This document shows, piece by piece, positions 1 to 64,000 of a stretch of 64,000 bases of DNA; the first letter of the stretch is position 1, and each line of letters opens with the position of its first letter. The notes beneath the pieces were generated by a model that worked only from the letters and a program-made list of their open reading frames with translations, ran no database searches and was not told where the DNA came from. The DNA lies in contig CABMPP010000004.1 of NCBI GenBank assembly GCA_902388495.1, positions 211,315-275,314 of the forward strand, read 5' to 3'. A program made the position numbers and the translations under genes. Source of the stretch: an uncultured Bacteroides sp. GTDB taxonomy: Bacteria; Bacteroidota; Bacteroidia; Bacteroidales; Bacteroidaceae.

Positions 1-69
1 GCTTCTTGCTGGATGACTGGGAATGCCATTGATTTGACAGGAGGGGGCGAAGGAATTTTAACATTGTAA
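1..69 (+). CDS. SDR-family oxidoreductase, C-terminal fragment
   Basis: Frame 1 is open from the window edge to a TAA at 67-69 and encodes 22 residues, including WMTGNAIDLTGGG. That resembles the C-terminal TGxxIxxxGG segment of short-chain dehydrogenases such as FabG-like 3-oxoacyl-ACP reductases. The stop is only 3 nt before the next start, so the two genes are probably co-transcribed; a reductase next to a KAS III-like enzyme is a sensible pair for making a modified acyl group. Only the tail is visible, so the family call is an inference. Confidence 0.5.
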   Translation, partial: ASCWMTGNAIDLTGGGEGILTL

Positions 70-72
70 TAT

Positions 73-1077
73 ATGAATGCTTATATCGAAGCGATTAGCT
101 ATTGTTTGCCAGAGAGGATAGTTACGAATGAGGATATTATCCGTGAATTTCCGGAATGGAGTGTTGAAAAGATAGCCTCCAAGGTTGGAGTAAATAAACG
201 TCATGTAGCGGTAGCAGATGAAACAGCTGTGGATTTGGCTATAGAAGCGGCCGAACGTCTGTTTGCTCAAGGAAAAGTCGATAGGAATGAGATAGATTAT
301 CTATTGTTTTGTACGCAAAGTCCAGATTATCTATTGCCTTCTTCAGCGTGTATTATACAAGAACATCTAAGATTGCGGAAGAATATTGGTGCGCTCGATT
401 TTAATTTGGGATGTTCAGGCTATGTCTATGGCCTTTCTTTGGCTAAAGGGCTAATTTGTGGGAGAATTGCAGGGAAAGTGTTATTGTTGACAGGGGAAAC
501 TTACAATAAGCATCTTCATCCCAGAGATAAGGGGAACCGCACGATTTTTGGTGATGCCGCTTCGGCGACTGTAATTAGTATGTCAGGATTTGCGAGCATT
601 GGAAATTTCAGTTTGGGAACGGATGGAAGCGGAGCGGAGAACTTGATCATAAGGTCGGGAGGGATGCGTTGCGCTGAAAAGTGTAACGACTTGTCATTTG
701 ATGAAAATGGTAATCCTCATTCTTCGGACTTTCTTTATATGAACGGGAGTGAAATCTTTACGTTTACATTAGATAATGTTCCTCCTTTGGTAGAAGATAC
801 ACTGCTTTGTAATGGAATCCAGAAGGAAAAAGTAGATTTGTTTGTTTTTCATCAGGCGAATAAGTATATGCTGGATTTTCTACGCAAGAAAATAAAGATT
901 GTACCGGAACGCTTTTATTATTGTCTGTCGGAGTACGGAAATACAGTTTCCAATACAATACCTATAGCTTTGTGTGAAGCGATGACTGAAAAAAGAATTG
1001 GCGGGGATATGAAAGTTCTGATAGCTGGTTTTGGTGTGGGTTATTCCTGGGGCGGTACAGTTCTTCACTTTTCTTAA
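73..1077 (+). CDS. 3-oxoacyl-ACP synthase III-like (KAS III/FabH family)
   Basis: A 334-residue thiolase-fold condensing enzyme. The catalytic triad is visible: Cys114 in NLGCSG, His260 in FVFHQAN and Asn290 in EYGNTVSN. Family members condense an acyl-CoA or acyl-ACP with malonyl-ACP, or transfer acyl groups. Its position straight after an SDR tail and before a sugar-type DegT aminotransferase suggests a role in an acyl or amino-sugar modification of a surface polysaccharide rather than housekeeping fatty-acid initiation. The length is normal for the family. The start at 73 follows the previous stop by 3 nt. The substrate cannot be read from the sequence. Confidence 0.85.
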   Translation: MNAYIEAISYCLPERIVTNEDIIREFPEWSVEKIASKVGVNKRHVAVADETAVDLAIEAAERLFAQGKVDRNEIDYLLFCTQSPDYLLPSSACIIQEHLRLRKNIGALDFNLGCSGYVYGLSLAKGLICGRIAGKVLLLTGETYNKHLHPRDKGNRTIFGDAASATVISMSGFASIGNFSLGTDGSGAENLIIRSGGMRCAEKCNDLSFDENGNPHSSDFLYMNGSEIFTFTLDNVPPLVEDTLLCNGIQKEKVDLFVFHQANKYMLDFLRKKIKIVPERFYYCLSEYGNTVSNTIPIALCEAMTEKRIGGDMKVLIAGFGVGYSWGGTVLHFS

Positions 1078-1203
1078 CTTGTTCAAGTGTCTTTTCATTG
1101 TAGATTTTGGAGTCTGATTAGATGGTTATTTATTCCTCATTATGTTTGGCGGAAGTAGTCGCTTGGTAGAGGAATTTGTATTTTTGTAAATCACATATAT
1201 CTT

Positions 1204-2448
1204 ATGGATAAGAGAGTATATCTTTGCCTCGCTCACATGAGCGGCAAAGAGATGGGCTTCATACAGGAAGCTTTTGATACGAACTGGGTAGTTCCGCTCG
1301 GTCCGAATGTGAATGCCTTTGAGCAGGATTTGGAACGCTTCATCGGTCAGGACAAGAAGGTAGTGGCTTTGAGTGCCGGTACGGCAGCGGTACATCTGGC
1401 TTTGTTAGCTTGTGGAGTGGGGCAGGGTGACGAAGTGATAGTACAAAGCTTTACCTTCTGTGCCTCTTCCCATCCGGTGACTTATCTCGGGGCTACTCCG
1501 GTATTTGTGGACTCCGAGGCTGATACGTGGAACATGGATCCGATTCTTTTGGAGAAAGCTATCGAGGACCGTATTCTCAAGACAGGTCGGAAGCCCAAAG
1601 CGATTGTTCCGGTTTATCTGTATGGCATGCCTGCTAAGATTAGTGAGATAATGGCGATAGCTACCAAGTATGACATTCCGGTAATAGAAGATGCTGCCGA
1701 AGGCTTTGGCAGTAAGTATAACGGACGTATGTGTGGGACGTTCGGTAAGTACGGTGTCCTGAGTTTCAACGGCAATAAGATGATAACTACCAGTGGCGGC
1801 GGTGCCTTGATTTGTGCTGACGAGGAGGCGAAGCGTGAGATTATGTTCTATGCCACTCAGGCGCGTGAGTCTTATCCTTACTATCAGCATGAGCAGATAG
1901 GCTATAACTATAGGATGAGTAACATTTGCGCCGGCATTGGTCGCGGTCAGATGACGGTGGCGAACGAACATATAGAGCATCACAAGTATGTATGCGGTCT
2001 GTATCGCGACTTGCTTGCAGATGTGGAGGGAGTTACATTGCATGAGAATCCTTCTACCCTCTATAACAGTAATTACTGGCTGAACACAGTGCTTCTGGAT
2101 GAGAATTTGCATGTAAAGGGCGAGGAGGATGCTTATGGTGAAACAGTGAAGGGAGCCGTTGGTGGCGCGGCGGGTGTGACGCATGAGGCGAAGAGTGTTC
2201 ATACTGCTTGTGAGCCTAACTGTAATGTGGAGGCTATGCGTGTTTGTTTGGACAAGGCTGGTATAGAAAGTCGTCCCTTGTGGAAGCCTATGCATCTACA
2301 GCCGGTTTATGCTGCTAATCCTGCTTATGTGAATGGTGTGAGTGAGGGGCTGTTCAGGAGAGGGCTTTGCTTGCCAAGTGGTCCGTATGTGACGGAGCAG
2401 GATGTGAGATATATTGTGGAGCAAATAAAGGTATGCTGTAAGAATTAG
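1204..2448 (+). CDS. DegT/DnrJ/EryC1/StrS-family PLP aminotransferase
   Basis: A 414-residue fold-type I PLP enzyme of the nucleotide-sugar aminotransferase family. The Schiff-base lysine is Lys192 in SFNGNKMITTSGGG, the PLP-ring Asp is Asp163 in IEDAAE, and the C-terminal signature ESRPLWKPMHLQPV is present. Members transaminate 4-keto-sugar nucleotides for capsule, O-antigen or glycan synthesis. About 30 extra residues (roughly 301-340, Gly/Glu/His rich) sit between the LLDEN strand and the NVEAMR helix, where relatives usually have a short loop. A -7-like box (TATTTTTG, 1179-1186) lies just upstream. A clear terminator follows at 2489. Confidence 0.9.
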   Translation: MDKRVYLCLAHMSGKEMGFIQEAFDTNWVVPLGPNVNAFEQDLERFIGQDKKVVALSAGTAAVHLALLACGVGQGDEVIVQSFTFCASSHPVTYLGATPVFVDSEADTWNMDPILLEKAIEDRILKTGRKPKAIVPVYLYGMPAKISEIMAIATKYDIPVIEDAAEGFGSKYNGRMCGTFGKYGVLSFNGNKMITTSGGGALICADEEAKREIMFYATQARESYPYYQHEQIGYNYRMSNICAGIGRGQMTVANEHIEHHKYVCGLYRDLLADVEGVTLHENPSTLYNSNYWLNTVLLDENLHVKGEEDAYGETVKGAVGGAAGVTHEAKSVHTACEPNCNVEAMRVCLDKAGIESRPLWKPMHLQPVYAANPAYVNGVSEGLFRRGLCLPSGPYVTEQDVRYIVEQIKVCCKN

Positions 2449-2488
2449 CTGATTTGTTTTAGAAATCAATACTTTATAAACTTATTTC

Positions 2489-2520
2489 AGAAAACAGCTC
2501 CAGTAGGGCTGTTTTCTTTG
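2489..2520 (+). terminator. Rho-independent terminator after the DegT gene
   Basis: Perfect 10-bp arms AGAAAACAGC (2489-2498) and GCTGTTTTCT (2508-2517) with a 9-nt loop, and T-rich sequence after the stem. It sits 40 nt after the aminotransferase stop and probably marks the end of the polysaccharide-type transcript. Confidence 0.8.
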
Positions 2521-2548
2521 TTTATGGACGTATATATATCCACCTTTG
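2517..2548 (+). promoter_or_regulatory. Bacteroides-type promoter of the HU-like gene
   Basis: TTTG (2517-2520), a 20-bp spacer, then CACCTTTG (2541-2548), close to the Bacteroides -33/-7 consensus TTTG and TAnnTTTG. The HU-like start is 66 nt downstream. Confidence 0.55.
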
Positions 2549-2614
2549 CATCGTTGATCAACACAATGAGAATTAAAACGATGTTGAATTTAAATGTAAA
2601 AGGAGAAAGAAAAT

Positions 2615-3115
2615 ATGCCTTTATTCTATTATGCAAGACAGTCGTCTTTGGCGACGAAAGAGGGTGCCAAGTTGTGGCATTTAAGTTTGAAGAAAGTAGG
2701 AAGAGCTGTGGATGCTCAACAGTTGGCTGAGGTAATTGCCGAGAAGTCTTCGTTGACGCCGGGTGATGTACACAATGTGATCAGAAACCTGATGACGGTG
2801 ATGCGCAGTCAGTTGCTGAATAGCCGTACGGTGCGGCTGGATGGTTTGGGTACATTTACGATGAAAGTGCGTACACGCGGGAAGGGGGTAGCGAAGGCTG
2901 AAGATGTGAATCCCAATCAGGTGACTGCTTTGCGTTGCCAGTTTACTCCTGAATATACCCGCCCGGCGGCTATCGGTACTACACGTGCCCTGATTCAAGG
3001 TGTGGAGTTCGAGAAATGGACCGGTACGGTTACGGATGGCAAGGATGATACCGATGATGGTGGTAATTCCGGCGGAGGTTCTGACGGGGATCAAGGAGAA
3101 AATCCTTTGGGATAA
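2615..3115 (+). CDS. HU-like DNA-binding protein (Bacteroidetes HU family)
   Basis: A 166-residue protein whose residues about 1-125 match the HU/IHF-like domain found in many Bacteroidetes: VGRAVDAQQLAEVIAEKSSL, then VRLDGLGTFTMKV, then a TPEYTRPA segment. The C-terminal 25 residues are a low-complexity Asp/Gly tail. The ATG at 2615 follows AGGAGA at 2601-2606, a good ribosome site; a longer overlapping frame from 2518 lacks family similarity. Such HU genes are often found beside muramidase or amidase genes at the ends of Bacteroides polysaccharide loci, as here. It probably bends DNA; targets are unknown. Confidence 0.85.
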   Translation: MPLFYYARQSSLATKEGAKLWHLSLKKVGRAVDAQQLAEVIAEKSSLTPGDVHNVIRNLMTVMRSQLLNSRTVRLDGLGTFTMKVRTRGKGVAKAEDVNPNQVTALRCQFTPEYTRPAAIGTTRALIQGVEFEKWTGTVTDGKDDTDDGGNSGGGSDGDQGENPLG

Positions 3116-3179
3116 GCGGACAAATTCCGTAGTCATTAGTAATCAATGATCGCTGATTTGTAATTAATGCCATAATTTC

Positions 3180-3221
3180 TGAAAAAGGCAGTGAGGAGTT
3201 TACTCTTCATCGCTTTTTTTG
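3180..3221 (+). terminator. Terminator copy 1 of a duplicated stem-loop
   Basis: A stem-loop with arms about 3183-3198 and 3201-3216, a 2-nt loop and a run of seven T. It differs from the copy at 3961 at only a few positions over 40 nt. It follows the HU-like gene by 64 nt. Confidence 0.75.
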
Positions 3222-3300
3222 ATTGTTTTGGATTTGCCAAATGTTGTTTAAGGGGAAAAATGTGTCGTTTAAAAACTTATTCGGTCGTCTGGAAAGGTAT

Positions 3301-3332
3301 TTTGCTTTTATGGGAAGTTGTTTCTATTTTTG
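3301..3332 (+). promoter_or_regulatory. Bacteroides-type promoter of the muramidase gene
   Basis: TTTG (3301-3304), a 20-bp spacer and TATTTTTG (3325-3332) match the -33/-7 consensus exactly. The ATG is at 3372, which gives a short leader of about 30 nt. So the muramidase probably has its own promoter despite being next to the HU gene. Confidence 0.7.
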
Positions 3333-3371
3333 AAAAATATTTGCAAGTATGAACATATAATTAAATGATGA

Positions 3372-3959
3372 ATGATGAATAATATTTTAGAAGAAGATTA
3401 TCAACGGATAGCAGATATGCTAAACGTAGAAGTAGCTACATTAAAAGCTGTACAAGAGGTAGAAACCGGTGGACGTGGTGGATTTTTTGCACCTGGAAAA
3501 CCTGCGATCCTTTTTGAAGGACATATATTCTGGAATCAACTTAAAAGAAAGGGAATAGATCCGGAGAAGTTTGTAGCGGGAAATGAAAATGTTCTTTATC
3601 CTAAATGGGAAAGGAAATGGTATTTAGGCGGCATCAAGGAATATGACCGGTTGGAAAAAGCTAAAGAAATAGATGTAGATGCTGCCGAATGTTCTGCTAG
3701 TTGGGGTATGTTTCAAATAATGGGTTTTAACTATAAGCAGTGTGGCTGTAAGAGTGTTACAGATTTTGTTGAAAATATGTGTAAGAGTGAAAAAGCACAA
3801 TTGGAGTGTTTTGCCCAATTTATTCAGAGTAATCATATGGAGGTGTATCTTCAACGAAAAGATTGGGCTGGTTTTGCCAGGCGTTATAATGGACCTGGCT
3901 ATGAGCAAAATCGGTATGATGAGAAGTTGGAACATGCGTATAATAAGTACTGTAGATAG
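3372..3959 (+). CDS. N-acetylmuramidase-family (endolysin-like) protein
   Basis: A 195-residue protein resembling the phage-type N-acetylmuramidase domain (DUF3380). Signatures are LKAVQEVETGGRGGF near residues 25-38, with Glu29 or Glu31 as candidate catalytic acid, ILFEGHIFW, CSASWGMFQIMGFNY and FARRYNGPGY. Members cleave the MurNAc-GlcNAc bond of peptidoglycan. There is no signal peptide, so export would need a holin-like or other route. Two in-frame ATGs (3372, 3375) are possible. It sits behind an HU-like gene and shares that gene's terminator sequence, so the two were probably duplicated or acquired as a module. Confidence 0.85.
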   Translation: MMNNILEEDYQRIADMLNVEVATLKAVQEVETGGRGGFFAPGKPAILFEGHIFWNQLKRKGIDPEKFVAGNENVLYPKWERKWYLGGIKEYDRLEKAKEIDVDAAECSASWGMFQIMGFNYKQCGCKSVTDFVENMCKSEKAQLECFAQFIQSNHMEVYLQRKDWAGFARRYNGPGYEQNRYDEKLEHAYNKYCR

Positions 3960-3960
3960 T

Positions 3961-4002
3961 TGAAAAAGGCGGTGAGGAGTTTACTCTTCATCGCCTTTTC
4001 AG
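3961..4002 (+). terminator. Terminator copy 2 of a duplicated stem-loop
   Basis: A near-identical copy of the stem-loop at 3180 (AAGGCGGTGAGGAGT / ACTCTTCATCGCCTT arms with two G-T pairs). It begins 1 nt after the muramidase stop. The gene on the other side is convergent, so it may serve both strands. Confidence 0.75.
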
Positions 4003-4029
4003 TTCATTTAATTTTTGGTAAGTCAAGGT

Positions 4030-4644
4030 TTATAGTGTTCCCTTTATATCACTCAGCTCCACCAGTTTATTCACGATTGCATAAATCGTGAGTCCTGCCG
4101 GAGAATGTATCTGCAATTTGCGGGCGATATTTCGCCGGTGTGTGATGACGGTGTGGATGGAGAGGAATAGCTTGTCGGCAATAGCCTTGTTTGTCATACC
4201 TTTCACCACGCAGGTGATGATCTCCTTTTCACGTTGACTGAGGGTTTCCTGTTCGTTGTCTTTCTCTTCTTCCTCTTCGGTGTGCAGGAGACGATTGATT
4301 TTGGACGATATAACCTCTATGTCATCGCAGATGGCGAAGTTTTCGTCGTATTCTTTCAATACATTGTTGTCGATGACGGAGCATACTACGGCAATGTATT
4401 TAGTGTTGTTCTTTCCATGTTCCGACTTGAAAGCAGGCAGGTCGAACCATCCGCCGAAAGTGGGGTTGATGATGACGATGTCTGTGGGATGTATATGCAG
4501 GAAGTTTCGCAGTGACTCCATGGATGATACTTCAATGGGGTGCGCATTCAAATTAGGAATGCGTTTCAGTACTGCTGTAAGACCACTCCGGATGATGACA
4601 GAAGTCTCTGCGACGACAATCTTCAAAGAAGTATTATTGTTCAT
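4030..4644 (-). CDS. LuxR-type regulator with a degenerate receiver domain
   Basis: 204 residues: an N-terminal receiver-like fold (1-120), an acidic linker (HTEEEEEKDNEQE) and a C-terminal LuxR/FixJ HTH (about 134-198: LSQREKEIITCVVKGMTNKAIADKLFLS). The usual phospho-acceptor Asp at the end of strand 3 is Asn60 (DIVIIN), and the acidic pocket has a single Glu13, so classical phosphorylation is unlikely. Its ATG lies inside the end of the hemerythrin gene (11-nt overlap), so the two are translationally coupled. It may sense something else, or act constitutively; a redox or NO signal is suggested only by the neighbour. Confidence 0.85.
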   Translation of the reverse strand: MNNNTSLKIVVAETSVIIRSGLTAVLKRIPNLNAHPIEVSSMESLRNFLHIHPTDIVIINPTFGGWFDLPAFKSEHGKNNTKYIAVVCSVIDNNVLKEYDENFAICDDIEVISSKINRLLHTEEEEEKDNEQETLSQREKEIITCVVKGMTNKAIADKLFLSIHTVITHRRNIARKLQIHSPAGLTIYAIVNKLVELSDIKGTL

Positions 4645-5341
4645 CTTTCAGTTTCCTTTCTATTTGCGCTACGGCGGGAACAAACATGTAATCTTCTACC
4701 TGGCAGTGCGTGGCAAGGTCTTGTTCGCAATTAAATATATCGAATAAGGCGGCGTTCAGTAGGTTGTTGTTGCCTTTTTCCGGGTAATATTTGATGATGA
4801 TGTTTTTTAGTTCTTTCAGTTTGGTGTCTATCTGGTTATGCTTGCTGGCAAAGGTGGTAATGTTGTAATCATCGGAAAGTTTACCTTGAAGCAGTTGCTC
4901 TACGTAGGTGAACACTGCTTCGTTTTCGTACTCCATGTGCCGACGTACCTCTTTGGCATATTCATCGAAGAACTTCAGGATGAGGTAGGCTACGTCGTTG
5001 TTTGTTCCGGAACAGTCGATTGCTTCGATAAGTTTACGGCGGATACCGGGCAGGTTGAAGTCCAGGAAATAAGTATGGGCTCGTTTCAGATAATCCATGA
5101 GGGCGGCAATGGAGAAGTCTTTCTCGTTTCCGCTATAAGAATATTGTTCCTCACTGATAAAATTGGCTACTGCGAGGAATGTAGGGCAATCAACACCTTG
5201 TGCTTCGCAGACATCTTTCACATTCTTGTCTCCGAATCCCAGCGATAACCCGAAGCGGCTCATCACCATTAATAAGGAGTAATTGTCGCAGATGAGGTCG
5301 CTCATCTTGTCTGTGGCGCGGTACTTATGTTGCTCATTCAT
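4634..5341 (-). CDS. Hemerythrin-domain protein (RIC/ScdA/YtfE-like)
   Basis: 235 residues, mostly helical, with a di-iron ligand pattern: His89, His135 and Glu139 (HMEYE), His168, His212 and Glu216 (HCQVE). The N-terminal part holds a short Cys-containing segment (VKDVCEAQGVDCPTFL) like that of RIC proteins, which help repair iron-sulfur clusters after nitrosative or oxidative damage. It is cytoplasmic with no signal peptide. It is first in a two-gene operon with the LuxR-type regulator. RIC function is inferred from family; it could also be an oxygen or NO sensor. Confidence 0.85.
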   Translation of the reverse strand: MNEQHKYRATDKMSDLICDNYSLLMVMSRFGLSLGFGDKNVKDVCEAQGVDCPTFLAVANFISEEQYSYSGNEKDFSIAALMDYLKRAHTYFLDFNLPGIRRKLIEAIDCSGTNNDVAYLILKFFDEYAKEVRRHMEYENEAVFTYVEQLLQGKLSDDYNITTFASKHNQIDTKLKELKNIIIKYYPEKGNNNLLNAALFDIFNCEQDLATHCQVEDYMFVPAVAQIERKLKDEQ

Positions 5342-5477
5342 TGTATGTTATTGTTTTAATTCTCTAATTGGGATACAAAGTAACGGCTTTTACGCGAGAA
5401 CTGCAATCACTATTAGTAGGTATTTTGCGACGAATAGTGGCAGGAAATTGCTATTAAACAATGCCGACTCTCCATTG

Positions 5478-5538
5478 AACTAAAGGCTTTAGTTTTATTT
5501 AACGAGATAAATTAGTTTTAGAACTAATTTATTTAGTT
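5478..5538 (+). promoter_or_regulatory. Clustered dyad operators upstream of the BlaI-like gene
   Basis: Two perfect dyads lie 25-85 bp before the repressor start. One has 7-bp arms AACTAAA (5478-5484) and TTTAGTT (5488-5494). The other has 11-bp arms ATAAATTAGTT (5507-5517) and AACTAATTTAT (5522-5532). A further TTTAGTT half-site is at 5532-5538. The shared TTAGTT core suggests cooperative binding by the dimeric BlaI-type repressor, which usually autoregulates. Confidence 0.7.
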
Positions 5539-5562
5539 ATTTGCAAAAAACAAAGAAACATC

Positions 5563-5925
5563 ATGAAAGGATTGACTGCGAAAGAAGAAGAACTCATGGG
5601 CTTTTTTTGGGAAAAAGGACCATTGTTTGTAAAGGAGATGCTGGCGTTCTATGAAGAGCCTAAGCCGCATTTCAATACTTTGTCTACCATTGTGAGAGGA
5701 CTGGAAGATAAAGGATTTCTGAGCCACAATACTTATGGCAATACTTATCAGTATTATGCTGTAGTGAGCGAAGAAGATTTCCGTAAGCGGACTCTGAAAA
5801 ATGTAATCAGCAAATACTTCAATAACTCCTATCTCAGTGCGGTGTCGTCTCTGGTGAAAGAGGAGGATATCTCATTGGAGGAACTGAAACAGCTGATACG
5901 GGACGTGGAGAAGGGAAAAAACTGA
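5563..5925 (+). CDS. BlaI/MecI/CopY-family repressor
   Basis: 120 residues with the Penicillinase_R winged-helix fold: LTAKEEELMGFFWEKGPLFV, NTLSTIVRGLEDKGFLSH, then a helical dimerisation tail. In the family, a BlaR1/MecR1 membrane sensor cleaves or inactivates the repressor. Here the partner M56 sensor is two genes downstream with a thioredoxin-like gene between. The cluster has no beta-lactamase or PBP2a gene, so the signal is probably envelope or redox stress rather than a beta-lactam response. Strong dyads lie just upstream. Confidence 0.9.
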   Translation: MKGLTAKEEELMGFFWEKGPLFVKEMLAFYEEPKPHFNTLSTIVRGLEDKGFLSHNTYGNTYQYYAVVSEEDFRKRTLKNVISKYFNNSYLSAVSSLVKEEDISLEELKQLIRDVEKGKN

Positions 5926-5954
5926 GATTATTGAGAACTTAATAACTCTTGCTT

Positions 5955-7820
5955 ATGAAAAACATCGGATTAGCTTGTTTGCTCCTGGTGAGTATTTGCT
6001 GCGGATTGCAGGCAAAGAAAACTGTGAAGACCCCCTATTTCATGGCATGCAATACACGTAGCATTGAAGTGGAACAGGTGACGCTTGGAAAAGATACGAC
6101 CTGGCTGGAAGTAAAGATATACGGTATGCAGGGTGATAAGGTCAGGATTGATTCGGCAGCTGTATTGCAGGCATCCGGAAAGCATTATGAATATTGGGGG
6201 AATACCGGTTTTTCCGGGGGAGAATGGACGAATATTCCTGCTTCCGGTGAAATGACTGCCACCTTGAAGTTCAAACCACTTCCGATGGATACCGAGAGTT
6301 TTGATTTTCTGGAGATACCGGGTAGTGATGAAGGATGGATAATCTATGGTGTACAGCTTAACGGACAGAAACCTCAGGTGGATATTCCTGAAAGGCTGCT
6401 GAACAGAGAGCCGGATGAAGTTTTGCCTTTGCCCGCACCGGAACTGAATGTAGGAAAGGTTGTCGTAAAGGGGCGGATACTGGGGTATAAACCAGAGTAT
6501 GGAGTGACGCTGCGCTACTATGATTCGCCTTGGTTCTTTATGTATTTTGCCGGCAAGGACTTGGAGATAGCAGAGGATGGCACTTTCCGCTATGAAACAG
6601 AGGTGCTGTTGCCAAGCGGTGCCGCATTGTGGATATCTCGCTCGAAGATAGAATTGTTTCTCGTTCCGGGTGGAGAACTGGATATTACAATCAATCTGCC
6701 TGAAATATTCTATTCGCAAAGCCGTCTTTTAAGCCGGAAAAAGGACGGGGCAGTGGAGAACCGTGTCTGGTTTGAAGGAGATTATGCCGGACTGAATGCC
6801 GAGTTGCAGCGGTTTGGTGAAATGAAAAGCCTGTCGGGAGCGGATGATTTCTATTCCGATATTTGTGGGATGACTCCTCAGGCGTATAAGAAATATCTCT
6901 TCAAGCACTATGAAGAGATGCAGAAGAGCCTTTTGAAGAGTAAGGATATGAGCCAGGCTTGCCGCACATATATCCGGTCGAATATGGATATGAATCTATT
7001 CAGTCTTATTTATAATTATAAGAGCAATCTTAGTTATGCACCGATGCTGTCGGGCAAGAAGGGAGTGAAAAGGGCAGATATGACGGTGGACAGTACCTCG
7101 TACTTTAAAGAAATACTGCAATTGGACATTTTGCATGCTCCCGAACAGAAGTATTACGACTATTATACGGACTTTGTGAGGATTGCTACCGGAGAACTTC
7201 GGGATAAGTTTGTGCAGGATCCGCTTTGGCCGGATATGCTTCTTGCCAGACGTGCTTCCCGTAATTTGAGTAAATATATGCCTTTGACAGCAGAAGAGCG
7301 TATGACGGTAGACAGCATTTCTTCTCGTGACCTTAAACAACTGTTCCTGATGAGAAACGAGCGGATTGAAGCCGAACTGAAGGCCGGATTGGAAGCTGCT
7401 AAGGACAAGACCGGATATACGGTTGTTGAGGTGGAAAAGGAGGTAGCGGCAGATAGTTTGTTGCAGGTCATCACCCGTCCTTATCGTGGCAAGATGGTAC
7501 TGGTTGACATGTGGAACACCTGGTGCGGTCCTTGCATGCGGGCCATGAAGAACCTGAAACCTTTGAAGGAGGAATTGAAAGAGGTGGTTTACCTGTATAT
7601 TGCCGACGAAACGTCTCCCGAAGGAAAATGGAAAGTAACGATACCTGATATACACGGCATACACTGCCGGATCAGCAATGAGCAAAGCACAGCGTTGGCA
7701 AATCTGTACGAATATCCGGGCATTCCGACCTATTTCGTGATAAACCGTGAGGGGGAAATCTCCTATAAGACAACCGGATTTCCCGGGGTGGAGGCGTTGC
7801 GGCAAGAGCTGACCAAGTGA
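5955..7820 (+). CDS. Exported TlpA-like thioredoxin-domain protein
   Basis: A signal peptide (MKNIGLACLLLVSICCGLQA) is followed by about 460 residues of beta-rich and helical sequence, then a thioredoxin fold with WCGPC (Cys524 and Cys527) and the cis-Pro segment YPGIPTYFVI. I chose ATG 5955; a TTG 6 nt earlier is less likely. TlpA-like proteins act as periplasmic disulfide reductases. The long N-terminal part is typical of Bacteroides TlpA paralogues, and its role is unknown. It lies between a BlaI repressor and its presumed sensor and is probably a target of that regulation. Confidence 0.85.
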   Translation: MKNIGLACLLLVSICCGLQAKKTVKTPYFMACNTRSIEVEQVTLGKDTTWLEVKIYGMQGDKVRIDSAAVLQASGKHYEYWGNTGFSGGEWTNIPASGEMTATLKFKPLPMDTESFDFLEIPGSDEGWIIYGVQLNGQKPQVDIPERLLNREPDEVLPLPAPELNVGKVVVKGRILGYKPEYGVTLRYYDSPWFFMYFAGKDLEIAEDGTFRYETEVLLPSGAALWISRSKIELFLVPGGELDITINLPEIFYSQSRLLSRKKDGAVENRVWFEGDYAGLNAELQRFGEMKSLSGADDFYSDICGMTPQAYKKYLFKHYEEMQKSLLKSKDMSQACRTYIRSNMDMNLFSLIYNYKSNLSYAPMLSGKKGVKRADMTVDSTSYFKEILQLDILHAPEQKYYDYYTDFVRIATGELRDKFVQDPLWPDMLLARRASRNLSKYMPLTAEERMTVDSISSRDLKQLFLMRNERIEAELKAGLEAAKDKTGYTVVEVEKEVAADSLLQVITRPYRGKMVLVDMWNTWCGPCMRAMKNLKPLKEELKEVVYLYIADETSPEGKWKVTIPDIHGIHCRISNEQSTALANLYEYPGIPTYFVINREGEISYKTTGFPGVEALRQELTK

Positions 7821-7882
7821 AGATAACTTGTTCTTCTATGCGGGAACTGTACATTATAAATGACTAAATTGTAAATGAATTT

Positions 7883-10009
7883 ATGGGTTTATTTTTCGTC
7901 TACATACTTAAATCATCCATTTGCCTGGCGGTATTCTATCTGTTTTACCGCTTGCTGATGGCTCGTGAAACTTTTCATCGTTTCAACCGGTTTGCACTGT
8001 TGGGCATCTTGCTGCTATCTTGCTTGTTGCCATTGATTGAGGTCAGCGTGAAGCAACATTCGGAGGTGACTCAGACGATGCTGACGCTGGAACAGCTGTT
8101 GATGATGGCCGACGCCATGAGTTCAGTAGGGCCCGAAGTTCAGGTGCAGGACTCGACGTCTGTCTGGATAAAAGTTGCATTGCTGGTTTATCTGGCAGGA
8201 ATCTTCTTCTTTGCTTTACGTAATGTGTATTCGCTGACGAGGCTGTTGATGCTGCTGAAATCGGGACGGAGGGAGCGAATTGCCACTTACTTGCCGGATA
8301 AAGGGAAACGTGTGACTTTGATTGTACACAACCGTGATATTGCCCCGTTCAGCTGGATGAAATATATCGTTATTTCCCGGAAGGATCTGGAAGAGAACGG
8401 ACGTGAAATTCTTATCCACGAGCTTGCTCATATCCATAACCGGCATTCCTGGGACTTGCTGGTGGCTGATATTTGTATTTTCTTCCAATGGTTCAATCCG
8501 GCTTCCTGGCTATTGAAGCAGGAGTTGCAGAACATTCATGAGTTTGAAGCTGACGAAACCGTGATAAAGGAAGGCGTAGATGCGAAACAATACCAATTAT
8601 TATTAATTAAAAAAGCTGTCGGCACAAGGCTCTACTCTATGGCCAACAGCTTTAATCACAGTAAACTTAAAAAACGTATCACTATGATGTTAAAAGAAAA
8701 ATCAAGTCCGTGGGCGCGTTTGAAGTACTTGTATGTACTTCCGGTAGCAGCTATTGCAGTGACTGCTTTTGCCCGTCCCGAAATCTCCGAAAAAGTTGAA
8801 GAGATTTCGGTCGTCAAAGTTAATGATTTGTCGGCAATTGTAGAAACAAAAGCGACGGAAAGTGTGGAGAAAGCATTGGAGATGCCGGCTGTAAAAGCCT
8901 TGCCGGGCGACACGACAAAACCTGCCGGAGTGCAGTATGTGCCTGTACCGGTTGATGAACAATCCAATGGTGGCGCCGTCTTTGAAGTGGTGGAGAAGAT
9001 GCCTGAATTCCCCGGCGGCGGAGTTACTGCTATGATGGATTATTTGCAGAAAAATATGCAATATCCCGAATCGGCTAAGAAAGCAGGAACACAAGGACGG
9101 GTTACAGTGCGCTTTGTGGTCGATAAGGATGGGAGTATAAAGAATCCGTCCGTGCTTCGTTCGGTGGATAAGGACATGGATGCTGAGGCTCTCCGCCTGG
9201 TGAAGTCTATGCCGAAGTGGCAGCCGGGAATGCAGGGAGGAAAGGCGGTAGCCGTGAAGTATACAATACCGGTAGTGTTCAAGTTGGAAGGAGGAACTTT
9301 TGTGAACTCCAAGTTGAATGGTAACGTCGTTTCAATAGACGTTGATGCCGGTAATCTTCCATTGTATGTTGTAGATGGATTGGAAGCGTCTCCGTCTATA
9401 ATGGGGGCATTGGATCCGTCGCGTATCGAGGGCATTACGGTACTGAAGGACAAAAGTGCTACAGATTTGTATGGAGAAAAAGGAAAGAATGGGGTACTTT
9501 TGATTACTTTGAAGAAAGGAAATCTGCCTACAGTGAAGATAGATAAAAATACGACCGGAATTTCCGGAATAGGTGGAGTCTATGATGGTGGCAAGAAACT
9601 TGATATGTCGGATGTGACTATCTATATAGATGGTGCTGAAGTTATCTCGGGCAGACCGATAGATGAAGTAATACCGGCTGACAAGATAGACAATGTCCGT
9701 ATTGATAAGGATGCAAGCGGAAAAGGTGCAATCTACATTACTACTAAAAAAGGTAAAGGTGTTGAAAAGACTTCTGCCCAAGGCAATATGAAGGTAGAAG
9801 GTCGGGTGCAGGACAAGCAAGGCGAACCTGTTGTAGGTGCTTCTGTTTTGATAGAAGGTACGAACATGGGAACTATATCCGATGTTGATGGAAGATTCGT
9901 TTTGTCTGTTCCTGATAAAAATGCCGTATTGCTGATTTCCTATATCGATATGGAAACTGCCAAAGTAAAGGCCAAGTCAAAACTGGTTGTTACTTTGAAA
10001 AGCGAATAA
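7883..10009 (+). CDS. BlaR1-like M56 metalloprotease fused to TonB, plug-like and CarboxypepD-like domains
   Basis: 708 residues. The N-terminal 290 are a membrane-embedded M56 peptidase with several transmembrane helices and the zinc motif HELAH at 179-183, plus a distal EADE. After a further membrane segment (about 280-295) comes a TonB C-terminal-like domain (about 365-470, GRVTVRFVVDKDGSI). Two short repeats with plug-like features follow (PLYVVDG... about 490-549; IYIDGAEV... about 574-625), then a carboxypeptidase-regulatory-like beta domain (637-708). The likely role is a transmembrane sensor that inactivates the BlaI-like repressor. TonB and plug modules on a sensor suggest contact with outer-membrane transporters, which is inference. 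Confidence 0.85.
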   Translation: MGLFFVYILKSSICLAVFYLFYRLLMARETFHRFNRFALLGILLLSCLLPLIEVSVKQHSEVTQTMLTLEQLLMMADAMSSVGPEVQVQDSTSVWIKVALLVYLAGIFFFALRNVYSLTRLLMLLKSGRRERIATYLPDKGKRVTLIVHNRDIAPFSWMKYIVISRKDLEENGREILIHELAHIHNRHSWDLLVADICIFFQWFNPASWLLKQELQNIHEFEADETVIKEGVDAKQYQLLLIKKAVGTRLYSMANSFNHSKLKKRITMMLKEKSSPWARLKYLYVLPVAAIAVTAFARPEISEKVEEISVVKVNDLSAIVETKATESVEKALEMPAVKALPGDTTKPAGVQYVPVPVDEQSNGGAVFEVVEKMPEFPGGGVTAMMDYLQKNMQYPESAKKAGTQGRVTVRFVVDKDGSIKNPSVLRSVDKDMDAEALRLVKSMPKWQPGMQGGKAVAVKYTIPVVFKLEGGTFVNSKLNGNVVSIDVDAGNLPLYVVDGLEASPSIMGALDPSRIEGITVLKDKSATDLYGEKGKNGVLLITLKKGNLPTVKIDKNTTGISGIGGVYDGGKKLDMSDVTIYIDGAEVISGRPIDEVIPADKIDNVRIDKDASGKGAIYITTKKGKGVEKTSAQGNMKVEGRVQDKQGEPVVGASVLIEGTNMGTISDVDGRFVLSVPDKNAVLLISYIDMETAKVKAKSKLVVTLKSE

Positions 10010-10020
10010 TCAAGAATATT

Positions 10021-10788
10021 ATGATACGAAATTCTCTCTTTCTGTTTTTCATTTTAATTGTTGTGGGGGCGGGGTTATGCTCCGCCCAAACAACTGAAAA
10101 GAAGTACTACCTGGTTAATGGACTCTTCTTTGACGGAATGCCTCCCGGAGTAAGTTGGGAAAATGCTTCTACTCTTATCGACCATCAGGATGAAGCGGGT
10201 CATAAAGCCATAGAACTGCGCCTGCGCAAAGGCTTTGAATTACCGGAAGAAGTGAAGAAGTATGCTACGCCTGTCGAAGAAGTTCCCGGTGCGGAAGCAC
10301 TGTTGATGAGTTCGCGCGGAGAACTGGGGAAGAAAATGCCGGTTGGTGTGGTACCTACGATGAAGCGGGAAGAGTGGCTGGGAAAACCTTTTCCGGATTT
10401 TAAAGTTACAGATACCGAAGGTAAAGTTTGGACAAATGCTGATATTGACGGACAGCCGTTAGTGCTGAACTTCTGGTATATAGGTTGCGGTCCTTGCATC
10501 AATGAGATGCCGGAACTGAACAAATGGATGGAACTTTTCCCGAATGTGACTTATTGGGCTACGACTTTCAATACGGCAGAGCAAATCAAGAAGATTGTAG
10601 AGAACCGTCCTTTCCGCTTTACGCAGATTGCCGATGAATTGTTTTTCTTTAAGACCTTTAAGGTCAGTGGAATGCCCGTTACTATATTAGTCGATAAAAA
10701 AGGAATTATCCGATGGATAGAAGATGGAACGAGTAATGCTAAGTTGAGGTATCTGCAAGATAAATTGAAAGAATTATCGGTAGAGTAG
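10021..10788 (+). CDS. Exported thioredoxin-like (TlpA/ResA-type) protein
   Basis: 255 residues with a signal peptide (cleavage near LCSA-QTTE) and a C-terminal AhpC-TSA/thioredoxin domain beginning around GKPFPDFKVTD. The redox motif GCGPC gives Cys156 and Cys159, and the cis-Pro segment is VSGMPVTILVD. It starts 11 nt after the M56 sensor gene, so it belongs to the same operon. A second periplasmic thiol protein under one BlaI-type repressor supports a thiol or envelope-redox role for the cluster. Confidence 0.88.
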   Translation: MIRNSLFLFFILIVVGAGLCSAQTTEKKYYLVNGLFFDGMPPGVSWENASTLIDHQDEAGHKAIELRLRKGFELPEEVKKYATPVEEVPGAEALLMSSRGELGKKMPVGVVPTMKREEWLGKPFPDFKVTDTEGKVWTNADIDGQPLVLNFWYIGCGPCINEMPELNKWMELFPNVTYWATTFNTAEQIKKIVENRPFRFTQIADELFFFKTFKVSGMPVTILVDKKGIIRWIEDGTSNAKLRYLQDKLKELSVE

Positions 10789-10846
10789 TGGTTTCTTCAA
10801 GTCGTTTGCACTATCTTTGTGAATACTAACGATAAACGATGCATCT

Positions 10847-12082
10847 ATGAAACGAATACTCTTTGCCTTGCTTCTTACAGGTAGTATTTGGAACTGTGAA
10901 CCGGTTTCTGCCTGCACTTCTGCCGTTATCTCCGGTAAAATAACTCCTGATGGCCGTCCTTTGCTGTGGAAAAACCGTGATACGGACTTTCCTCAAAACA
11001 GTGTGAAGTATTTCTCCGGTGAGCGTTATCCGTTCATAGCTATTGTCAATAGTGTGGAGGATAATCCTACTGATGTGTGGATTGGTACAAACTCGGTCGG
11101 TTTCTCCGTAATGAACACGCAATCTTATAATCTGGTGGAAATAAAACCCGGCGAAGAGCGGGGCGAGGCAAATGGTCGCATGATGCGTCGTGCACTGGAA
11201 GTCTGTGCCACGGTGGAGGATTTCTGCCATTTCCTCGATACGATTGCCAAGCCGAGTTTGATTGAAGCGAACTTCGGTGTGATTGATGCCAAAGGCGGTG
11301 CAGCTATGTTTGAAGTAGATTACTACAAGTACACAATGTATGATGCTAACAATCCTAAAGATGCTCCTTGTGGCTACATAGCCCGTACCAATTTCTCTTT
11401 CTCCGGTAAAGTAAACGAAGGCGCAGGCTATGTGCGCTTCATGCAAGAAGACAAGGTGCTGTTGCCTGCATCGGCCACCGGACAGATTACTCCCCAATGG
11501 ATATTTACAGAACTTTCCCGCTCTTTTGCCAACCCATTGATGGGGATTGACTTAAAGACAGGCGAATTTAATCGTCCCAAAACAAATGGCTGGTTTGTGG
11601 ATCAGGATTTCATTGCACGTAGCAGTACGGCAAGTTCTGTCGTGGTGCAAGGTGTAAAACCCGGCGAGAATCCGGAACTGACTACGATGTGGACCATACT
11701 CGGCTATCCTCCTACCGGCGTGGCAATGCCCGTATGGCTGAAAGGAGCTGATAAAAATCTACCGAAGCTCATGGCTCGCGATGAGGTAAAGAAGGTTTCT
11801 CCTTTGGGCAATTGGTCAGTGATACTGGCGGGGGATGTTTTCTCTTATACACAAGGGATGGGGAGCAGCCGCTATATGAATTGGGAAAAGCTCTATAATA
11901 CGGAGAAGAATGGCTATATGCAACTGCTTGCTCCGGTGGAAGAGGAAGTATTCAAACGCGCGCAGCCTGTTATCAAAGAATGGCGCAAGAAAGGGGCTGT
12001 CGATCTGAAAGAGATGCAGGCGCTTTACGGTGAACTCGATACCTTTATCGAAACGAAATATGCCGATCTGTTCGAGCTATAA
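10847..12082 (+). CDS. Exported Ntn-hydrolase, C45 acyltransferase / choloylglycine-hydrolase-like
   Basis: 411 residues with a signal peptide ending ...VSA and Cys23 as the next residue (ACTSAV). That is the expected autoproteolytic N-terminal nucleophile of Ntn hydrolases of the acyl-CoA:6-APA acyltransferase (C45) type. Supporting segments are WKNRDTDF, GTNSVGFSVMN, NFGVIDAKGGAAMFEVD and RTNFSF. The enzyme would act in the periplasm on an amide bond. The substrate could be an N-acyl amino acid, peptide or bile-salt-like conjugate; sequence alone does not decide. A -7-like TATCTTTG (10812-10819) precedes it. Confidence 0.8.
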   Translation: MKRILFALLLTGSIWNCEPVSACTSAVISGKITPDGRPLLWKNRDTDFPQNSVKYFSGERYPFIAIVNSVEDNPTDVWIGTNSVGFSVMNTQSYNLVEIKPGEERGEANGRMMRRALEVCATVEDFCHFLDTIAKPSLIEANFGVIDAKGGAAMFEVDYYKYTMYDANNPKDAPCGYIARTNFSFSGKVNEGAGYVRFMQEDKVLLPASATGQITPQWIFTELSRSFANPLMGIDLKTGEFNRPKTNGWFVDQDFIARSSTASSVVVQGVKPGENPELTTMWTILGYPPTGVAMPVWLKGADKNLPKLMARDEVKKVSPLGNWSVILAGDVFSYTQGMGSSRYMNWEKLYNTEKNGYMQLLAPVEEEVFKRAQPVIKEWRKKGAVDLKEMQALYGELDTFIETKYADLFEL

Positions 12083-12091
12083 ATAAAGCAA

Positions 12092-12988
12092 TTACATCAT
12101 TGAACGGAGGTACGCAAGTATCTCCGTTTCTTGTTCCGGGTGGAACCAGCGGATTTCCTCATCCCGTTTGAACCAGGTCATCTGCTTGCGGGAGTAAATG
12201 CGGGAGTTCTGTTTGATTTTATCAATGGCAAAAGGGAGTGTCCATTCTCCGTCGAGATACTTGAATATCTCCTTGTAGCCTACTGTGTTCAGAGAATTGA
12301 GCGCCCGATGCGGATAGACGCGGCGGGCTTCTTCTATCAATCCGTCCTCTATCATTTGGTCTACGCGGCGGTTGATGCGGTCGTAAAGTTCTTCGCGGTC
12401 ACGGGTGAGGCCTATCTTGATGATTCGGAACGGGCGTTCCTTCTTTTGCTGCGTACGGAAGGAAGTATAGGTTTTGCCTGTCATGTAACAGATTTCCAAT
12501 GCGTGGACTACACGCTTGGGATTCTTTAAATCTACAATCTTGTAATATTCAGGATCCAGCAGTTTGAGTTCTGCGCAGAGTCTTTCTAGCCCCTCTGTCT
12601 CATATTTGTGCAACATCAACTGGCGGGTTTCGGTATCTACGGTAGGTATGTCGTCTATTCCTTTGCAGATAGCATCTACATACATCATTGAACCACCGGT
12701 CAGCAACACAGTGTCGTGTTCGGCAAATAGGGAGTCGAGGAGATGCAGGACTTCCGCTTCGTATTGGGCGGCACTATAATAGTCAGTCAGTTTCAGGGTG
12801 CCTACAAAGTGGTGTTCCACCCGTTGCAGTTGTTCGGGGGTGGGGGCGGCTGTACCTATCTTTAAGTCCGCATAGAGTTGCCTCGAATCGGCCGAGACAA
12901 TACAAGTGTGGAATTGCTCTGCCAGTCGGAGGCTTAATTCTGTTTTGCCTACTCCGGTGGGGCCGATAAGTACAATTAAAGTCTGCAT
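12092..12988 (-). CDS. miaA: tRNA dimethylallyltransferase
   Basis: 298 residues. The P-loop GPTGVGKTE is at 8-16, followed by [19 protein letters not shown] and the family segments [15 protein letters not shown] and KQMTWFKRD. It transfers dimethylallyl from DMAPP to A37 of tRNAs that read UNN codons. The length is normal. It is last in a minus-strand run with the lipid A genes, separated from the PRiA4-like gene by a hairpin repeat. Confidence 0.97.
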
Positions 12989-13021
12989 ATAGGAAAGGAG
13001 GGAAGGATTATTATTTATTTT

Positions 13022-13091
13022 TTAGGCACGGATTACACAGATTACGCGGAAGGTTTTAATAATCCGTGAAATCCGTGTAATCCGTGCCTAA
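13022..13091. repeat. Dispersed inverted repeat (GGCACGGATTA family), copy 1
   Basis: Arms of 29 bp (13022-13050 and 13063-13091) match at about 25 of 29 positions and flank a 12-nt loop. The arms begin TTAGGCACGGATTACAC and end GTAATCCGTGCCTAA. A second copy is at 47114-47178. It lies between co-oriented genes and would be transcribed as a long hairpin. Confidence 0.8.
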
Positions 13092-13123
13092 TTATTATCA
13101 CACGGCAGATTGCCTCTTTTATC

Positions 13124-13681
13124 TTAGAATTTCTCTTCTTCGAAAGGAGCGCCACCGGCATCGTCCAGACCTACGAAGCCTTCTTTGTCGAAGTCCTCCA
13201 TGTCGAAGTCCTGGTCGCCGTAGAAGTTCTCGTCCAAGTCGAGGGAACCGCCGGCTGCTGCCATCTCTTCAAAGTCCATAATTTGCTTGGGAGCATCGCC
13301 TGCTTTCTTAGTGCACTTGGCACCCTTCATTTCCTTACCGGTGATGATTTCGGAAAGTTCGATAAAGAAGCAACGCTCCGTCATATAGTCGAATACATAA
13401 AGCAGCTTCTGCTTTTCGTCTTCTATCAGTTCACTGAGCTGGGTGTCTTTCATTACCCAACTGTCCATTTCCGGATTGTCGTCCATCTCTTCCAGGGTTA
13501 TTTCCTTTTCTTTCTCCCAGTCGTCGTCGCAGATGAAGAAAGAAGTCATCTGGTCGTCAGTGTAGCCTGCCGATTTTAAGATTGCCTCATGGAAGTCGAA
13601 AAAAGTAGCTTCCGGGTCTATTTGTATTTCTCTGACAAAGTCGTCCACCTCATCTGAGATGATTGTAAATCTGTAGATCAT
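13124..13681 (-). CDS. PRiA4b ORF-3-like acidic protein
   Basis: 185 residues, strongly acidic. The N-terminal 110 residues fit the plasmid pRiA4b ORF-3-like (IS1096 TnpR-like) domain: MIYRFTIISDEVDDFVREI, DPEATFFDFHEAILKSAGY, FFICDDDWEKEKEITLEEM and LLYVFDYMTERCFFIEL. The last 50 residues are Asp/Glu/Gly/Phe rich. The function is unknown and there is no sign of a mobile element here. It sits between lpxA and miaA, the same operon direction. Confidence 0.8.
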   Translation of the reverse strand: MIYRFTIISDEVDDFVREIQIDPEATFFDFHEAILKSAGYTDDQMTSFFICDDDWEKEKEITLEEMDDNPEMDSWVMKDTQLSELIEDEKQKLLYVFDYMTERCFFIELSEIITGKEMKGAKCTKKAGDAPKQIMDFEEMAAAGGSLDLDENFYGDQDFDMEDFDKEGFVGLDDAGGAPFEEEKF

Positions 13682-13785
13682 GATGATTTATGATTTATGA
13701 TTTATAATTTATGATTTATGATTTATGGCTTCTGATTTCAGGTTTTGTCAATTGGCAATAAATCGTAAATCTGAAATCAGAAATC
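13681..13785. repeat. 7-bp tandem repeat tract and hairpin between lpxA and the PRiA4-like gene
   Basis: 13681-13726 is a degenerate run of TTTATGA units. It is followed by a hairpin with 11-bp perfect arms TCTGATTTCAG (13731-13741) and CTGAAATCAGA (13771-13781). It lies between two co-oriented genes; a role in attenuation or mRNA processing is possible but not shown. Confidence 0.6.
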
Positions 13786-13788
13786 TTT

Positions 13789-14565
13789 TTATTTCCCTGC
13801 GGGGATAATGCCTCGAGCCGATTCACGTATAAAGTTTACAATATAGCTGATCTCTGGTGTCATTTCCATTTCCTCCTCAATCTTCTTCAAAGCGTCCGTA
13901 TTGTTCAGCCCGCTTTGGTAGATGATGCGGTATGCATTATGGATTTGCTCGATGGTTTCGTTGGAGAAACCACGGCGGCGCAGTCCTACGATATTGATAC
14001 CGGCGTAGCAGATCGGCTCGCGTCCGGCAATGATATACGGTGGAATGTCCTTGCTGAAGCGGCAACCGCCCTGCAACATGCCATATCCGCCTACGCGGCA
14101 GAATTGATGCATCAATACGTTGGCACTGACTATGGAGTAATCGTCAATAACAATTTCGCCAGCCATCTTGGTGGAGTTGCCAATGATACATTCATTGCCA
14201 ATCAACGCATCGTGTGCCACATGTACGCTTTCCATAAAGAGGTTGTTATTGCCCACAATCGTTCTGCCTTTGGCGGCTGTACCACGGTTGATCGTAACGT
14301 TCTCACGGATAATATTATTATTACCGATTTCAGCAGTGGTTTCTTCGCCTCTGAACTTTAAATCCTGAGGGATGGCACCAATAACAGCTCCCGGAAAAAT
14401 AGTGTTTCCGTTGCCGATGCGTGCACCATACAGAATGTTGGCATTTGCCATAATCTTATTGTTATCGCCGATTACCACATTCTTGTCAATGAAAACAAAA
14501 GGAGCAATCTCTACGTTTTCCCCGATTTTTGCTTCGGGATGAATATACGCTAAGGGACTTATCAT
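13789..14565 (-). CDS. lpxA: UDP-N-acetylglucosamine O-acyltransferase
   Basis: 258 residues with left-handed beta-helix hexapeptide repeats from residue 1 to about 190 and a C-terminal helical domain. The catalytic histidine region is ESVHVAHDALIG (His115, His118). It performs the first step of lipid A synthesis, acylating the 3-OH of UDP-GlcNAc. It starts 9 nt after the lpxC/fabZ stop, and the gene order is that of other Bacteroidetes. Confidence 0.97.
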   Translation of the reverse strand: MISPLAYIHPEAKIGENVEIAPFVFIDKNVVIGDNNKIMANANILYGARIGNGNTIFPGAVIGAIPQDLKFRGEETTAEIGNNNIIRENVTINRGTAAKGRTIVGNNNLFMESVHVAHDALIGNECIIGNSTKMAGEIVIDDYSIVSANVLMHQFCRVGGYGMLQGGCRFSKDIPPYIIAGREPICYAGINIVGLRRRGFSNETIEQIHNAYRIIYQSGLNNTDALKKIEEEMEMTPEISYIVNFIRESARGIIPAGK

Positions 14566-14574
14566 GCTTGGTAT

Positions 14575-15960
14575 TTATTTGTTCTTAACTATTTGCGCCA
14601 TAAATTCTGCTTCGCACACTACTTTTTCGCCTACAAACACATAGCCTTTCATGGTAGAAATACCACGGCGGATAGGAGCAAGCAGCTCTACACGGAAAAT
14701 CAGTGTATCTCCCGGCACTACTTTCTGGCGGAATTTCACACCGTCTATTTTCAGGAAATAAGTGGAGTAACGTTCCGGTTCGTCCACGGAGTTCAGTACC
14801 AGTAAGCCTCCCGTCTGTGCCATTGCCTCTATCTGTAATACGCCGGGCATTACGGGTTCCTGAGGGAAGTGTCCCTGGAAGAAGGGTTCGTTGGAAGTAA
14901 CGTTCTTGATACCTACAATGTAGTTGGCACCTATTTCGATAACTTTGTCCACCAGCTGCATCGGGTAACGGTGGGGCAGCAGTTCGCGGATGCGGTTGAC
15001 GTCCATGATAGGTTCGCGGTTGCAGTCGTAGGTAGGAGCCTGGATTTCGTGCAGGCGGATTTCCTTACGCATCTGACGGGCGAACTTGTTATTGATGGTA
15101 TGTCCCGGACGGGTGGCGATGATACGGCCTTTGATGGGCTTACCTATCAGAGCCAGGTCACCGATAACATCCAGCAATTTATGACGGGCGCACTCGTTGG
15201 GCCATACCAGCGGCTGGTGATTAATGTAGCCCAACTGCTTGGCATCCATGTGCGGGACCCCCATCACGTCGGCCAACTTGTCATAGTTCTCTTGCGACAT
15301 TTCGCGTTCGTAGATAACGATGGCATTGTCCAGGTCGCCGCCTTTGATAAGACCTGCCTGCAGCAGCGGTTCAATTTCGCGTACAAACACGAAGGTACGG
15401 CTGGCAGCTATTTCGTCCTTGAACTTCTTCATGTCCTCCAGCGTAGCAAACTGGTTGGGAATGATGGAGGAATCGTAAGATACCAATACGTTCAGGCTGA
15501 AATTCTCGTCGGGCAATACAATGATGGAAGAACCGGTTGCATCGTCGCGGAACTCGATTTTGGACTTGATGATATAGAAATCCTTGACGGCATTCTGCTC
15601 CACAGTGCCCACGCGTTCTATTTCGTTGACGTAATATTGGGCGCTTCCGTCCAGGATCGGAAACTCCGGTCCGTTCACTTGTATCAGGCAGTTGTCTATG
15701 CCCAGTGCATAGAGTGCTGCCATGCCATGCTCTACCGTACTTACTTTTGCTCCGTTTTTGGAGAGTACGGTACCACGGGTAGTTTCGATAACATTATCGG
15801 CAACGGCATCGATGAGAGGTTGTCCTTCCAGGTCGATGCGTTGAATCTTATATCCGTGATTGTCAGGAGCCGGATTAAAAGTAACGGTTAGGTCAAGTCC
15901 TGTGTGCAGGCCTTTCCCACTGAGCGAAAAGCTATCTTTCAGAGTCTTTTGTTTCAACAT
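14575..15960 (-). CDS. lpxC/fabZ: Bifunctional LpxC deacetylase / FabZ dehydratase
   Basis: 461 residues in two fused enzymes. Residues 1 to about 310 are LpxC, the UDP-3-O-acyl-GlcNAc deacetylase, with zinc ligands His78 (VEHG), His260 and Asp264 (ARHKLLDVIGD) and catalytic His287 (RPGHTIN). Residues about 318-461 are FabZ, the 3-hydroxyacyl-ACP dehydratase, with His330 (LPHRYPM) and Glu378 (GVLQIEAMAQTGG). The fusion is established in Bacteroidetes and couples lipid A commitment to fatty-acid elongation. It sits between lpxD and lpxA with spacings under 15 nt. Confidence 0.97.
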   Translation of the reverse strand: MLKQKTLKDSFSLSGKGLHTGLDLTVTFNPAPDNHGYKIQRIDLEGQPLIDAVADNVIETTRGTVLSKNGAKVSTVEHGMAALYALGIDNCLIQVNGPEFPILDGSAQYYVNEIERVGTVEQNAVKDFYIIKSKIEFRDDATGSSIIVLPDENFSLNVLVSYDSSIIPNQFATLEDMKKFKDEIAASRTFVFVREIEPLLQAGLIKGGDLDNAIVIYEREMSQENYDKLADVMGVPHMDAKQLGYINHQPLVWPNECARHKLLDVIGDLALIGKPIKGRIIATRPGHTINNKFARQMRKEIRLHEIQAPTYDCNREPIMDVNRIRELLPHRYPMQLVDKVIEIGANYIVGIKNVTSNEPFFQGHFPQEPVMPGVLQIEAMAQTGGLLVLNSVDEPERYSTYFLKIDGVKFRQKVVPGDTLIFRVELLAPIRRGISTMKGYVFVGEKVVCEAEFMAQIVKNK

Positions 15961-15963
15961 TGG

Positions 15964-17004
15964 TTACTTATTTAATTGTTGTTTTAATTCATTCAGTTCT
16001 TTGCGGAGCATGTTGAGCTCTGCATACATGTCGGGCAACTTCTTATACACAACAGATGCTTTAAAATATTGTTTGGCATCGAAGGCGGGCGAACCCATGA
16101 TCTGGCTGCCTTCTTTCACATTGCCGGGTACACCGCTTTGGGCTGCGATGCCTACTTTGTTGCCGATGTGGGCATGTCCTGCCAGACCTACTTGTCCGCC
16201 TATCATGCACCATTCGCCTACCTTGGTGGAGCCGGCTATACCGGATTGGGCTGCCATGACAGTATTGGCACCTACTTCGTCGTTGTGAGCTATCTGAACC
16301 AGATTGTCCAGCTTTACACCGCTACGCACGATGGTGGCGCCCATGGTGGCGCGGTCTACACAGGTGTTTGCGCCGATTTCCACATTGTCTTCCAATATGG
16401 TAATGCCTATCTGAGGGATTTTCTCATAGCCTTGAGGTGTGGGAGCAAAGCCGAAGCCGTCTGCACCGATCACGCAGCCCGAATGCAGGATGCAATGGTT
16501 GCCTACACGGCAATCGTGGTAAACGGTGGCATTGGCATAAATGATGCAGTCACTGCCTATTTTGGCGCCGCCGCCGATGGTGACATGCGGGTGAATAACC
16601 GTGTTGTCTCCCACTTCGGCATGGTCGCCGATGCAGGCAAATGGCGCGATGTAAACATCCTTTCCGATTTTAGCAGTTTCGGCAACGAATGCTAATGAGT
16701 CAATTCCTACGCGTTTGGGCTTGCTTTGCTCATAAAGATTTAGCAATTTAGCAAGACTTTCGTAGGCGTTGTCCACTTTTATCAGTGTAGCTTTTACTTC
16801 CTGTTCAGGAACAAAGTCTTTGTTTACCAAAACGATGCTTGACTGGGTTTCGTATATATAAGAGGTATATTTAGGATTGGATAGAAAGGAGATAGCCCCC
16901 GGTATTCCTTCTTCGATTTTCGCGAAGGTATGAACGGTAGCATTTTCGTCTCCAACAATCTCTCCTTGGATAAATGTTGCAATTTGTTTAGCAGAGAACT
17001 CCAT
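15964..17004 (-). CDS. lpxD: UDP-3-O-acylglucosamine N-acyltransferase
   Basis: 346 residues: an N-terminal uridine-binding domain (1-100), hexapeptide beta-helix repeats (about 105-300) and a C-terminal helix. Key segments are ADGFGFAPT (181-189) and the catalytic His240 in [11 protein letters not shown]. It adds the N-linked hydroxyacyl chain in lipid A synthesis. The stop is 3 nt before the lpxC/fabZ start. Confidence 0.97.
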
Positions 17005-17088
17005 GTCTTCTTCTTGTTAGATGGTTTCAAAACACAAATAACGGACTTTTTTTTTATATATCCTTGTCCTCGGGTGAATATTTTATAC

Positions 17089-18318
17089 TTACTTATGCAA
17101 ACGTTGGTAACACAAGTAGTACTTTTTTACTTTTTTAGACAGAAGAGAGATATTGAGCATATCCGATGCTTCGGCAATGTTCTTTGTGCTGCCGTCGTTG
17201 TAGAGGATGTCAATACTGTCGTCTGCCTCGTCGTACATATTCTTCTCGATGCTGGGGGTAGAGATGAAATATCTCGCTTCGGAGAGGGGGATGTCCAGTT
17301 GCTTACTGAGCTGCAAAGTTAATTCTTTTTTTCGTTCTTCACTAAAAGGTTCGGTAGAAATCTCTACTTTGAAGATATTCCGGTTAATCATTCCAAGGCT
17401 CAGGGTAGCCAGCACCTTGTCGGGATGAGTGCTCCAGACCTTCAGAGCTGTCCAAATATCGTTGTCATCCAGCTGGATGTAGTTCTCCAGACATTCGGGG
17501 TTGTTGTAGAATGTCTTCCGGTTGATGTCGTTGTAAAGGAAAAACTTCAGTGCAGGCGATGCAAACAACCCTACGCCTTGGCTTGCCAGTTCTTTGGCAC
17601 GCAGTAAGGCACTGATGAGCATCTTCTCGTAGGCTACGGAGGTTTTGTGCAGATAGACCTGCCAATACATCAGGCGGCGGGCGGTGAGGAAGTTCTCGAT
17701 GGAGTAGATGCCTTTGGACTCTACCACGAGGTGGTCGTCTTTCACATCGAGCATCTTGATGATGCGGGCGGAGCCGATGTTGCCTTCCGTCACTCCGGTA
17801 TAGAAGCTGTCGCGGCGCAGGTAGTCGAGGCGGTCCATATCCAGTTGACCGCTAACCAATTGGTGCAGGAAGCGTTTGGGGTATTCGTCCTTGAACATCT
17901 GGATGGCGAGCGTCAGCTGGCCGTTCATCTCCTTGTTGATGCGTTCCATTAGCATCAGGGAGATGTCCTCGTGCGAAACACCGCGCACAATGGTGTCTTC
18001 GAGCACGTGTGAGAAAGGCCCGTGACCGATGTCGTGCATCAGTATGGCTGCTTCCACGGCTTCGGCTTCACTGTCGAAGATGAAGTTTCCCTTGGCTGTG
18101 AGGTGCTGGATGGTTTCGCTCATCAGGTAGAAAGCACCCAGTGAATGCTGGAAACGCGTGTGCTGTGCGCCGGGATAAACCACGGACGACAAGCCGAGTT
18201 GCTTGATACGGTTCAGACGTTGCAAAAGGGGATGCCGCACGATATCGTACAGCAGCCCCTTCGGTATGTTGATGAACCCGAAGACCGGGTCGTTGATAAT
18301 TTTACGTTCGTAGGACAT
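17089..18318 (-). CDS. HD-domain phosphohydrolase (dGTPase/SAMHD1-like)
   Basis: 409 residues with the HD signature: YPGAQHTRFQHSLG (His53, His58), HDIGHGPFSH (His95, Asp96) and a later LDMDRLDYLRRD. This arrangement is that of the dGTP triphosphohydrolase-like/YwfO branch. It comes before lpxD in many Bacteroidetes genomes. A -7-like box on the minus strand (CAAAGGTA at 18336-18343 on the plus strand) may be its promoter. Substrate not determined. Confidence 0.88.
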   Translation of the reverse strand: MSYERKIINDPVFGFINIPKGLLYDIVRHPLLQRLNRIKQLGLSSVVYPGAQHTRFQHSLGAFYLMSETIQHLTAKGNFIFDSEAEAVEAAILMHDIGHGPFSHVLEDTIVRGVSHEDISLMLMERINKEMNGQLTLAIQMFKDEYPKRFLHQLVSGQLDMDRLDYLRRDSFYTGVTEGNIGSARIIKMLDVKDDHLVVESKGIYSIENFLTARRLMYWQVYLHKTSVAYEKMLISALLRAKELASQGVGLFASPALKFFLYNDINRKTFYNNPECLENYIQLDDNDIWTALKVWSTHPDKVLATLSLGMINRNIFKVEISTEPFSEERKKELTLQLSKQLDIPLSEARYFISTPSIEKNMYDEADDSIDILYNDGSTKNIAEASDMLNISLLSKKVKKYYLCYQRLHK

Positions 18319-18350
18319 GGTTAAGTATTTGTCCGCAAAGGTAGTTGGTT

Positions 18351-18382
18351 TTTGGGAGAATATGAAATAAATTGTAACTTTG
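18351..18382 (+). promoter_or_regulatory. Bacteroides-type promoter, divergent from the HD gene
   Basis: TTTG (18351-18354), a 20-bp spacer and TAACTTTG (18375-18382) match the consensus exactly. It places transcription start about 20 nt before the ATG at 18410 and argues against the TTG start at 18380. Confidence 0.75.
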
Positions 18383-18409
18383 CCAGTCTTAACTCAAAAA
18401 AACAGAAAG

Positions 18410-19465
18410 ATGATATTAACAGATGACATGCTTGCTGCTGCGTTGCTATACCGTGAAACTGAAGTGTGGAGCATTTTGACCGACAGCGATATATTTGCCT
18501 TCCGCCTATCCGACGGGGAAACTGGCTATTGCTGTGTGATGGGAAACGGTGGCGAACATTTAGCCTTGGGCTTCTATCGGGGACGAAAAGGGTTCAGCTC
18601 TTATTTGAAGACTCTCATTTTGAACGATAGGGAGATGTCTCATGCGGAAATGTTGGATTTGGCTTCTACTTTAGACTGCATTAATTGTGACTTTATGCCG
18701 GCGGCCGATATGGGTTCTGAGGTAAAGAAACGTATTCGCAATTATGCTGAGACTCATGGAATGACAATACGCCGTCCCAAGGGATGGCCCGACTTCACCA
18801 GGCATACGCCTTTCAAACTGTCCTTTGGCATTACTTGCGAGGAAGATGCACGCGACATTACAGAGGCACTGTATGCAGCTATAGGTGTGGCTTGGATGCT
18901 GGTGGCTTATACTCCGGAGAAGCTTGGCTTTAACGAAAGGGGCGATTATCCTACTATGCAGGGTGGAAGACAAGTTCCTTACCTTATTCCCAACGAGAGA
19001 GGCACTTACGATTGGGAAACTACAGAGCTTCCTGCTTTCTTGCCGGACGAATGGGATGCGCCGGAGTTCGGCAATGACATTCTTGCGAGTGTGGTAAAGA
19101 AACTACGTAAGTCCGGAACACTTCAGGTAGACCTTGTTTATTTGCCGATACCTTGTGCTAAAAAGGATAGCGAGGAAGTTTATGCTTCGGCGGCGTTGAT
19201 TTGCTTGGATATAGACAATATGGATTTATTCCCCATTATCAATATGAGTGGAGGAGAGGAAAGGTACAAGGAGATGTTTGCCGAATTGGTTGATAAGTTG
19301 CGTAACAGCGGCTGTAAGCCTTGCGCGATTGAGGTGGTAAATGAGAAAACGGAATCGTTCCTGAAAGATTTCTGTAACAAGTGCGATATTGGCTTGTCCC
19401 GTAAAAAGGAACTTCCGGAACTTGAAGATGCTCGTTCTTTCTTGCTTGGCAACCTTATGAAGTGA
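18410..19465 (+). CDS. Conserved protein of unknown function
   Basis: 351 residues. I do not recognise a family with confidence. It has no signal peptide or membrane segment and is predicted cytosolic. Visible segments include GYCCVMGNGGEHLALGFYRGRKG, PRPKGWPDF-type sequence near residues 120-130, and a C-terminal half with several Cys residues. I chose ATG 18410, because the longer frame opens with a TTG inside the -7 promoter element. The next gene starts 9 nt after its stop, so the two are probably co-expressed. Confidence 0.7.
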   Translation: MILTDDMLAAALLYRETEVWSILTDSDIFAFRLSDGETGYCCVMGNGGEHLALGFYRGRKGFSSYLKTLILNDREMSHAEMLDLASTLDCINCDFMPAADMGSEVKKRIRNYAETHGMTIRRPKGWPDFTRHTPFKLSFGITCEEDARDITEALYAAIGVAWMLVAYTPEKLGFNERGDYPTMQGGRQVPYLIPNERGTYDWETTELPAFLPDEWDAPEFGNDILASVVKKLRKSGTLQVDLVYLPIPCAKKDSEEVYASAALICLDIDNMDLFPIINMSGGEERYKEMFAELVDKLRNSGCKPCAIEVVNEKTESFLKDFCNKCDIGLSRKKELPELEDARSFLLGNLMK

Positions 19466-19474
19466 TTATAGAAT

Positions 19475-19888
19475 ATGTGGAAACAAACTGAATTTAAACT
19501 ACAGGAACGTCGGCGCGGCTTTCATCTCATAACGAATGAAGTCCTGCGCCATCTGCCTGAACTGCCTAAGGTGGGAATGTTGCATCTTTTCATCAAGCAC
19601 ACCTCGGCAGCCCTCACCCTCAATGAGAATGCCGACCCGGATGTGCGTGCGGATATGGAAAGTATCTTCAACCACTTGGTCAAGGAGCGTGAACCGTACT
19701 ACCTGCATACGCTGGAAGGTGACGACGATATGCCGGCTCATGCCAAATGCAGCATCGTCGGACCCTCTGTCACCATACCTGTTACGAATGGTCGTCTGAA
19801 TCTTGGGACATGGCAGGGTATTTATCTTTGTGAGTTTCGCGACTACGGAGGTGCCAGAAGCATTGTGGCAACTATAATGGGAGAATAG
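19475..19888 (+). CDS. YjbQ/UPF0047-family protein
   Basis: 137 residues spanning the whole UPF0047 domain: HTSAALTLNENADPDVRADM, DDDMPAHAKCSIVGPS and LGTWQGIYLCEFRD. Family members have weak thiamine-phosphate-synthase-like activity in complementation tests, but their true role is unclear. The conserved His of HTSAA and the Glu/Asp pattern are intact. It is second in a two-gene operon. Confidence 0.9.
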   Translation: MWKQTEFKLQERRRGFHLITNEVLRHLPELPKVGMLHLFIKHTSAALTLNENADPDVRADMESIFNHLVKEREPYYLHTLEGDDDMPAHAKCSIVGPSVTIPVTNGRLNLGTWQGIYLCEFRDYGGARSIVATIMGE

Positions 19889-19941
19889 CGGTATTTAATT
19901 TTGTATATTGTAATAAGTATTTTTCATCTCAATGGCTTTCA

Positions 19942-20868
19942 TTATACGAGGAAGTTCATTACCAGCCTTGTCATAATCTCCTTTTCCTCTGTTTTAGATT
20001 CGGCTATCATGATGGTAATGGCTACGAGAGTACTGTCGCTGATGCGCTTCTCGCCATTTTCACGATAAAGGATTCCGTTCTTTTGCAGGAAGTATAGAAA
20101 TAGGGTGGCGGCAATGCGTTTGTTGCCGTCGCTGAATGAATGGTTTTTGGTTATGAAATAGAGCAGATTGGCTGCTTTCTCCTCAACGGACGGATAAACA
20201 TCTTCACTGCCAAAGGTTTGATAGATGGCACCGATGCTGCTATGAAACGATTCATCTTTTTCATTTCCGAAGAGATCACTGTCTGCGTTGAAGTTCATAC
20301 TGTTTATCACGTCGCGGCACTCCTCGTAGGTCAGAACATATGTTGCTTTACTACCATCGGGTTTACTAATACACTGATGGTCATAGTCATCCAGCAAATC
20401 AAGAGCCATAGTGTATTGCTTCACTACGGCAAGCATTTGTTGGGCGTCGAGTTGGCTGGTAGTACGCTTCAGAACCTTGATAACTTCACCCAGTTGCTTC
20501 AGACGGTTGTCGTTGACGGCAATGCCACGGATGAGGTAATCTTTAAGGACTGAATTAGCCCAGATACGAAATTGTGTACCTCTTTGGCTTTTTACTCTGT
20601 AGCCTACGGATATAATAACGTCTAAGCTATAAATAGTAGTAGGTTTATATTTGGAGAGAGTATTATGCAAAATTTGCATATTACTATTTTTATCGAGTTC
20701 TCCCTCTTTAAAAACGTTTGCAATATGGCGGGCAATTACAGACTGATCTTTTTGAAACAAATCAGCCATTTGTGCTTGCGTAAGCCACACCGTGTCCTGC
20801 TCCAACTTCACATCGATAGTCGTTTTCCCATCCTGGGTTTGATATATGATAATCTTGTTTTGGCTCAT
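19942..20868 (-). CDS. RhuM-family protein with a C-terminal Fic/Doc-type motif
   Basis: 308 residues from the ATG at 20868 (an earlier ATG at 20907 adds 13 poor residues). The N-terminal two thirds are the virulence-RhuM domain (LTQAQMADLFQKDQSVIARHI, YSLDVIISVGYRV, RIWANSVLKDYLIRGIAVN). The C-terminal third holds HSFSDGNKRIA, a Fic/Doc motif that in relatives drives AMP or phosphate transfer. It may be a toxin or modify a host or phage protein. No antitoxin-like gene is adjacent on either side. Confidence 0.85.
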   Translation of the reverse strand: MSQNKIIIYQTQDGKTTIDVKLEQDTVWLTQAQMADLFQKDQSVIARHIANVFKEGELDKNSNMQILHNTLSKYKPTTIYSLDVIISVGYRVKSQRGTQFRIWANSVLKDYLIRGIAVNDNRLKQLGEVIKVLKRTTSQLDAQQMLAVVKQYTMALDLLDDYDHQCISKPDGSKATYVLTYEECRDVINSMNFNADSDLFGNEKDESFHSSIGAIYQTFGSEDVYPSVEEKAANLLYFITKNHSFSDGNKRIAATLFLYFLQKNGILYRENGEKRISDSTLVAITIMIAESKTEEKEIMTRLVMNFLV

Positions 20869-21080
20869 GATATATGTTTTGTAATAGGTGGAACTTACTG
20901 TTGCCATTCATCGCGACATACAAATATCCGAATCAAATATTGAACCTCAAAATTTAATCCGAATATTTATCTCTTTCGAGTGAAGATTACCGAATGGACA
21001 ATTGAATGCTTCAGAGTTTACCACTATTGGAGCGTCACCTCACCGCTAATGCAGTTTCACTTTATCAGTAATACAGTGAT

Positions 21081-21121
21081 ACTTTAACAGTGATAAAGCA
21101 CCGCTTTATCACTGTTAAAGT
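21081..21121. repeat. Perfect 19-bp-arm palindrome in an AT-rich spacer
   Basis: ACTTTAACAGTGATAAAGC (21081-21099), a 3-nt centre, then GCTTTATCACTGTTAAAGT (21103-21121). The flanks (21050-21165) repeat fragments of the same words (CTTTATCA, CAGTAAT, TAAAGC), so the whole spacer looks like a decayed array of one motif. It lies between the ends and starts of two minus-strand genes. No coding sequence is visible in 20908-21207. Confidence 0.85.
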
Positions 21122-21207
21122 GTTGCTTTATTACAACTAAAGCATTACTGTATAATAGATAAAATATAATAAAGCTGTAATGGGTTGAATGATAGTGTTA
21201 TATTCCG

Positions 21208-21663
21208 TCATTCATTCCACCTCAAGCAGTACTGAAATTCATCGAACTTCGGTTCGCTGACAACACCTGCGGAACGGAATACGTTGCGGATTTTCTCCTG
21301 TTCTTCGGGAGAGATGAGGCGGGTGCCTTTGCGGCTTTGGTAGAAATAACTCTCGCATGAGAAGCAGTGCATCACTCGCAGACGGACGAGGCGGGCTTGT
21401 CGCAGAGGCAGATCTTCAAAAAGTTGTGTCATGCCTTTGGCGTAACGCAGGGGCTTGTTGTCGCGATAGAACCGGCAACTGTCCGGATGGGGAAGCCGTT
21501 GCACATAGACGGGATTTACGGTTTCTATTATGGCGGCTGACTCTTCCGGACTTTCAGTAAGGATTTGCGCCGCAATGGCCCGCAGGCATGTATTCGCTTT
21601 GGGGCAGATGTCCTGGGCGAAGCAGTAGGCGAAAGATTTGGGGATGTCTTGCAGATATATCAT
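21208..21663 (-). CDS. Small Cys-rich protein (DUF6078-like)
   Basis: 151 residues with paired cysteines: FAYCFAQDICPKANTCLR at the N-terminus, DSCRFYRD, MHCFSCESYF and a terminal YCLRW. The pattern suggests a metal-binding or structural-disulfide protein, cytoplasmic with no signal peptide. It matches what I know of the Bacteroides DUF6078 group. Function unknown. Confidence 0.65.
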   Translation of the reverse strand: MIYLQDIPKSFAYCFAQDICPKANTCLRAIAAQILTESPEESAAIIETVNPVYVQRLPHPDSCRFYRDNKPLRYAKGMTQLFEDLPLRQARLVRLRVMHCFSCESYFYQSRKGTRLISPEEQEKIRNVFRSAGVVSEPKFDEFQYCLRWNE

Positions 21664-21769
21664 CGTTCTGTGGTATTGATATGAAATAAGCGAGAACGGA
21701 CAAACGTCAAATGTTTGTCTGTTCTCGCCCGGATTTATGCTTTGGGGAAATAAGTTCAGGACAGCTTTC

Positions 21770-22594
21770 TTAGAGAATTGCTTTCAGTTGCTCTGCCATC
21801 TGTTCCTGCACTTCTTGGGCGGCTTTGCGGCTGGCAGCGGCAAATTTTTCGGTCTTATCTACGTAGATAATGCCACGGCTGGAGTTCACAATCAGTCCGC
21901 AGGTCTTGTTCATACCGTACTTGCAGACTTCTTCGAGCGAACCGCCTTGTGCACCTACGCCGGGAACCAGCAGGAAGTGTTCGGGAACCAGCTTGCGGAT
22001 GTCCTCGAAAGCGCGGCCTTGCGTGGCGCCTACCACGTACATCATCTGTTCGTCGCCCGCCCATTTCTGAGATTTGCGCAGCACTCGTTCGAAGAGGCGT
22101 TCGCCGTCATCATCCATCATCAGTTGGAAGTCGTGCGAGCCTTTGTTGCTGGTCAGGGCGAGGAGGATGACCCATTTGTTCTTATAAGTAAGGAAAGGGG
22201 TTACGCTGTCTTCGCCCATGTAGGGGGCTACGGTTACGGAATCGATATCCAGTTCTTCGAAGAAGGTGCGGGCATACATGGCAGAGGTGTTCCCGATATC
22301 ACCGCGCTTGGCATCGGCGATGATGAATTGGTCGGGGTAGTTCTGCTTGATGTAGTTCACGGTTTTCTCGAAGGAGATCCAGCCTTTCACGCCCATGCTT
22401 TCGTAGAAGGCGAGGTTGGGCTTGTAGGCGATGCAGAGATCGGCGGTTGCATCAATGATGGCTTTGTTGAACGCGAAGATGGGATCTTCTTCTTTCAGCA
22501 GATGTTCGGGAATCTTCTTGATGTCGGTGTCAAGACCTACGCAAAGAAATGACTGCTTGCGCTTTATGTTTTCAAATAATTCTTGCTTGTTCAT
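21770..22594 (-). CDS. pyrF: Orotidine-5'-phosphate decarboxylase
   Basis: 274 residues of the longer type-2 form. Signatures are [18 protein letters not shown] and the catalytic block [18 protein letters not shown], followed by [15 protein letters not shown]. It converts OMP to UMP in pyrimidine synthesis. It starts 13 nt after the prfA stop, within the purM-prfA-pyrF run. Confidence 0.97.
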
Positions 22595-22607
22595 TTTTAT
22601 GTTGTTC

Positions 22608-23720
22608 TTAAAGTTCGCTTTCTTTTAGTCTTTCTGCATTTTCAGCCACAATCAGGTGGTCGATGCAATCTTGGATATCACCGTCCATAAAGGCGGCAAG
22701 GTTGTAAATGGTATAGTTGATGCGGTGGTCGGTAATACGTCCTTGCGGGTAGTTGTAGGTACGGATCTTGGCGGAGCGGTCGCCGGTGCTGACCATCGTT
22801 TTACGTTTGGAGGCGATGTCGTCGATGTACTTCTGATGCTCTTTGTCGTAGATAAAGGTACGCAGACGGGCGAGGGCGCGCTCCTTGTTCTTGGGCTGGT
22901 CGCGTGTTTCGGTACATTCTATCAGGATTTCTTCGACTACGCCAGTGTTGGGGTTCTTCCAGTTGTAGCGCAGGCGCACACCGGATTCTACCTTATTTAC
23001 GTTCTGGCCGCCGGCACCGCCGCTTCGGAAAGTGTCCCATTTTATCTCGCCTTCGTTGATGATTACGTCAAACTCTTCGGCTTCGGGCAGCACTGCCACG
23101 CTGGCGGCGGAGGTGTGTACGCGTCCTTGTGTTTCGGTGGCGGGTACGCGTTGCACGCGGTGCACGCCCGATTCGTATTTCATCGTACCGTATACACCGT
23201 CGCCGGTGATGCTGCACACAATTTCCTTGAATCCGCCGGCACTGCCTTCGTTGGCGCTGGATACTTCCAACTTCCAGCCTTTCGTTTCGCAGTACTTGGT
23301 GTACATGCGGAAGAGGTCGCCTGCAAAGATGGCAGCTTCGTCACCACCCGTACCGCCACGAATCTCGAGGATGGCGTTGCGGCTGTCCTGCGGGTCGGCG
23401 GGGACGAGCAGAAGCTTTATCTGTTCTTCCAGTTCCGGCTGGCGGGTTTGGCAGGCGTCGAGTTCTTCGCGTGCCATGTCGCGCATCTCCGGGTCGGTTT
23501 CGTTGGCGATGATTTCTTTGGCTTCTTCGATGCCGCTCAGTACTTGCATATACTCCTTGCGGGCATTCATCAAGTCGCCCAGTTCTTTATATTCTTTGGT
23601 GAGTTTGACGTAACGCTTCTGGTCGGCAATTACTGCCGGGTCGGTAATCAGGGTCGATACCTCTTCGAAGCGGGCTACGAGCCCATCCAGTTTTTCGAGT
23701 ATGGTGTTGTTTTCTGCCAT
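22608..23720 (-). CDS. prfA: Peptide chain release factor 1
   Basis: 370 residues. The stop-codon reading motif PAT ([14 protein letters not shown]) marks it as RF1, and [10 protein letters not shown] holds the GGQ tripeptide that triggers peptidyl-tRNA hydrolysis. It reads UAA and UAG. The start is 3 nt after the purM stop. Confidence 0.98.
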
Positions 23721-23723
23721 ATA

Positions 23724-24893
23724 TTAATAGTTGAATTCTCCGAACTCACTCTTGATAATCAGTTCCTTCTTGCTGCTTTCCTCAATCCGTCCTACAATCT
23801 GTGCATCGATGCCGAAACTCTTTGAGATGGCAATCACCTCTTCGGCATGTTCGGGCGAGAGGTAAACTTCGAGACGATGTCCCATGTTGAATACCTTGTA
23901 CATTTCGCTCCAGTCCGTGTCGCTTTGTTCCTTGATGGTGCGGAACAAGGGCGGAACGGGGAACAGATTATCTTTCACCACACGGCAATTATCACCAACA
24001 AAATGCAGCACCTTGGTCTGTGCGCCGCCCGAGCAGTGTACCATACCATGTATTTCGGGGCGGAGTGCATCGAGCAGTTTCTTTACTACCGGCGCATACG
24101 TGCGGGTAGGAGAGAGCACCAGCTTCCCAGCATCCAGCGGACTGCCTTCTACGGCATCCGTCAGTTTCAGTTTGCCGCTGTACACCAGTTCTTCGGGCAC
24201 TGCCTTGTCATAACTTTCGGGATACTTCTCTGCCAGATATTTGGAGAATACATCGTGACGGGCCGAAGTCAGACCGTTGCTGCCCATGCCGCCGTTGTAC
24301 TCTTTCTCATAAGTAGCCTGTCCGTAAGAAGCCAAGCCTACAATGACATCTCCGGGGCGGATATTGGCGTTGTCGATTACGTCCGAGCGCTTCATGCGGC
24401 ATGTCACTGTAGAGTCCACGATGATGGTACGTACAAGGTCGCCCACATCAGCCGTTTCGCCGCCGGTGGCATATACACCTACGCCCATTTCACGAAGCTC
24501 GGCAAGCAACTCGTCCGTACCGTTGATGATGGCGGAGATTACTTCGCCGGGGATGAGCAGTTTGTTACGCCCGATGGTGGAAGAAACCAGAATATTGTCT
24601 ACGGCACCTACACAAAGCAGGTCGTCGATGTTCATAATCAGTGCATCCTGCGCAATACCTTTCCATACGCCGAGGTCGCCGGTTTCTTTCCAGTACATAT
24701 AGGCCAGGCTCGACTTGGTGCCTGCACCGTCGGCATGCATAATGTTGCAATACTCCGGGTCACCGCCCAGGATGTCAGGGATGATTTTGCAGAAAGCCTG
24801 CGGAAAAATACCTTTGTCGATGTTCTTGATGGCGTTGTGCACATCTTCTTTCGATGCGCTGACGCCGCGCATCATGTATCGTTGATTACTCAT
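23724..24893 (-). CDS. purM: Phosphoribosylformylglycinamidine cyclo-ligase (AIR synthase)
   Basis: 389 residues of the PurM/AIR-synthase fold: HADGAGTKSSLAYMYW, NIDDLLCVGA, ATGGETADVGD and GMVHCSGGAQTKVLHF. It performs the fifth step of purine synthesis. It is somewhat longer and more divergent than the enterobacterial enzyme, as usual in Bacteroides. A -7-like box (minus-strand TACTTTTG, 24912-24919) lies upstream. Confidence 0.92.
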   Translation of the reverse strand: MSNQRYMMRGVSASKEDVHNAIKNIDKGIFPQAFCKIIPDILGGDPEYCNIMHADGAGTKSSLAYMYWKETGDLGVWKGIAQDALIMNIDDLLCVGAVDNILVSSTIGRNKLLIPGEVISAIINGTDELLAELREMGVGVYATGGETADVGDLVRTIIVDSTVTCRMKRSDVIDNANIRPGDVIVGLASYGQATYEKEYNGGMGSNGLTSARHDVFSKYLAEKYPESYDKAVPEELVYSGKLKLTDAVEGSPLDAGKLVLSPTRTYAPVVKKLLDALRPEIHGMVHCSGGAQTKVLHFVGDNCRVVKDNLFPVPPLFRTIKEQSDTDWSEMYKVFNMGHRLEVYLSPEHAEEVIAISKSFGIDAQIVGRIEESSKKELIIKSEFGEFNY

Positions 24894-25035
24894 GAGTTAA
24901 TAAGTTTTGCGCAAAAGTAGTGATTATTTCGCTTATAGCCTTAGCTTTGTATAAGAAAATAGAGGTTACTTTTTTCCTCTCCCCCTGCAACTAATCATCA
25001 AAACGGGCGTCTTATGTTATAAAGAACGTGCACGA

Positions 25036-25524
25036 ATGGAACAGAATGAAAAAGAAAAGCGGTTTACTTCCCTTATCATGGAGTACAAGCGGGTGATATA
25101 CAAAATCTGCTATATGTATGCCACGGATGGGGATAACTTCAAGGACCTTTATCAAGAGGTGGTGATAAACCTTTGGCGAGGCTTCGACGGATATGAAGGA
25201 AAAGGCAAGCCTTCCTCATGGATCTACCGTGTGGGACTGAACACTTGCATTTCTTTCTATCGCCAGCAGCAACGTCGCGGCGAGCATACTTCGCTCGATA
25301 GCCTTTACGGCCTCGAAGCGGAGAATGACGAGACGACGAAGCGCCTGAAGGAAATGTATCGCCTCATTGCCGGGTTGAATAAGTTTGAACGCGCCGTCAT
25401 TCTGTTATGGCTCGATGAGAAGTCTTACGAGGAGATTGCGGAAATTGTAGGCATGCCTCGCAATACCGTTGCTTCAAGATTAAAACGAATTAAAGAAAAA
25501 TTGACTAAACAAGCGAATAGCTAA
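25036..25524 (+). CDS. ECF-type RNA polymerase sigma factor
   Basis: 162 residues: region 2 (ICYMYATDGDNFKDLYQEVVINLWRGFDGYEGKGKPSSWIYRVGLNTCISFYRQQ) and region 4 (LNKFERAVILLWLDEKSYEEIAEIVGMPRNTVASRLKRIKEKL). It has no extra domains. The next gene, 11 nt downstream, encodes a membrane protein that may act as its anti-sigma or sensor, because no classical anti-sigma or FecR-like gene is present. Confidence 0.93.
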   Translation: MEQNEKEKRFTSLIMEYKRVIYKICYMYATDGDNFKDLYQEVVINLWRGFDGYEGKGKPSSWIYRVGLNTCISFYRQQQRRGEHTSLDSLYGLEAENDETTKRLKEMYRLIAGLNKFERAVILLWLDEKSYEEIAEIVGMPRNTVASRLKRIKEKLTKQANS

Positions 25525-25535
25525 GGAGATAGATT

Positions 25536-26096
25536 ATGGAACTGGAAGATTTGAAGAAGAATTGGAATGAGATGGAAGAACGACTCGGACGATTGGAGAT
25601 GGAGAACCGTCAATTGCAGCATAAGGCCGTGAACAGTAAAGTGGAGCAGATGCGCAAGCGTTTGTTGCTGCGACAGACGTTTTTCGTCCTCTTTTTGCCT
25701 TGGTTCTTTTATCAGGTAGTTCGTAACTCAGAGTTTGGTTTCAGTACTCTGACGTGGAGTTTATTGGGAGTGTTTATTGTGGCGATACTGATCAGGCAGC
25801 TCACTTGGTTGTTGCTGTTGAGGAAGGTGGACTGCGTGGAACAGACGGTACGCGAAGTATGTTTGGCAGAGAGTCGCTTCCGCATTTCGTTCAAGATAGG
25901 AATTGCTGCTTGTGGGGTTTGTGCCATACCTTTACTGGTAAGTCTGATATGGGATATTGCCGGGATGGGCGACCGCTATCTGCTGTATGGGGCATGGGCA
26001 GGGCTTGTTGTAGGTTTGTTGCTCGGTGTTCGTCTCTTCCTTAAAGCATGGCGGGGAGTGAAAGAGTTGAGGGAGGCGATAGCGGATTTGCAGTAA
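25536..26096 (+). CDS. Four-helix membrane protein paired with the ECF sigma factor
   Basis: 186 residues. A charged coiled-coil N-terminus (ELEDLKKNWNEMEERLGRLEMENRQLQHK) faces the cytosol and is followed by four hydrophobic segments at about 45-62, 72-91, 118-140 and 147-168. The cytosolic coiled coil could bind the sigma factor. No named anti-sigma domain is evident, so the role is inferred from pairing and topology. Confidence 0.75.
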   Translation: MELEDLKKNWNEMEERLGRLEMENRQLQHKAVNSKVEQMRKRLLLRQTFFVLFLPWFFYQVVRNSEFGFSTLTWSLLGVFIVAILIRQLTWLLLLRKVDCVEQTVREVCLAESRFRISFKIGIAACGVCAIPLLVSLIWDIAGMGDRYLLYGAWAGLVVGLLLGVRLFLKAWRGVKELREAIADLQ

Positions 26097-26174
26097 GAGT
26101 GCGATAGGCGATCTCCTCCCTGACAGATAGTCTGCTTTTGAATGATAGAATGAATATATTTAAATTCTACCAGT

Positions 26175-26756
26175 TTAGAACTGTACCTGCGGTGCAGTCT
26201 CTGTTCCCTCAGCAGCTTCGAAATAAGCACGCTTGTCAAATCCGAAAAGGCCGGCAAGGATGTTCTTCGGGAAGCGGCGGATGGCGGTATTGAAGTCCTT
26301 CGCCGCGTTGTTGAAGTTGGTACGTGCCACGTTGATGCGGTTTTCCGTACCTTCCAGTTGGGCTTGCAGTTCAAGGAAGTTCTGGTTGGCTTTCAGGTCG
26401 GGGTAGTTCTCCGTGATGGCAAGCAGCTTGCCCAGGGCAGAGGTTACGGCACCTTGGGCTTTCTGGTATTCAGCCAGCTTTTCGGGTGTCAGGTCGTTGG
26501 CATCTACTTTGATTTGGGTTGCCTGGCTGCGTGCCTGCACTACACCTTCCAAAGTCTCCTTTTCGTGAGAAGCATATCCTTTGACTGTATTTACAAGATT
26601 CGGAATCAGGTCGGCACGGCGTTGATATTGGGTTTCGACGTTCGACCATTGTCCGCTGACGTTCTCGTCCATGGTTACGAGTCCGTTGTAACCGCTAACG
26701 CCCCAAATGGCGAGGAGGGCTACAACAACAATGATGATAATGGTTGATTTCTTCAT
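26175..26756 (-). CDS. LemA-family protein
   Basis: 193 residues from ATG 26756, with an N-terminal transmembrane helix (TIIIIVVVALLAIWGVSGYNGLV) and the LemA helical domain (QWSNVETQYQRRADLIPNLVNTVKGYASHEKETL...ENYPDLKANQNFLELQAQLEGTENRI). The role is uncertain; LemA genes are commonly next to TPM-domain genes, as here (35 nt after the TPM stop region). Confidence 0.93.
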   Translation of the reverse strand: MKKSTIIIIVVVALLAIWGVSGYNGLVTMDENVSGQWSNVETQYQRRADLIPNLVNTVKGYASHEKETLEGVVQARSQATQIKVDANDLTPEKLAEYQKAQGAVTSALGKLLAITENYPDLKANQNFLELQAQLEGTENRINVARTNFNNAAKDFNTAIRRFPKNILAGLFGFDKRAYFEAAEGTETAPQVQF

Positions 26757-26791
26757 ACTCTTTTCTTTATTATAGTGATACAATATGTTAT

Positions 26792-27703
26792 TTAGAACCG
26801 GGAACCAGCACCTCCGCCGCCTCCCATACCTCCTCCGAAGCTGCCACCGCTAAAGCCTCCGCCTCCTCCGCTTCCGCCAAATAGACCTCCGCCTCCAAAG
26901 ATAACCGGACCACCTCCGCCGCCACCCCGGTAATTCTCATCGTACGATTGCTGGCGGCGCACTACTTTGTGGCCACAGTTACGGCAAGTATAAGTCACAT
27001 CTTCCGTCTTCACTCCGTTGCGACGTGAAACAAGGGTGCTACCGCTGCGCTGCAACTTATGTTGTCCGCAGTTGGGGCATTTGGTTGCGGCGCGTTGGGT
27101 CATGATGCCTATCAGCAGGGCTACACCGATGAATCCGAAAACTGCCAGCAAGATACCTCCTACGGAAATATCTTCTTCCTCTTCGGTGTCATTCTCCATA
27201 CTGCCGTCCAGGCGCGTGCAGACGGCGCGTACACCTGCCACCATGCCGGCGTCCCAATTCCCGTCTTTCAGGTAAGGAATCATATACCGGGTTTGGATGC
27301 GCTTGCAGATAGCGTCGGGCAAGTCTCCTTCCAGACCATAGCCTGTATAGAACTGAATGCAGCGTTGGTCGGTCACCAGCAGTATTACAAGTCCGTTGTT
27401 CTTTCCCTTTTTTCCCACTCCCCACTCGTTGAGCAGTTGGTGGGAGAAGTCAAAGCAATCTTCCTCGCCGATGGAAGGCACAACAGCTACAACGGTTTCT
27501 ATGCCGGTCTGCTGTTCCAGCGCGTAGAGCATACGGTCTATACTGTCGCACGCAGCTGTAGAGAGGATGCCGGCAGGATTGCATACGTACCTCATCTTGT
27601 TTTGAAGATGTACTTTAGGGATGTTCTTGGTGGTGTATACCTCTTGTGCCTGCATGGAAAAGAGCAGGCATAAGAAGAATGTTATGGAGATAAATCGTTT
27701 CAT
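26792..27703 (-). CDS. TPM-domain membrane protein with zinc-ribbon and Gly-rich tail
   Basis: 303 residues: a signal peptide (SMQAQ), a TPM/YgcG-type domain (about 35-165, with LSTAACDSIDRMLYALEQQTGIETVVAVV and the catalytic-fold segment NNGLVILLVTDQR), and a transmembrane helix (about 185-203). A CPNCG...CRNCG pair suggests a zinc ribbon (about 213-243). The tail is Gly/Ser/Phe rich. Relatives act in stress response and PSII repair, and some have phosphatase activity. It is paired with lemA. Confidence 0.88.
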   Translation of the reverse strand: MKRFISITFFLCLLFSMQAQEVYTTKNIPKVHLQNKMRYVCNPAGILSTAACDSIDRMLYALEQQTGIETVVAVVPSIGEEDCFDFSHQLLNEWGVGKKGKNNGLVILLVTDQRCIQFYTGYGLEGDLPDAICKRIQTRYMIPYLKDGNWDAGMVAGVRAVCTRLDGSMENDTEEEEDISVGGILLAVFGFIGVALLIGIMTQRAATKCPNCGQHKLQRSGSTLVSRRNGVKTEDVTYTCRNCGHKVVRRQQSYDENYRGGGGGGPVIFGGGGLFGGSGGGGGFSGGSFGGGMGGGGGAGSRF

Positions 27704-27742
27704 ACTAATGTATTTGTAGTTGCGAAGATAAGGAAAATCACA

Positions 27743-28693
27743 TCAACGGATGTATTTTCCTACAAAATTCTTTACCCGTTGCGTGTATTCCTGCGGATAG
27801 TCCTTATAAGACATAGCATGCGTGGCACCGGGAACAAGCCACAACTCCTTTGGCTCGGACTTTGCTTCATACAGCGGGTAGACCATCCACGTGGGTACAT
27901 ACGTGTCGGCATCTCCGTGGATGAAGAGCATCGGCAATTTGCATTTCTTTACCTGGTTCAGCGAGGATGCTTCCTTGAAATTCCAGCCGTACTTTGCGTT
28001 GCATAGCCAGCTGGCAGTATATAGTAGCGGGAAAGGAGGCAGCCCGAACTGTCCTTTCAGTTCGTGCGCAAATTCATCCCATACACTTGTATAGCCGCAG
28101 TCTTCTACGAAGCACTTAACGAACGGTTTCTGCTCCTCGCCCGATACCATCATGGTGGTGGCGGCTCCCATGGAAATGCCGTGTACCACCATCCGGGTGT
28201 TTCCGCCGTAAATATCGTCGGCGATATCCATCCAGCGCAATACGTCGAGGCGGTCTTTCCAGCCCATCTGAATGGCGGGGCCGTCGCTCAGTCCCTGGTC
28301 TTGCAGGTCGGGCAGTAGGATGTTATACTTTAATTCTTTATTATAGAGGTAGCCTATCATCAGCATGCGGATGGCATTGTCCGTATAGCCGTGCACAATG
28401 ACGGCCGTCTTGTCGGTAGGCTCAGGAGCGGCGGCAAAGATGGCATGCAGTTGCCGCCCTTCGGAATTGATGATAAAGGTATCGCGCAAGGCGCCCACCG
28501 TTTGCAGGCTGTCCAGCCACGGCTTTATCGACGGATATTCGCTGAGCATGTATTCGTAGGAACCGGGGATGTCTTTCCCTTTGTTATGTTCCGGTCTCAG
28601 CGAATAGCCGAGCATGTAGAAACTACCGCCGATGACGGCGATGATAATAAGTATGAACAGTCCTGCCAGACTGTATTTGAGCCATTTTCTCAT
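27743..28693 (-). CDS. Membrane-anchored alpha/beta hydrolase
   Basis: 316 residues from ATG 28693 (an upstream ATG at 28723 would overlap aroE). An N-terminal transmembrane helix (LAGLFILIIIAVIGGSFYML) anchors an alpha/beta-hydrolase domain with the nucleophile elbow HGISMGAATT, an acid in HGDADTYVP and a His near ATHAMSYKDYPQEY. The substrate is unknown; the similarity is to BD-FAE/peptidase-like and serine-hydrolase families. The start nearly abuts the aroE stop. Confidence 0.85.
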   Translation of the reverse strand: MRKWLKYSLAGLFILIIIAVIGGSFYMLGYSLRPEHNKGKDIPGSYEYMLSEYPSIKPWLDSLQTVGALRDTFIINSEGRQLHAIFAAAPEPTDKTAVIVHGYTDNAIRMLMIGYLYNKELKYNILLPDLQDQGLSDGPAIQMGWKDRLDVLRWMDIADDIYGGNTRMVVHGISMGAATTMMVSGEEQKPFVKCFVEDCGYTSVWDEFAHELKGQFGLPPFPLLYTASWLCNAKYGWNFKEASSLNQVKKCKLPMLFIHGDADTYVPTWMVYPLYEAKSEPKELWLVPGATHAMSYKDYPQEYTQRVKNFVGKYIR

Positions 28694-28694
28694 A

Positions 28695-29441
28695 TTATCT
28701 ATTCCAGATTTCCCATGCAGCAAAGGCTTGCAGCAGCAGCATCTCCAGTCCGTTCTTGGTGACGGCTCCTTGCGCCTGGCCTTTCTTCATGAAGAGAGTT
28801 TCATTTGGATTATATAACAAATCGTAGAGCAAATGGTTGGGTGTTAACAGTTCGTAAGGGATGTTGGGACAGAAGTCCACTTTGGGATACATACCCACAG
28901 GGGTGCAGTTGACAATGACAGTGTACTCCTGCATGATTTCCGGTGTCAGTTCTTCGTAGGTGAGGAATTTGGCATCTTTCTTGGTGCGCGATACGAAAGT
29001 ACTTTGGATGCCCAGGTTTTCCAGGCTGCGATATACAGCTTTCGATGCGCCGCCCGTACCCAGAATCAGGGCTTTCGTGTGTTGCGGTTGCAACAGTGGT
29101 TCTATGGATTGGGTGAATCCGATGATGTCGGAGTTATAGCCTACCAGTTTTACCTTTCCTTTGGGGAGGCGGATGATCTTGATGACGTTGACGGCGCCTA
29201 TCTTGGCAGTGTCCTTGTCCAGTTCGTCCAGATAGGGAATAACTTGTTCCTTATAAGGGATGGTCACGTTGAGCCCGCAGAGGTTGGGATTCTCCTCTAT
29301 CACTTCCATAAAGTCTTCGATGCGTGGTATTTCGAAGTTCACGTATTCTGCATCAATATTCTCTGCTTTGAACTTCTCATTGAAAAATCCGATAGAGAAC
29401 GAATGTTTCAGCGGGTAACCTATTAAACCGTATTTCTGCAT
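28695..29441 (-). CDS. aroE: Shikimate dehydrogenase
   Basis: 248 residues. Substrate-binding segments YGLIGYPLKHSFS and NVTIPYKEQV (Lys65), then the NADP-binding GTGGASKAV. It reduces 3-dehydroshikimate in chorismate synthesis. Part of the long minus-strand run between menG and the alpha/beta hydrolase. Confidence 0.96.
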   Translation of the reverse strand: MQKYGLIGYPLKHSFSIGFFNEKFKAENIDAEYVNFEIPRIEDFMEVIEENPNLCGLNVTIPYKEQVIPYLDELDKDTAKIGAVNVIKIIRLPKGKVKLVGYNSDIIGFTQSIEPLLQPQHTKALILGTGGASKAVYRSLENLGIQSTFVSRTKKDAKFLTYEELTPEIMQEYTVIVNCTPVGMYPKVDFCPNIPYELLTPNHLLYDLLYNPNETLFMKKGQAQGAVTKNGLEMLLLQAFAAWEIWNR

Positions 29442-29472
29442 GATTAGGGTGTGTTAAAGGGGTGATTAATGC

Positions 29473-30210
29473 TTATTTCCTGGCTGTATATAATGTGCAT
29501 ATTCCAAAAGTGAGCCGCTTGAAGTGTACTTCGCTGAAGCCCGCCCGTCGGATGACTTCCTGCATCACCTCGCCTTGCGGAAAAGCACGGATGCTTTGTG
29601 GCAGGTAGGTGTAAGCGCTGTTGTCTTTCGAAATGAATTTGCCGAGCAGGGGGATGACTATTTTCGAATAAATGGTGAATAACTGCTTCATCGGGAAACG
29701 GTCCGGGGTGGAAAGTTCCAGAATGACGAGATGTCCGCCGGGTGTCAACACGCGGCACATCTCGGACAGTCCTTTGTCCAGTCCTTCGAAGTTGCGGATG
29801 CCGAACGCTACGGTCACGGCATCGAAACTACCATCGGCAAACGAGAGGGAGGTGCAATCCTCCCGGGCAAAGGAAATCTTGTCCGAGAGGTGCGCCTGTT
29901 TTACTTTTTCACGACCCACATCCATCATGCCTTCCGAAATGTCGGTACCTATCAAGGTGTCGGGCTGGAGTTCGTGGCACGCAAGGATGGCAAAGTCGCC
30001 TGTGCCGGTAGCCACATCCATGATGCGGCGGGGGCGGAACGGGCGGAGAATGTTGATTGCCTTCCTGCGCCAACTGCGGTCTATACCCATGGAGAGGGTA
30101 TGGTTCAGCTTGTCGTAGGCGGGGGCAATGTTGTCGAACATTTCTTCTACCTGTTCGCTCTTCTTGCCGTCGTTGCCGTAGGGCTTGATGTGTTCTTGTG
30201 GGTAGTCCAT
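29473..30210 (-). CDS. menG: Demethylmenaquinone methyltransferase (UbiE/MenG family)
   Basis: 245 residues, a class I SAM methyltransferase: [40 protein letters not shown] and [19 protein letters not shown]. It methylates demethylmenaquinone; Bacteroides relies on menaquinones for its anaerobic respiratory chain. It starts 1 nt before the purC stop. Confidence 0.95.
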
Positions 30211-30211
30211 A

Positions 30212-31153
30212 TTATTTCAGATACTCCATTACGTTCTTTTCGATACGTTCGGCGATGTTGCTGGTATCTTCTTTTACGAACTTCTCACCGGTGATGTGTT
30301 CGTATAATTCGATGTAGCGGTCGCTGATAGAAGCCACGATTTCATCGGTCATTTCCGGTACTTGCTGTCCTTCTTTGCCTTGGAAACCGTTATCCATCAA
30401 CCATTCGCGTACGAATTCTTTGGAAAGTTGCTTCTGGGGCTCGCCTTTGGCAAAACGGTCTTCGTAGCCTTCGGAGTAGAAGTAACGGCTGGAGTCCGGC
30501 GTGTGGATTTCGTCCATCAGGTAGATGGTGCCGTTGTGCTTGCCGAATTCATATTTCGTATCAACAAGAATCAGTCCGCGTTCTGCAGCGATTTCGGTAC
30601 CACGCAGGAACAGAGCCATGGTGTACTTCTCAAGGATGGCATATTCTTCGGGAGTAGCCAGACCTTTGGCAAGGATTTCTTCTTTAGAGATATCTGCATC
30701 GTGCTCGCCGATTTCTGCTTTGGTAGTCGGGGTGATGATGGGTTCGGGGAACTTCTGGTTTTCTTTCATTCCTTCGGGCAGCTTGATGCCGCAGATTTCG
30801 CGGACACCGCTCTTGTAGGCACGCCATGCGCTACCGCAGAGGTAACCGCGTACAATCATCTCGATGGGGAAACCTTCGCACATTACACCTACCGTAACCA
30901 TCGGGTCGGGTGTAGCTTGCTTCCAGTTGGGGCAGATGTCGGTGGTGGCATCCAGGAACTTGGCTGCAATCTGGTTCAGCATCTGACCTTTGAAGGGGAT
31001 GCCTTTCGGCAATACTACGTCGAAGGCAGAGATGCGGTCGGTAGCTACCATGACCAGCTTTTCACCATTGATGTTATAAACATCACGTACTTTTCCGTGG
31101 TACACGCTCTGTTGTCCGGGGAAATTAAAATCAGTCTTTGTTAATGCTTTCAT
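30212..31153 (-). CDS. purC: SAICAR synthase
   Basis: 313 residues. [20 protein letters not shown], the [12 protein letters not shown] block and [12 protein letters not shown] are diagnostic of phosphoribosylaminoimidazole-succinocarboxamide synthase. It ligates aspartate to CAIR in purine synthesis. It lies in the same run as phoH and menG. Confidence 0.97.
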
Positions 31154-31182
31154 CTTTGTAATATATTGAGTTTATATTCTTT

Positions 31183-32163
31183 TTATTCCTTTTGTTCCGC
31201 TTTCCGTCTTTCCCGTTCCGCCTTGGCTTCTTTGTCGAATTTTTCGTAAGCCTCCACAATTTGGGTAACGAGTTTATGCCTTACAATGTCCTTCTTGTTC
31301 AGTTCGATAAAGCTGATACCTTTTACACCTTTCAGGATGCGGAGTGCTTGCACCAGACCGGAAGTCTGTGATTGCGGCAAGTCAATCTGCGTCATATCTC
31401 CTGTTACAATCATCTTGGTGTTCATGCCCATACGGGTGAGGAACATTTTGATTTGCTGGGTGGTAGTGTTCTGCGCTTCGTCCAAGATAACGACGGCATC
31501 ATTCAGTGTGCGTCCGCGCATAAAGGCGAGGGGGGCAATCTGGATGATGTTCAGTTCCATGTATTCTTTCAGCTTGGCGGCAGGTATCATGTCCTGCAGG
31601 GCGTCGTAGAGCGGTTGCAGGTACGGGTCTATCTTGTCCTTCATGTCGCCGGGCAGGAAACCGAGTTTTTCTCCGGCTTCTACGGCAGGACGGCTGAGGA
31701 TGATTTTCTTGATTTCTTTGTTTTTCAGCGCCCGTACAGCCAGTGCTATGGCAGTATAGGTCTTACCGGAACCGGCCGGGCCGATGGCGAATACCATGTC
31801 GTTCTTGGCAAAAGCTTCCACCAGCTTGAGTTGGTTTTCGCTACGCGGAATGATTGGTTTTCCGGTGACGCTGAAGACGATGACATTGCCCGACTTCTCG
31901 GCTTGCGGGGCATTGCCTTTGATGATGTCTATGATGACTTCTTCTTTCAGGGAGTTATATTCGGCGCAATACTTTTCCAGTTTGGTGATGTTTTCTTCGA
32001 ATGCACACATTTCCTCTTCGTCTCCCAGTACCTTGATGACATTGCCGCGGGCAACAATGCGAAGCTTGGGATACAAGGCTTTTATCAGTTGCATGTTGGC
32101 GTTGTTTACGCCGTAAAAGATAACCGGATCGATATCCTCGAGAACAATCAGTTTTTCTATCAT
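31183..32163 (-). CDS. PhoH-family ATPase
   Basis: 326 residues. An N-terminal KH-like/small domain is followed by the PhoH P-loop GPAGSGKTYTAIA (around 136) and VVILDEAQNTT. PhoH-type proteins are cytosolic ATPases tied to phosphate starvation and RNA metabolism. Nothing unusual is seen. Confidence 0.93.
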   Translation of the reverse strand: MIEKLIVLEDIDPVIFYGVNNANMQLIKALYPKLRIVARGNVIKVLGDEEEMCAFEENITKLEKYCAEYNSLKEEVIIDIIKGNAPQAEKSGNVIVFSVTGKPIIPRSENQLKLVEAFAKNDMVFAIGPAGSGKTYTAIALAVRALKNKEIKKIILSRPAVEAGEKLGFLPGDMKDKIDPYLQPLYDALQDMIPAAKLKEYMELNIIQIAPLAFMRGRTLNDAVVILDEAQNTTTQQIKMFLTRMGMNTKMIVTGDMTQIDLPQSQTSGLVQALRILKGVKGISFIELNKKDIVRHKLVTQIVEAYEKFDKEAKAERERRKAEQKE

Positions 32164-32172
32164 TGATATGCT

Positions 32173-32892
32173 TTAAAGTTCAATTCGTGTCGGTAATGAA
32201 ACGTTCTGCAAATGTAGTGAAAGGTTTGGATACTTATACGGTTCTAATGGGTATTTTTTTTGTAGGCGGGGTCTGTAGATCATCGGTAACTGTTTTACAA
32301 TAATCCCGTTGCCCTTTCGGGTACAACTGATATTCCTTTTGTTCAGTGTCCTTTCTTTCATGTCGAAGATGAGGGTAGGGTCGAAATGCTGCCCGTTGAT
32401 GCGGGTCTCGAAATGCAGGTGTTCGGTGGTGGCGCGTCCGGTACGTCCGGTCAGGGCTATGGGCTGTCCTGCTTTTACGGTGTCACCGCTCTGCACGAGG
32501 TTTTTGAAGTTATGGCTGTATATGGTTTCCAGTCCGAAGGAGTGGCGCACTACGATGACATTGCCGTATGCACTGTATGGTTTGGCCATCCGTACCACAC
32601 CATCGAAAGCGCAGCGGATCGTATCTTTGGCACGGGTCTTGATGTCTATGCCGCTATGGTGCCTGCGCGCACCTCCATAGGGAGAAATGACTTTGGCTCC
32701 GGGCAAGGGAAAGGCGTATGCTGCGTCGGGCAAGGTGTCGAGGTATATCTCTATCTGATTGGTGTTGTCGAACAGTCCCGGAGTAGCTACGCGGATGTGG
32801 TTAATCTCCATGGAGGTGAAAGGCGGATTCTTGGCTTGCGTCACTGTGGAGAAAGTGATTAATAGTATAGATATGATAGAGGTGAACTTCAT
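32173..32892 (-). CDS. Exported M23-family metallopeptidase
   Basis: 239 residues with a signal peptide and the M23 (LytM) zinc ligands: SPYGGARRHHSGIDI (His and Asp) and EHLHFETRING (HxH). It probably cleaves peptidoglycan cross-bridges or peptide stems, or acts as a cell-separation activator. It starts within 4 nt of the B3/4 gene stop. Confidence 0.9.
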   Translation of the reverse strand: MKFTSIISILLITFSTVTQAKNPPFTSMEINHIRVATPGLFDNTNQIEIYLDTLPDAAYAFPLPGAKVISPYGGARRHHSGIDIKTRAKDTIRCAFDGVVRMAKPYSAYGNVIVVRHSFGLETIYSHNFKNLVQSGDTVKAGQPIALTGRTGRATTEHLHFETRINGQHFDPTLIFDMKERTLNKRNISCTRKGNGIIVKQLPMIYRPRLQKKYPLEPYKYPNLSLHLQNVSLPTRIEL

Positions 32893-32895
32893 AGG

Positions 32896-33561
32896 CTATA
32901 AGAAATAGTGTATGCTTCCGCCGTTTGAGGCGGCGTATTTCCTTAAAAGGTCTTGTGTCATTTCAGCGGCTTCTTCCAGTCCGTCCGAGCCGCTGTAACC
33001 GTTGATGATGGCGAGGATGTGGCGGGTTTCAATATCCATTTTAGTGCGTTCGTTATCACTGGTCGGGGTGCCGATGCCTCCTATGAGGTCACGGTAGACG
33101 GGAAGTCCTTCGATGTTCAATACACCGCGACCGATACCTTCAAACGGCTCATCGGCACGTCCGATGCCGAGTTCGAGGTGGGTACCTTGTATCTTGTCGG
33201 CATCAAAGCCACCAATGGAGTAGCCGGTACGCAGGGAGACGAGGTTGATAAGATCGACCAGCGTGTCGATTTGATATAATGCCAGTCCGCGCATCAACCG
33301 GCGGCGCAAGGCTTCGGCAGACGGACGGTAACGGCTGGGATCTTTGCCACAACGTTTGTAGGCTTCACGGGTGGCGGCAATGGCGGGCTGCAGTTTGATG
33401 TCGTCCGGTTGGGTAGTGCTGGTCAGTTCTTGGGTGAATGCGTCGATCTCTTCCCATAATCCCTTGCAGAAAGCAGTGTTGGTGACTTCTGCATAAACGG
33501 CTGCTCCTCTAAAGATGGGGCAGGCAAGTCTTATTTCTTCTGATACGGTGATGTTGTACAT
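32896..33561 (-). CDS. B3/B4 tRNA-binding-domain protein
   Basis: 221 residues matching the stand-alone B3/4 domain of phenylalanyl-tRNA synthetase beta chains: CGKDPSRYRPSAEALRRRLMRG, LVDLINLVSLRTGYSIGGFDADKI and GTPTSDNERTKMD. Free-standing B3/4 proteins are thought to edit or bind mis-charged tRNA. It is cytosolic; substrate not known. Confidence 0.9.
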   Translation of the reverse strand: MYNITVSEEIRLACPIFRGAAVYAEVTNTAFCKGLWEEIDAFTQELTSTTQPDDIKLQPAIAATREAYKRCGKDPSRYRPSAEALRRRLMRGLALYQIDTLVDLINLVSLRTGYSIGGFDADKIQGTHLELGIGRADEPFEGIGRGVLNIEGLPVYRDLIGGIGTPTSDNERTKMDIETRHILAIINGYSGSDGLEEAAEMTQDLLRKYAASNGGSIHYFL

Positions 33562-33564
33562 AAT

Positions 33565-34377
33565 TTAATTCATAATCATTATTCCCGACAATATCCGTCC
33601 GGACTTGATGCCCAGACGCCGCGCCGAGAAGAATTCTTCGTGTTGTTGATAAGTGCATATTCCGGCTGTTTCCACTTGGGCAGAAGGTACACCGAAGTCT
33701 AACAGTTGCATCCGGTTGGCAGCCCACAGGTCGATGTGGTATTTATGTGTTTCCGGTTTCCATTCTGAGATGTAATCCATGGCAAAGCCATTCATACGGA
33801 ACGCTTCATAAACCTCGTCTCCTACTTCAAAGGCAGGCAGGGAGATGCCGGGGCCAATGCAGGCAATGATGTCTTTGCCGTCGGTGTTATAGAGTGCCCG
33901 CATTTTGTCGAGCGTATGCCCGAGAATGTAATTGACGGTTCCTCGCCAACCTGCGTGGACGGCAGCTATCACTTTGTGTGCGCGGTCATAGAGCAAGACA
34001 GGAATACAATCTGCTGTGGAGATGCAGATGCAGCAACCCGGTTCACGGGTTATAAGGGCATCTACTCCTTGCAACATGTCGAGGCGTGCTTCGGAAGATG
34101 CGGTGAGGTATTTCCTGTCAATCACCTCCACCTTCGTGCCATGTGTCTGAAAGGGAATAATCAGCTCTTTAGGCCGTTGCGGCAGGGATGCACACAAAAT
34201 TTCCTGATTCCGGCGGACACATTCCTCATCGTCTCCCGTATAAGACGTGCAGTTGAAGGTACCATAATTTCCCCGGCTGCAACCTCCGTGGCGGGTGGTT
34301 ACAAAACAAGAAATGTCGGGATACGGGGCAAGCGCCTCATATCCCAACATTCTCCTATCTTGGGTGAGAGAAATCAT
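33565..34377 (-). CDS. pgeF: Polyphenol oxidase / purine nucleoside phosphorylase (PgeF/LACC1 family)
   Basis: 270 residues from ATG 34377, whose codon overlaps the obg stop (ATGA). Motifs are [45 protein letters not shown] and [20 protein letters not shown]. In family members His and Cys residues bind zinc. The group includes multicopper-oxidase-like and nucleoside-phosphorylase activities and removes a peptidoglycan precursor error (PgeF); which one applies here is not decided. Confidence 0.88.
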
Positions 34378-35558
34378 TTTCCGTCTTCCTCCCAATCTTC
34401 TTCTTCGTATTCAAAGTCCTCAAGATCTTCTATGTCCTCGTCATCGTTGACATATTCGTAGCTGAGGTCTTCATCTTCGCCTTCCTCCTTCAGTTCTTCC
34501 TGCAAGTGGCTCATGTCTTTGGCACGGTGGGCAATGCTTTCTACCTTGCCTTCTATCTTATTGCTTTCCTTGTTCAACTCTTCCCAAAGGATGTCTTTCA
34601 GCACGGAGACGCCCATGCCGGAGATAGCAGAGATAAATACGTGTGGAATGCCTTCGGGCAATGTCGGCTCTATCTCGTCCATCAGTTCCTGATCGAGCAT
34701 ATCGCACTTGGTGATGGCGAGTACCCGTTGTTTATCCAGCATTTCAGGGTTGAAGGTACGGAGCTCGTTCAGCAATATCTCATATTCTTTACGAATATCG
34801 TCACTGTCGGCAGGCACCATGAACAACAGTAAAGAGTTGCGTTCAATGTGGCGCAGGAAGCGCAGACCGAGACCTTTGCCCGCGCTGGCACCTTCGATGA
34901 TTCCGGGGATATCTGCCATGACGAACGATTTTCCGTCACGATAGGATACAATACCCAGATTGGGTTCCAGCGTGGTGAAAGGATAGTTGGCAATCTTCGG
35001 TTTGGCGGCAGAGACAGAGGCGAGCAGGGTCGATTTACCCGCATTGGGGAAACCTACCAAGCCGACGTCTGCCAGCAACTTCAGTTCCATGATGACCGTC
35101 ATTTCCTGCATCGGTTCGCCCGGTTGTGCAAAGCGGGGAGCCTGGCGGGTGGCAGTCTTGAAGTGCCAGTTACCTAAGCCACCGCGTCCGCCTTTCAGCA
35201 GAACAACTTCTTGTCCGTGCTCGGTGACATCGCAGATGTATTCGCCGGTTTCAGCGTTATATACTACGGTACCGCAGGGCACTTCAATCGTTTTATCTTC
35301 TCCATCCTTGCCGAAACTGCGGCCTTTTGAGCCCGATGCACCATGTCCGGCCAGGATGTGGCGGTCGTACTTCAAGTGCAGCAGCGTCCAGTAGTTGCGG
35401 TTACCGCGAAGAATCACATGACCTCCTCGTCCTCCGTCACCTCCGTCGGGGCCGCCATTGGGGATGTATTTCTCACGCCTCATGTGCGTAGAGCCTCGGC
35501 CACCCTTTCCGGAGCGGCAATATATTTTTACGTAGTCAACAAAATTCGATTCAGCCAT
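34374..35558 (-). CDS. obg: Obg/CgtA GTPase
   Basis: 394 residues: a Gly-rich Obg fold (1-158), then the G domain with G1 [10 protein letters not shown]3 [16 protein letters not shown] and G4 TKCDM, then a very acidic C-terminal tail ([22 protein letters not shown]). It binds the large ribosomal subunit and checks its maturation. It sits between adk and pgeF. Confidence 0.97.
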
Positions 35559-35585
35559 ATATGGTTAATGTGCTAATGGGTTTAA

Positions 35586-36158
35586 TTATTTCACGGCATC
35601 AATCGCCTCGCAAACATCGGCAAAGATCTGTTCCAGTTCGCCGAAGCCTTTGATGTGTTGATATTTTCCGTCTTGCTTGTACCAGTCGATCAGCGGAGCC
35701 GTCTGTGAGTGGTAAACAACGAGACGCTTCTTGATAGTCTCTTCGTTATCGTCGGCACGGCCCGATTCTTTTCCGCGACGGATGAGGCGGGTCATCAATT
35801 CTTCTTCGGGTACTTCGAGATCGAGCATGACGCTTACTTCCTGTCCGCGTTCGGCAAGCATCTTCTTTAATGCTTCGGCCTGGGCAATTGTTCTGGGGAA
35901 ACCGTCGAAAATGACACCTTTGCTATCTTCAAAGCTGTCGAATACACTTGCCAGAATGTCAATCATCAGTTCATCGGGGATCAACTGACCCTGGTCGATA
36001 TAGCCTTTGGCTGTTTTACCCAGCTCGGTGCCGTTCTTCATTTCAGCACGCAGCACGTCTCCGGTGGAGATGTGGTTGATGCCATACTTCTCTACAATCT
36101 TCTCGCTTTGTGTTCCCTTGCCTGAGCCGGGAGCACCGAAAATTACAATGTTCAACAT
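35586..36158 (-). CDS. adk: Adenylate kinase
   Basis: 190 residues, short-lid type: P-loop GAPGSGKGTQSE, FDGFPRT and LIRRGKESGRADD. No zinc-binding Cys block. It equilibrates ATP, AMP and ADP. It lies between hpt and obg, a conserved Bacteroidetes order. Confidence 0.97.
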   Translation of the reverse strand: MLNIVIFGAPGSGKGTQSEKIVEKYGINHISTGDVLRAEMKNGTELGKTAKGYIDQGQLIPDELMIDILASVFDSFEDSKGVIFDGFPRTIAQAEALKKMLAERGQEVSVMLDLEVPEEELMTRLIRRGKESGRADDNEETIKKRLVVYHSQTAPLIDWYKQDGKYQHIKGFGELEQIFADVCEAIDAVK

Positions 36159-36227
36159 TTGTTTAGTTCCTATATTTAAAAGTTATTATTGAATTGGATT
36201 CACTCTTTTTCTATCCGCAGCTTCTTA

Positions 36228-36764
36228 TTATTCCACCACGGTATAGATATCGGGGTAGTTGCGTCCGAAGCCGTCATAATCCAGTCCGTAACCCACGATG
36301 AAGTCGTTGGGGATATTCATGGCGACGTATTCGATGTTGAGGTCCACCTTCAGTTTATCCGGCTTCACCAGCAGCGAAGCGATATGGATTTCTTTCGGGC
36401 CGCGTGTGCCGAGTGTTTCCAGTAGGCGCTGCATGGTGAGTCCCGTATCTACAATATCTTCTACAATGACTACTGTGCGGTCTGCAAGGTCTTCGTTGAT
36501 GCCGATAACTTCTTTAATCGTTCCGGTAGAAGACACTCCTTGATAAGACGCCAGTTTGACGAACGAAATCTCACAAGGAATGGTGATACGTTTCATCAAG
36601 TCGGCGGTGAACATGAACGAACCATTCAGTACGCTGAGGAACAGAGGATTCTTTCCGTCCAGGTCGCGGTTAATTTCGTTCGCCACGCGGGTTACTTCTT
36701 TCAGTATGTCCTGTTCTCTGATGGAAACGGAGAACATTTTGTCTTTTATTTGTATGATATCCAT
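36228..36764 (-). CDS. hpt: Hypoxanthine phosphoribosyltransferase
   Basis: 178 residues. The PRPP-binding loop is VVIVEDIVDTGLTMQ, and the FVKLASYQGVSSTG and FIVGYGLDYDGFGRNYPDIY segments are typical. It salvages hypoxanthine and guanine. A -7-like box lies just upstream (minus-strand TATTTTTG, 36791-36798). Confidence 0.96.
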   Translation of the reverse strand: MDIIQIKDKMFSVSIREQDILKEVTRVANEINRDLDGKNPLFLSVLNGSFMFTADLMKRITIPCEISFVKLASYQGVSSTGTIKEVIGINEDLADRTVVIVEDIVDTGLTMQRLLETLGTRGPKEIHIASLLVKPDKLKVDLNIEYVAMNIPNDFIVGYGLDYDGFGRNYPDIYTVVE

Positions 36765-36804
36765 AGATGGGATGTTTTAGAAAGTTGGCGCAAAAATACG
36801 ATTT

Positions 36805-38343
36805 TTATTCCACTCCGTGCATCATCTTCTGCAATTTCTTTGAAAGCAGGAAGAGGATAAGCGATGCCGTGGCCGACATGATGACGAACACCATAAAGAA
36901 ATCGAACATCGTTTCAATGCGGTAACCAAGCAGCGTTTTCACCTTTCCGGCTTCGGGATAAAGACCGGTCAGCGTGCCTGCAAACTTGTTGGCGGTGGCG
37001 GTCGAGAGATACCATATACCCATCATCAGCGACGCGAAACGGATAGGCGTCAGCTTGTTTACCATCGACAAGCCGATGGGGGAGAGCACGATTTCGCCCA
37101 TTGTATGGATAAAGTAAAGTCCGGTTAGCCAGATGAGGCTCACTTTGACGCCGGGCTGCACATCTTTCACTCCGAAGCAGATGACCAGATAGCCCAGGGA
37201 GAGCAACAGCAGTCCGATGGCTTGTTTGGTGGGAGAAGCCGGTTCCAGTCCCCGTTGGTTGAGGAATCCCCATACTCCCGGCATGATGGCGGCCAATATC
37301 ACCACGAAGAACGGGTTGAAAGACTGTATCCACGATGCCGGCATTTCCCAGCCGAAGATTACGCGGTCGGTCTGCTCCGAGGCAAAGAGCGTCAGTGAGG
37401 CACCGGCTTGTTCGTAAGCCGCCCAGAAGAAGATGACGAAGAAGGCGATGATATAAATGACGAAGATACGGTCGCGTTCGATCTTGGTGAGCGAACCTTC
37501 CAGTAAGATGCTGACGGGGAACACGATGCAGGCGGTGAAGATGCCGATACTGATCCAATCATCGCCGAAACACCAATAGAAGAAAGAGGCGAGTGCAACG
37601 GTCAATATTCCGAGGATAATGTAATTGCGGAGTTTATTGCTCTTGTCCGCATCCATTTGGCTGATGGTCTTGGCGGCTTGCGGTTGTCCTTTCCGGGAAT
37701 CGGGGATAATGCCGAGTTGTTCTCCATCGGGGCCGATCAGGTATTTGTTCTTTTGCGTCTCGAACAAGATGACCGTGAACACCGTGACGATACCTGCAAT
37801 CAGAAAACCCCATTTGAAGTCGTTCGGATCGCCCGTCTCGCCGAAATATCCGCAAACCAGCGGGGCGAGGAAGGAGCCGACGTTGACACCCATATAGAAA
37901 ATGGTGTAGGCCGAATCCAGTCGTCGGTCTCCCGGCTTGTAGAGTTGTCCTACGAGGGAGGCTACGGTCGGCTTGAAACATCCGTTGCCTAATATAAGAA
38001 AGGTGAGCCCACCATACATCAGCCAGTGCGAGAGTTCCTTGGCTTCGAGCATGGAGGCGCTGGAGAACATCAGGAATTGTCCCACTGCCATCATCATCGC
38101 ACCCCAAAACACGGAACGACGGATGCCCCAGTATTTATCCGCGATATATCCGCCGATGAGCGGCGTCAGGTAAACCAGTCCGGTATAGCTGCCGTAGATG
38201 GAGGCGGCATGCTCTTTGTCGAACAGCAATGCCTGGGTTAAAAACAAGATGAAAATGGCGCGCATGCCATAGTAACTGAAACGCTCTGCCGTACTGGTAG
38301 CGAAGATAAGGTAAAGACCTTTGGGGTGCTTGGGTGTACTCAT
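36805..38343 (-). CDS. POT-family (PTR2) peptide transporter
   Basis: 512 residues with about 14 hydrophobic segments of the MFS peptide:H+ symporter family. AERFSYYGMRAIFILFLTQ and GNGCFKPTVASLVGQLY are the family signatures. It takes up di- and tripeptides using the proton gradient. It precedes hpt in the run. Confidence 0.95.
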   Translation of the reverse strand: MSTPKHPKGLYLIFATSTAERFSYYGMRAIFILFLTQALLFDKEHAASIYGSYTGLVYLTPLIGGYIADKYWGIRRSVFWGAMMMAVGQFLMFSSASMLEAKELSHWLMYGGLTFLILGNGCFKPTVASLVGQLYKPGDRRLDSAYTIFYMGVNVGSFLAPLVCGYFGETGDPNDFKWGFLIAGIVTVFTVILFETQKNKYLIGPDGEQLGIIPDSRKGQPQAAKTISQMDADKSNKLRNYIILGILTVALASFFYWCFGDDWISIGIFTACIVFPVSILLEGSLTKIERDRIFVIYIIAFFVIFFWAAYEQAGASLTLFASEQTDRVIFGWEMPASWIQSFNPFFVVILAAIMPGVWGFLNQRGLEPASPTKQAIGLLLLSLGYLVICFGVKDVQPGVKVSLIWLTGLYFIHTMGEIVLSPIGLSMVNKLTPIRFASLMMGIWYLSTATANKFAGTLTGLYPEAGKVKTLLGYRIETMFDFFMVFVIMSATASLILFLLSKKLQKMMHGVE

Positions 38344-38468
38344 AGTAATTTGTTTAATCTGCTGGCGAAATCAATCCCTTTTGAAGAGAGAAAGGAAGCA
38401 AAATGGGGCTGACAAGGGTTAGACTGACAACGGACTGCGCGACGGATGATGATTTAGGGGTTAAATTA

Positions 38469-38717
38469 TTAACAGCTGTTAGTAATAGAGCTCTCGTGGC
38501 GCCGTCACGTTAACGGCTGTTAGTAATAGAACTCTCGTGGCGCCTTCACGTTAACATCCGTTGGTAATAGAGCTCCCGTGGAGGCTTCCGTCGTCAAGGA
38601 AGGCTCCGCAAGAGCTCCCGTGGAGGTGTCCGTCGTCAAGGAAGGCTTCGCGAGAGCTCCCGTGGAGGTATCCATCGTCGAGGTAGGCTTCGCGAGAGCT
38701 CCCGTGGAGGCTTCCGG
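38469..38717. repeat. Hybrid minisatellite: three 41-bp and three and a half 42-bp units
   Basis: Three 41-bp units start at 38469, 38510 and 38551, each beginning TTAAC and containing GTAATAGARCTC. The third merges into 42-bp units starting at 38571, 38613, 38655 and 38697 (partial), each beginning AGCTCCCGTGGAGG. The shared word AGCTC(C/T)CGTGG suggests that one array grew from the other. The 633-bp spacer 38344-38976 has no convincing gene; a 76-residue frame (38578-38808) is built from the 42-bp unit, giving a 14-residue repeat. Confidence 0.85.
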
Positions 38718-38918
38718 GCATCATTTCATCCTCTGCGCTGCTAAATTCCCATTTGGCGCGCAGCCCTTTGTCGCCTTGTCAACCGGAATCTCATCAACCA
38801 ATTCATAGCCTGACAATTGTGAATCAATTCCGCCAACAGGTATTATTAAGTTTTTAAATTCAGTCTGCAAAATTAATTATTCTGTGCTTACATCCTTCTT
38901 TTTTTCGTCATTCTTTCG

Positions 38919-38950
38919 TTTGTTTTTTCTAACTATTCCCTTTACCTTTG
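38919..38950 (+). promoter_or_regulatory. Bacteroides-type promoter of nnr
   Basis: TTTG (38919-38922), a 20-bp spacer and TACCTTTG (38943-38950) match the consensus. It supports the ATG at 38977 instead of the longer frame from 38884. Confidence 0.75.
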
Positions 38951-38976
38951 CTTGGCAAAAAAAGAAGATTGACCCT

Positions 38977-40494
38977 ATGAAGATATTTCCCACAACAAGC
39001 ATCAAGCAACTGGATGCATATACGATAGAGAATGAACCGATTGCATCTATCGACCTGATGGAGCGTGCTGCCGAAGCATTGGCTAAAGCAATTTCAGAAC
39101 GTTGGAGTGCCGATACCCCGTTTACGGTTTTTGCCGGACCGGGGAATAACGGAGGCGATGCACTGGCAGTGTCCCGCCTCTTGGCGCAGAAGGGTTATAA
39201 ACCGGAAGTATATCTTTTCAATACCAAAGGTTCGCTCTCGCCGGATTGCGAGGCAAACAAAGAGAAACTGAACGGTGTGTCCGGTGTCGTTTTCCATGAA
39301 ATAACCTCGCAGTTTGTGCCGCCCACATTGACGGCGGATCATGTTGTTATCGACGGTTTGTTTGGCAGCGGACTGAACAAACCGCTGACCGGTGGCTTTG
39401 CCGCAGTGGTGAAATACATCAATGCTTCCTCTGCTACGGTGGTAGCCATCGACATCCCGTCGGGGCTGATGGGGGAAGACAATACCTATAATGTACAGTC
39501 AGGCATTATCCGTGCCGACCTCACGCTGAGCCTGCAACTGCCGAAGCTGGCATTCCTTTTTGCCGAAAACGAACCCTTTGTCGGCGAGTGGCAACTCCTG
39601 GATATCGGGCTGAGTGAAGATGCCATCGAGGAGATGGAAACCGACTACTATTTGCTGGAAAATGAAGATATGCCGTATCTGCTGAAGACTCGCGGCAGGT
39701 TTGCCCATAAAGGGAACTTCGGCCGTGCTTTGCTGATAGCCGGTTCGCAGGGGATGGCGGGGGCATCGGTGCTTGCCGCACGTGCCTGCCTGCGTTCGGG
39801 GGTGGGACTGCTGACGGTGCATGTGCCGTTCTGCAATAACTTCATTGTGCAGACTGCTGTGCCCGAGGCAATGACAGAGTTGGATGTCAGCGATACGTGT
39901 TTTGCTTCTTCTTCCGATGCTGACGATTATCAGGCGGTGGGCGTGGGCCCCGGACTGGGACAGGCAGAGGAAACGGAAGTTGCCTTATTTGAGCAGATAG
40001 ATGCTTGCTCTGTTCCTATGGTGCTAGATGCTGATGCGCTGAATCTCTTGGGAGAGAAACGCAGCTACCTCGGACGTCTGCCCAAAGGGAGCATTCTCAC
40101 TCCACATCCCAAGGAACTGGAACGCCTGGTAGGCAAGTGCCAGAACTCTTACGAACGCTTGACGAAAGCGCGTGAGCTGGCAAAGACTGCTGAGGTGCAT
40201 ATTATATTGAAGGGCGCTTACTCCGCTGTCATCACTCCGTCGGGCAAATGTTATTTCAACATTACGGGCAACCCCGGCATGGCGACGGGAGGCAGTGGCG
40301 ATGTGTTGACGGGCATACTGCTTGCTTTGCTGGCACAAGGATACGAGCCCGAAGCGGCTGCTTGCCTGGGTGCTTATGTGCATGGTCTGGCAGGGGATAT
40401 TGCCTGCAAGAAGCACGGTACCATCGGGATGACGGCAGGAGATATTGTTACTTGCCTGCCGCTGGCGTGGAGGATGCTGGAAGAAGAGGTATAG
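38977..40494 (+). CDS. nnr: Bifunctional NAD(P)HX epimerase / dehydratase
   Basis: 505 residues from ATG 38977. The N-terminal YjeF epimerase domain (about 1-215, GPGNNGGDALAVSRLL) is followed by a ribokinase-like ADP-dependent dehydratase domain (about 235-505, RGRFAHKGNFGRALLIAGSQGMAGA, LTPHPKELERL, NPGMATGGSGDVLTGI). It repairs hydrated NAD(P)H. It ends at a bidirectional hairpin terminator. Confidence 0.95.
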   Translation: MKIFPTTSIKQLDAYTIENEPIASIDLMERAAEALAKAISERWSADTPFTVFAGPGNNGGDALAVSRLLAQKGYKPEVYLFNTKGSLSPDCEANKEKLNGVSGVVFHEITSQFVPPTLTADHVVIDGLFGSGLNKPLTGGFAAVVKYINASSATVVAIDIPSGLMGEDNTYNVQSGIIRADLTLSLQLPKLAFLFAENEPFVGEWQLLDIGLSEDAIEEMETDYYLLENEDMPYLLKTRGRFAHKGNFGRALLIAGSQGMAGASVLAARACLRSGVGLLTVHVPFCNNFIVQTAVPEAMTELDVSDTCFASSSDADDYQAVGVGPGLGQAEETEVALFEQIDACSVPMVLDADALNLLGEKRSYLGRLPKGSILTPHPKELERLVGKCQNSYERLTKARELAKTAEVHIILKGAYSAVITPSGKCYFNITGNPGMATGGSGDVLTGILLALLAQGYEPEAAACLGAYVHGLAGDIACKKHGTIGMTAGDIVTCLPLAWRMLEEEV

Positions 40495-40514
40495 GACATA
40501 AACTACTTTTTTCA

Positions 40515-40560
40515 GACAGAAGAACAAAAGAACAGATTTCCTATCTTTTGTTCTTCTGTC
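40515..40560. terminator. Bidirectional hairpin between convergent genes
   Basis: Perfect 16-bp arms GACAGAAGAACAAAAG (40515-40530) and CTTTTGTTCTTCTGTC (40545-40560), with a 14-nt loop. The convergent DUF5715-like gene stop overlaps its right arm. It probably ends both transcripts. Confidence 0.75.
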
Positions 40561-41239
40561 ATTTCCTTGTCGTTATATGGAAGCAGCCTTGCTTTAACTC
40601 ATACTTTATATAGCATCGGTCTGCTTGTTTCAAATCTCTCAATACTTCTGAGAGCACCAGTTTCAGGGTGTCTGCACTGACGTCCTGCAAGGGGCGCCCG
40701 TCTTCATCCTCTACTTTCTGGAAGCGCTTCCAACTGACGTCGAATGTGGTTCCGTAGAAGTGCGCTGAGTTTAGGGACGCATTGCCGTTGCTGCGGCGCA
40801 GACGCTTCACATCGTCCTTGGTGCGGAGCACGGAAGTCACGATTACTTTGTTGGGGTTCAGACCTTTGGAGGCCAGTGAGTCGAGGAAGTTATGGCCGAT
40901 AGTGTCCAGCAGGTTGGCTGCATCGGGGATGAGGTAGGGGATAGAGTGCGTCAGCGAGTCGACGGTATAAAACTCGTTCGTTGTGATGTGGTGCAGCTTT
41001 TCTTTCATTTTCTCTGCCTCTGCCCGTGAGGAAAGGGGACGGATGCCGATGGATTGTGCTACGTTCAGATGTTTCTCGTTCAAGTCTCCAAACGAACGTT
41101 TATAGCTGATTACTCCCCGGATGTTGCGGGGTTCGTTCAGCTTGAGCGACATGTCTTTCTTTTTGCAACCGGCAAAGGTTAGAGTGGTAGCCAGTGCGGC
41201 AAGTAGTAGGATAGGAGCGATTTTTATTGGATGCTTCAT
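40559..41239 (-). CDS. Lipoprotein with an M15-type (VanY/MepA-like) peptidase pattern (DUF5715-like)
   Basis: 226 residues from ATG 41239. A lipoprotein signal ending TFAGC is followed by a domain with SAHFYGTTFDVSW (His and Asp of an HxxGxxxD site) and a C-terminal CFHITT. The layout is that of M15/M74 zinc peptidases acting on peptidoglycan stem peptides, but the middle is divergent. Catalysis is an inference from three ligands. Anchored in the periplasmic face of a membrane. Confidence 0.75.
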   Translation of the reverse strand: MKHPIKIAPILLLAALATTLTFAGCKKKDMSLKLNEPRNIRGVISYKRSFGDLNEKHLNVAQSIGIRPLSSRAEAEKMKEKLHHITTNEFYTVDSLTHSIPYLIPDAANLLDTIGHNFLDSLASKGLNPNKVIVTSVLRTKDDVKRLRRSNGNASLNSAHFYGTTFDVSWKRFQKVEDEDGRPLQDVSADTLKLVLSEVLRDLKQADRCYIKYELKQGCFHITTRK

Positions 41240-41336
41240 TGAGTATAATATCTGTCTGGATTCTTGTTTATTTTTCAAAAACTCCGGCAAAGATAACCCA
41301 ATCTCCCGAAACTCCGGGAAGAGATTACCGCTTTTT

Positions 41337-41368
41337 TCGTGTCTTTTTGTAGGTTTGTGCTATCTTTG
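41337..41368 (+). promoter_or_regulatory. Promoter of truA
   Basis: TTCG (41337-41340), a 20-bp spacer and TATCTTTG (41361-41368): a near-consensus -33 and a perfect -7. The GTG start is 27 nt downstream. Confidence 0.65.
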
Positions 41369-41394
41369 CACCCGAAAAAGAAAGCAAAAAGAAC

Positions 41395-42153
41395 GTGCAA
41401 CGATATTTTATTTACTTGGCTTATGACGGTACAGCCTACCATGGCTGGCAAATCCAGCCCAATGGGGCAAGCGTGCAGGAGTGTTTGATGAAGGCTCTTG
41501 CCACTTTGCTGCGTCGGGAAGTAGAGGTGGTGGGAGCTGGGCGTACCGACGCCGGTGTGCATGCCTCTCTTATGGTAGCTCATTTCGATAGCGAAGTTCC
41601 TTTGGATCCCGCTTTCATGACCGACAAGCTGAACCGGCTTCTTCCGCCTGACATCTCTGTCTACCGTCTGCGTGCTGTGAAGCCTGATGCGCATGCCCGT
41701 TTCGACGCCATAGCGCGTATGTATAAGTACTACGTCACTACTGCCAAGATTCCTTTCGACCGCCAATATCGTTGTCGCCTTTTCCAGACTCCGGACTTTC
41801 AGCGGATGAATGAAGCTGCACGGACTTTGTTCGATTACACCGATTTCACCAGCTTCAGCAAACTGCATACCGACGTCAAGACCAATAATTGCAAGATTCT
41901 GCATGCCGAATGGACGCAGCTGGATGAACAGACTTGGGTCTTTACCATCCGGGCAGACCGCTTTCTGCGCAATATGGTGCGTGCCATCGTCGGCACCTTG
42001 CTCGAAGTGGGCCGTGGCAAACTTACCGTTGAAGGTTTCCGGCGGGTCATCAAGCAGAAAGACCGCTGCCGTGCCGGAACCTCCGTTCCGGGGAATGCCC
42101 TGTTTCTGGTGGATGTGGCTTATCCGGAAGAACTCTTCTTGGCAGATAGCTGA
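41395..42153 (+). CDS. truA: tRNA pseudouridine synthase A
   Basis: 252 residues. The catalytic Asp lies in [11 protein letters not shown], with [15 protein letters not shown] at the N-terminus and [16 protein letters not shown] near the C-terminus. It makes pseudouridine at tRNA positions 38-40. Starts at GTG: no ATG is near and the N-terminus aligns with the family. Confidence 0.97.
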
Positions 42154-42210
42154 AAGAGCATCCGCATAGCTAAATTGTACATTGTAAATTGCTAAATTGT
42201 AAATAAAAAG

Positions 42211-43110
42211 ATGTGGTTATTACTCGCTTTTCTCTCCGCAGCCTTGCTGGGATTCTATGATGCCTTTAAGAAGCAGTCGCTCCGCGACAATGCCGTGCTT
42301 CCGGTTCTTTTCTTGAACACGTTGTTTTCGAGCCTTATATTTCTCCCTTTCATTCTGATATCGGCTTTTTCACCTTCGGTGCTGGGCGATACGATGTTCA
42401 ATGTTCCCGTAGTGGGGTGGGAGGTACATAAGTACATCATTATCAAATCGTTTATTGTACTTTCTTCCTGGATATTCGGCTATTTCGGCATGAAGCACCT
42501 GCCGCTTACGATTGTGGGTCCTATCAATGCTACCCGTCCCGTGATGGTGCTTGTCGGTGCCATGCTGGTCTTCGGAGAGCGATTGAACCTCTACCAATGG
42601 ATAGGGGTGTTACTCGCCATATTGTCTTTCTTTATGTTGAGCCGTTCCGGCAAGAAAGAAGGCATCGACTTCAAGCACAACAAATGGATCCTTTTCATCG
42701 TGCTTGCCGCTATGACCGGTGCCGTTAGTGGCTTGTACGACAAATATCTGATGAAACAGCTCAATCCGATGTTGGTGCAGTCCTGGTATAACGTCTATCA
42801 AGTCTTTATCATGTGTCCCATTATCTTGCTGCTGTGGTATCCTAAGCGCAAGGAAAGTACTCCGTTCCGTTGGGACTGGACAATTATCTGCATCTCCATA
42901 TTTCTTTGTGCTGCCGATTTTGTCTATTTCTATGCCTTGAGTTATGAGGACTCCATGATTTCCATCGTTTCGATGGTACGCCGCAGTAGCGTAGTGGTCT
43001 CTTTCCTTTTCGGTGCCCTCTTCTTCCGTGAAAAGAATTTAAAAAGTAAGGCTATCGACCTCATTTTGGTGTTGATTGGAATGTTCTTCCTATATTTGGG
43101 AAGTAAATAA
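42211..43110 (+). CDS. EamA/DMT-family transporter
   Basis: 299 residues with ten hydrophobic segments in two EamA repeats, including GPINATRPVMVLVGAMLVFGERLNLYQWIGV and SIVSMVRRSSVVVSFLFGALFFREKNLKSKAIDL. Drug/metabolite exporters of this family move amino acids, sugars or nucleotide precursors; the substrate is unknown. It starts 57 nt after truA and is followed by fRMsr after 10 nt. Confidence 0.9.
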   Translation: MWLLLAFLSAALLGFYDAFKKQSLRDNAVLPVLFLNTLFSSLIFLPFILISAFSPSVLGDTMFNVPVVGWEVHKYIIIKSFIVLSSWIFGYFGMKHLPLTIVGPINATRPVMVLVGAMLVFGERLNLYQWIGVLLAILSFFMLSRSGKKEGIDFKHNKWILFIVLAAMTGAVSGLYDKYLMKQLNPMLVQSWYNVYQVFIMCPIILLLWYPKRKESTPFRWDWTIICISIFLCAADFVYFYALSYEDSMISIVSMVRRSSVVVSFLFGALFFREKNLKSKAIDLILVLIGMFFLYLGSK

Positions 43111-43120
43111 GCAAGAATAT

Positions 43121-43591
43121 ATGGCAGAAGATTTATATATAGATGATGGCGGCAAATACGAAAAGTATCGCGCTTTGCTTCCGCAGTTGAAGAGTCTGGT
43201 TGCAGACGAAAGCGACATGATAGCCAATCTGGCCAATGTGTCGGCTGCACTGAAGGAGACTTTCAACTTCTTTTGGGTGGGTTTTTATATCGTGAAGAAA
43301 GATGAGCTGGTACTTGGCCCTTTCCAGGGACCGCTGGCTTGTACGCGCATCAAGAAAGGCCGTGGGGTATGCGGCACGGCATGGGAGAAAGCAGAAACGC
43401 AGATTGTGCCGGATGTCGATGCATTTCCCGGACATATAGCTTGCAGTTCGTTGTCCCGTTCCGAAATCGTGGTTCCGCTAAAGACCGGAGGCGGCGCTGT
43501 ATGGGGCGTTCTTGATATTGACAGCAAAGAACTGAATAGCTTTGATGAAACGGACGCCTACTTTCTTGGGATATTATGTGATATGTTATGA
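43121..43591 (+). CDS. msrC: Free methionine-(R)-sulfoxide reductase (GAF domain)
   Basis: 156 residues from ATG 43121. The GAF fold is typical: FFWVGFYIV, GPFQGPLACTRIKKGRGVCGTAW and HIACSSLSRSEIVVPL. The three conserved cysteines (ACTRI, VCGTA, IACSS) match the fRMsr catalytic set. It reduces free Met-R-SO in the cytosol. The start lies after the transporter stop with a 10-nt gap. Confidence 0.93.
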   Translation: MAEDLYIDDGGKYEKYRALLPQLKSLVADESDMIANLANVSAALKETFNFFWVGFYIVKKDELVLGPFQGPLACTRIKKGRGVCGTAWEKAETQIVPDVDAFPGHIACSSLSRSEIVVPLKTGGGAVWGVLDIDSKELNSFDETDAYFLGILCDML

Positions 43592-43601
43592 AAAAAGTGA
43601 T

Positions 43602-44252
43602 ATGATGAAGAAACTGACTATTCTCTTATGTTCGGCTTTTCTTTGTGCAGGCGTTGTGCAGGCTCAGGAAGCTAAAACATTCTTTAAAAATATGCCGGAC
43701 TCCTTGTGTCCGTTGCTTACTTCCGTAAACCGTGCGGATTTTATAGACTTTCTGGACAGTAAGATGAAGGCCGAAGTAACCAATAGCTTCGGCGGCAAAT
43801 CGGAAATGACGGAACTTTCTCCGGACTATATCCGTGTGAATATGACTCCCCAAAGTACCTGGCAAATGAAACTCCTGCCTGTGAATGACAGTACGAAAGT
43901 AATTTGCACTGTTTCTACAGTTTGTGCTCCAGCCTGCGACAGTCACATCAAGTTCTATACTGCGGACTGGAAGGAACTCCCGCTTTCGTCTTATCTGCCG
44001 AAATTGCCCGTCATGAGTGATTTTATAGCTGAGGCTCCCGATACAGTGGACGTTTATGACTACCAGGCAGCCCGTCGCCAAGCAGACATGCTGCTGATGA
44101 AAGTCGATCTTTCGGCAAAGGATGCTGCGTTGACATTCACCCTCGCCACTCCCGACTATATGGAAAAAGAAGCGGCGGAGAAACTTAAACCGTTTATCCG
44201 CCGTCCTATCATTTATAGCTGGAATCAAGGAAGATTCACTATTTTACCTTAA
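43602..44252 (+). CDS. DUF3256-family exported protein
   Basis: 216 residues from ATG 43602. A signal peptide (LTILLCSAFLCAGVVQAQ) precedes a DUF3256-type domain (FFKNMPDSLCPLLTSVNRADFIDFLDSKMKAEV...). It is a Bacteroidetes family of unknown function. It begins 10 nt after the fRMsr stop and converges with the YitT gene. Confidence 0.8.
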   Translation: MMKKLTILLCSAFLCAGVVQAQEAKTFFKNMPDSLCPLLTSVNRADFIDFLDSKMKAEVTNSFGGKSEMTELSPDYIRVNMTPQSTWQMKLLPVNDSTKVICTVSTVCAPACDSHIKFYTADWKELPLSSYLPKLPVMSDFIAEAPDTVDVYDYQAARRQADMLLMKVDLSAKDAALTFTLATPDYMEKEAAEKLKPFIRRPIIYSWNQGRFTILP

Positions 44253-45129
44253 TTCTGTCGAACCCTTCTCCATAGACTCCAATGACTGCACTCTGTGATA
44301 CGAATGCGTTGGGGTCTATGTCTTTTATCAGCCGGAAGATAATGGTCGATTCACGCTTCTTGGCAAGTACAAACAGCATCTTCTGTTCCCTTCCGCTATA
44401 GAAGCCGGAGGCATTGATAACCGTTACGCCACGGTGCGGGTACTCATTGATATGCTTTCCTATTTCTACGTACTTTTCGCTGATGATGAAGAACTGCACC
44501 GATTGGCGGGCACTGTTCACTACCTGGTCGAGCACAAAACTGCAAATGTAGAGGGTGACATAGCCGTACACCACTTTTTCCCAATCTTGCAGGACAAAAT
44601 AGCTGGATGAAATGATGATAAGGTCGCATATCAGCATTACCCGTCCCAGTGTAATATCCCGGTACTTGTTGATGATGGCGGCAATGATATCCGTACCTCC
44701 GGTACTACCGTTAGAGGTGAATGCAATACCGATGCCGCTTCCGCAAAACGATGCTCCGATGACGCAGGCCATGAATGGCTGGTCATGCAGCAGTACAAGA
44801 CCTTCCGTCAGCTTCTGGATAAGTGAAAGAAAGAAGGTGAGCGTAAATACGGCAAAGATGGTCTTGATACTGAACTTCCAACCCAAGATGCGTATGGCAA
44901 GCAGCAACAAAAGGAAGTTGATGGCGAAGTACGTGTACTGTACAGGAAATCCGGTAGCAAAATAGACAATAGAGGCAATACCCGGCACGCCTCCCGTAGT
45001 GATATCATTAGGCAAAAGGAACACGGTCCAGCCTACACCATACATAATCATGCCTAAGGCAATCATCAGATAATCTCTCAGTTCGCGCATTGTGTTCTGC
45101 CGAGAGGGGACATTTACAATTGTTTTCAT
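44239..45129 (-). CDS. YitT-family membrane protein
   Basis: 296 residues from ATG 45129. Five to six transmembrane helices (GVGWTVFLLPNDITTGGVPGIASIVYFATGFP..., GSFCGSGIGIAF-type loop) are followed by a cytosolic DUF2179 domain (SEKYVEIGKHINEYPHRGVTVINASGFYSGREQKMLFVLAKKRE). The longer frame to 45318 adds 63 unrelated residues. Function unknown. Its 3' end overlaps the convergent DUF3256 gene by 14 nt. Confidence 0.9.
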   Translation of the reverse strand: MKTIVNVPSRQNTMRELRDYLMIALGMIMYGVGWTVFLLPNDITTGGVPGIASIVYFATGFPVQYTYFAINFLLLLLAIRILGWKFSIKTIFAVFTLTFFLSLIQKLTEGLVLLHDQPFMACVIGASFCGSGIGIAFTSNGSTGGTDIIAAIINKYRDITLGRVMLICDLIIISSSYFVLQDWEKVVYGYVTLYICSFVLDQVVNSARQSVQFFIISEKYVEIGKHINEYPHRGVTVINASGFYSGREQKMLFVLAKKRESTIIFRLIKDIDPNAFVSQSAVIGVYGEGFDRIKVK

Positions 45130-45265
45130 TCTTTCTTTATGTGGTTGTGAAAAATAAATCGGCTGCAAAGATATATCTAATTTTGCATATTTTATTCGAT
45201 AATTCTTTCTTCTTTCTGCAACCAAAGCGTATCTTTTTGCGTCTAATAAATAAAAACGAGAAACT

Positions 45266-45622
45266 ATGAAACTAAATTTTACACTGGATGAGATTCGTAT
45301 AAAAGTAGAAGAGTACATAAAGAAGGCTGGCCGCGTTGCCGGTCGTCCGGTACTTACCGTTTATTATGTCATGACTGCCGATACCACTCCCGAGAGCGAA
45401 CGTGCCAATATCATGCTCGCTCTCGTTGCTATCGTGTTCCCCACGAGTATAGAAGATGTTTTGGGTCAGATTTTCTTGGTAGGAAAAGGCGCTGCCGCCG
45501 TTTATGCTTATAAGAAGGTAAAGAAGTTCATCACTCCTCAGATTTTGGATAAGGTGGAAGCCAAGCTGGATGAATGGCTTCATGAGAATGTTACGGAAGT
45601 GGAGATACTTTATTTGGAGTAA
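45266..45622 (+). CDS. Small conserved protein of unknown function
   Basis: 118 residues. A central hydrophobic stretch (NIMLALVAIVFPTSIEDVLGQIFLVGKGAAAVYAYKKVKKFI) resembles loosely the DUF1232/YkvA layout, but the match is too weak to name. No signal peptide. It ends at the HepT stop, convergent with the toxin-antitoxin pair. Confidence 0.7.
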   Translation: MKLNFTLDEIRIKVEEYIKKAGRVAGRPVLTVYYVMTADTTPESERANIMLALVAIVFPTSIEDVLGQIFLVGKGAAAVYAYKKVKKFITPQILDKVEAKLDEWLHENVTEVEILYLE

Positions 45623-45964
45623 TTACTTATTTGTTAGTATATTCTCTACATCATCTTTAAGAGCGGGAATATGCTTAATGATTAAACTCCACAAGAATTC
45701 TGTAGTTACACTGTCATATCCGTGAATTACTCTGTTTCGAGTATTGATGATTGCTTTGGCATTGGGCAGTTGAAAATCAGGATTAGCCTTAAGTATCCTG
45801 TTGATTGCTTCTCCCATGATTTCAATATTGCGTTCGACTGCCCGTTGTCGTAGCATATCATTTTGAAATTCTTGAAATAATTTGGGTTTGTCTGCAAAGA
45901 AACTCTCCACCTCATTGATAGCATTTAGTACATCTATCAGATGTTTTTCAATATATTCATCCAT
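45623..45964 (-). CDS. hepT: HepT-like toxin (DUF86) of a MntA/HepT module
   Basis: 113 residues, all helical, with the HEPN RNase motif Rx4HxY in TRNRVIHGYDSV near residues 74-84. HepT toxins cut or are modified on tRNA ends; the MntA partner polyadenylates the toxin Tyr to silence it. The gene overlaps the antitoxin by 8 nt. Confidence 0.9.
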   Translation of the reverse strand: MDEYIEKHLIDVLNAINEVESFFADKPKLFQEFQNDMLRQRAVERNIEIMGEAINRILKANPDFQLPNAKAIINTRNRVIHGYDSVTTEFLWSLIIKHIPALKDDVENILTNK

Positions 45965-46256
45965 AAACTAATTGCTTGGTATTATCAATGTTCTTTTTCA
46001 ATATAGGATTTCGGATGCCTTTTTCTTCCAATAGATCTACATCTCTTCCGAATAAGTCTTGTAAGGCGGATTTGAGGTCAAAGTAGTTATCTGCATAATT
46101 CATTAAATCTACTTTGCCAAAATCAACAACCATATCCACATCGCTATTATCATTGAAGCGATTGGTAAGAATCGAACCAAAGACAAATAGCTTATTAACC
46201 TTGTGCTTTTTGCATAAGGCAATAATTTTCTGGATATTGTTCTCAATCAGTTTCAT
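45957..46256 (-). CDS. mntA: MntA-like nucleotidyltransferase antitoxin
   Basis: 99 residues, minimal nucleotidyltransferase: LFVFGSILTNRFNDNSDVDMVVDF gives the GSx10DxD catalytic site, with a further acid in VDLLEEKG. It precedes hepT and would AMPylate the toxin's tyrosine. The pair lies 100 bp from the tRNA-Gly terminator. Confidence 0.9.
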   Translation of the reverse strand: MKLIENNIQKIIALCKKHKVNKLFVFGSILTNRFNDNSDVDMVVDFGKVDLMNYADNYFDLKSALQDLFGRDVDLLEEKGIRNPILKKNIDNTKQLVYG

Positions 46257-46310
46257 TGTCCCAACCTCCTGACTCTGATAGCAAATATAATGATTTAATT
46301 CTTTAAAGCA

Positions 46311-46348
46311 AAAAATCAGATAGACATCTTTCGATAACTATCTGATTT
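46311..46348 (-). terminator. Terminator of the tRNA transcript
   Basis: Arms AAATCAGATAG (46313-46323) and CTATCTGATTT (46338-46348), with a T run on the minus strand beyond the stem. It follows tRNA-Gly by 9 nt. Confidence 0.85.
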
Positions 46349-46356
46349 CTCTTGAG

Positions 46357-46429
46357 AGCGGAAGACGGGACTCAAACCCGCGACCCTCAGCTTGGAAGGC
46401 TAATGCTCTATCAACTGAGCTACTTCCGC
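46357..46429 (-). tRNA. tRNA-Gly (anticodon TCC)
   Basis: 73 nt on the minus strand. The acceptor GCGGAAG pairs with CTTCCGC, the D arm is AGCTCAGTTGATAGAGC, the anticodon loop is CTTCCAA and the T arm GCGGGTTTGAACCCCGT. No CCA is encoded. Confidence 0.96.
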
Positions 46430-46437
46430 AATTTTTG

Positions 46438-46520
46438 TGGGCAAAGATGGATTCGAACCACCGAAGGCGTAAGCCAGCAGATTTACAGTCTGCCCCATTT
46501 GGCCACTCTGGTATTTGCCC
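46438..46520 (-). tRNA. tRNA-Tyr (anticodon GTA)
   Basis: 83 nt on the minus strand, class II with a long variable arm. The acceptor GGGCAAA pairs with TTTGCCC, the anticodon loop is CTGTAAA and the T arm GGTGGTTCGAATCCATC. It is transcribed before tRNA-Gly. Confidence 0.96.
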
Positions 46521-46583
46521 TTTTGCTTTTGATGAAACTTAGTGAATTACCTTTGTTTCTCAATTGCGAGTGCAAAGATACGA

Positions 46584-47078
46584 CTATTTTTGTAAACTCC
46601 AAGCAAAATCTATCATTTTTATTGCAGTAATTGCACATTCGTCGCCTTTGTTACCCAGCTTTCCACCGGCACGGTCCTCGGCTTGTTCCATTGTGTTGGT
46701 AGTAATTAATCCGTAAATTACTGGTACATCGCCACTTGCGTTTAATTGGCTAATTCCTTGGGTAGCTCCCATACAAACATAGTCGAAATGCGGAGTATCA
46801 CCTCTTACTACGCAACCTATTGCAATTACTGCATCAATTTCGCTGTATTCGATAAGCTGGTTGGCACCGAAGGTCAGTTCAAAACTGCCGGGTACGGTTT
46901 TTACCAGGATGTTTTCGTCTTTTGCCCCGTGTTTCTTCAGGGTTTCTATTGCTCCTTTCAGAAGAGCACCGGTAATGTTGTAGTTCCACTCGGACACAAC
47001 AATGCCGAATTTCATCTTTTCTGCATTCGGAACGGAGTTGAAATCGTAGTCCGAAAGATTGTGATAAGCTGTTGCCAT
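46584..47078 (-). CDS. ribH: 6,7-dimethyl-8-ribityllumazine synthase
   Basis: 164 residues: [36 protein letters not shown] and [26 protein letters not shown] with the catalytic His. Makes the riboflavin precursor lumazine. It follows the TPR gene in a run. Confidence 0.97.
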
Positions 47079-47113
47079 ATTGATTGGTTTTTAATTATTA
47101 GCGGGAGAAAAAA

Positions 47114-47178
47114 GAGGCACGGATTATACGAACTTCACGGTATTCTGTTTTCCGTGTTTTCCGCGTAATCCGTGCCTC
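47114..47178. repeat. Dispersed inverted repeat (GGCACGGATTA family), copy 2
   Basis: Arms GAGGCACGGATTATACG... (47114-47140) and ...CGTAATCCGTGCCTC (47152-47178) around an 11-nt loop. It shares the 11-13 bp outer arm with the repeat at 13022-13091. It lies between two co-oriented genes, as the first copy does. Confidence 0.8.
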
Positions 47179-47203
47179 GAAATGTCTTATATAATAAGGT
47201 ATA

Positions 47204-47887
47204 TTACTTCTTCAGCAATTTGGCCTGTTCGATGTATTTGTCGATGTCCATAGCCTGGTATGAACGGAAGTATTTATCCTTAATGGTAGTGTAGGCTTTG
47301 ATGGCATCGTCGTACTTGCCTTGCTTAACCAGGATTTCTCCGGCTTGCAACAGGTAGATGGGGCTGAGTGTATTGTTATCGGCTTCACCAGCTGCTTTCA
47401 ACAGCATGGAAGCGGCTTTGTCCAACTGGCCGAGCTGTGCGTAGCAGTTACCCATAGCGCCTTTTATGGCGGGAGCTACCATCTGGTCGTCTGCGTTGAA
47501 GCTATCCAATGCCTTTATAGCTTCGTCGTATTTGCCGAGGTGTGCATAGCAGATACCCATGTAAGCCTTTGCCAGGTTACCGGCTTTTGTGCCGCTATAT
47601 TCATTGGCGATTTTTGCAAATCCTACGAAACCGATGCTGTCACCGTTCACTGCTTGTGCGTATGCATCCGCCTCGAAATACTCTTGTCCTTTGAAGAGGG
47701 CGGCCTGTGCTTTCTCTTCGCGCGGGTCGGAATAGAGGTTCTTGTACATTACTACACCGGCTACGATGATAATTACTGCTACTACGGCACCGATGATTGC
47801 TTTTTTGTTCTTAATGAAGAATGCCTCCGATTGTGTCAGTGCGTCTTCCACATTTAAGGCCTCATTCGTCTTTTTTTGTTCTGCCAT
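47204..47887 (-). CDS. TPR-repeat membrane protein
   Basis: 227 residues: a short cytosolic N-terminus, a transmembrane helix (KAIIGAVVAVIIIVAGVVMYKNLY, about 29-52) and periplasmic TPRs (AYMGICYAHLGKYDEAIKALDSF, GAMGNCYAQLGQLDKAASMLLKA, LQAGEILVKQGKYDDAIKAYTTI). It resembles YfgM-like proteins that act near the Sec/periplasmic chaperone network. Function inferred. Confidence 0.88.
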   Translation of the reverse strand: MAEQKKTNEALNVEDALTQSEAFFIKNKKAIIGAVVAVIIIVAGVVMYKNLYSDPREEKAQAALFKGQEYFEADAYAQAVNGDSIGFVGFAKIANEYSGTKAGNLAKAYMGICYAHLGKYDEAIKALDSFNADDQMVAPAIKGAMGNCYAQLGQLDKAASMLLKAAGEADNNTLSPIYLLQAGEILVKQGKYDDAIKAYTTIKDKYFRSYQAMDIDKYIEQAKLLKK

Positions 47888-48069
47888 TTTTATATAATCT
47901 TTTTGTTATTATTCTTACATAGCTATTTCGACCCGCAAAAGTAACTTTTTTATGTCTATCAACGAAATTTAGAAGCATCTTTTTTTGTTTTGCTTCTCAA
48001 AACCCCGAAATTCTTCCTACTTTTCGATAAGCTAAGCTTCACCTCAGCATTAAAAATAAGCAAGCTTAT

Positions 48070-48100
48070 TTTGTACTGCCTTCGGTTTGCATTATCTTTG
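48070..48100 (+). promoter_or_regulatory. Bacteroides-type promoter of recF
   Basis: TTTG (48070-48073), a 19-bp spacer and TATCTTTG (48093-48100) fit the consensus exactly. The ATG is at 48123. Confidence 0.8.
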
Positions 48101-48122
48101 TACCCGAACCCATCGTTATGAT

Positions 48123-49235
48123 ATGATACTGAAACGTATATCCATACTCAATTATAAGAATCTGGAGCAGGTTGAGCTCTCTTTTTCACCTAAGTTGAAC
48201 TGCTTTTTCGGGCAGAACGGCATGGGGAAGACAAACCTGCTGGATGCTGTCTATTTCTTGTCTTTCTGCAAGAGTGCCGGTAATCCTATTGATTCTCAGA
48301 ATATTCGCCATGAGGCTGACTTCTTTGTCATTCAAGGTTTCTACGAGGCGCCCGACGGCACACCGGAAGAAATCTATTGTGGCATGAAGCGCCGTCAGAA
48401 GAAGCAGTTCAAGCGGAACAAGAAGGAATATACGCGTTTGTCGGACCATATCGGTTTCCTGCCTTTGGTGATGGTATCTCCTGCCGATTCGGAACTGATA
48501 GCGGGAGGCAGCGATGAGCGGCGACGTTTTATGGACGTAGTCATTTCCCAATACGACAAAGAATACCTGGAAGCCCTGATACGCTATAACAAAGCCCTTG
48601 TGCAACGCAATACATTGCTGAAGAGCGAGCAACCGGTGGAGGAGGAACTCTTCCTGGTGTGGGAGGAGATGATGGCACAAGCCGGTGAAGTTGTGTTCCG
48701 CAAACGGGAGGCATTTATTCAGGAGTTCATTCCCATTTTCCAGTCTTTCTATTCGTTTATCTCTCAAGACAAGGAGCGGGTGGGGCTGACTTACGATTCT
48801 CATGCGCGCAATGCTTCCCTCCTGGAAGTCTTGAAAGAGAGCCGCGTACGCGATCAGATTATGGGCTACTCCCTGCGCGGTGTGCATAAGGACGAGCTGA
48901 ACATGCTTCTGGGAGATTTTCCCATTAAGCGTGAAGGCTCGCAAGGGCAGAATAAGACTTACCTTGTGGCCTTGAAGCTGGCGCAGTTCGACTTCTTGAA
49001 GCGCACCGGGACAGCCGTTCCTTTGTTGCTGCTCGATGATATCTTCGACAAGCTGGATGCTTCGCGTGTGGAGCAGATTATCAAGTTGGTGGCAGGCGAT
49101 AACTTCGGTCAGATTTTTATTACCGATACGAATCGCGAGCATCTGGATCGCATCCTGCACAAAGTGGGGAGCGATTATAAGATGTTCCGTGTAGAACAGG
49201 GCGTCGTTGCCGAAATGAAGGAGGAAGAAGCATGA
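48123..49235 (+). CDS. recF: DNA replication and repair protein RecF
   Basis: 370 residues from ATG 48123 (a frame from 48087 starts inside the promoter). The P-loop GQNGMGKTNLLDAVYFL is at about 34-50, with the ABC signature SQGQNKTYLVALKLAQ and Walker B LLLLDDIFDKLD. It loads RecA at gaps. Its stop overlaps the next start by 4 nt. Confidence 0.97.
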   Translation: MILKRISILNYKNLEQVELSFSPKLNCFFGQNGMGKTNLLDAVYFLSFCKSAGNPIDSQNIRHEADFFVIQGFYEAPDGTPEEIYCGMKRRQKKQFKRNKKEYTRLSDHIGFLPLVMVSPADSELIAGGSDERRRFMDVVISQYDKEYLEALIRYNKALVQRNTLLKSEQPVEEELFLVWEEMMAQAGEVVFRKREAFIQEFIPIFQSFYSFISQDKERVGLTYDSHARNASLLEVLKESRVRDQIMGYSLRGVHKDELNMLLGDFPIKREGSQGQNKTYLVALKLAQFDFLKRTGTAVPLLLLDDIFDKLDASRVEQIIKLVAGDNFGQIFITDTNREHLDRILHKVGSDYKMFRVEQGVVAEMKEEEA

Positions 49236-49522
49236 AACGTAATAACGCCGAACAGATAGGGGCATTGATCCGTAACTTCCTCAGGCAAGAGAGCTTGGAA
49301 TCGCCGCTGAACGAGCGTCGCCTTATCAGTGCCTGGCCGGAAGTGTTGGGTCCTACCATTGCATCTTATACCCGTGAACTCTACATCAAGAACCAGATTC
49401 TCTATGTACACCTGACCTCGGCTGCCCTTCGCCAGGAGTTAATGATGGGACGCGAGTTGCTGGTACGCAACTTGAATAGGCATGTGGGGGCACAGGTCAT
49501 TACTAATATCATCTTCCGATAA
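49232..49522 (+). CDS. DUF721/DciA-like protein
   Basis: 96 residues of the DUF721 (DciA-like) family: IGALIRNFLRQESLESPLNERRLISAWPEVLGPTIASYT and the LYIKNQILYVHLTSAALRQEL segment. DciA-type proteins load the replicative helicase in many bacteria. Coupling with recF is common. The start overlaps the recF stop. Confidence 0.88.
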   Translation: MKRNNAEQIGALIRNFLRQESLESPLNERRLISAWPEVLGPTIASYTRELYIKNQILYVHLTSAALRQELMMGRELLVRNLNRHVGAQVITNIIFR

Positions 49523-49556
49523 GTCTTTTTTCAAATACTTATTTTGCCAACAGGCA

Positions 49557-49657
49557 GATAAGTGCATCGGCTTACACAAGTAAGTGCGTCGGCTCTCACA
49601 GATAAGTGCGTCGGCTCTCATAGGTAAGTGTGTTAGCTTACGCAGATAAGTCCGTCC
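49557..49657. repeat. 22-bp tandem repeat derived from the 3' end of the MTHFS gene
   Basis: Four 22-bp units start at 49557, 49579, 49601 and 49623, consensus GATAAGTGCGTCGGCTCTCACA, with a fifth partial unit at 49645-49657. The MTHFS stop is at 49633-49635, inside unit 4, and the fifth unit is the codons MDGLIC of that gene. So the array seems to be an extension of the gene's own 3' end. It fills the gap between convergent genes. Confidence 0.85.
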
Positions 49658-50169
49658 ATGCGGATGTCGAATGCTTCCGCCGGAACTTCTTCAACGATTT
49701 GATAGGGGAAGCAGATCCCTGCTTTGTAGGCTGAAGGAATGCGGGGCAATAGGCGGTCGTAATAGCCTTTGCCACGTCCCAGCCGGTTGCCGTTGTGGTC
49801 GAATGCCACGCCGGGAACGGCTATGAAGTCGATAGCGGCATAGTCGGTAAAGAGTGCCCCGGTGGGTTCTTCGATGCCGTAGGCGCCGATGGCTAGGTCT
49901 TCCGGTCCGGTGTATATCCGCAATTCCAGGTCGTCACCTACAACTACCGGAAGCAAGATACGCTTTTCGCGGCTCCACTTCCGGATGAATTCGTGCGTAT
50001 CCACTTCATCTTTCAGCGAGTGGTATAGCAGTATGGTTTTTGCCGCCCTGAAAGCAGGATGTGCTTCGAGGGCGGCAAGTATTTCAGCAGACTGACGCGA
50101 TGCGGAAGATTTGTGTTGGGTCTTCAACAAAGCCACCTGCCTGCGCAGTTCTTTTTTTCTTTCCATCAT
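49633..50169 (-). CDS. 5-formyltetrahydrofolate cyclo-ligase
   Basis: 178 residues: MERKKELRRQVALLK, EDLAIGAYGIEEPTG and the ATP-binding NRLGRGKGYYDRLLPR. Converts 5-formyl-THF to 5,10-methenyl-THF. The start (50169 or 50166) overlaps the end of the S41 gene by 86 nt, and the 3' end runs into the tandem repeat. Confidence 0.95.
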   Translation of the reverse strand: MMERKKELRRQVALLKTQHKSSASRQSAEILAALEAHPAFRAAKTILLYHSLKDEVDTHEFIRKWSREKRILLPVVVGDDLELRIYTGPEDLAIGAYGIEEPTGALFTDYAAIDFIAVPGVAFDHNGNRLGRGKGYYDRLLPRIPSAYKAGICFPYQIVEEVPAEAFDIRMDGLICVS

Positions 50170-51823
50170 CTTTTTTCTCTTCCATTAAAGGGGCTTCCTC
50201 CGGAGCTTTAGGAAATGCCTCGCCGTTCTCCAAAAGCTCCAATGCTTTCTTCACGGTAGCATCGCTCTGGTTGATGTAGCGAATGTACTGTTCTCTGCCC
50301 AGTATGTTATAGATAATGTTGCCGTAAAGGTTTCTTTCCAACAACTGGTAGGACTTATGGATGAGCAGGTTGCGTCTCTTCACCCCTTTGGAGTCGGCAA
50401 AGCGGATGAACTGCTCTACGATTCCCTGTTGGCGGAGGTATTTCAACAGATCTTCTTCGTTATCAAATTCACTTAACTTCGCGCGGTTGCGGTCGGTGTA
50501 GTGGAAGCTGAATTGCAGAATCAGTCCCTTGTTGCTTACCTCTATCAGATAGGATGATACGCCGGTGGTGTCTTGTGGCACGAATACGTCGGGCATAATG
50601 CCGCCGCCGCCATAAACGGGTCTTCCCAGACTGGTGGAGTAGCGCAAGTTTTCGTCCATCTTGATGCTGTCGCGTGAGAAGAATTCGCCGTGTTCGTAGC
50701 GGGTAATCCAGTCCATTTCATACTTGCTGTCTTTACCATTCTCGTACGGACGCTGGATGCAGCGGCCCGATGGGGTATAGTAGCGGGCAATGGTCAGGCG
50801 GATGGCCGAACCGTCGCTGAAGTCGATGGGCTGTTGTACCAGTCCCTTACCGAAGGAACGGCGGCCTACGATAGTTCCGCGGTCGTTATCCTGGATGGCA
50901 CCTGCAAAGATTTCGCTGGCAGAGGCCGAACCTTCGTTCACCAGTACGATCAGCGGCATCTTTTGGCAACTACCCGTACCGTTGGCATATTCTTCCATGC
51001 GGGGATATTTGCGTCCGTGGGTGTAGACAATCAGTTTTCCTTCGGGCAGGAACTCGTTCACCATGCGGGTGGCGGCTTCCATATATCCTCCGGTGTTGTC
51101 GCGCAGGTCGATGATCAGTCCCTGACACTTCTGATGGCTCAGTTGGGCAATGGCATTCAGCAACTCTACATGCGTGGTGCGGCCGAACTTACTGATCTGT
51201 ATATAGCCGAATTCATCATTGATCATATAGGCGGCATCAATGGTATTCTGCGGAATATCGCCGCGTGTGATGGTGAAGTCGAGCAATTCTTTTTCTGTGG
51301 AACGTTTGATGCCGAGCTTCACCTGACTGCCTTTCGGACCTTTCAGGTTGCGCATAGCCTTCTCGTTCGTCAGTCCGATACCTGCAAACAAGCTGTCGTT
51401 GACCATCACGATACGGTCTCCCGCCATCAGGCCGACTTTCTCGGAAGGACCGCCCGGGATTACGCTGTTGACGTGTATCGTGTCGTCCTGAATAGTGAAC
51501 TGAATACCGATACCGCTGAAGCTGCCTTCGAGTTCGGAGTTAACTTCTTCCAGCTTTTGTGCCGGGATGTAGGTGGAGTGGGGGTCGAGCTCCGCAAGTA
51601 TCTGCGGCATGGCTTTCTCTACCAAATCGGTCATGTTGACGGTGTCTACGTACTGGTCATCAATGACGCGCAACAAAGCATTCAGCTTGTTGGACGAGCC
51701 GTTGATGATGCCCAGCCGGTTACCGGCAAAATGTCTGGCATAAAAAGTTCCAATCAAAATTCCTGCTACTACGCTGATGGCTATAATAAGCGGCATGAAG
51801 CGGGAGGTGCTTTTTGTACTCAT
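50084..51823 (-). CDS. S41-family C-terminal processing peptidase (CtpA-like)
   Basis: 579 residues: an N-terminal signal anchor (FMPLIIAISVVAGILIGTFYARHF), a PDZ domain (about 90-180, GIGIQFTIQDDTIHVNSVIPGGPSEKVGLMAGDRIVMV) and the S41 core. The catalytic Ser lies in NEGSASASEIFAGAIQ and the Lys in GRRSFGKGLVQQP. A C-terminal extension of about 180 residues follows. Acts in the periplasm. Starts upstream of MTHFS and overlaps it. Confidence 0.95.
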   Translation of the reverse strand: MSTKSTSRFMPLIIAISVVAGILIGTFYARHFAGNRLGIINGSSNKLNALLRVIDDQYVDTVNMTDLVEKAMPQILAELDPHSTYIPAQKLEEVNSELEGSFSGIGIQFTIQDDTIHVNSVIPGGPSEKVGLMAGDRIVMVNDSLFAGIGLTNEKAMRNLKGPKGSQVKLGIKRSTEKELLDFTITRGDIPQNTIDAAYMINDEFGYIQISKFGRTTHVELLNAIAQLSHQKCQGLIIDLRDNTGGYMEAATRMVNEFLPEGKLIVYTHGRKYPRMEEYANGTGSCQKMPLIVLVNEGSASASEIFAGAIQDNDRGTIVGRRSFGKGLVQQPIDFSDGSAIRLTIARYYTPSGRCIQRPYENGKDSKYEMDWITRYEHGEFFSRDSIKMDENLRYSTSLGRPVYGGGGIMPDVFVPQDTTGVSSYLIEVSNKGLILQFSFHYTDRNRAKLSEFDNEEDLLKYLRQQGIVEQFIRFADSKGVKRRNLLIHKSYQLLERNLYGNIIYNILGREQYIRYINQSDATVKKALELLENGEAFPKAPEEAPLMEEKKDDGKKKRTAQAGGFVEDPTQIFRIASVC

Positions 51824-51868
51824 AATGGATATTTACAATTTACAATTTACAATTTGGCTGCGCAATCA

Positions 51869-52300
51869 CTAATCACCGATATATACTACTTCGATGTTTG
51901 CACGTCTCAACAGTTCGATGCCGTCTTCCAACCGGTATTTCTCGGAGTAGACCACCCGCTTGATGCCTGCCTGGATTATCAGTTTGGCACATTCTATGCA
52001 GGGAGAGGCGGTGACGTACATCGTGGCGCCGTCGCTGCTGTTGTTGGAGCGGGCTATCTTGGTGATGGCATTTGCTTCGGCATGCAGCACGTAGGGTTTG
52101 GTAACGTTGTCTTCGTCTTCGCATACGTTCTCGAAACCGGAGGGAGTACCGTTGTAACCGTCGGAGATAATCATCTTGTCTTTTACAATCAGCGCACCTA
52201 CCTGGCGGCGTTTGCAGTATGAGTTTTCAGCCCAGATGCTTGCCATGCGTATATAACGCTTGTCCAGTGCTTCTTGTTTGTCTTTCATAGAATCATCCAT
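51869..52300 (-). CDS. dCMP deaminase family protein
   Basis: 143 residues with the zinc site HAEANAI and SPCIECAK. Deoxycytidylate deaminase converts dCMP to dUMP for dTMP synthesis; ComEB-like proteins are related. Start M at 52300 or M5 at 52288. Between the S41 and DUF4847 genes in one direction. Confidence 0.93.
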   Translation of the reverse strand: MDDSMKDKQEALDKRYIRMASIWAENSYCKRRQVGALIVKDKMIISDGYNGTPSGFENVCEDEDNVTKPYVLHAEANAITKIARSNNSSDGATMYVTASPCIECAKLIIQAGIKRVVYSEKYRLEDGIELLRRANIEVVYIGD

Positions 52301-52316
52301 GATATCTTATGTTTTA

Positions 52317-52826
52317 TCATTGGGGCTTGAAACCCATTACTTTTGTTGATTGCCCGTCTTTGAAGTAGAGGGTTAATGAGTTTGTATCTCCTTCGTACTT
52401 ATAGACGTTCTGTAGTCCGTTGATGAACGCTTTGCCCAGAGGGTCGTTTTCTGAGCCGTCCGTTTTCATTTCGGAAAAAGTTAATGATTTTCCATCTATA
52501 TTCCATGTGCCTTCAAGGCTTTCCTTAATACCTTGTGCATTGAATTTTGTTCCCAGCAGTTGTCCGTCCAACTCACTGCCTTGAAAAACCAATGTGAAGT
52601 TGGCAGCTACATCAAAAGCTTTTAAGCTTGCATTCATAGCTTCATCGCTGCTCCATAGGCCTGAGTAGAATGGGGCACTGCTGCCTTCCGTCGTAAGCCT
52701 GCTGAGTTTCCACGTCTTCCCTGTAAAAATCTCTATAACGTCGTCTTCGTTATCACATCCGCTCAATACGGGCAGCAATGCAAACACAAACAGCAGATAG
52801 CTGATATTTCTTATTATTCTCTTCAT
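52317..52826 (-). CDS. DUF4847-like lipoprotein
   Basis: 169 residues with a lipoprotein signal ending VLSGC and an acidic +2 region (DNEDD), then a lipocalin-like beta domain (GKTWKLSRLTTEG, FTLVFQGSELDGQLLGTKF, GTWNIDGKSLTFSEM, LTLYFKDGQSTKVMGF). Bacteroides family of unknown function. The start overlaps the M3 stop by 4 nt. Confidence 0.8.
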   Translation of the reverse strand: MKRIIRNISYLLFVFALLPVLSGCDNEDDVIEIFTGKTWKLSRLTTEGSSAPFYSGLWSSDEAMNASLKAFDVAANFTLVFQGSELDGQLLGTKFNAQGIKESLEGTWNIDGKSLTFSEMKTDGSENDPLGKAFINGLQNVYKYEGDTNSLTLYFKDGQSTKVMGFKPQ

Positions 52827-54880
52827 TTCTTTATTCCATTTCTTATTAATAATGCGTCGATTGTCGGTTCTTGTCCACGGAAACGTTTGTAAAGCGTCAT
52901 CGGGTGTTCTGTACCTCCTTTGGATAGGATGTTCTCACGGAAGGATGCCGCTACTTCCGGATTGAAGATGCCTTTCTCTTTGAATAGCGAGAAAGCGTCA
53001 GCATCCAGCACCTCTGCCCATTTATAGCTGTAATATCCGGCAGAATATCCTCCGGCAAAGATATGCGAGAATTGGGTACTCATGCAGGCTTCTTCTACCG
53101 AAGGAAGTATTTGTGCTTTTTCCCATGCTTTCTTTTCGTAGGCTTTCACATCGCCTTCGAATGCCGTGTTGCGTGTGTACCAGGCCATGTCGAGCAGGCC
53201 GAAGCTGACTTGCCGGAGGCAGGCGTATGCAGCATTGAAGTTCGATGAGTCTACAATGCGCTGCACCAGTTCGTCCGGTATCAACTCGTTGGTCTGATAA
53301 TGGCGGGCAAAGGTATGCAGGAATTCCTTCTCTATGGCAAAGTTCTCCATGAATTGGGAAGGCAGCTCCACAAAGTCCCAGTAAACGTTGGTACCGCTCA
53401 GACCTTCGTAGGTTGTGTTGGCAAACATGCCATGCAGGCTGTGTCCGAATTCGTGCAGGAAGGTTTCCACCTCACCGAAAGTCAGCAAGGCAGGTTTGTC
53501 CTGCGTCGGTTTGGTGAAGTTCATGACGATGGATACGTGCGGACGGCTGTTTTCTCCGGTCTTTTCATCGATCCATTGTCCTTTGTAGCTTGTCATCCAG
53601 GCGCCCGAACGCTTGCCGGCTCTGGGATGGAAGTCAGTATAGAATACGGCAAGGAATTTACCGTCTTTGTCGAATACTTCGTAAGCATCCACATCCTTGT
53701 GATAAACCGGAATATCCGGATTCTTCTTGAACGTGATGCCGTATAATCTGGTTGCCAAGCCGAAAACTCCCTCCTTCACCTTGCTCAGTTCGAAGTAGGG
53801 ACGGAGCATTTCGTCGTCGATATTGAATTTCCGGTCTTTCAGCTTGTGCGAATAGTAGGCCCAATCCCAAGGCATCAGCACGAAGTCTTCTCCTTGTTCC
53901 TGACGGGCCAGTTCCTGTACTTCGGCATACTCTTGTCTGGCAGCCGGTGTATAAGCATCCAGCAGTTGATTCAGCAGCTTATAAACAGCATCGCTGTTTT
54001 GTGCCATACGTTCTTTCAGGTTGTATTCTGCAAAGTTATCATAGCCCAAAAGCTGTGCAATCTCCATGTGGACATTGGCTATTCTCTTCACGATCTCCAG
54101 GTTATTGCTGGCATTATCGTGTGTGCATTTGGTGTTATAAGCCATGTAAAGCTCGCGGCGCAGGTCGCGGTTGTCGGCATACGTCATGAACGGGCTGTAA
54201 CTGGGAGCTTGCAAAGTGAATACCCAGCCTTCCGTCTCTTTTTCTTTTGCCGTTTCGGCAGCGGCCTCTATGGCACTTTCCGGCAGGCCGGACAGTTGTG
54301 CTTCTTCTGTAAGAATCAGCTTATATTCGTTTGTCTCCTTCAGGTTGTTTTCGCTGAATTGCAGCGTCAGCAGGCTGAGTTCCTTGCATAAGGCACGGTA
54401 TTTCTCTTTGGCCTCTCCTTCCAGGTTCGCGCCGTTGCGCACGAATCCGTTGTATATTTCTTCCAGCAGTTTGGCCTGTTCTGCATTCAGTTCTTCTTTG
54501 TCCTGCTGCTCATAAACGGTTTTAATGCGTGCAAACAACTTCTCGTTCAGACTGATGTTGTTCTCGTGTTCGCTCATCAGCGGCATTATTTCTTTGGCAA
54601 GCTCTTGCAGGTCGTCATTGGTCTCTGCACTCAGCAAGTTACCGAATACGGTGTTGACGCGCTGAAGCAACTCACCGGACTTTTCATAAGCCAATACGGT
54701 ATTATCGAAAGTAGGGGCTTCCGGATTATCGATGATAGCATCTATTTCCGCATTCTGGAGGCGTATGCCTTCACGGATGGCAGGTTCATAGTCTCCGGTT
54801 TTTATCTTGTCGAACGGGGTCGTGCCGTGCGGTGCGGAATATTTTTCAAGAAATGGGTTTTGAGCCAATATATCATTCAT
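52823..54880 (-). CDS. M3-family metallopeptidase (oligopeptidase A/Dcp type)
   Basis: 685 residues from ATG 54880. The zinc site HEFGHSLHG is near residue 477, with the downstream E of FVELPSQFMENFA. No signal peptide with this start; the longer frame to 54919 adds a poor one. It cleaves oligopeptides in the cytosol. Start choice matches the family N-terminus NPFLEKYSAPHGTTPFDKI. Confidence 0.93.
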   Translation of the reverse strand: MNDILAQNPFLEKYSAPHGTTPFDKIKTGDYEPAIREGIRLQNAEIDAIIDNPEAPTFDNTVLAYEKSGELLQRVNTVFGNLLSAETNDDLQELAKEIMPLMSEHENNISLNEKLFARIKTVYEQQDKEELNAEQAKLLEEIYNGFVRNGANLEGEAKEKYRALCKELSLLTLQFSENNLKETNEYKLILTEEAQLSGLPESAIEAAAETAKEKETEGWVFTLQAPSYSPFMTYADNRDLRRELYMAYNTKCTHDNASNNLEIVKRIANVHMEIAQLLGYDNFAEYNLKERMAQNSDAVYKLLNQLLDAYTPAARQEYAEVQELARQEQGEDFVLMPWDWAYYSHKLKDRKFNIDDEMLRPYFELSKVKEGVFGLATRLYGITFKKNPDIPVYHKDVDAYEVFDKDGKFLAVFYTDFHPRAGKRSGAWMTSYKGQWIDEKTGENSRPHVSIVMNFTKPTQDKPALLTFGEVETFLHEFGHSLHGMFANTTYEGLSGTNVYWDFVELPSQFMENFAIEKEFLHTFARHYQTNELIPDELVQRIVDSSNFNAAYACLRQVSFGLLDMAWYTRNTAFEGDVKAYEKKAWEKAQILPSVEEACMSTQFSHIFAGGYSAGYYSYKWAEVLDADAFSLFKEKGIFNPEVAASFRENILSKGGTEHPMTLYKRFRGQEPTIDALLIRNGIKK

Positions 54881-54962
54881 AAGACAAAGCAATATTACAT
54901 TAGTAGTCCCCTCTATCATCCTAAGTAGTCTGATAAAAAACGAACTAACTGCAAAATTGCAA

Positions 54963-55000
54963 AAAAAATAGGCGACTTCTATAGAAGCCGCCTATTTTTT
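54963..55000. terminator. Terminator after gapA
   Basis: Arms AAAAAATAGGCGACTTC (54963-54979) and GAAGCCGCCTATTTTTT (54984-55000) with a 4-nt loop and one mismatch. A/T runs flank both sides, so it can end transcripts on either strand. It lies 20 nt beyond the gapA stop. Confidence 0.9.
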
Positions 55001-55019
55001 ATTATTTTCTAACTGTATA

Positions 55020-56066
<1,047 letters not shown>

Positions 56067-56172
56067 TCAAATATCTCTCGTCTCAAAACTGCATTTATTT
56101 CTTAAATGCGGTGCAAAAGTACGAAATTGTTTTTATATTCGCACTTAATTTCATAATTAAATAAATTAAAAG

Positions 56173-56610
56173 ATGGGAAAAAGTTCATTTTTACAAGATT
56201 TTAAAGCATTCGCCATGAAAGGCAATGTGATAGACATGGCTGTCGGTGTGATTATCGGTGGTGCGTTCGGTAAGATTGTGTCTTCCGTTGTATCGGATGT
56301 GATAATGCCTCCTATCGGTTTATTGGTGGGTGGTGTGAATTTTACTGACTTGAAGTGGGTACTGAAACCTGCCGAAGTAGTGGATGGAAAAGAGATTGCT
56401 GCCGTTACCTTGAACTATGGTAATTTTCTGCAAGTAACGTTCGATTTTCTCATTATCGCTTTCTCCATTTTCCTATTTATAAGGCTGCTTACCAAGCTGA
56501 CTGAAAAGAAGAAAGAAGAAGCCCCTGCAGCTCCTCCTGCTCCTCCTGCTCCGACGAAAGAAGAGGTTTTGCTGACGGAGATCCGTGATTTGCTGAAAGA
56601 GAAGAAATAA
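56173..56610 (+). CDS. mscL: Large-conductance mechanosensitive channel
   Basis: 145 residues: [40 protein letters not shown] (TM1), a periplasmic loop, TM2 ([21 protein letters not shown]) and a charged C-terminal helix. Opens under membrane tension. A Pro/Ala linker ([13 protein letters not shown]) precedes the last helix. Confidence 0.97.
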
Positions 56611-56641
56611 TAGGGATAAACTATTCCGTCATTCCGGGCGT

Positions 56642-56700
56642 AGCGAAGAAGCTCTGTTCTTTACATCAAGGGGGAACAGGTTCTTCGCTTCGCTCTTTTT
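56642..56700 (+). terminator. Terminator after mscL
   Basis: Nested arms AGCGAAGAA (56642-56650) with TTCTTCGCT (56681-56689) and CTGTTC (56654-56659) with GAACAG (56674-56679), then a T run at 56696-56700. Confidence 0.75.
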
Positions 56701-56712
56701 AGGACTTTTCTT

Positions 56713-56815
56713 TGATTTGCTTTCTGCTCTAAACAGATTTTGCTTGTTTTTGCTTTCTGCTCTAAACAAATTCCTCTTATTTTTGCTTACCTCTCTAAAC
56801 AAATTTGTATATTTG
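56713..56815 (+). repeat. Three 33-bp direct repeats carrying -33-like TTTG elements
   Basis: The word CTCTAAACA occurs at 56727, 56760 and 56793, spaced exactly 33 bp, each preceded by TTTGCTT. The last copy leads into a -7-like TATATTTG (56808-56815), with TTTG at 56782-56785 22 bp before it. The ATPase gene starts at 56844. The array may be a set of regulator sites or duplicated promoter halves. Confidence 0.8.
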
Positions 56816-56843
56816 CCATATCATGTAACCAATTTCAAGCAAT

Positions 56844-58043
56844 ATGGATAGTTTATTTTTAAAACAAGAGAGACTGTTGGCGCAAACAAGTACTGAAATA
56901 GTAAGGGAACTGATGAACAAGATTCATTGGGACAATCGTTTGATTGCTGTCAGAGGATCCCGCGGTGTAGGAAAAACCACTTTGATGCTGCAATATATCA
57001 AACTGAATTATCCGTCCGGAAGTCGCGATGTGCTCTATTGCACACTCGACAGTATTTATTTTAGTAATCATACGCTGCTCGAGTTGGTTGAGAAATTCTA
57101 TCTCCAAGGTGGTAAACACTTGTTTCTGGACGAAGTACATAAGTACCCCACCTGGAGTAAAGAACTCAAAGAGGTATACGATTTATATCCGTCTATGCGG
57201 ATTGTTTTCAGCGGTTCATCGTTGCTCAATATACTGAATGCGGATGCAGATCTTTCCAGAAGATGTTTACCCTATAATATGTATGGTCTGTCATTCCGTG
57301 AATTCTTGATGTTTTATAAGAATATCAATATCCCTACATATCTTTTGCCGGAAATTTTGGAGAATGCCGGTCACATTTGCCAGGAGATGAATGAACTGTG
57401 CCGACCGGTGCAGATGTTCAACGAGTACCTGCACGATGGCTACTATCCGTTTTTCACCGGCAATCGGGAAGATTATTATATAAGTATTGAGAATGTGGTA
57501 AACCTTATTCTGGAGCAGGAAATGCCTCTACTGTGTGGGGTTGATCCTGCTTATGTGAGAAAACTGAAGGCTTTGTTGGGCATTCTTGCTTCATCCGTTC
57601 CCTATGAAGTTGATATTACCAAGTTGGCAGGAACGATAGGGCTTACCCGGAACTCAGTAATTGCCTATCTTCAGAATTTGGACCGTGCTGAACTGCTTAA
57701 ATTGCTATATTCAGATATTGTTTCTGTTAAAAAGATGCAGAAGCCTGATAAGATTTATCTTCAGAATCCGAACTTGCTTTATGCCATCGCTTCTACATCC
57801 GTACAGATAGGTACGGCAAGAGAAACTTTTGTCGTCAGCCAGCTTGCTGTAAATCACGAGGTAGAATATGGCAAAACGCAAGGTGATTTCGTTGTCGACC
57901 ATAAATATACGTTTGAAGTAGGAGGTGCCGACAAAACCTTCAAACAGATTGCCGATTTGCCGGACTCTTTCATTCTTGCCGATAATATAGAATATGCTAC
58001 GGGCAAAAAACTGCCGTTGTGGATAGTGGGGTTGACGTATTAG
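56844..58043 (+). CDS. AAA-family ATPase with DUF4143-like C-terminus
   Basis: 399 residues. Walker A GSRGVGKTT (38-46), Walker B HLFLDEVHKYPTW (about 92-104), sensor-1 segment IVFSGSSLLNI. The C-terminal half includes a winged-helix-like EVDITKLAGTIGLTRNSVIAYLQNL, followed by a nuclease-like domain of DUF4143 proteins (YGKTQGDFVVDHKYTFEVGG). The role in the cell is unknown. Confidence 0.88.
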   Translation: MDSLFLKQERLLAQTSTEIVRELMNKIHWDNRLIAVRGSRGVGKTTLMLQYIKLNYPSGSRDVLYCTLDSIYFSNHTLLELVEKFYLQGGKHLFLDEVHKYPTWSKELKEVYDLYPSMRIVFSGSSLLNILNADADLSRRCLPYNMYGLSFREFLMFYKNINIPTYLLPEILENAGHICQEMNELCRPVQMFNEYLHDGYYPFFTGNREDYYISIENVVNLILEQEMPLLCGVDPAYVRKLKALLGILASSVPYEVDITKLAGTIGLTRNSVIAYLQNLDRAELLKLLYSDIVSVKKMQKPDKIYLQNPNLLYAIASTSVQIGTARETFVVSQLAVNHEVEYGKTQGDFVVDHKYTFEVGGADKTFKQIADLPDSFILADNIEYATGKKLPLWIVGLTY

Positions 58044-58050
58044 AATGTAT

Positions 58051-60234
58051 TTACTGCTTTTCTTGAATGCACCGAACGGGATGAGCATCGCTTCCATACA
58101 TTGATTTGTCTGTGAATATACCCGCACTTGTGTCACCATTATCCTTTGGTAACCGGTAGGCTATTCCCTGATTACTGTTACCTTTATTTCTGGTCCATAG
58201 CGTACACAAAATACCGATATAATCAAAGGTATTGAAATACCGTCCGTATCCGGTAAAGCGGAAGTAAGAAGTATGGGTATTGGTTGTTTCAAAGTAAACC
58301 AGAAATCCACCATCTTCCTCTCTGGTTGCAAAGTTTTTGATGTTTCTGTTTCCATAAGTCGGATCAGCCAATCCTGTTCCTTCCGCGACGATGGCTTTCA
58401 TTTCATCCTTAGATGCAATTCTCCATCCTGCCGGGCATGGATCCCAGACCGTTTTATTGGTGCCTCCCCATTTATCCGAATCACTATTACTCCATGCCGG
58501 CCCCTCTCCATTAGCAGCATAAAACGCTAATGGCTGTTGGCAAGATGCTTGTGGACTTACCGTTCCTTTTTTGCCTTCATTCTTCACATACGTTATTCCG
58601 TCTGCTTTGTATCTGTTCTGCATTCCATCGGGAGGAGTATCCGCATCTTTATTGTCTATTTTATTGTTTGGTATTTGCTTGATTGTGTAGCTGCTGGGAT
58701 ACGGGTCTTTACGCCCCCATTGATAATGGAAACCGTGCGTTTTAGACTTCTCTACAAAATCTTTAGGGGCTTCGTCAATGTATCCTGCCATGGCGCCCAG
58801 GTTGCGATCCATCATTGGAAGAACATTGGGGTTATTTTTTGTAAAACGTAGTTTTCGCTGATTGACAGGCTCATATACTGCTTCACTTCCGGTTGCTGAG
58901 GGATGATAATCCGTCACCCACACATGCCAGCTCCATACGATATTTCCCGTGCCGTCCTCTCCGTCGTAAGCGGCAATGGCTCCGCTGCCGCCCGAGGTGT
59001 TGGCGGCTACGCGGCAGTATATCAGGCATTGTCCTTTGTTGTTGGCCGGCACAGTTATGATACTACTGCCGTCCGTCCGCTTGATGTCTACAATATTGGT
59101 CTGGTCGCCTGTGGAGTTGGCAATGCCCATCACTGGGTCGCCCACATCTCCGTTCTCTCTGGTCTGCCAGAGAAGCTTTACAGATTTAATTCCTGTACCG
59201 GTGGTGTTATACCATCCCGTCATTTCAGTATTCGTTATCTCTGCACCATTTTGTTGATAAGCAAACGGGTCGAAACAGAATGCACCACCCGGAGCTACCA
59301 TAAAGCAGTTGGCGGTCGGCACTTTGTTGTCGTTATTCTCCGAAGCCGGGATAGGGTCTATGTACGTTACGCGCTTGTCATTGACGGGAATTCCCGTATG
59401 ACTGAAGTTTACGGTATAGACGTAATCTTTATTGAGATACATATTAAAATCGGTCGAAGCCCCCGAGCCGATGTAGACACGATAGTCCAGTTTCTTTTTG
59501 ATGTCTGCATCACTGGTGGCTACAAAGTTCAGGAAGCTGCTGCCCGTAGGTGCATTGGCTTTGATTCGTTGCAGATCCGAAGTCGCTGCTGCATTTTCGC
59601 CGCGTACATTGGCCGGTACCCACCATGAATACGAACCTTCTGCCGCATTGTCATCGGTTATTTTTGCTTCCAGTATTGTGAACTGTGATACGATGGAGGG
59701 GTAGGTGCCATCGCTTTCCGGCTTGTTTACGATGGCATAGTTCATGGGTACGCTTTGCAATAGCAGTTGTTTCAGCTTATAGCCCGATACCGTGTAGTTC
59801 CAGTTTACAGTCAGTCTCGTTGCCAGCCGTTTCAGCATCAGGCGGGCATCGTAACTACCGTCTATGCTTTGAATCACCGGTTTGTCATTGACAAGTGCCA
59901 CTTTTACATGTTCCAGATGAAGCACATAAGGCATGGCGTTCATGCCGTTCGTTGCGGCAGGATCAATCGCATTGATGGCGGACGAACTTACAGTCATGTC
60001 TTGTACCTCGCTCAACGACTTGCTTCCCAGTGTGCTCACAGCCGGGCCGCTTCCGCGGGCTACTATCACCAGCTGGCAATCGTCTCTTGTTGCCAGGGTA
60101 ACCTCCAGATGCTCGCCCACTTCTTTCGTTCCAAGTTCTCCTCCGGTCGACGGTATATAGCTACCATCCAGCTCGTACTGCCTGATTTCCAGATTGTAAA
60201 GTTTATCAGGAACATCCGTCGAGGCACGGGTCAT
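58051..60234 (-). CDS. FISUMP-type surface lipoprotein, body (out of frame with its signal peptide)
   Basis: 727 residues. The N-terminal part resembles fimbrillin-associated beta domains (YNLEIRQYELDGSYI, LMLKRLATRLTVNWNY). The C-terminal half resembles FISUMP/DUF4906 proteins: ANCFMVAPGGAFCFDPF (around 305), IVWSWHVWVTDY (around 435), MMDRNLGAMAGY (around 478), FHYQWGRKDPYPSSY (around 505), DPCPAGWRIAS (around 600) and the end HPVRCIQEKQ. The frame is open upstream of ATG 60234 through a palindrome into the 13-bp repeats and connects to the lipoprotein signal at 60278-60517 if the array loses one unit. As read, the gene would make no exported protein. Confidence 0.85.
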   Translation of the reverse strand: MTRASTDVPDKLYNLEIRQYELDGSYIPSTGGELGTKEVGEHLEVTLATRDDCQLVIVARGSGPAVSTLGSKSLSEVQDMTVSSSAINAIDPAATNGMNAMPYVLHLEHVKVALVNDKPVIQSIDGSYDARLMLKRLATRLTVNWNYTVSGYKLKQLLLQSVPMNYAIVNKPESDGTYPSIVSQFTILEAKITDDNAAEGSYSWWVPANVRGENAAATSDLQRIKANAPTGSSFLNFVATSDADIKKKLDYRVYIGSGASTDFNMYLNKDYVYTVNFSHTGIPVNDKRVTYIDPIPASENNDNKVPTANCFMVAPGGAFCFDPFAYQQNGAEITNTEMTGWYNTTGTGIKSVKLLWQTRENGDVGDPVMGIANSTGDQTNIVDIKRTDGSSIITVPANNKGQCLIYCRVAANTSGGSGAIAAYDGEDGTGNIVWSWHVWVTDYHPSATGSEAVYEPVNQRKLRFTKNNPNVLPMMDRNLGAMAGYIDEAPKDFVEKSKTHGFHYQWGRKDPYPSSYTIKQIPNNKIDNKDADTPPDGMQNRYKADGITYVKNEGKKGTVSPQASCQQPLAFYAANGEGPAWSNSDSDKWGGTNKTVWDPCPAGWRIASKDEMKAIVAEGTGLADPTYGNRNIKNFATREEDGGFLVYFETTNTHTSYFRFTGYGRYFNTFDYIGILCTLWTRNKGNSNQGIAYRLPKDNGDTSAGIFTDKSMYGSDAHPVRCIQEKQ

Positions 60235-60249
60235 GACTCCGGAGGTTAA

Positions 60250-60288
60250 GCTCGCGTTGAAGGCAGCTTGGCTGCCTTCAACGCGAGC
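60250..60288. repeat. Perfect 18-bp-arm palindrome at the 5' end of the lipoprotein body
   Basis: GCTCGCGTTGAAGGCAGC (60250-60267), centre TTG, GCTGCCTTCAACGCGAGC (60271-60288). Its right arm overlaps the first 13-bp unit by 5 nt. It is coding (VEGSQAAFN in the body frame) but would form a stable hairpin. The paralogue has a different palindrome at the same place. Confidence 0.95.
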
Positions 60289-60517
60289 CGTTTCGGCGAG
60301 CCGTTTCGGCGAGCCGTTTCGGCGAGCCGTTTCGGTATAACTCCCCGCTTGATTCTTCCGCGAATCCCAGATTGAGCGATACCGTCACCAGTTCGTCTTC
60401 GCTTGTAGGTGGCACCACTACGTCGTCTATTGGCTTTTCACATCCCGTCAGACCAACGGAAAAAGTGATCAGGCTCAATAAGAGCCCGAACAAATACCAT
60501 TTTAATATCTGCTTCAT
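60278..60517 (-). CDS. FISUMP-type surface lipoprotein, signal-peptide part
   Basis: 79 residues: a lipoprotein signal (MKQILKWYLFGLLLSLITFSVGLTGC, lipobox LTGC) and a short mature part (EKPIDDVVVPPTSEDELVTVSLNLGFAEESSG), then the repeat-encoded residues. In this copy-number state the frame ends at a TGA inside the palindrome. With three (or six) units of 13 bp the frame would run on into the 727-residue body. Confidence 0.85.
   Translation of the reverse strand: MKQILKWYLFGLLLSLITFSVGLTGCEKPIDDVVVPPTSEDELVTVSLNLGFAEESSGELYRNGSPKRLAETARRNGSR
60284..60335. repeat. 13-bp tandem repeat, four units, inside the lipoprotein gene
   Basis: Four exact copies of CGAGCCGTTTCGG at 60284, 60297, 60310 and 60323. 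The unit is stop-free in all three frames of the coding strand and has a length of 1 mod 3, so each gain or loss shifts frame. The phase arithmetic (signal frame 1, body frame 0) shows three or six copies give one continuous reading frame. Confidence 0.95.
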
Positions 60518-60696
60518 ATAAATAATATGTATTTAAGTTTGTTGATTTCGTTTCGGAATGTTGAAACATACTCCGTCTTGCCTCATGCATGCTTGATGCA
60601 CAAGGCAATACGGGGAATAATTTTAAGGACTGTGATTTAATTATATCTTTCTAATACTCTTCTGTCGTTTTTATAATCACAATGCTTCTTTCATTA

Positions 60697-60756
60697 CAAG
60701 GATAAAAATAAAATGCCAATCCGGATTGAATTTCCTGTTTTTTAGTTGGCTCATTC
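60697..60756 (-). repeat. 60-bp direct repeat, copy 1, with a -7-like box (TATCCTTG)
   Basis: Identical at 53 of 60 positions to 61455-61514. It overlaps the 3' end of the kinase-like gene and lies 180 bp upstream of the first lipoprotein gene. On the minus strand it ends in TATCCTTG, a near -7 element. It could be the lipoprotein gene's promoter region. Confidence 0.8.
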
Positions 60757-61382
60757 AATGAGCCTCTGTCTGATTTGGGTATCAATGAAATACAGTCTAT
60801 TGTCTATACCATATAATACATTGTTAGGTACAGCATCAAATATTTCATATTTTTCATTATGAAATTCATCACAATAATCCATCTCAAACCCTAATGCTTC
60901 CATATAATCAGCAATTTCTTCCTCTGTAGCTTCTCTTTTCGCTCTGACATAAGGCTGAACTAATACGGCACAAAATTCATACAAACTATTATAGGCAAAA
61001 CCAATTAAGGAATATGTTACATTGCTGAAGAAATGATTATGCGCTTCCATTCTGATGAAGAAGTTAGTTAAGTCATCACCTGCATATTCAAAATTATTTA
61101 GTTTGATTACTATGTCTTCATCACCGGTGAAAACTTCATTTTCTCCTCCTTTATTGAGGTATGATAAAGGGAGAGTATTAAAGTCAATCCATAAGCCATT
61201 AAGAGTGGCGAATTCTTTTAACTTTTCAATTTGCCCTCTCTTATAGCCTTCTGTCGGTTCAACATCTCTTGTTGCTTCTTTTTCTCTTCTAATGAGATTG
61301 GCTGCTTCTGCCAAGAGGCTATTGATTGCAGAGTGCTCTCTATCCATTGCTTATGAAATTCATTGATGTAAGTTCTTTCCAT
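60751..61382 (-). pseudogene. Polyvalent-kinase-like gene, apparently frameshifted
   Basis: The open frame 60751-61347 (198 residues) matches polyvalent/phage-type kinase-like proteins from QIEKLKEFATLNGLWIDF onward: YLNKGGENEVFTGDEDIVIKLNNFEY, SLIGFAYNSLYEFCAVLVQPYVRAKREATEEEIADYM and DAVPNNVLYGIDNRLYFIDTQI. A second frame from ATG 61382 (MERTYINEFHKQWIESTLQSIASW...QKAIREG) reads smoothly up to the same point, and one extra G in the run near 61234 would join the two into about 210 residues. So I read this as one gene broken by one base; the 198-residue frame may still be translated. Confidence 0.6.
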
Positions 61383-61454
61383 ACTTTAATCATATATCTA
61401 AAGTGATTAGTGCAAATGTAGCAAATCTTTCGAAAAGGATATCTACATCTCTTG

Positions 61455-61514
61455 CAAAGATAAAAATAAAACGCTAATCCGGCTTGAATTTCCTGCTTTT
61501 TAGTTGGTTTATTC
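61455..61514 (-). repeat. 60-bp direct repeat, copy 2, with a consensus -7 box (TATCTTTG)
   Basis: The partner of 60697-60756. On the minus strand it ends in TATCTTTG (61455-61462), 73 nt before ATG 61382, so it probably contains the promoter of the kinase-like gene. Confidence 0.8.
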
Positions 61515-61591
61515 CTATAGATAAAGATGTCGGAAATTATATGTTCCATTTTCATCTGAACCTATTATTGAACTATTAAAAAGAAAAAACA

Positions 61592-64000
61592 TTAAGGTTT
61601 CTTCTGAATATTATCCTGTACGCATCTCACGGAGAAACCGAATTTCCAGTCAATGGGATGCGTTACTGATATTTGATTATCCTGAATCTGATAAATCAAC
61701 ATGGCACTTGTTTCTTTCGAGGCTCTTGTAGAGCTCCACAGATAGACTGTATTATTCTTCTTTGCACGATAAGTGCCGGCAGTAGAGCTGTTACTACTCA
61801 TCTCCCGAAGCGAAACTGCAGGAAAATATATCGACTTATCTCCAGTCGGTCCGGTTGATGTTCCATAATAGATAAAACCTGACCCTACATAGTCCGACTC
61901 ACGTACTGTGGAGGCATTGATAGAAAGTATATTCTGAGTGGTACCGTCATAATACATAATATTATCAAATGTCGGTTTGGCCGATTCACTGGCACCGGTA
62001 GCACCGTCGTTCATTCCGAATCCTGTCCACATGCAATATTTGAATGTGCCGTCATCCGTCTTTATTGAGGGATTATAATTTAAAAGCCCCGACGGTGTAA
62101 TACCATTGGAAGGTACCCTCCATCCCTTCGGACATGGGTCATAGATTGTTTTAGGCCCGTCTCCATTCCAATTATAAGAAGATTCTGGATACGAATAATT
62201 GCCACCCACAGCAAATGCTTTCGGGTTTTGTATTAGTGCTGCCACCGTAGTCAGCGTCTTTTTATCTATGTCTAACGGCTCTCCTGCACCATCGTAAATT
62301 GTCTTCGTATTCTTCGTCGTTCCGTCTGCTGCTGCAAAAAACGGGTCTTTGCGTCCGCCTTGATACAGCAAGCCGAGGGTACGCTGTCCATCGGTCTGAT
62401 TATCTTGTATGCCGGCTCTCGTAGCTCCCAGGTTACGGTCCATAATGACACATTTGTAGAAAGCTCCGGCGGGATCTGTCCACGATATGCCCTGGTATAC
62501 CTGTACCGCCCCATTTTGAGTAGCATTTTGGGCACTCGATATTGCCGTTGCACGCGAAGAAGCATTTACCACACTTGCTGCATCCAATCCTTTAGGCACA
62601 TAGTCACTAATCCAGATATGCCAACTCCAAACAATAATTCCCGAAGCATTACGGGCTGCAATTACTGCATTACCGCCATTCGTTACAGGCACTTTCACAT
62701 GTACCAGCGCTTTATTAATATCACTTATATCAGAGGTATTCACCAAGTTTTCATGATGGTCATCGTCTATCACATACCCCATTACCAAATCACCGGAAGT
62801 TCCCGTATCTTTGGTCTGCCATAACACCTCGACTGTAGCAATCTTTTTATCTGTCGTCAAAGTCGTTCCATCTGTCAGATACGTATTCCATCCGTTTGTC
62901 CCCGCACTGTGCTTGTACGGATTAAAGCATATATTCGTGCCCGGCTGCATCATGAAGCAATTCGATGTCTCCACGAGGTTCACACTCTTCACCGGGGTCT
63001 GGTCCAGTAGCTGGATGCGTCCGTCCTCCCGATAGTTGGCCGATTTGATGTTGAATGTCCAGTTGTAATCCGTGTTTTCGTAAAGGTTGAAATCCGTAGG
63101 TTGATCGCCGCCCAGATAGGCACGATAGTAAAGGCGTTCTTGCTTCACTGCGTTATCCACTACCAACTCTACGTACGAGGCTGCGATGGGTGCATTCTCT
63201 TTTGTACGATAGCGGTCGGAGGTAGCTTTTGCAGAAGTACCACGCACATTGGCAGGTATCCAGATTGTTTTCTGCCCTTTATTCAACTCTTCAGCAGACG
63301 TCAGTCGGTAAGGGTCAATGAATTCTGCGATGGTGGTCGGGTAGGTGGTTCCCCATTCATTTTTTTCTGTGGTGGGGAGTAGACGGTAATCTTTGGGGAC
63401 TTGGCATAGTCTTATTTCTTTCAGCGTATAGCCGTTGTTTTTCATTGATTCGTCGAATGTCCAGTTCACCGTCAGTTTAGCCGCCAGTCGTTTTAGGCGT
63501 AGGCGGACGTCGTAGGCACCTTCCGGGCTTTGAATTACATATTTGTTGGCGGCATCATCTTTCACTACATTCACGTGCTCCAGATGAAGTATGTAGGGCA
63601 TGGCATTCAGACTACCCGATGTAGGATCTATCGCGTCTATTACTGTTGATGTGGCAAGTGTATTCCGTATTTCCTGCAAGGATTTATTGGTTGCGATGCT
63701 CGATACTGCATTTCCGTTTCCCCGGGCCAGTAGCAGCAGTTGGCAGTCGTTCTTAGCTTGTAGGTTTACTGTTATTGGTGCGCCTGTGCTTACACTGCCT
63801 ATGGTTTGCTTTGTCACATAGTTTCCGTTCGAGTCATACTGCACTATTTCCAGATTGTATAAGCCATCCGGCACGGGTGAGGAAATACGTGTATTGGCGT
63901 GAGGTGCGAGTTTCGCCTCGAAGGAGGCATTGCCTCCTTCGAGGCGAGCCCGGAGCGGGAGCCCGGAGCGGGAGCCCGGAGCGGGAGCCCGGAGCGGGAG
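61592..64000 (-). CDS. Second FISUMP-type surface lipoprotein, 5' end beyond the window
   Basis: At least 760 residues (from a GTG at 63874), and the frame stays open through a palindrome and the 13-bp array to the window edge. It aligns with the first gene throughout: ARLEGGNASFEAKL...NTRISSPVPDGLYNLEI versus ARVEGSQAAFNASL...MTRASTDVPDKLYNLEI. FISUMP segments: SNCFMMQPGTNICFNPY, IVWSWHIWISDYVP, IMDRNLGATRAG, DPCPKGWRVPS and FSVRCVQDN. Probably a surface or fimbria-associated lipoprotein. The signal peptide lies outside the window. Confidence 0.85.
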   Translation of the reverse strand, partial: LPLRAPAPGSRSGLPLRARLEGGNASFEAKLAPHANTRISSPVPDGLYNLEIVQYDSNGNYVTKQTIGSVSTGAPITVNLQAKNDCQLLLLARGNGNAVSSIATNKSLQEIRNTLATSTVIDAIDPTSGSLNAMPYILHLEHVNVVKDDAANKYVIQSPEGAYDVRLRLKRLAAKLTVNWTFDESMKNNGYTLKEIRLCQVPKDYRLLPTTEKNEWGTTYPTTIAEFIDPYRLTSAEELNKGQKTIWIPANVRGTSAKATSDRYRTKENAPIAASYVELVVDNAVKQERLYYRAYLGGDQPTDFNLYENTDYNWTFNIKSANYREDGRIQLLDQTPVKSVNLVETSNCFMMQPGTNICFNPYKHSAGTNGWNTYLTDGTTLTTDKKIATVEVLWQTKDTGTSGDLVMGYVIDDDHHENLVNTSDISDINKALVHVKVPVTNGGNAVIAARNASGIIVWSWHIWISDYVPKGLDAASVVNASSRATAISSAQNATQNGAVQVYQGISWTDPAGAFYKCVIMDRNLGATRAGIQDNQTDGQRTLGLLYQGGRKDPFFAAADGTTKNTKTIYDGAGEPLDIDKKTLTTVAALIQNPKAFAVGGNYSYPESSYNWNGDGPKTIYDPCPKGWRVPSNGITPSGLLNYNPSIKTDDGTFKYCMWTGFGMNDGATGASESAKPTFDNIMYYDGTTQNILSINASTVRESDYVGSGFIYYGTSTGPTGDKSIYFPAVSLREMSSNSSTAGTYRAKKNNTVYLWSSTRASKETSAMLIYQIQDNQISVTHPIDWKFGFSVRCVQDNIQKKP
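63913..63947. repeat. Perfect 17-bp-arm palindrome in the second lipoprotein gene
   Basis: Arms TCGCCTCGAAGGAGGCA (63913-63929) and TGCCTCCTTCGAGGCGA (63931-63947) around a single T. It is at the same place, just beside the 13-bp array, as the palindrome of the first gene, but the sequence is different. Confidence 0.95.
63946..64000. repeat. 13-bp tandem repeat, at least four units, in the second lipoprotein gene
   Basis: GAGCCCGGAGCGG at 63946, 63959, 63972 and 63985, then GAG at the window edge. The period is again 13, not a multiple of three, and no frame has a stop. The unit differs from that of the first gene apart from GAGCC and CGG. Confidence 0.93.

What the first reader, a model, noticed from the sequence alone, without database searches (positions are those of the whole stretch)
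60250..60517. Likely slipped-strand phase switch: 13-bp repeats separate a lipoprotein signal from its body
Seen: four exact 13-bp units (60284-60335) at the join between a lipoprotein signal frame (60517, frame 1) and a 727-residue body (frame 0). Each unit shifts frame by one; three or six units would fuse the frames into about 800 residues, four units end at a TGA in the palindrome. The unit is stop-free in all frames. Known: slipped-strand tandem-repeat switching is common in surface genes of other bacteria. Inference: this copy is OFF, and the gene is an ON/OFF surface lipoprotein. I do not know a described 13-bp system of this type in Bacteroides.
Basis: partly seen in the sequence, partly recalled or inferred. 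Interest (0 to 1): 0.93.

Follow-up and report, generated by a model that had tools for sequence, protein, structure and literature searches.

The report
Stuttering DNA switch for gut pili
In Bacteroides gut bacteria, the gene for a predicted pilus-like surface protein carries a row of 13-letter DNA repeats; copies that encode otherwise identical protein differ in the number of repeats and so in whether the protein reads through or is cut short, which makes this likely a random ON/OFF switch of the cell surface.

Summary
Confirmed and extended. The window holds four 13-bp units (TRF 60283-60335) plus a perfect 18-bp-arm palindrome between a lipoprotein signal frame and a 727-aa body; a paralog at the window edge has the same layout with another 13-bp unit. 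The decisive comparison is natural: database protein P0001 (817 aa) has the same signal and a body 727/727 identical, but three units, in frame. B. fragilis-type proteins identical except for steps of exactly 13 aa correspond to 1, 4, 7 and 10 units; a sister lineage uses 11 bp and 11 aa. DNA of relatives shows 1, 4, 5, 8 (11-bp), 9 and 13 units; of nine loci examined six are out of frame, two in frame, one broken in its signal. The body folds like type V pilins, and the repeats fall ahead of a predicted Arg maturation site, so in-frame alleles would mature alike (inference). Reversible switching within one culture is not shown. Repeat-number phase variation is a known kind; seven literature searches on it in Bacteroides showed me no 13/11-bp, palindrome-edged pilin version.

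The parts
60283..60335 (-). 13-bp tandem array, 4.1 copies (gene-strand unit CCGAAACGGCTCG)
   Evidence: TRF
60250..60288 (.). perfect palindrome, 18-bp arms, 3-nt loop, at the downstream edge of the array; holds the TGA that ends the signal frame
60278..60517 (-). lipoprotein signal and first strand frame, 79 codons, out of frame with the body
   Evidence: lipobox LTGC read by eye
58051..60234 (-). 727-aa body, DUF4906 (PF16249); pilin-fold region plus C-terminal part
   Evidence: fold from the identical body in P0001
63946..64000 (-). second 13-bp array (gene-strand unit CTCCCGCTCCGGG, 4.2 copies), runs to the window edge
63913..63947 (.). palindrome of the second array, 17-bp arms, 1-nt loop
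61592..63874 (-). 760-aa paralogous DUF4906 body; its signal lies outside the window, so in frame or out of frame cannot be told

Best explanation
The array lies between the lipoprotein signal and the body of a predicted type V pilus (tip-like) adhesin, natural alleles with otherwise identical protein sequence are in frame or out of frame according to repeat number, and the gene is therefore likely switched ON and OFF by gain and loss of 13-bp units, most likely through slipped-strand mispairing. Shown: copy number varies, each unit shifts the frame by one, and the window copy (four units) is out of frame while a database allele with three is in frame. Inferred: the change is frequent and reversible in growing cells; replication slippage, probably helped by the adjoining palindrome, makes it; the product sits on the cell surface. 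Inferred from fold alignment: the repeats encode a flexible piece of the N-terminal prepeptide ahead of a predicted Arg cleavage site, so extra in-frame units would vanish on maturation and the mature pilin would be simply present or absent.
Against: No reads or single-colony data: alleles come from different samples, so speed and reversibility are unknown. No DNA was on hand for P0001 and the other database proteins; their unit numbers are read from protein. Short-read assemblies can miscount arrays and do break in them (G127:C99 ends inside one). One copy with a single unit is out of frame (L044), and one B. fragilis copy (L003 5898-5952) has a further frameshift in its signal: its distance is a multiple of three but the ORF from the ATG is 17 aa; its body also has the highest omega, 0.32. 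So some copies may be decaying. The three B. fragilis loci have only 8-bp inverted arms yet B. fragilis-type arrays vary, so the long palindrome is not required. The predicted cleavage site itself (residues 92-94) is modelled with pLDDT under 50. The close family is found in only 7 of 158 genus genomes. A signal-less body from an internal start in the out-of-frame state is not excluded.
Confidence: 0.86

Rival explanations
1. Slow strain-level length polymorphism: unit number drifts over evolutionary time and out-of-frame copies are recent losses, not a switch used within populations.
For: The alleles compared come from database entries and genomes, none shown to be of one clone; L003's second copy has an extra frameshift and L044 is out of frame with one unit.
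Against: Proteins identical at every aligned residue outside one gap differ by one or two steps of 13 aa, or one of 11 aa, so unit number changes faster than the rest of the protein; the out-of-frame body L041 against its in-frame ortholog L040 has omega 0.17; several loci in several species keep unit lengths not divisible by three.
Confidence: 0.1
2. The gene is always expressed: ribosomes recover the frame at the array or hairpin (programmed frameshifting), so copy number does not matter.
For: A stable hairpin (predicted -35.6 kcal/mol as RNA) sits just after the array.
Against: Two loci with one unit and the array-free relatives are in frame without any shift; array-bearing full-length proteins share one remainder modulo three per haplotype, partly forced by how genes are called. 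No slippery site was looked for.
Confidence: 0.03
3. Assembly or sequencing artefact: true copy number is fixed and apparent variation is collapse or expansion.
For: A contig ends in an array.
Against: Long arrays sit in long contigs: 13 units on a 6.9-Mb contig (L032) and in P0111, longest contig 3.9 Mb; one unit in the complete genome NZ_CP018937.1; the window's 53-bp array is shorter than a usual short read (recalled).
Confidence: 0.02

Closest known systems
E. coli K1 neuO (heptanucleotide repeats in a capsule O-acetyltransferase gene)
   Same: Tandem repeat whose unit is not a multiple of three; copy number sets expression
   Different: 7-bp unit, prophage gene, no palindrome (neuO details recalled; abstract starts in the listing and a passage of PMC3090145)
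Short-repeat contingency loci of Neisseria, Haemophilus, Helicobacter, Mycoplasma
   Same: Slipped-strand ON/OFF switching of surface genes
   Different: Mostly 1-8 bp units (recalled); here 13 and 11 bp with a palindrome at the array edge at seven of ten loci, in Bacteroides
Bacteroides invertible promoters (fin regions, capsule loci)
   Same: Random ON/OFF control of surface structures in the same genus
   Different: Those invert a promoter region (passages of PMC3090145 and PMC12632263); here the reading frame changes. PMC3090145 suggests a homopolymer slippage case in a B. fragilis polysaccharide locus
Type V pilins: P. gingivalis Mfa3, FimA; Bacteroides pilin structures
   Same: Fold, lipoprotein start, R/K before the residue that aligns with the start of the FimA pilus chain
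   Different: Much longer C-terminal part; DUF4906; repeats in the prepeptide

Membership tests
Repeat-number (slipped-strand) phase-variable locus | Tandem repeat inside the coding frame with a unit not divisible by three | tested here: met
   13 bp (window, L032, L042, L003) and 11 bp (L041)
Repeat-number (slipped-strand) phase-variable locus | Copy number differs between alleles of the same gene and sets the frame | tested here: met
   P0001/window, P0027/L032; otherwise identical in-frame series P0055-P0060; unit numbers of P entries read from protein
Repeat-number (slipped-strand) phase-variable locus | Mixed copy numbers and reversible expression in one clonal population | not testable with these tools
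   no reads or cultures
Repeat-number (slipped-strand) phase-variable locus | Change made by replication slippage, not by a recombinase | not testable with these tools
   inferred from anatomy only
Type V pilin | Two-domain pilin fold | tested here: met
Type V pilin | Lipoprotein start, then an Arg/Lys maturation site before the mature pilin | tested here: inconclusive
   R or K at the P0001 R93 column in 44 of 52 (31 R, 13 K) and FimA pilus chain 6kmf_B aligns from residue 94, but residues 92-94 have pLDDT under 50; cleavage untested; lipobox by eye
Type V pilin | Assembles into a pilus, tip position | not testable with these tools
   neighbours include Mfa_like_1 fimbrillins in L005 (3 of 4 ORFs scanned) and L001 (3 of 5, one of them under the cut-off)
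Invertible promoter (inverton) | Inverted repeats flanking a promoter-bearing segment that flips | tested here: not met
   The palindrome arms are 3 nt apart and lie between signal and body frames; nothing between them to invert

The most novel reading that the evidence does not exclude
A palindrome-edged slippage cassette: a hairpin kept perfect at DNA level, with both arms changing together even though they encode protein, pauses or folds back replication at the edge of an 11- or 13-bp array and drives unit gain and loss, and the cassette sits in a prepeptide that pilus maturation removes, so the switch is ON/OFF with no scar in the mature pilin. Several tandem paralogs per genome would then give each cell its own combination of pilus tips.
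Probability: 0.35. Interest if true: 0.87.

Novelty: new variant of a known kind. Interest (0 to 1): 0.76.

Why it matters
Phase variation in gut Bacteroides is known chiefly through DNA inversion. A repeat-number switch in pilin-like genes of B. fragilis, B. oleiciplenus and relatives would be missed by tools that look for inversions, and gene callers turn out-of-frame copies into headless DUF4906 proteins; such calls sit beside full-length ones of the same type. It offers a cheap readout (array length modulo three) of likely surface state in isolates and metagenomes, and it would explain why in-frame length variation is tolerated if the repeats lie in a removed prepeptide.

Tried and rejected
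Mobile or REP-like repeat: exact patterns for the two palindrome types were sought in 15 genomes and found only at these loci (2 of 15 genomes each), so no sign of a dispersed element. Virus-borne: 0 matches in two viral-contig scans. Plasmids: 0 near matches. Wider spread: the GGCTCGCC-type 13-bp pattern in 393 order genomes hit G001 and one single, non-tandem place in G448; arrays built on other units, such as the window's second one, were not searched for in genomes. The palindrome as a necessary part was rejected because the B. fragilis loci lack long arms. PDB sequence search with the alignment gave one match at E 0.2, taken as chance. The three protein searches scored a capped candidate set and list 120 of 617, 651 and 544 hits. 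Literature: ten searches; seven on phase variation or repeats in Bacteroides, one each on DUF4906 (34), type V pilins (73) and neuO (78); two searches listed only part of their hits (20 of 77, 10 of 1,196). Passages were seen in PMC11868660, PMC12632263, PMC3090145 and PMC5954841; all others as listings with abstract starts. None of what I saw describes repeat-number switching of a Bacteroides pilin; subscription papers and preprints were not searched.

Full report
OBSERVATION. TRF reports 60283-60335, period 13, 4.1 copies, 100% match. On the gene (minus) strand the order is: signal ATG at 60517, array, palindrome, body. The signal frame ends after 79 codons at a TGA inside the palindrome; ATG to body start is 283 bases, remainder 1. 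The longest exact run over periods 8-20 was 8-13 in 20 Markov copies of the window and 42 in the window. A second case lies at the window edge: 63946-64000, a different 13-bp unit, followed on the gene strand by a 17-bp-arm palindrome and a paralogous 760-aa body. Both bodies match DUF4906.

NATURAL ALLELES. A protein search with the 727-aa body returned P0001 (817 aa, ENA, 13 member sequences, 4 contigs): body 727/727 identical, same signal residues, and a repeat peptide corresponding to three units in frame. P0027 (804 aa, three units, in frame) differs from L032 (13 units, out of frame) at 1 of 716 residues. In B. fragilis-type proteins P0055, P0056, P0058 and P0060 (784, 797, 810, 823 aa; two of the four are named B. 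fragilis by their source), each successive pair has no mismatch and one gap of 13 residues: 1, 4, 7 and 10 units. P0080/P0083 (+13) and P0091/P0092 (+26) behave alike; P0247/P0249 differ by 11 residues, as expected of three 11-bp units. P0060 and P0111 (13 units) differ elsewhere too. Unit numbers are read from proteins here, not from DNA. Of the 120 proteins listed for the window body (of 617 found), the patterns classified 78: with signal, 34, 7 and 2 proteins with 3, 6 and 9 units and 1, 7, 2, 1 and 1 with 1, 4, 7, 10 and 13 units (two haplotypes); 9 window-type proteins with three units (8 of them missed by my signal regex but carrying a signal by eye); 10 signal-less window-type calls with one (9) or seven (1) units; 4 further internal-start calls. 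The other 42 did not fit the patterns. That in-frame proteins share one remainder per haplotype is partly forced by gene calling; the informative part is the wide range of numbers in otherwise identical proteins.

DNA OF RELATIVES. The search for related loci in genome contigs gave 19 loci, 13 of them distant relatives (L007-L019) not used further; a genus search gave 17 places in 7 of 158 genomes. Exact arrays: L032 13 x 13 bp, L042 5 x 13, L003 9 x 13 and 4 x 13 (B. fragilis S82), L041 8.5 x 11 (B. oleiciplenus). One unit only: L005 (B. fragilis Q1F2), L040, L044. L052 (G127) has at least four units and ends in the array. L002 is degenerate and in frame. No array: L033, L034, L043, L045, L046, L047, L048. 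L036 is cut by a contig end. Of nine loci whose frame was computed, L005 and L040 are in frame; the window, L032, L042, L003 (1754), L041 and L044 are out of frame; in L003 (6001) the distance is a multiple of three but the signal is broken by another frameshift (ORF of 17 aa). Selection on bodies: L040/L041 (in/out of frame) dN 0.037, dS 0.215, omega 0.17; L003a/L005 0.20; L003b/L005 0.32; array-free pair L034/L033 0.16; WINa/L032 and L044/L041 saturated. The 13-bp pattern GGCTCGCC-N5-GGCTCGCC occurs 28 times in 4 of 158 genus genomes: 25 just upstream of a DUF4906-type body, 3 in G127 behind a like signal at a contig end; the 11-bp pattern 7 times in 1 of 158.

PALINDROME. Arms of 17-21 bp, perfect, are present at seven loci: the window (two), L032, L042, L041, L040 and L044; the three B. 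fragilis loci reach 8, and the nine others 4-7 (within 200 bases, loop up to 12). Among WINa, L032, L042 and L041, six of 18 arm positions vary and the partner arm varies with them. In proteins, the residue pairs encoded by facing codons change together: V-N 21, L-E 7, A-S 7, S-R 3, one exception V-T (P0029), 39 proteins with the motif among 274; these are related sequences with 14 distinct peptides, and the A-S and S-R codons are inferred, not seen. The simplest reading is that the palindrome is kept as DNA (by selection or by template-switch correction). P0012 and P0015, whose N-termini look like the reverse complement of the body start joined to the hairpin, fit fold-back at this site or a chimeric assembly. 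Because B. fragilis-type arrays vary without long arms, the palindrome may help but is not required.

MECHANISM. Each unit shifts the frame by one. Gain or loss by slipped-strand mispairing would move a cell among two out-of-frame states and one in-frame state. In the window the out-of-frame product keeps the signal and stops in the palindrome; the body then has no signal. Which enzyme handles the array, the rate, and the biological role (adhesion, phage or immune avoidance) are open.

NOVELTY. Repeat-number phase variation is a known kind. Seven searches of the held literature on it in Bacteroides showed me no Bacteroides pilin case; DUF4906 appears in two held papers, seen as listings only. 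Passages of the reviews seen describe inversion for Bacteroides; for B. fragilis a passage of PMC3090145 suggests homopolymer slippage in a polysaccharide locus.

CHANGES ON CHECKING. The prepeptide-site row of the membership test was lowered to inconclusive because residues 92-94 are modelled with low confidence; the odds of the readings were left as they were.

Noticed in passing
window 38469-38716: Array of 41/42-bp GC-rich repeats between divergent genes (transporter-like ORF 36805-38343 minus and a carbohydrate-kinase-like ORF 38884-40494 plus; names by eye)
   Followed up: no
window 60751-61347: Kinase-PolyVal (PF18762) gene between the two DUF4906 paralogs, flanked by a 63-nt direct repeat (60694-60756 and 61452-61514, 87%)
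   Followed up: no
L003 4000-5607; L001 8235-9785; window 56844-58043: ATPase-type genes recur beside these pilin paralogs (window copy AAA_14; the others judged by eye)
   Followed up: no
P0012 and P0015: N-termini look like the reverse complement of the body start fused to the hairpin peptide: fold-back at the palindrome or chimeric assembly
   Followed up: partly
P0013, P0242: In-frame proteins in which most of the palindrome is missing, suggesting palindrome loss
   Followed up: no
B. fragilis-type proteins, e.g. P0044 and P0056: Two haplotypes (LKTG and VKTG after the array) are in frame at different remainders, so another frame-changing difference lies just past the array
   Followed up: partly
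window 56716-56806: 33-bp repeat, 2.8 copies, upstream of an AAA_14 gene
   Followed up: no
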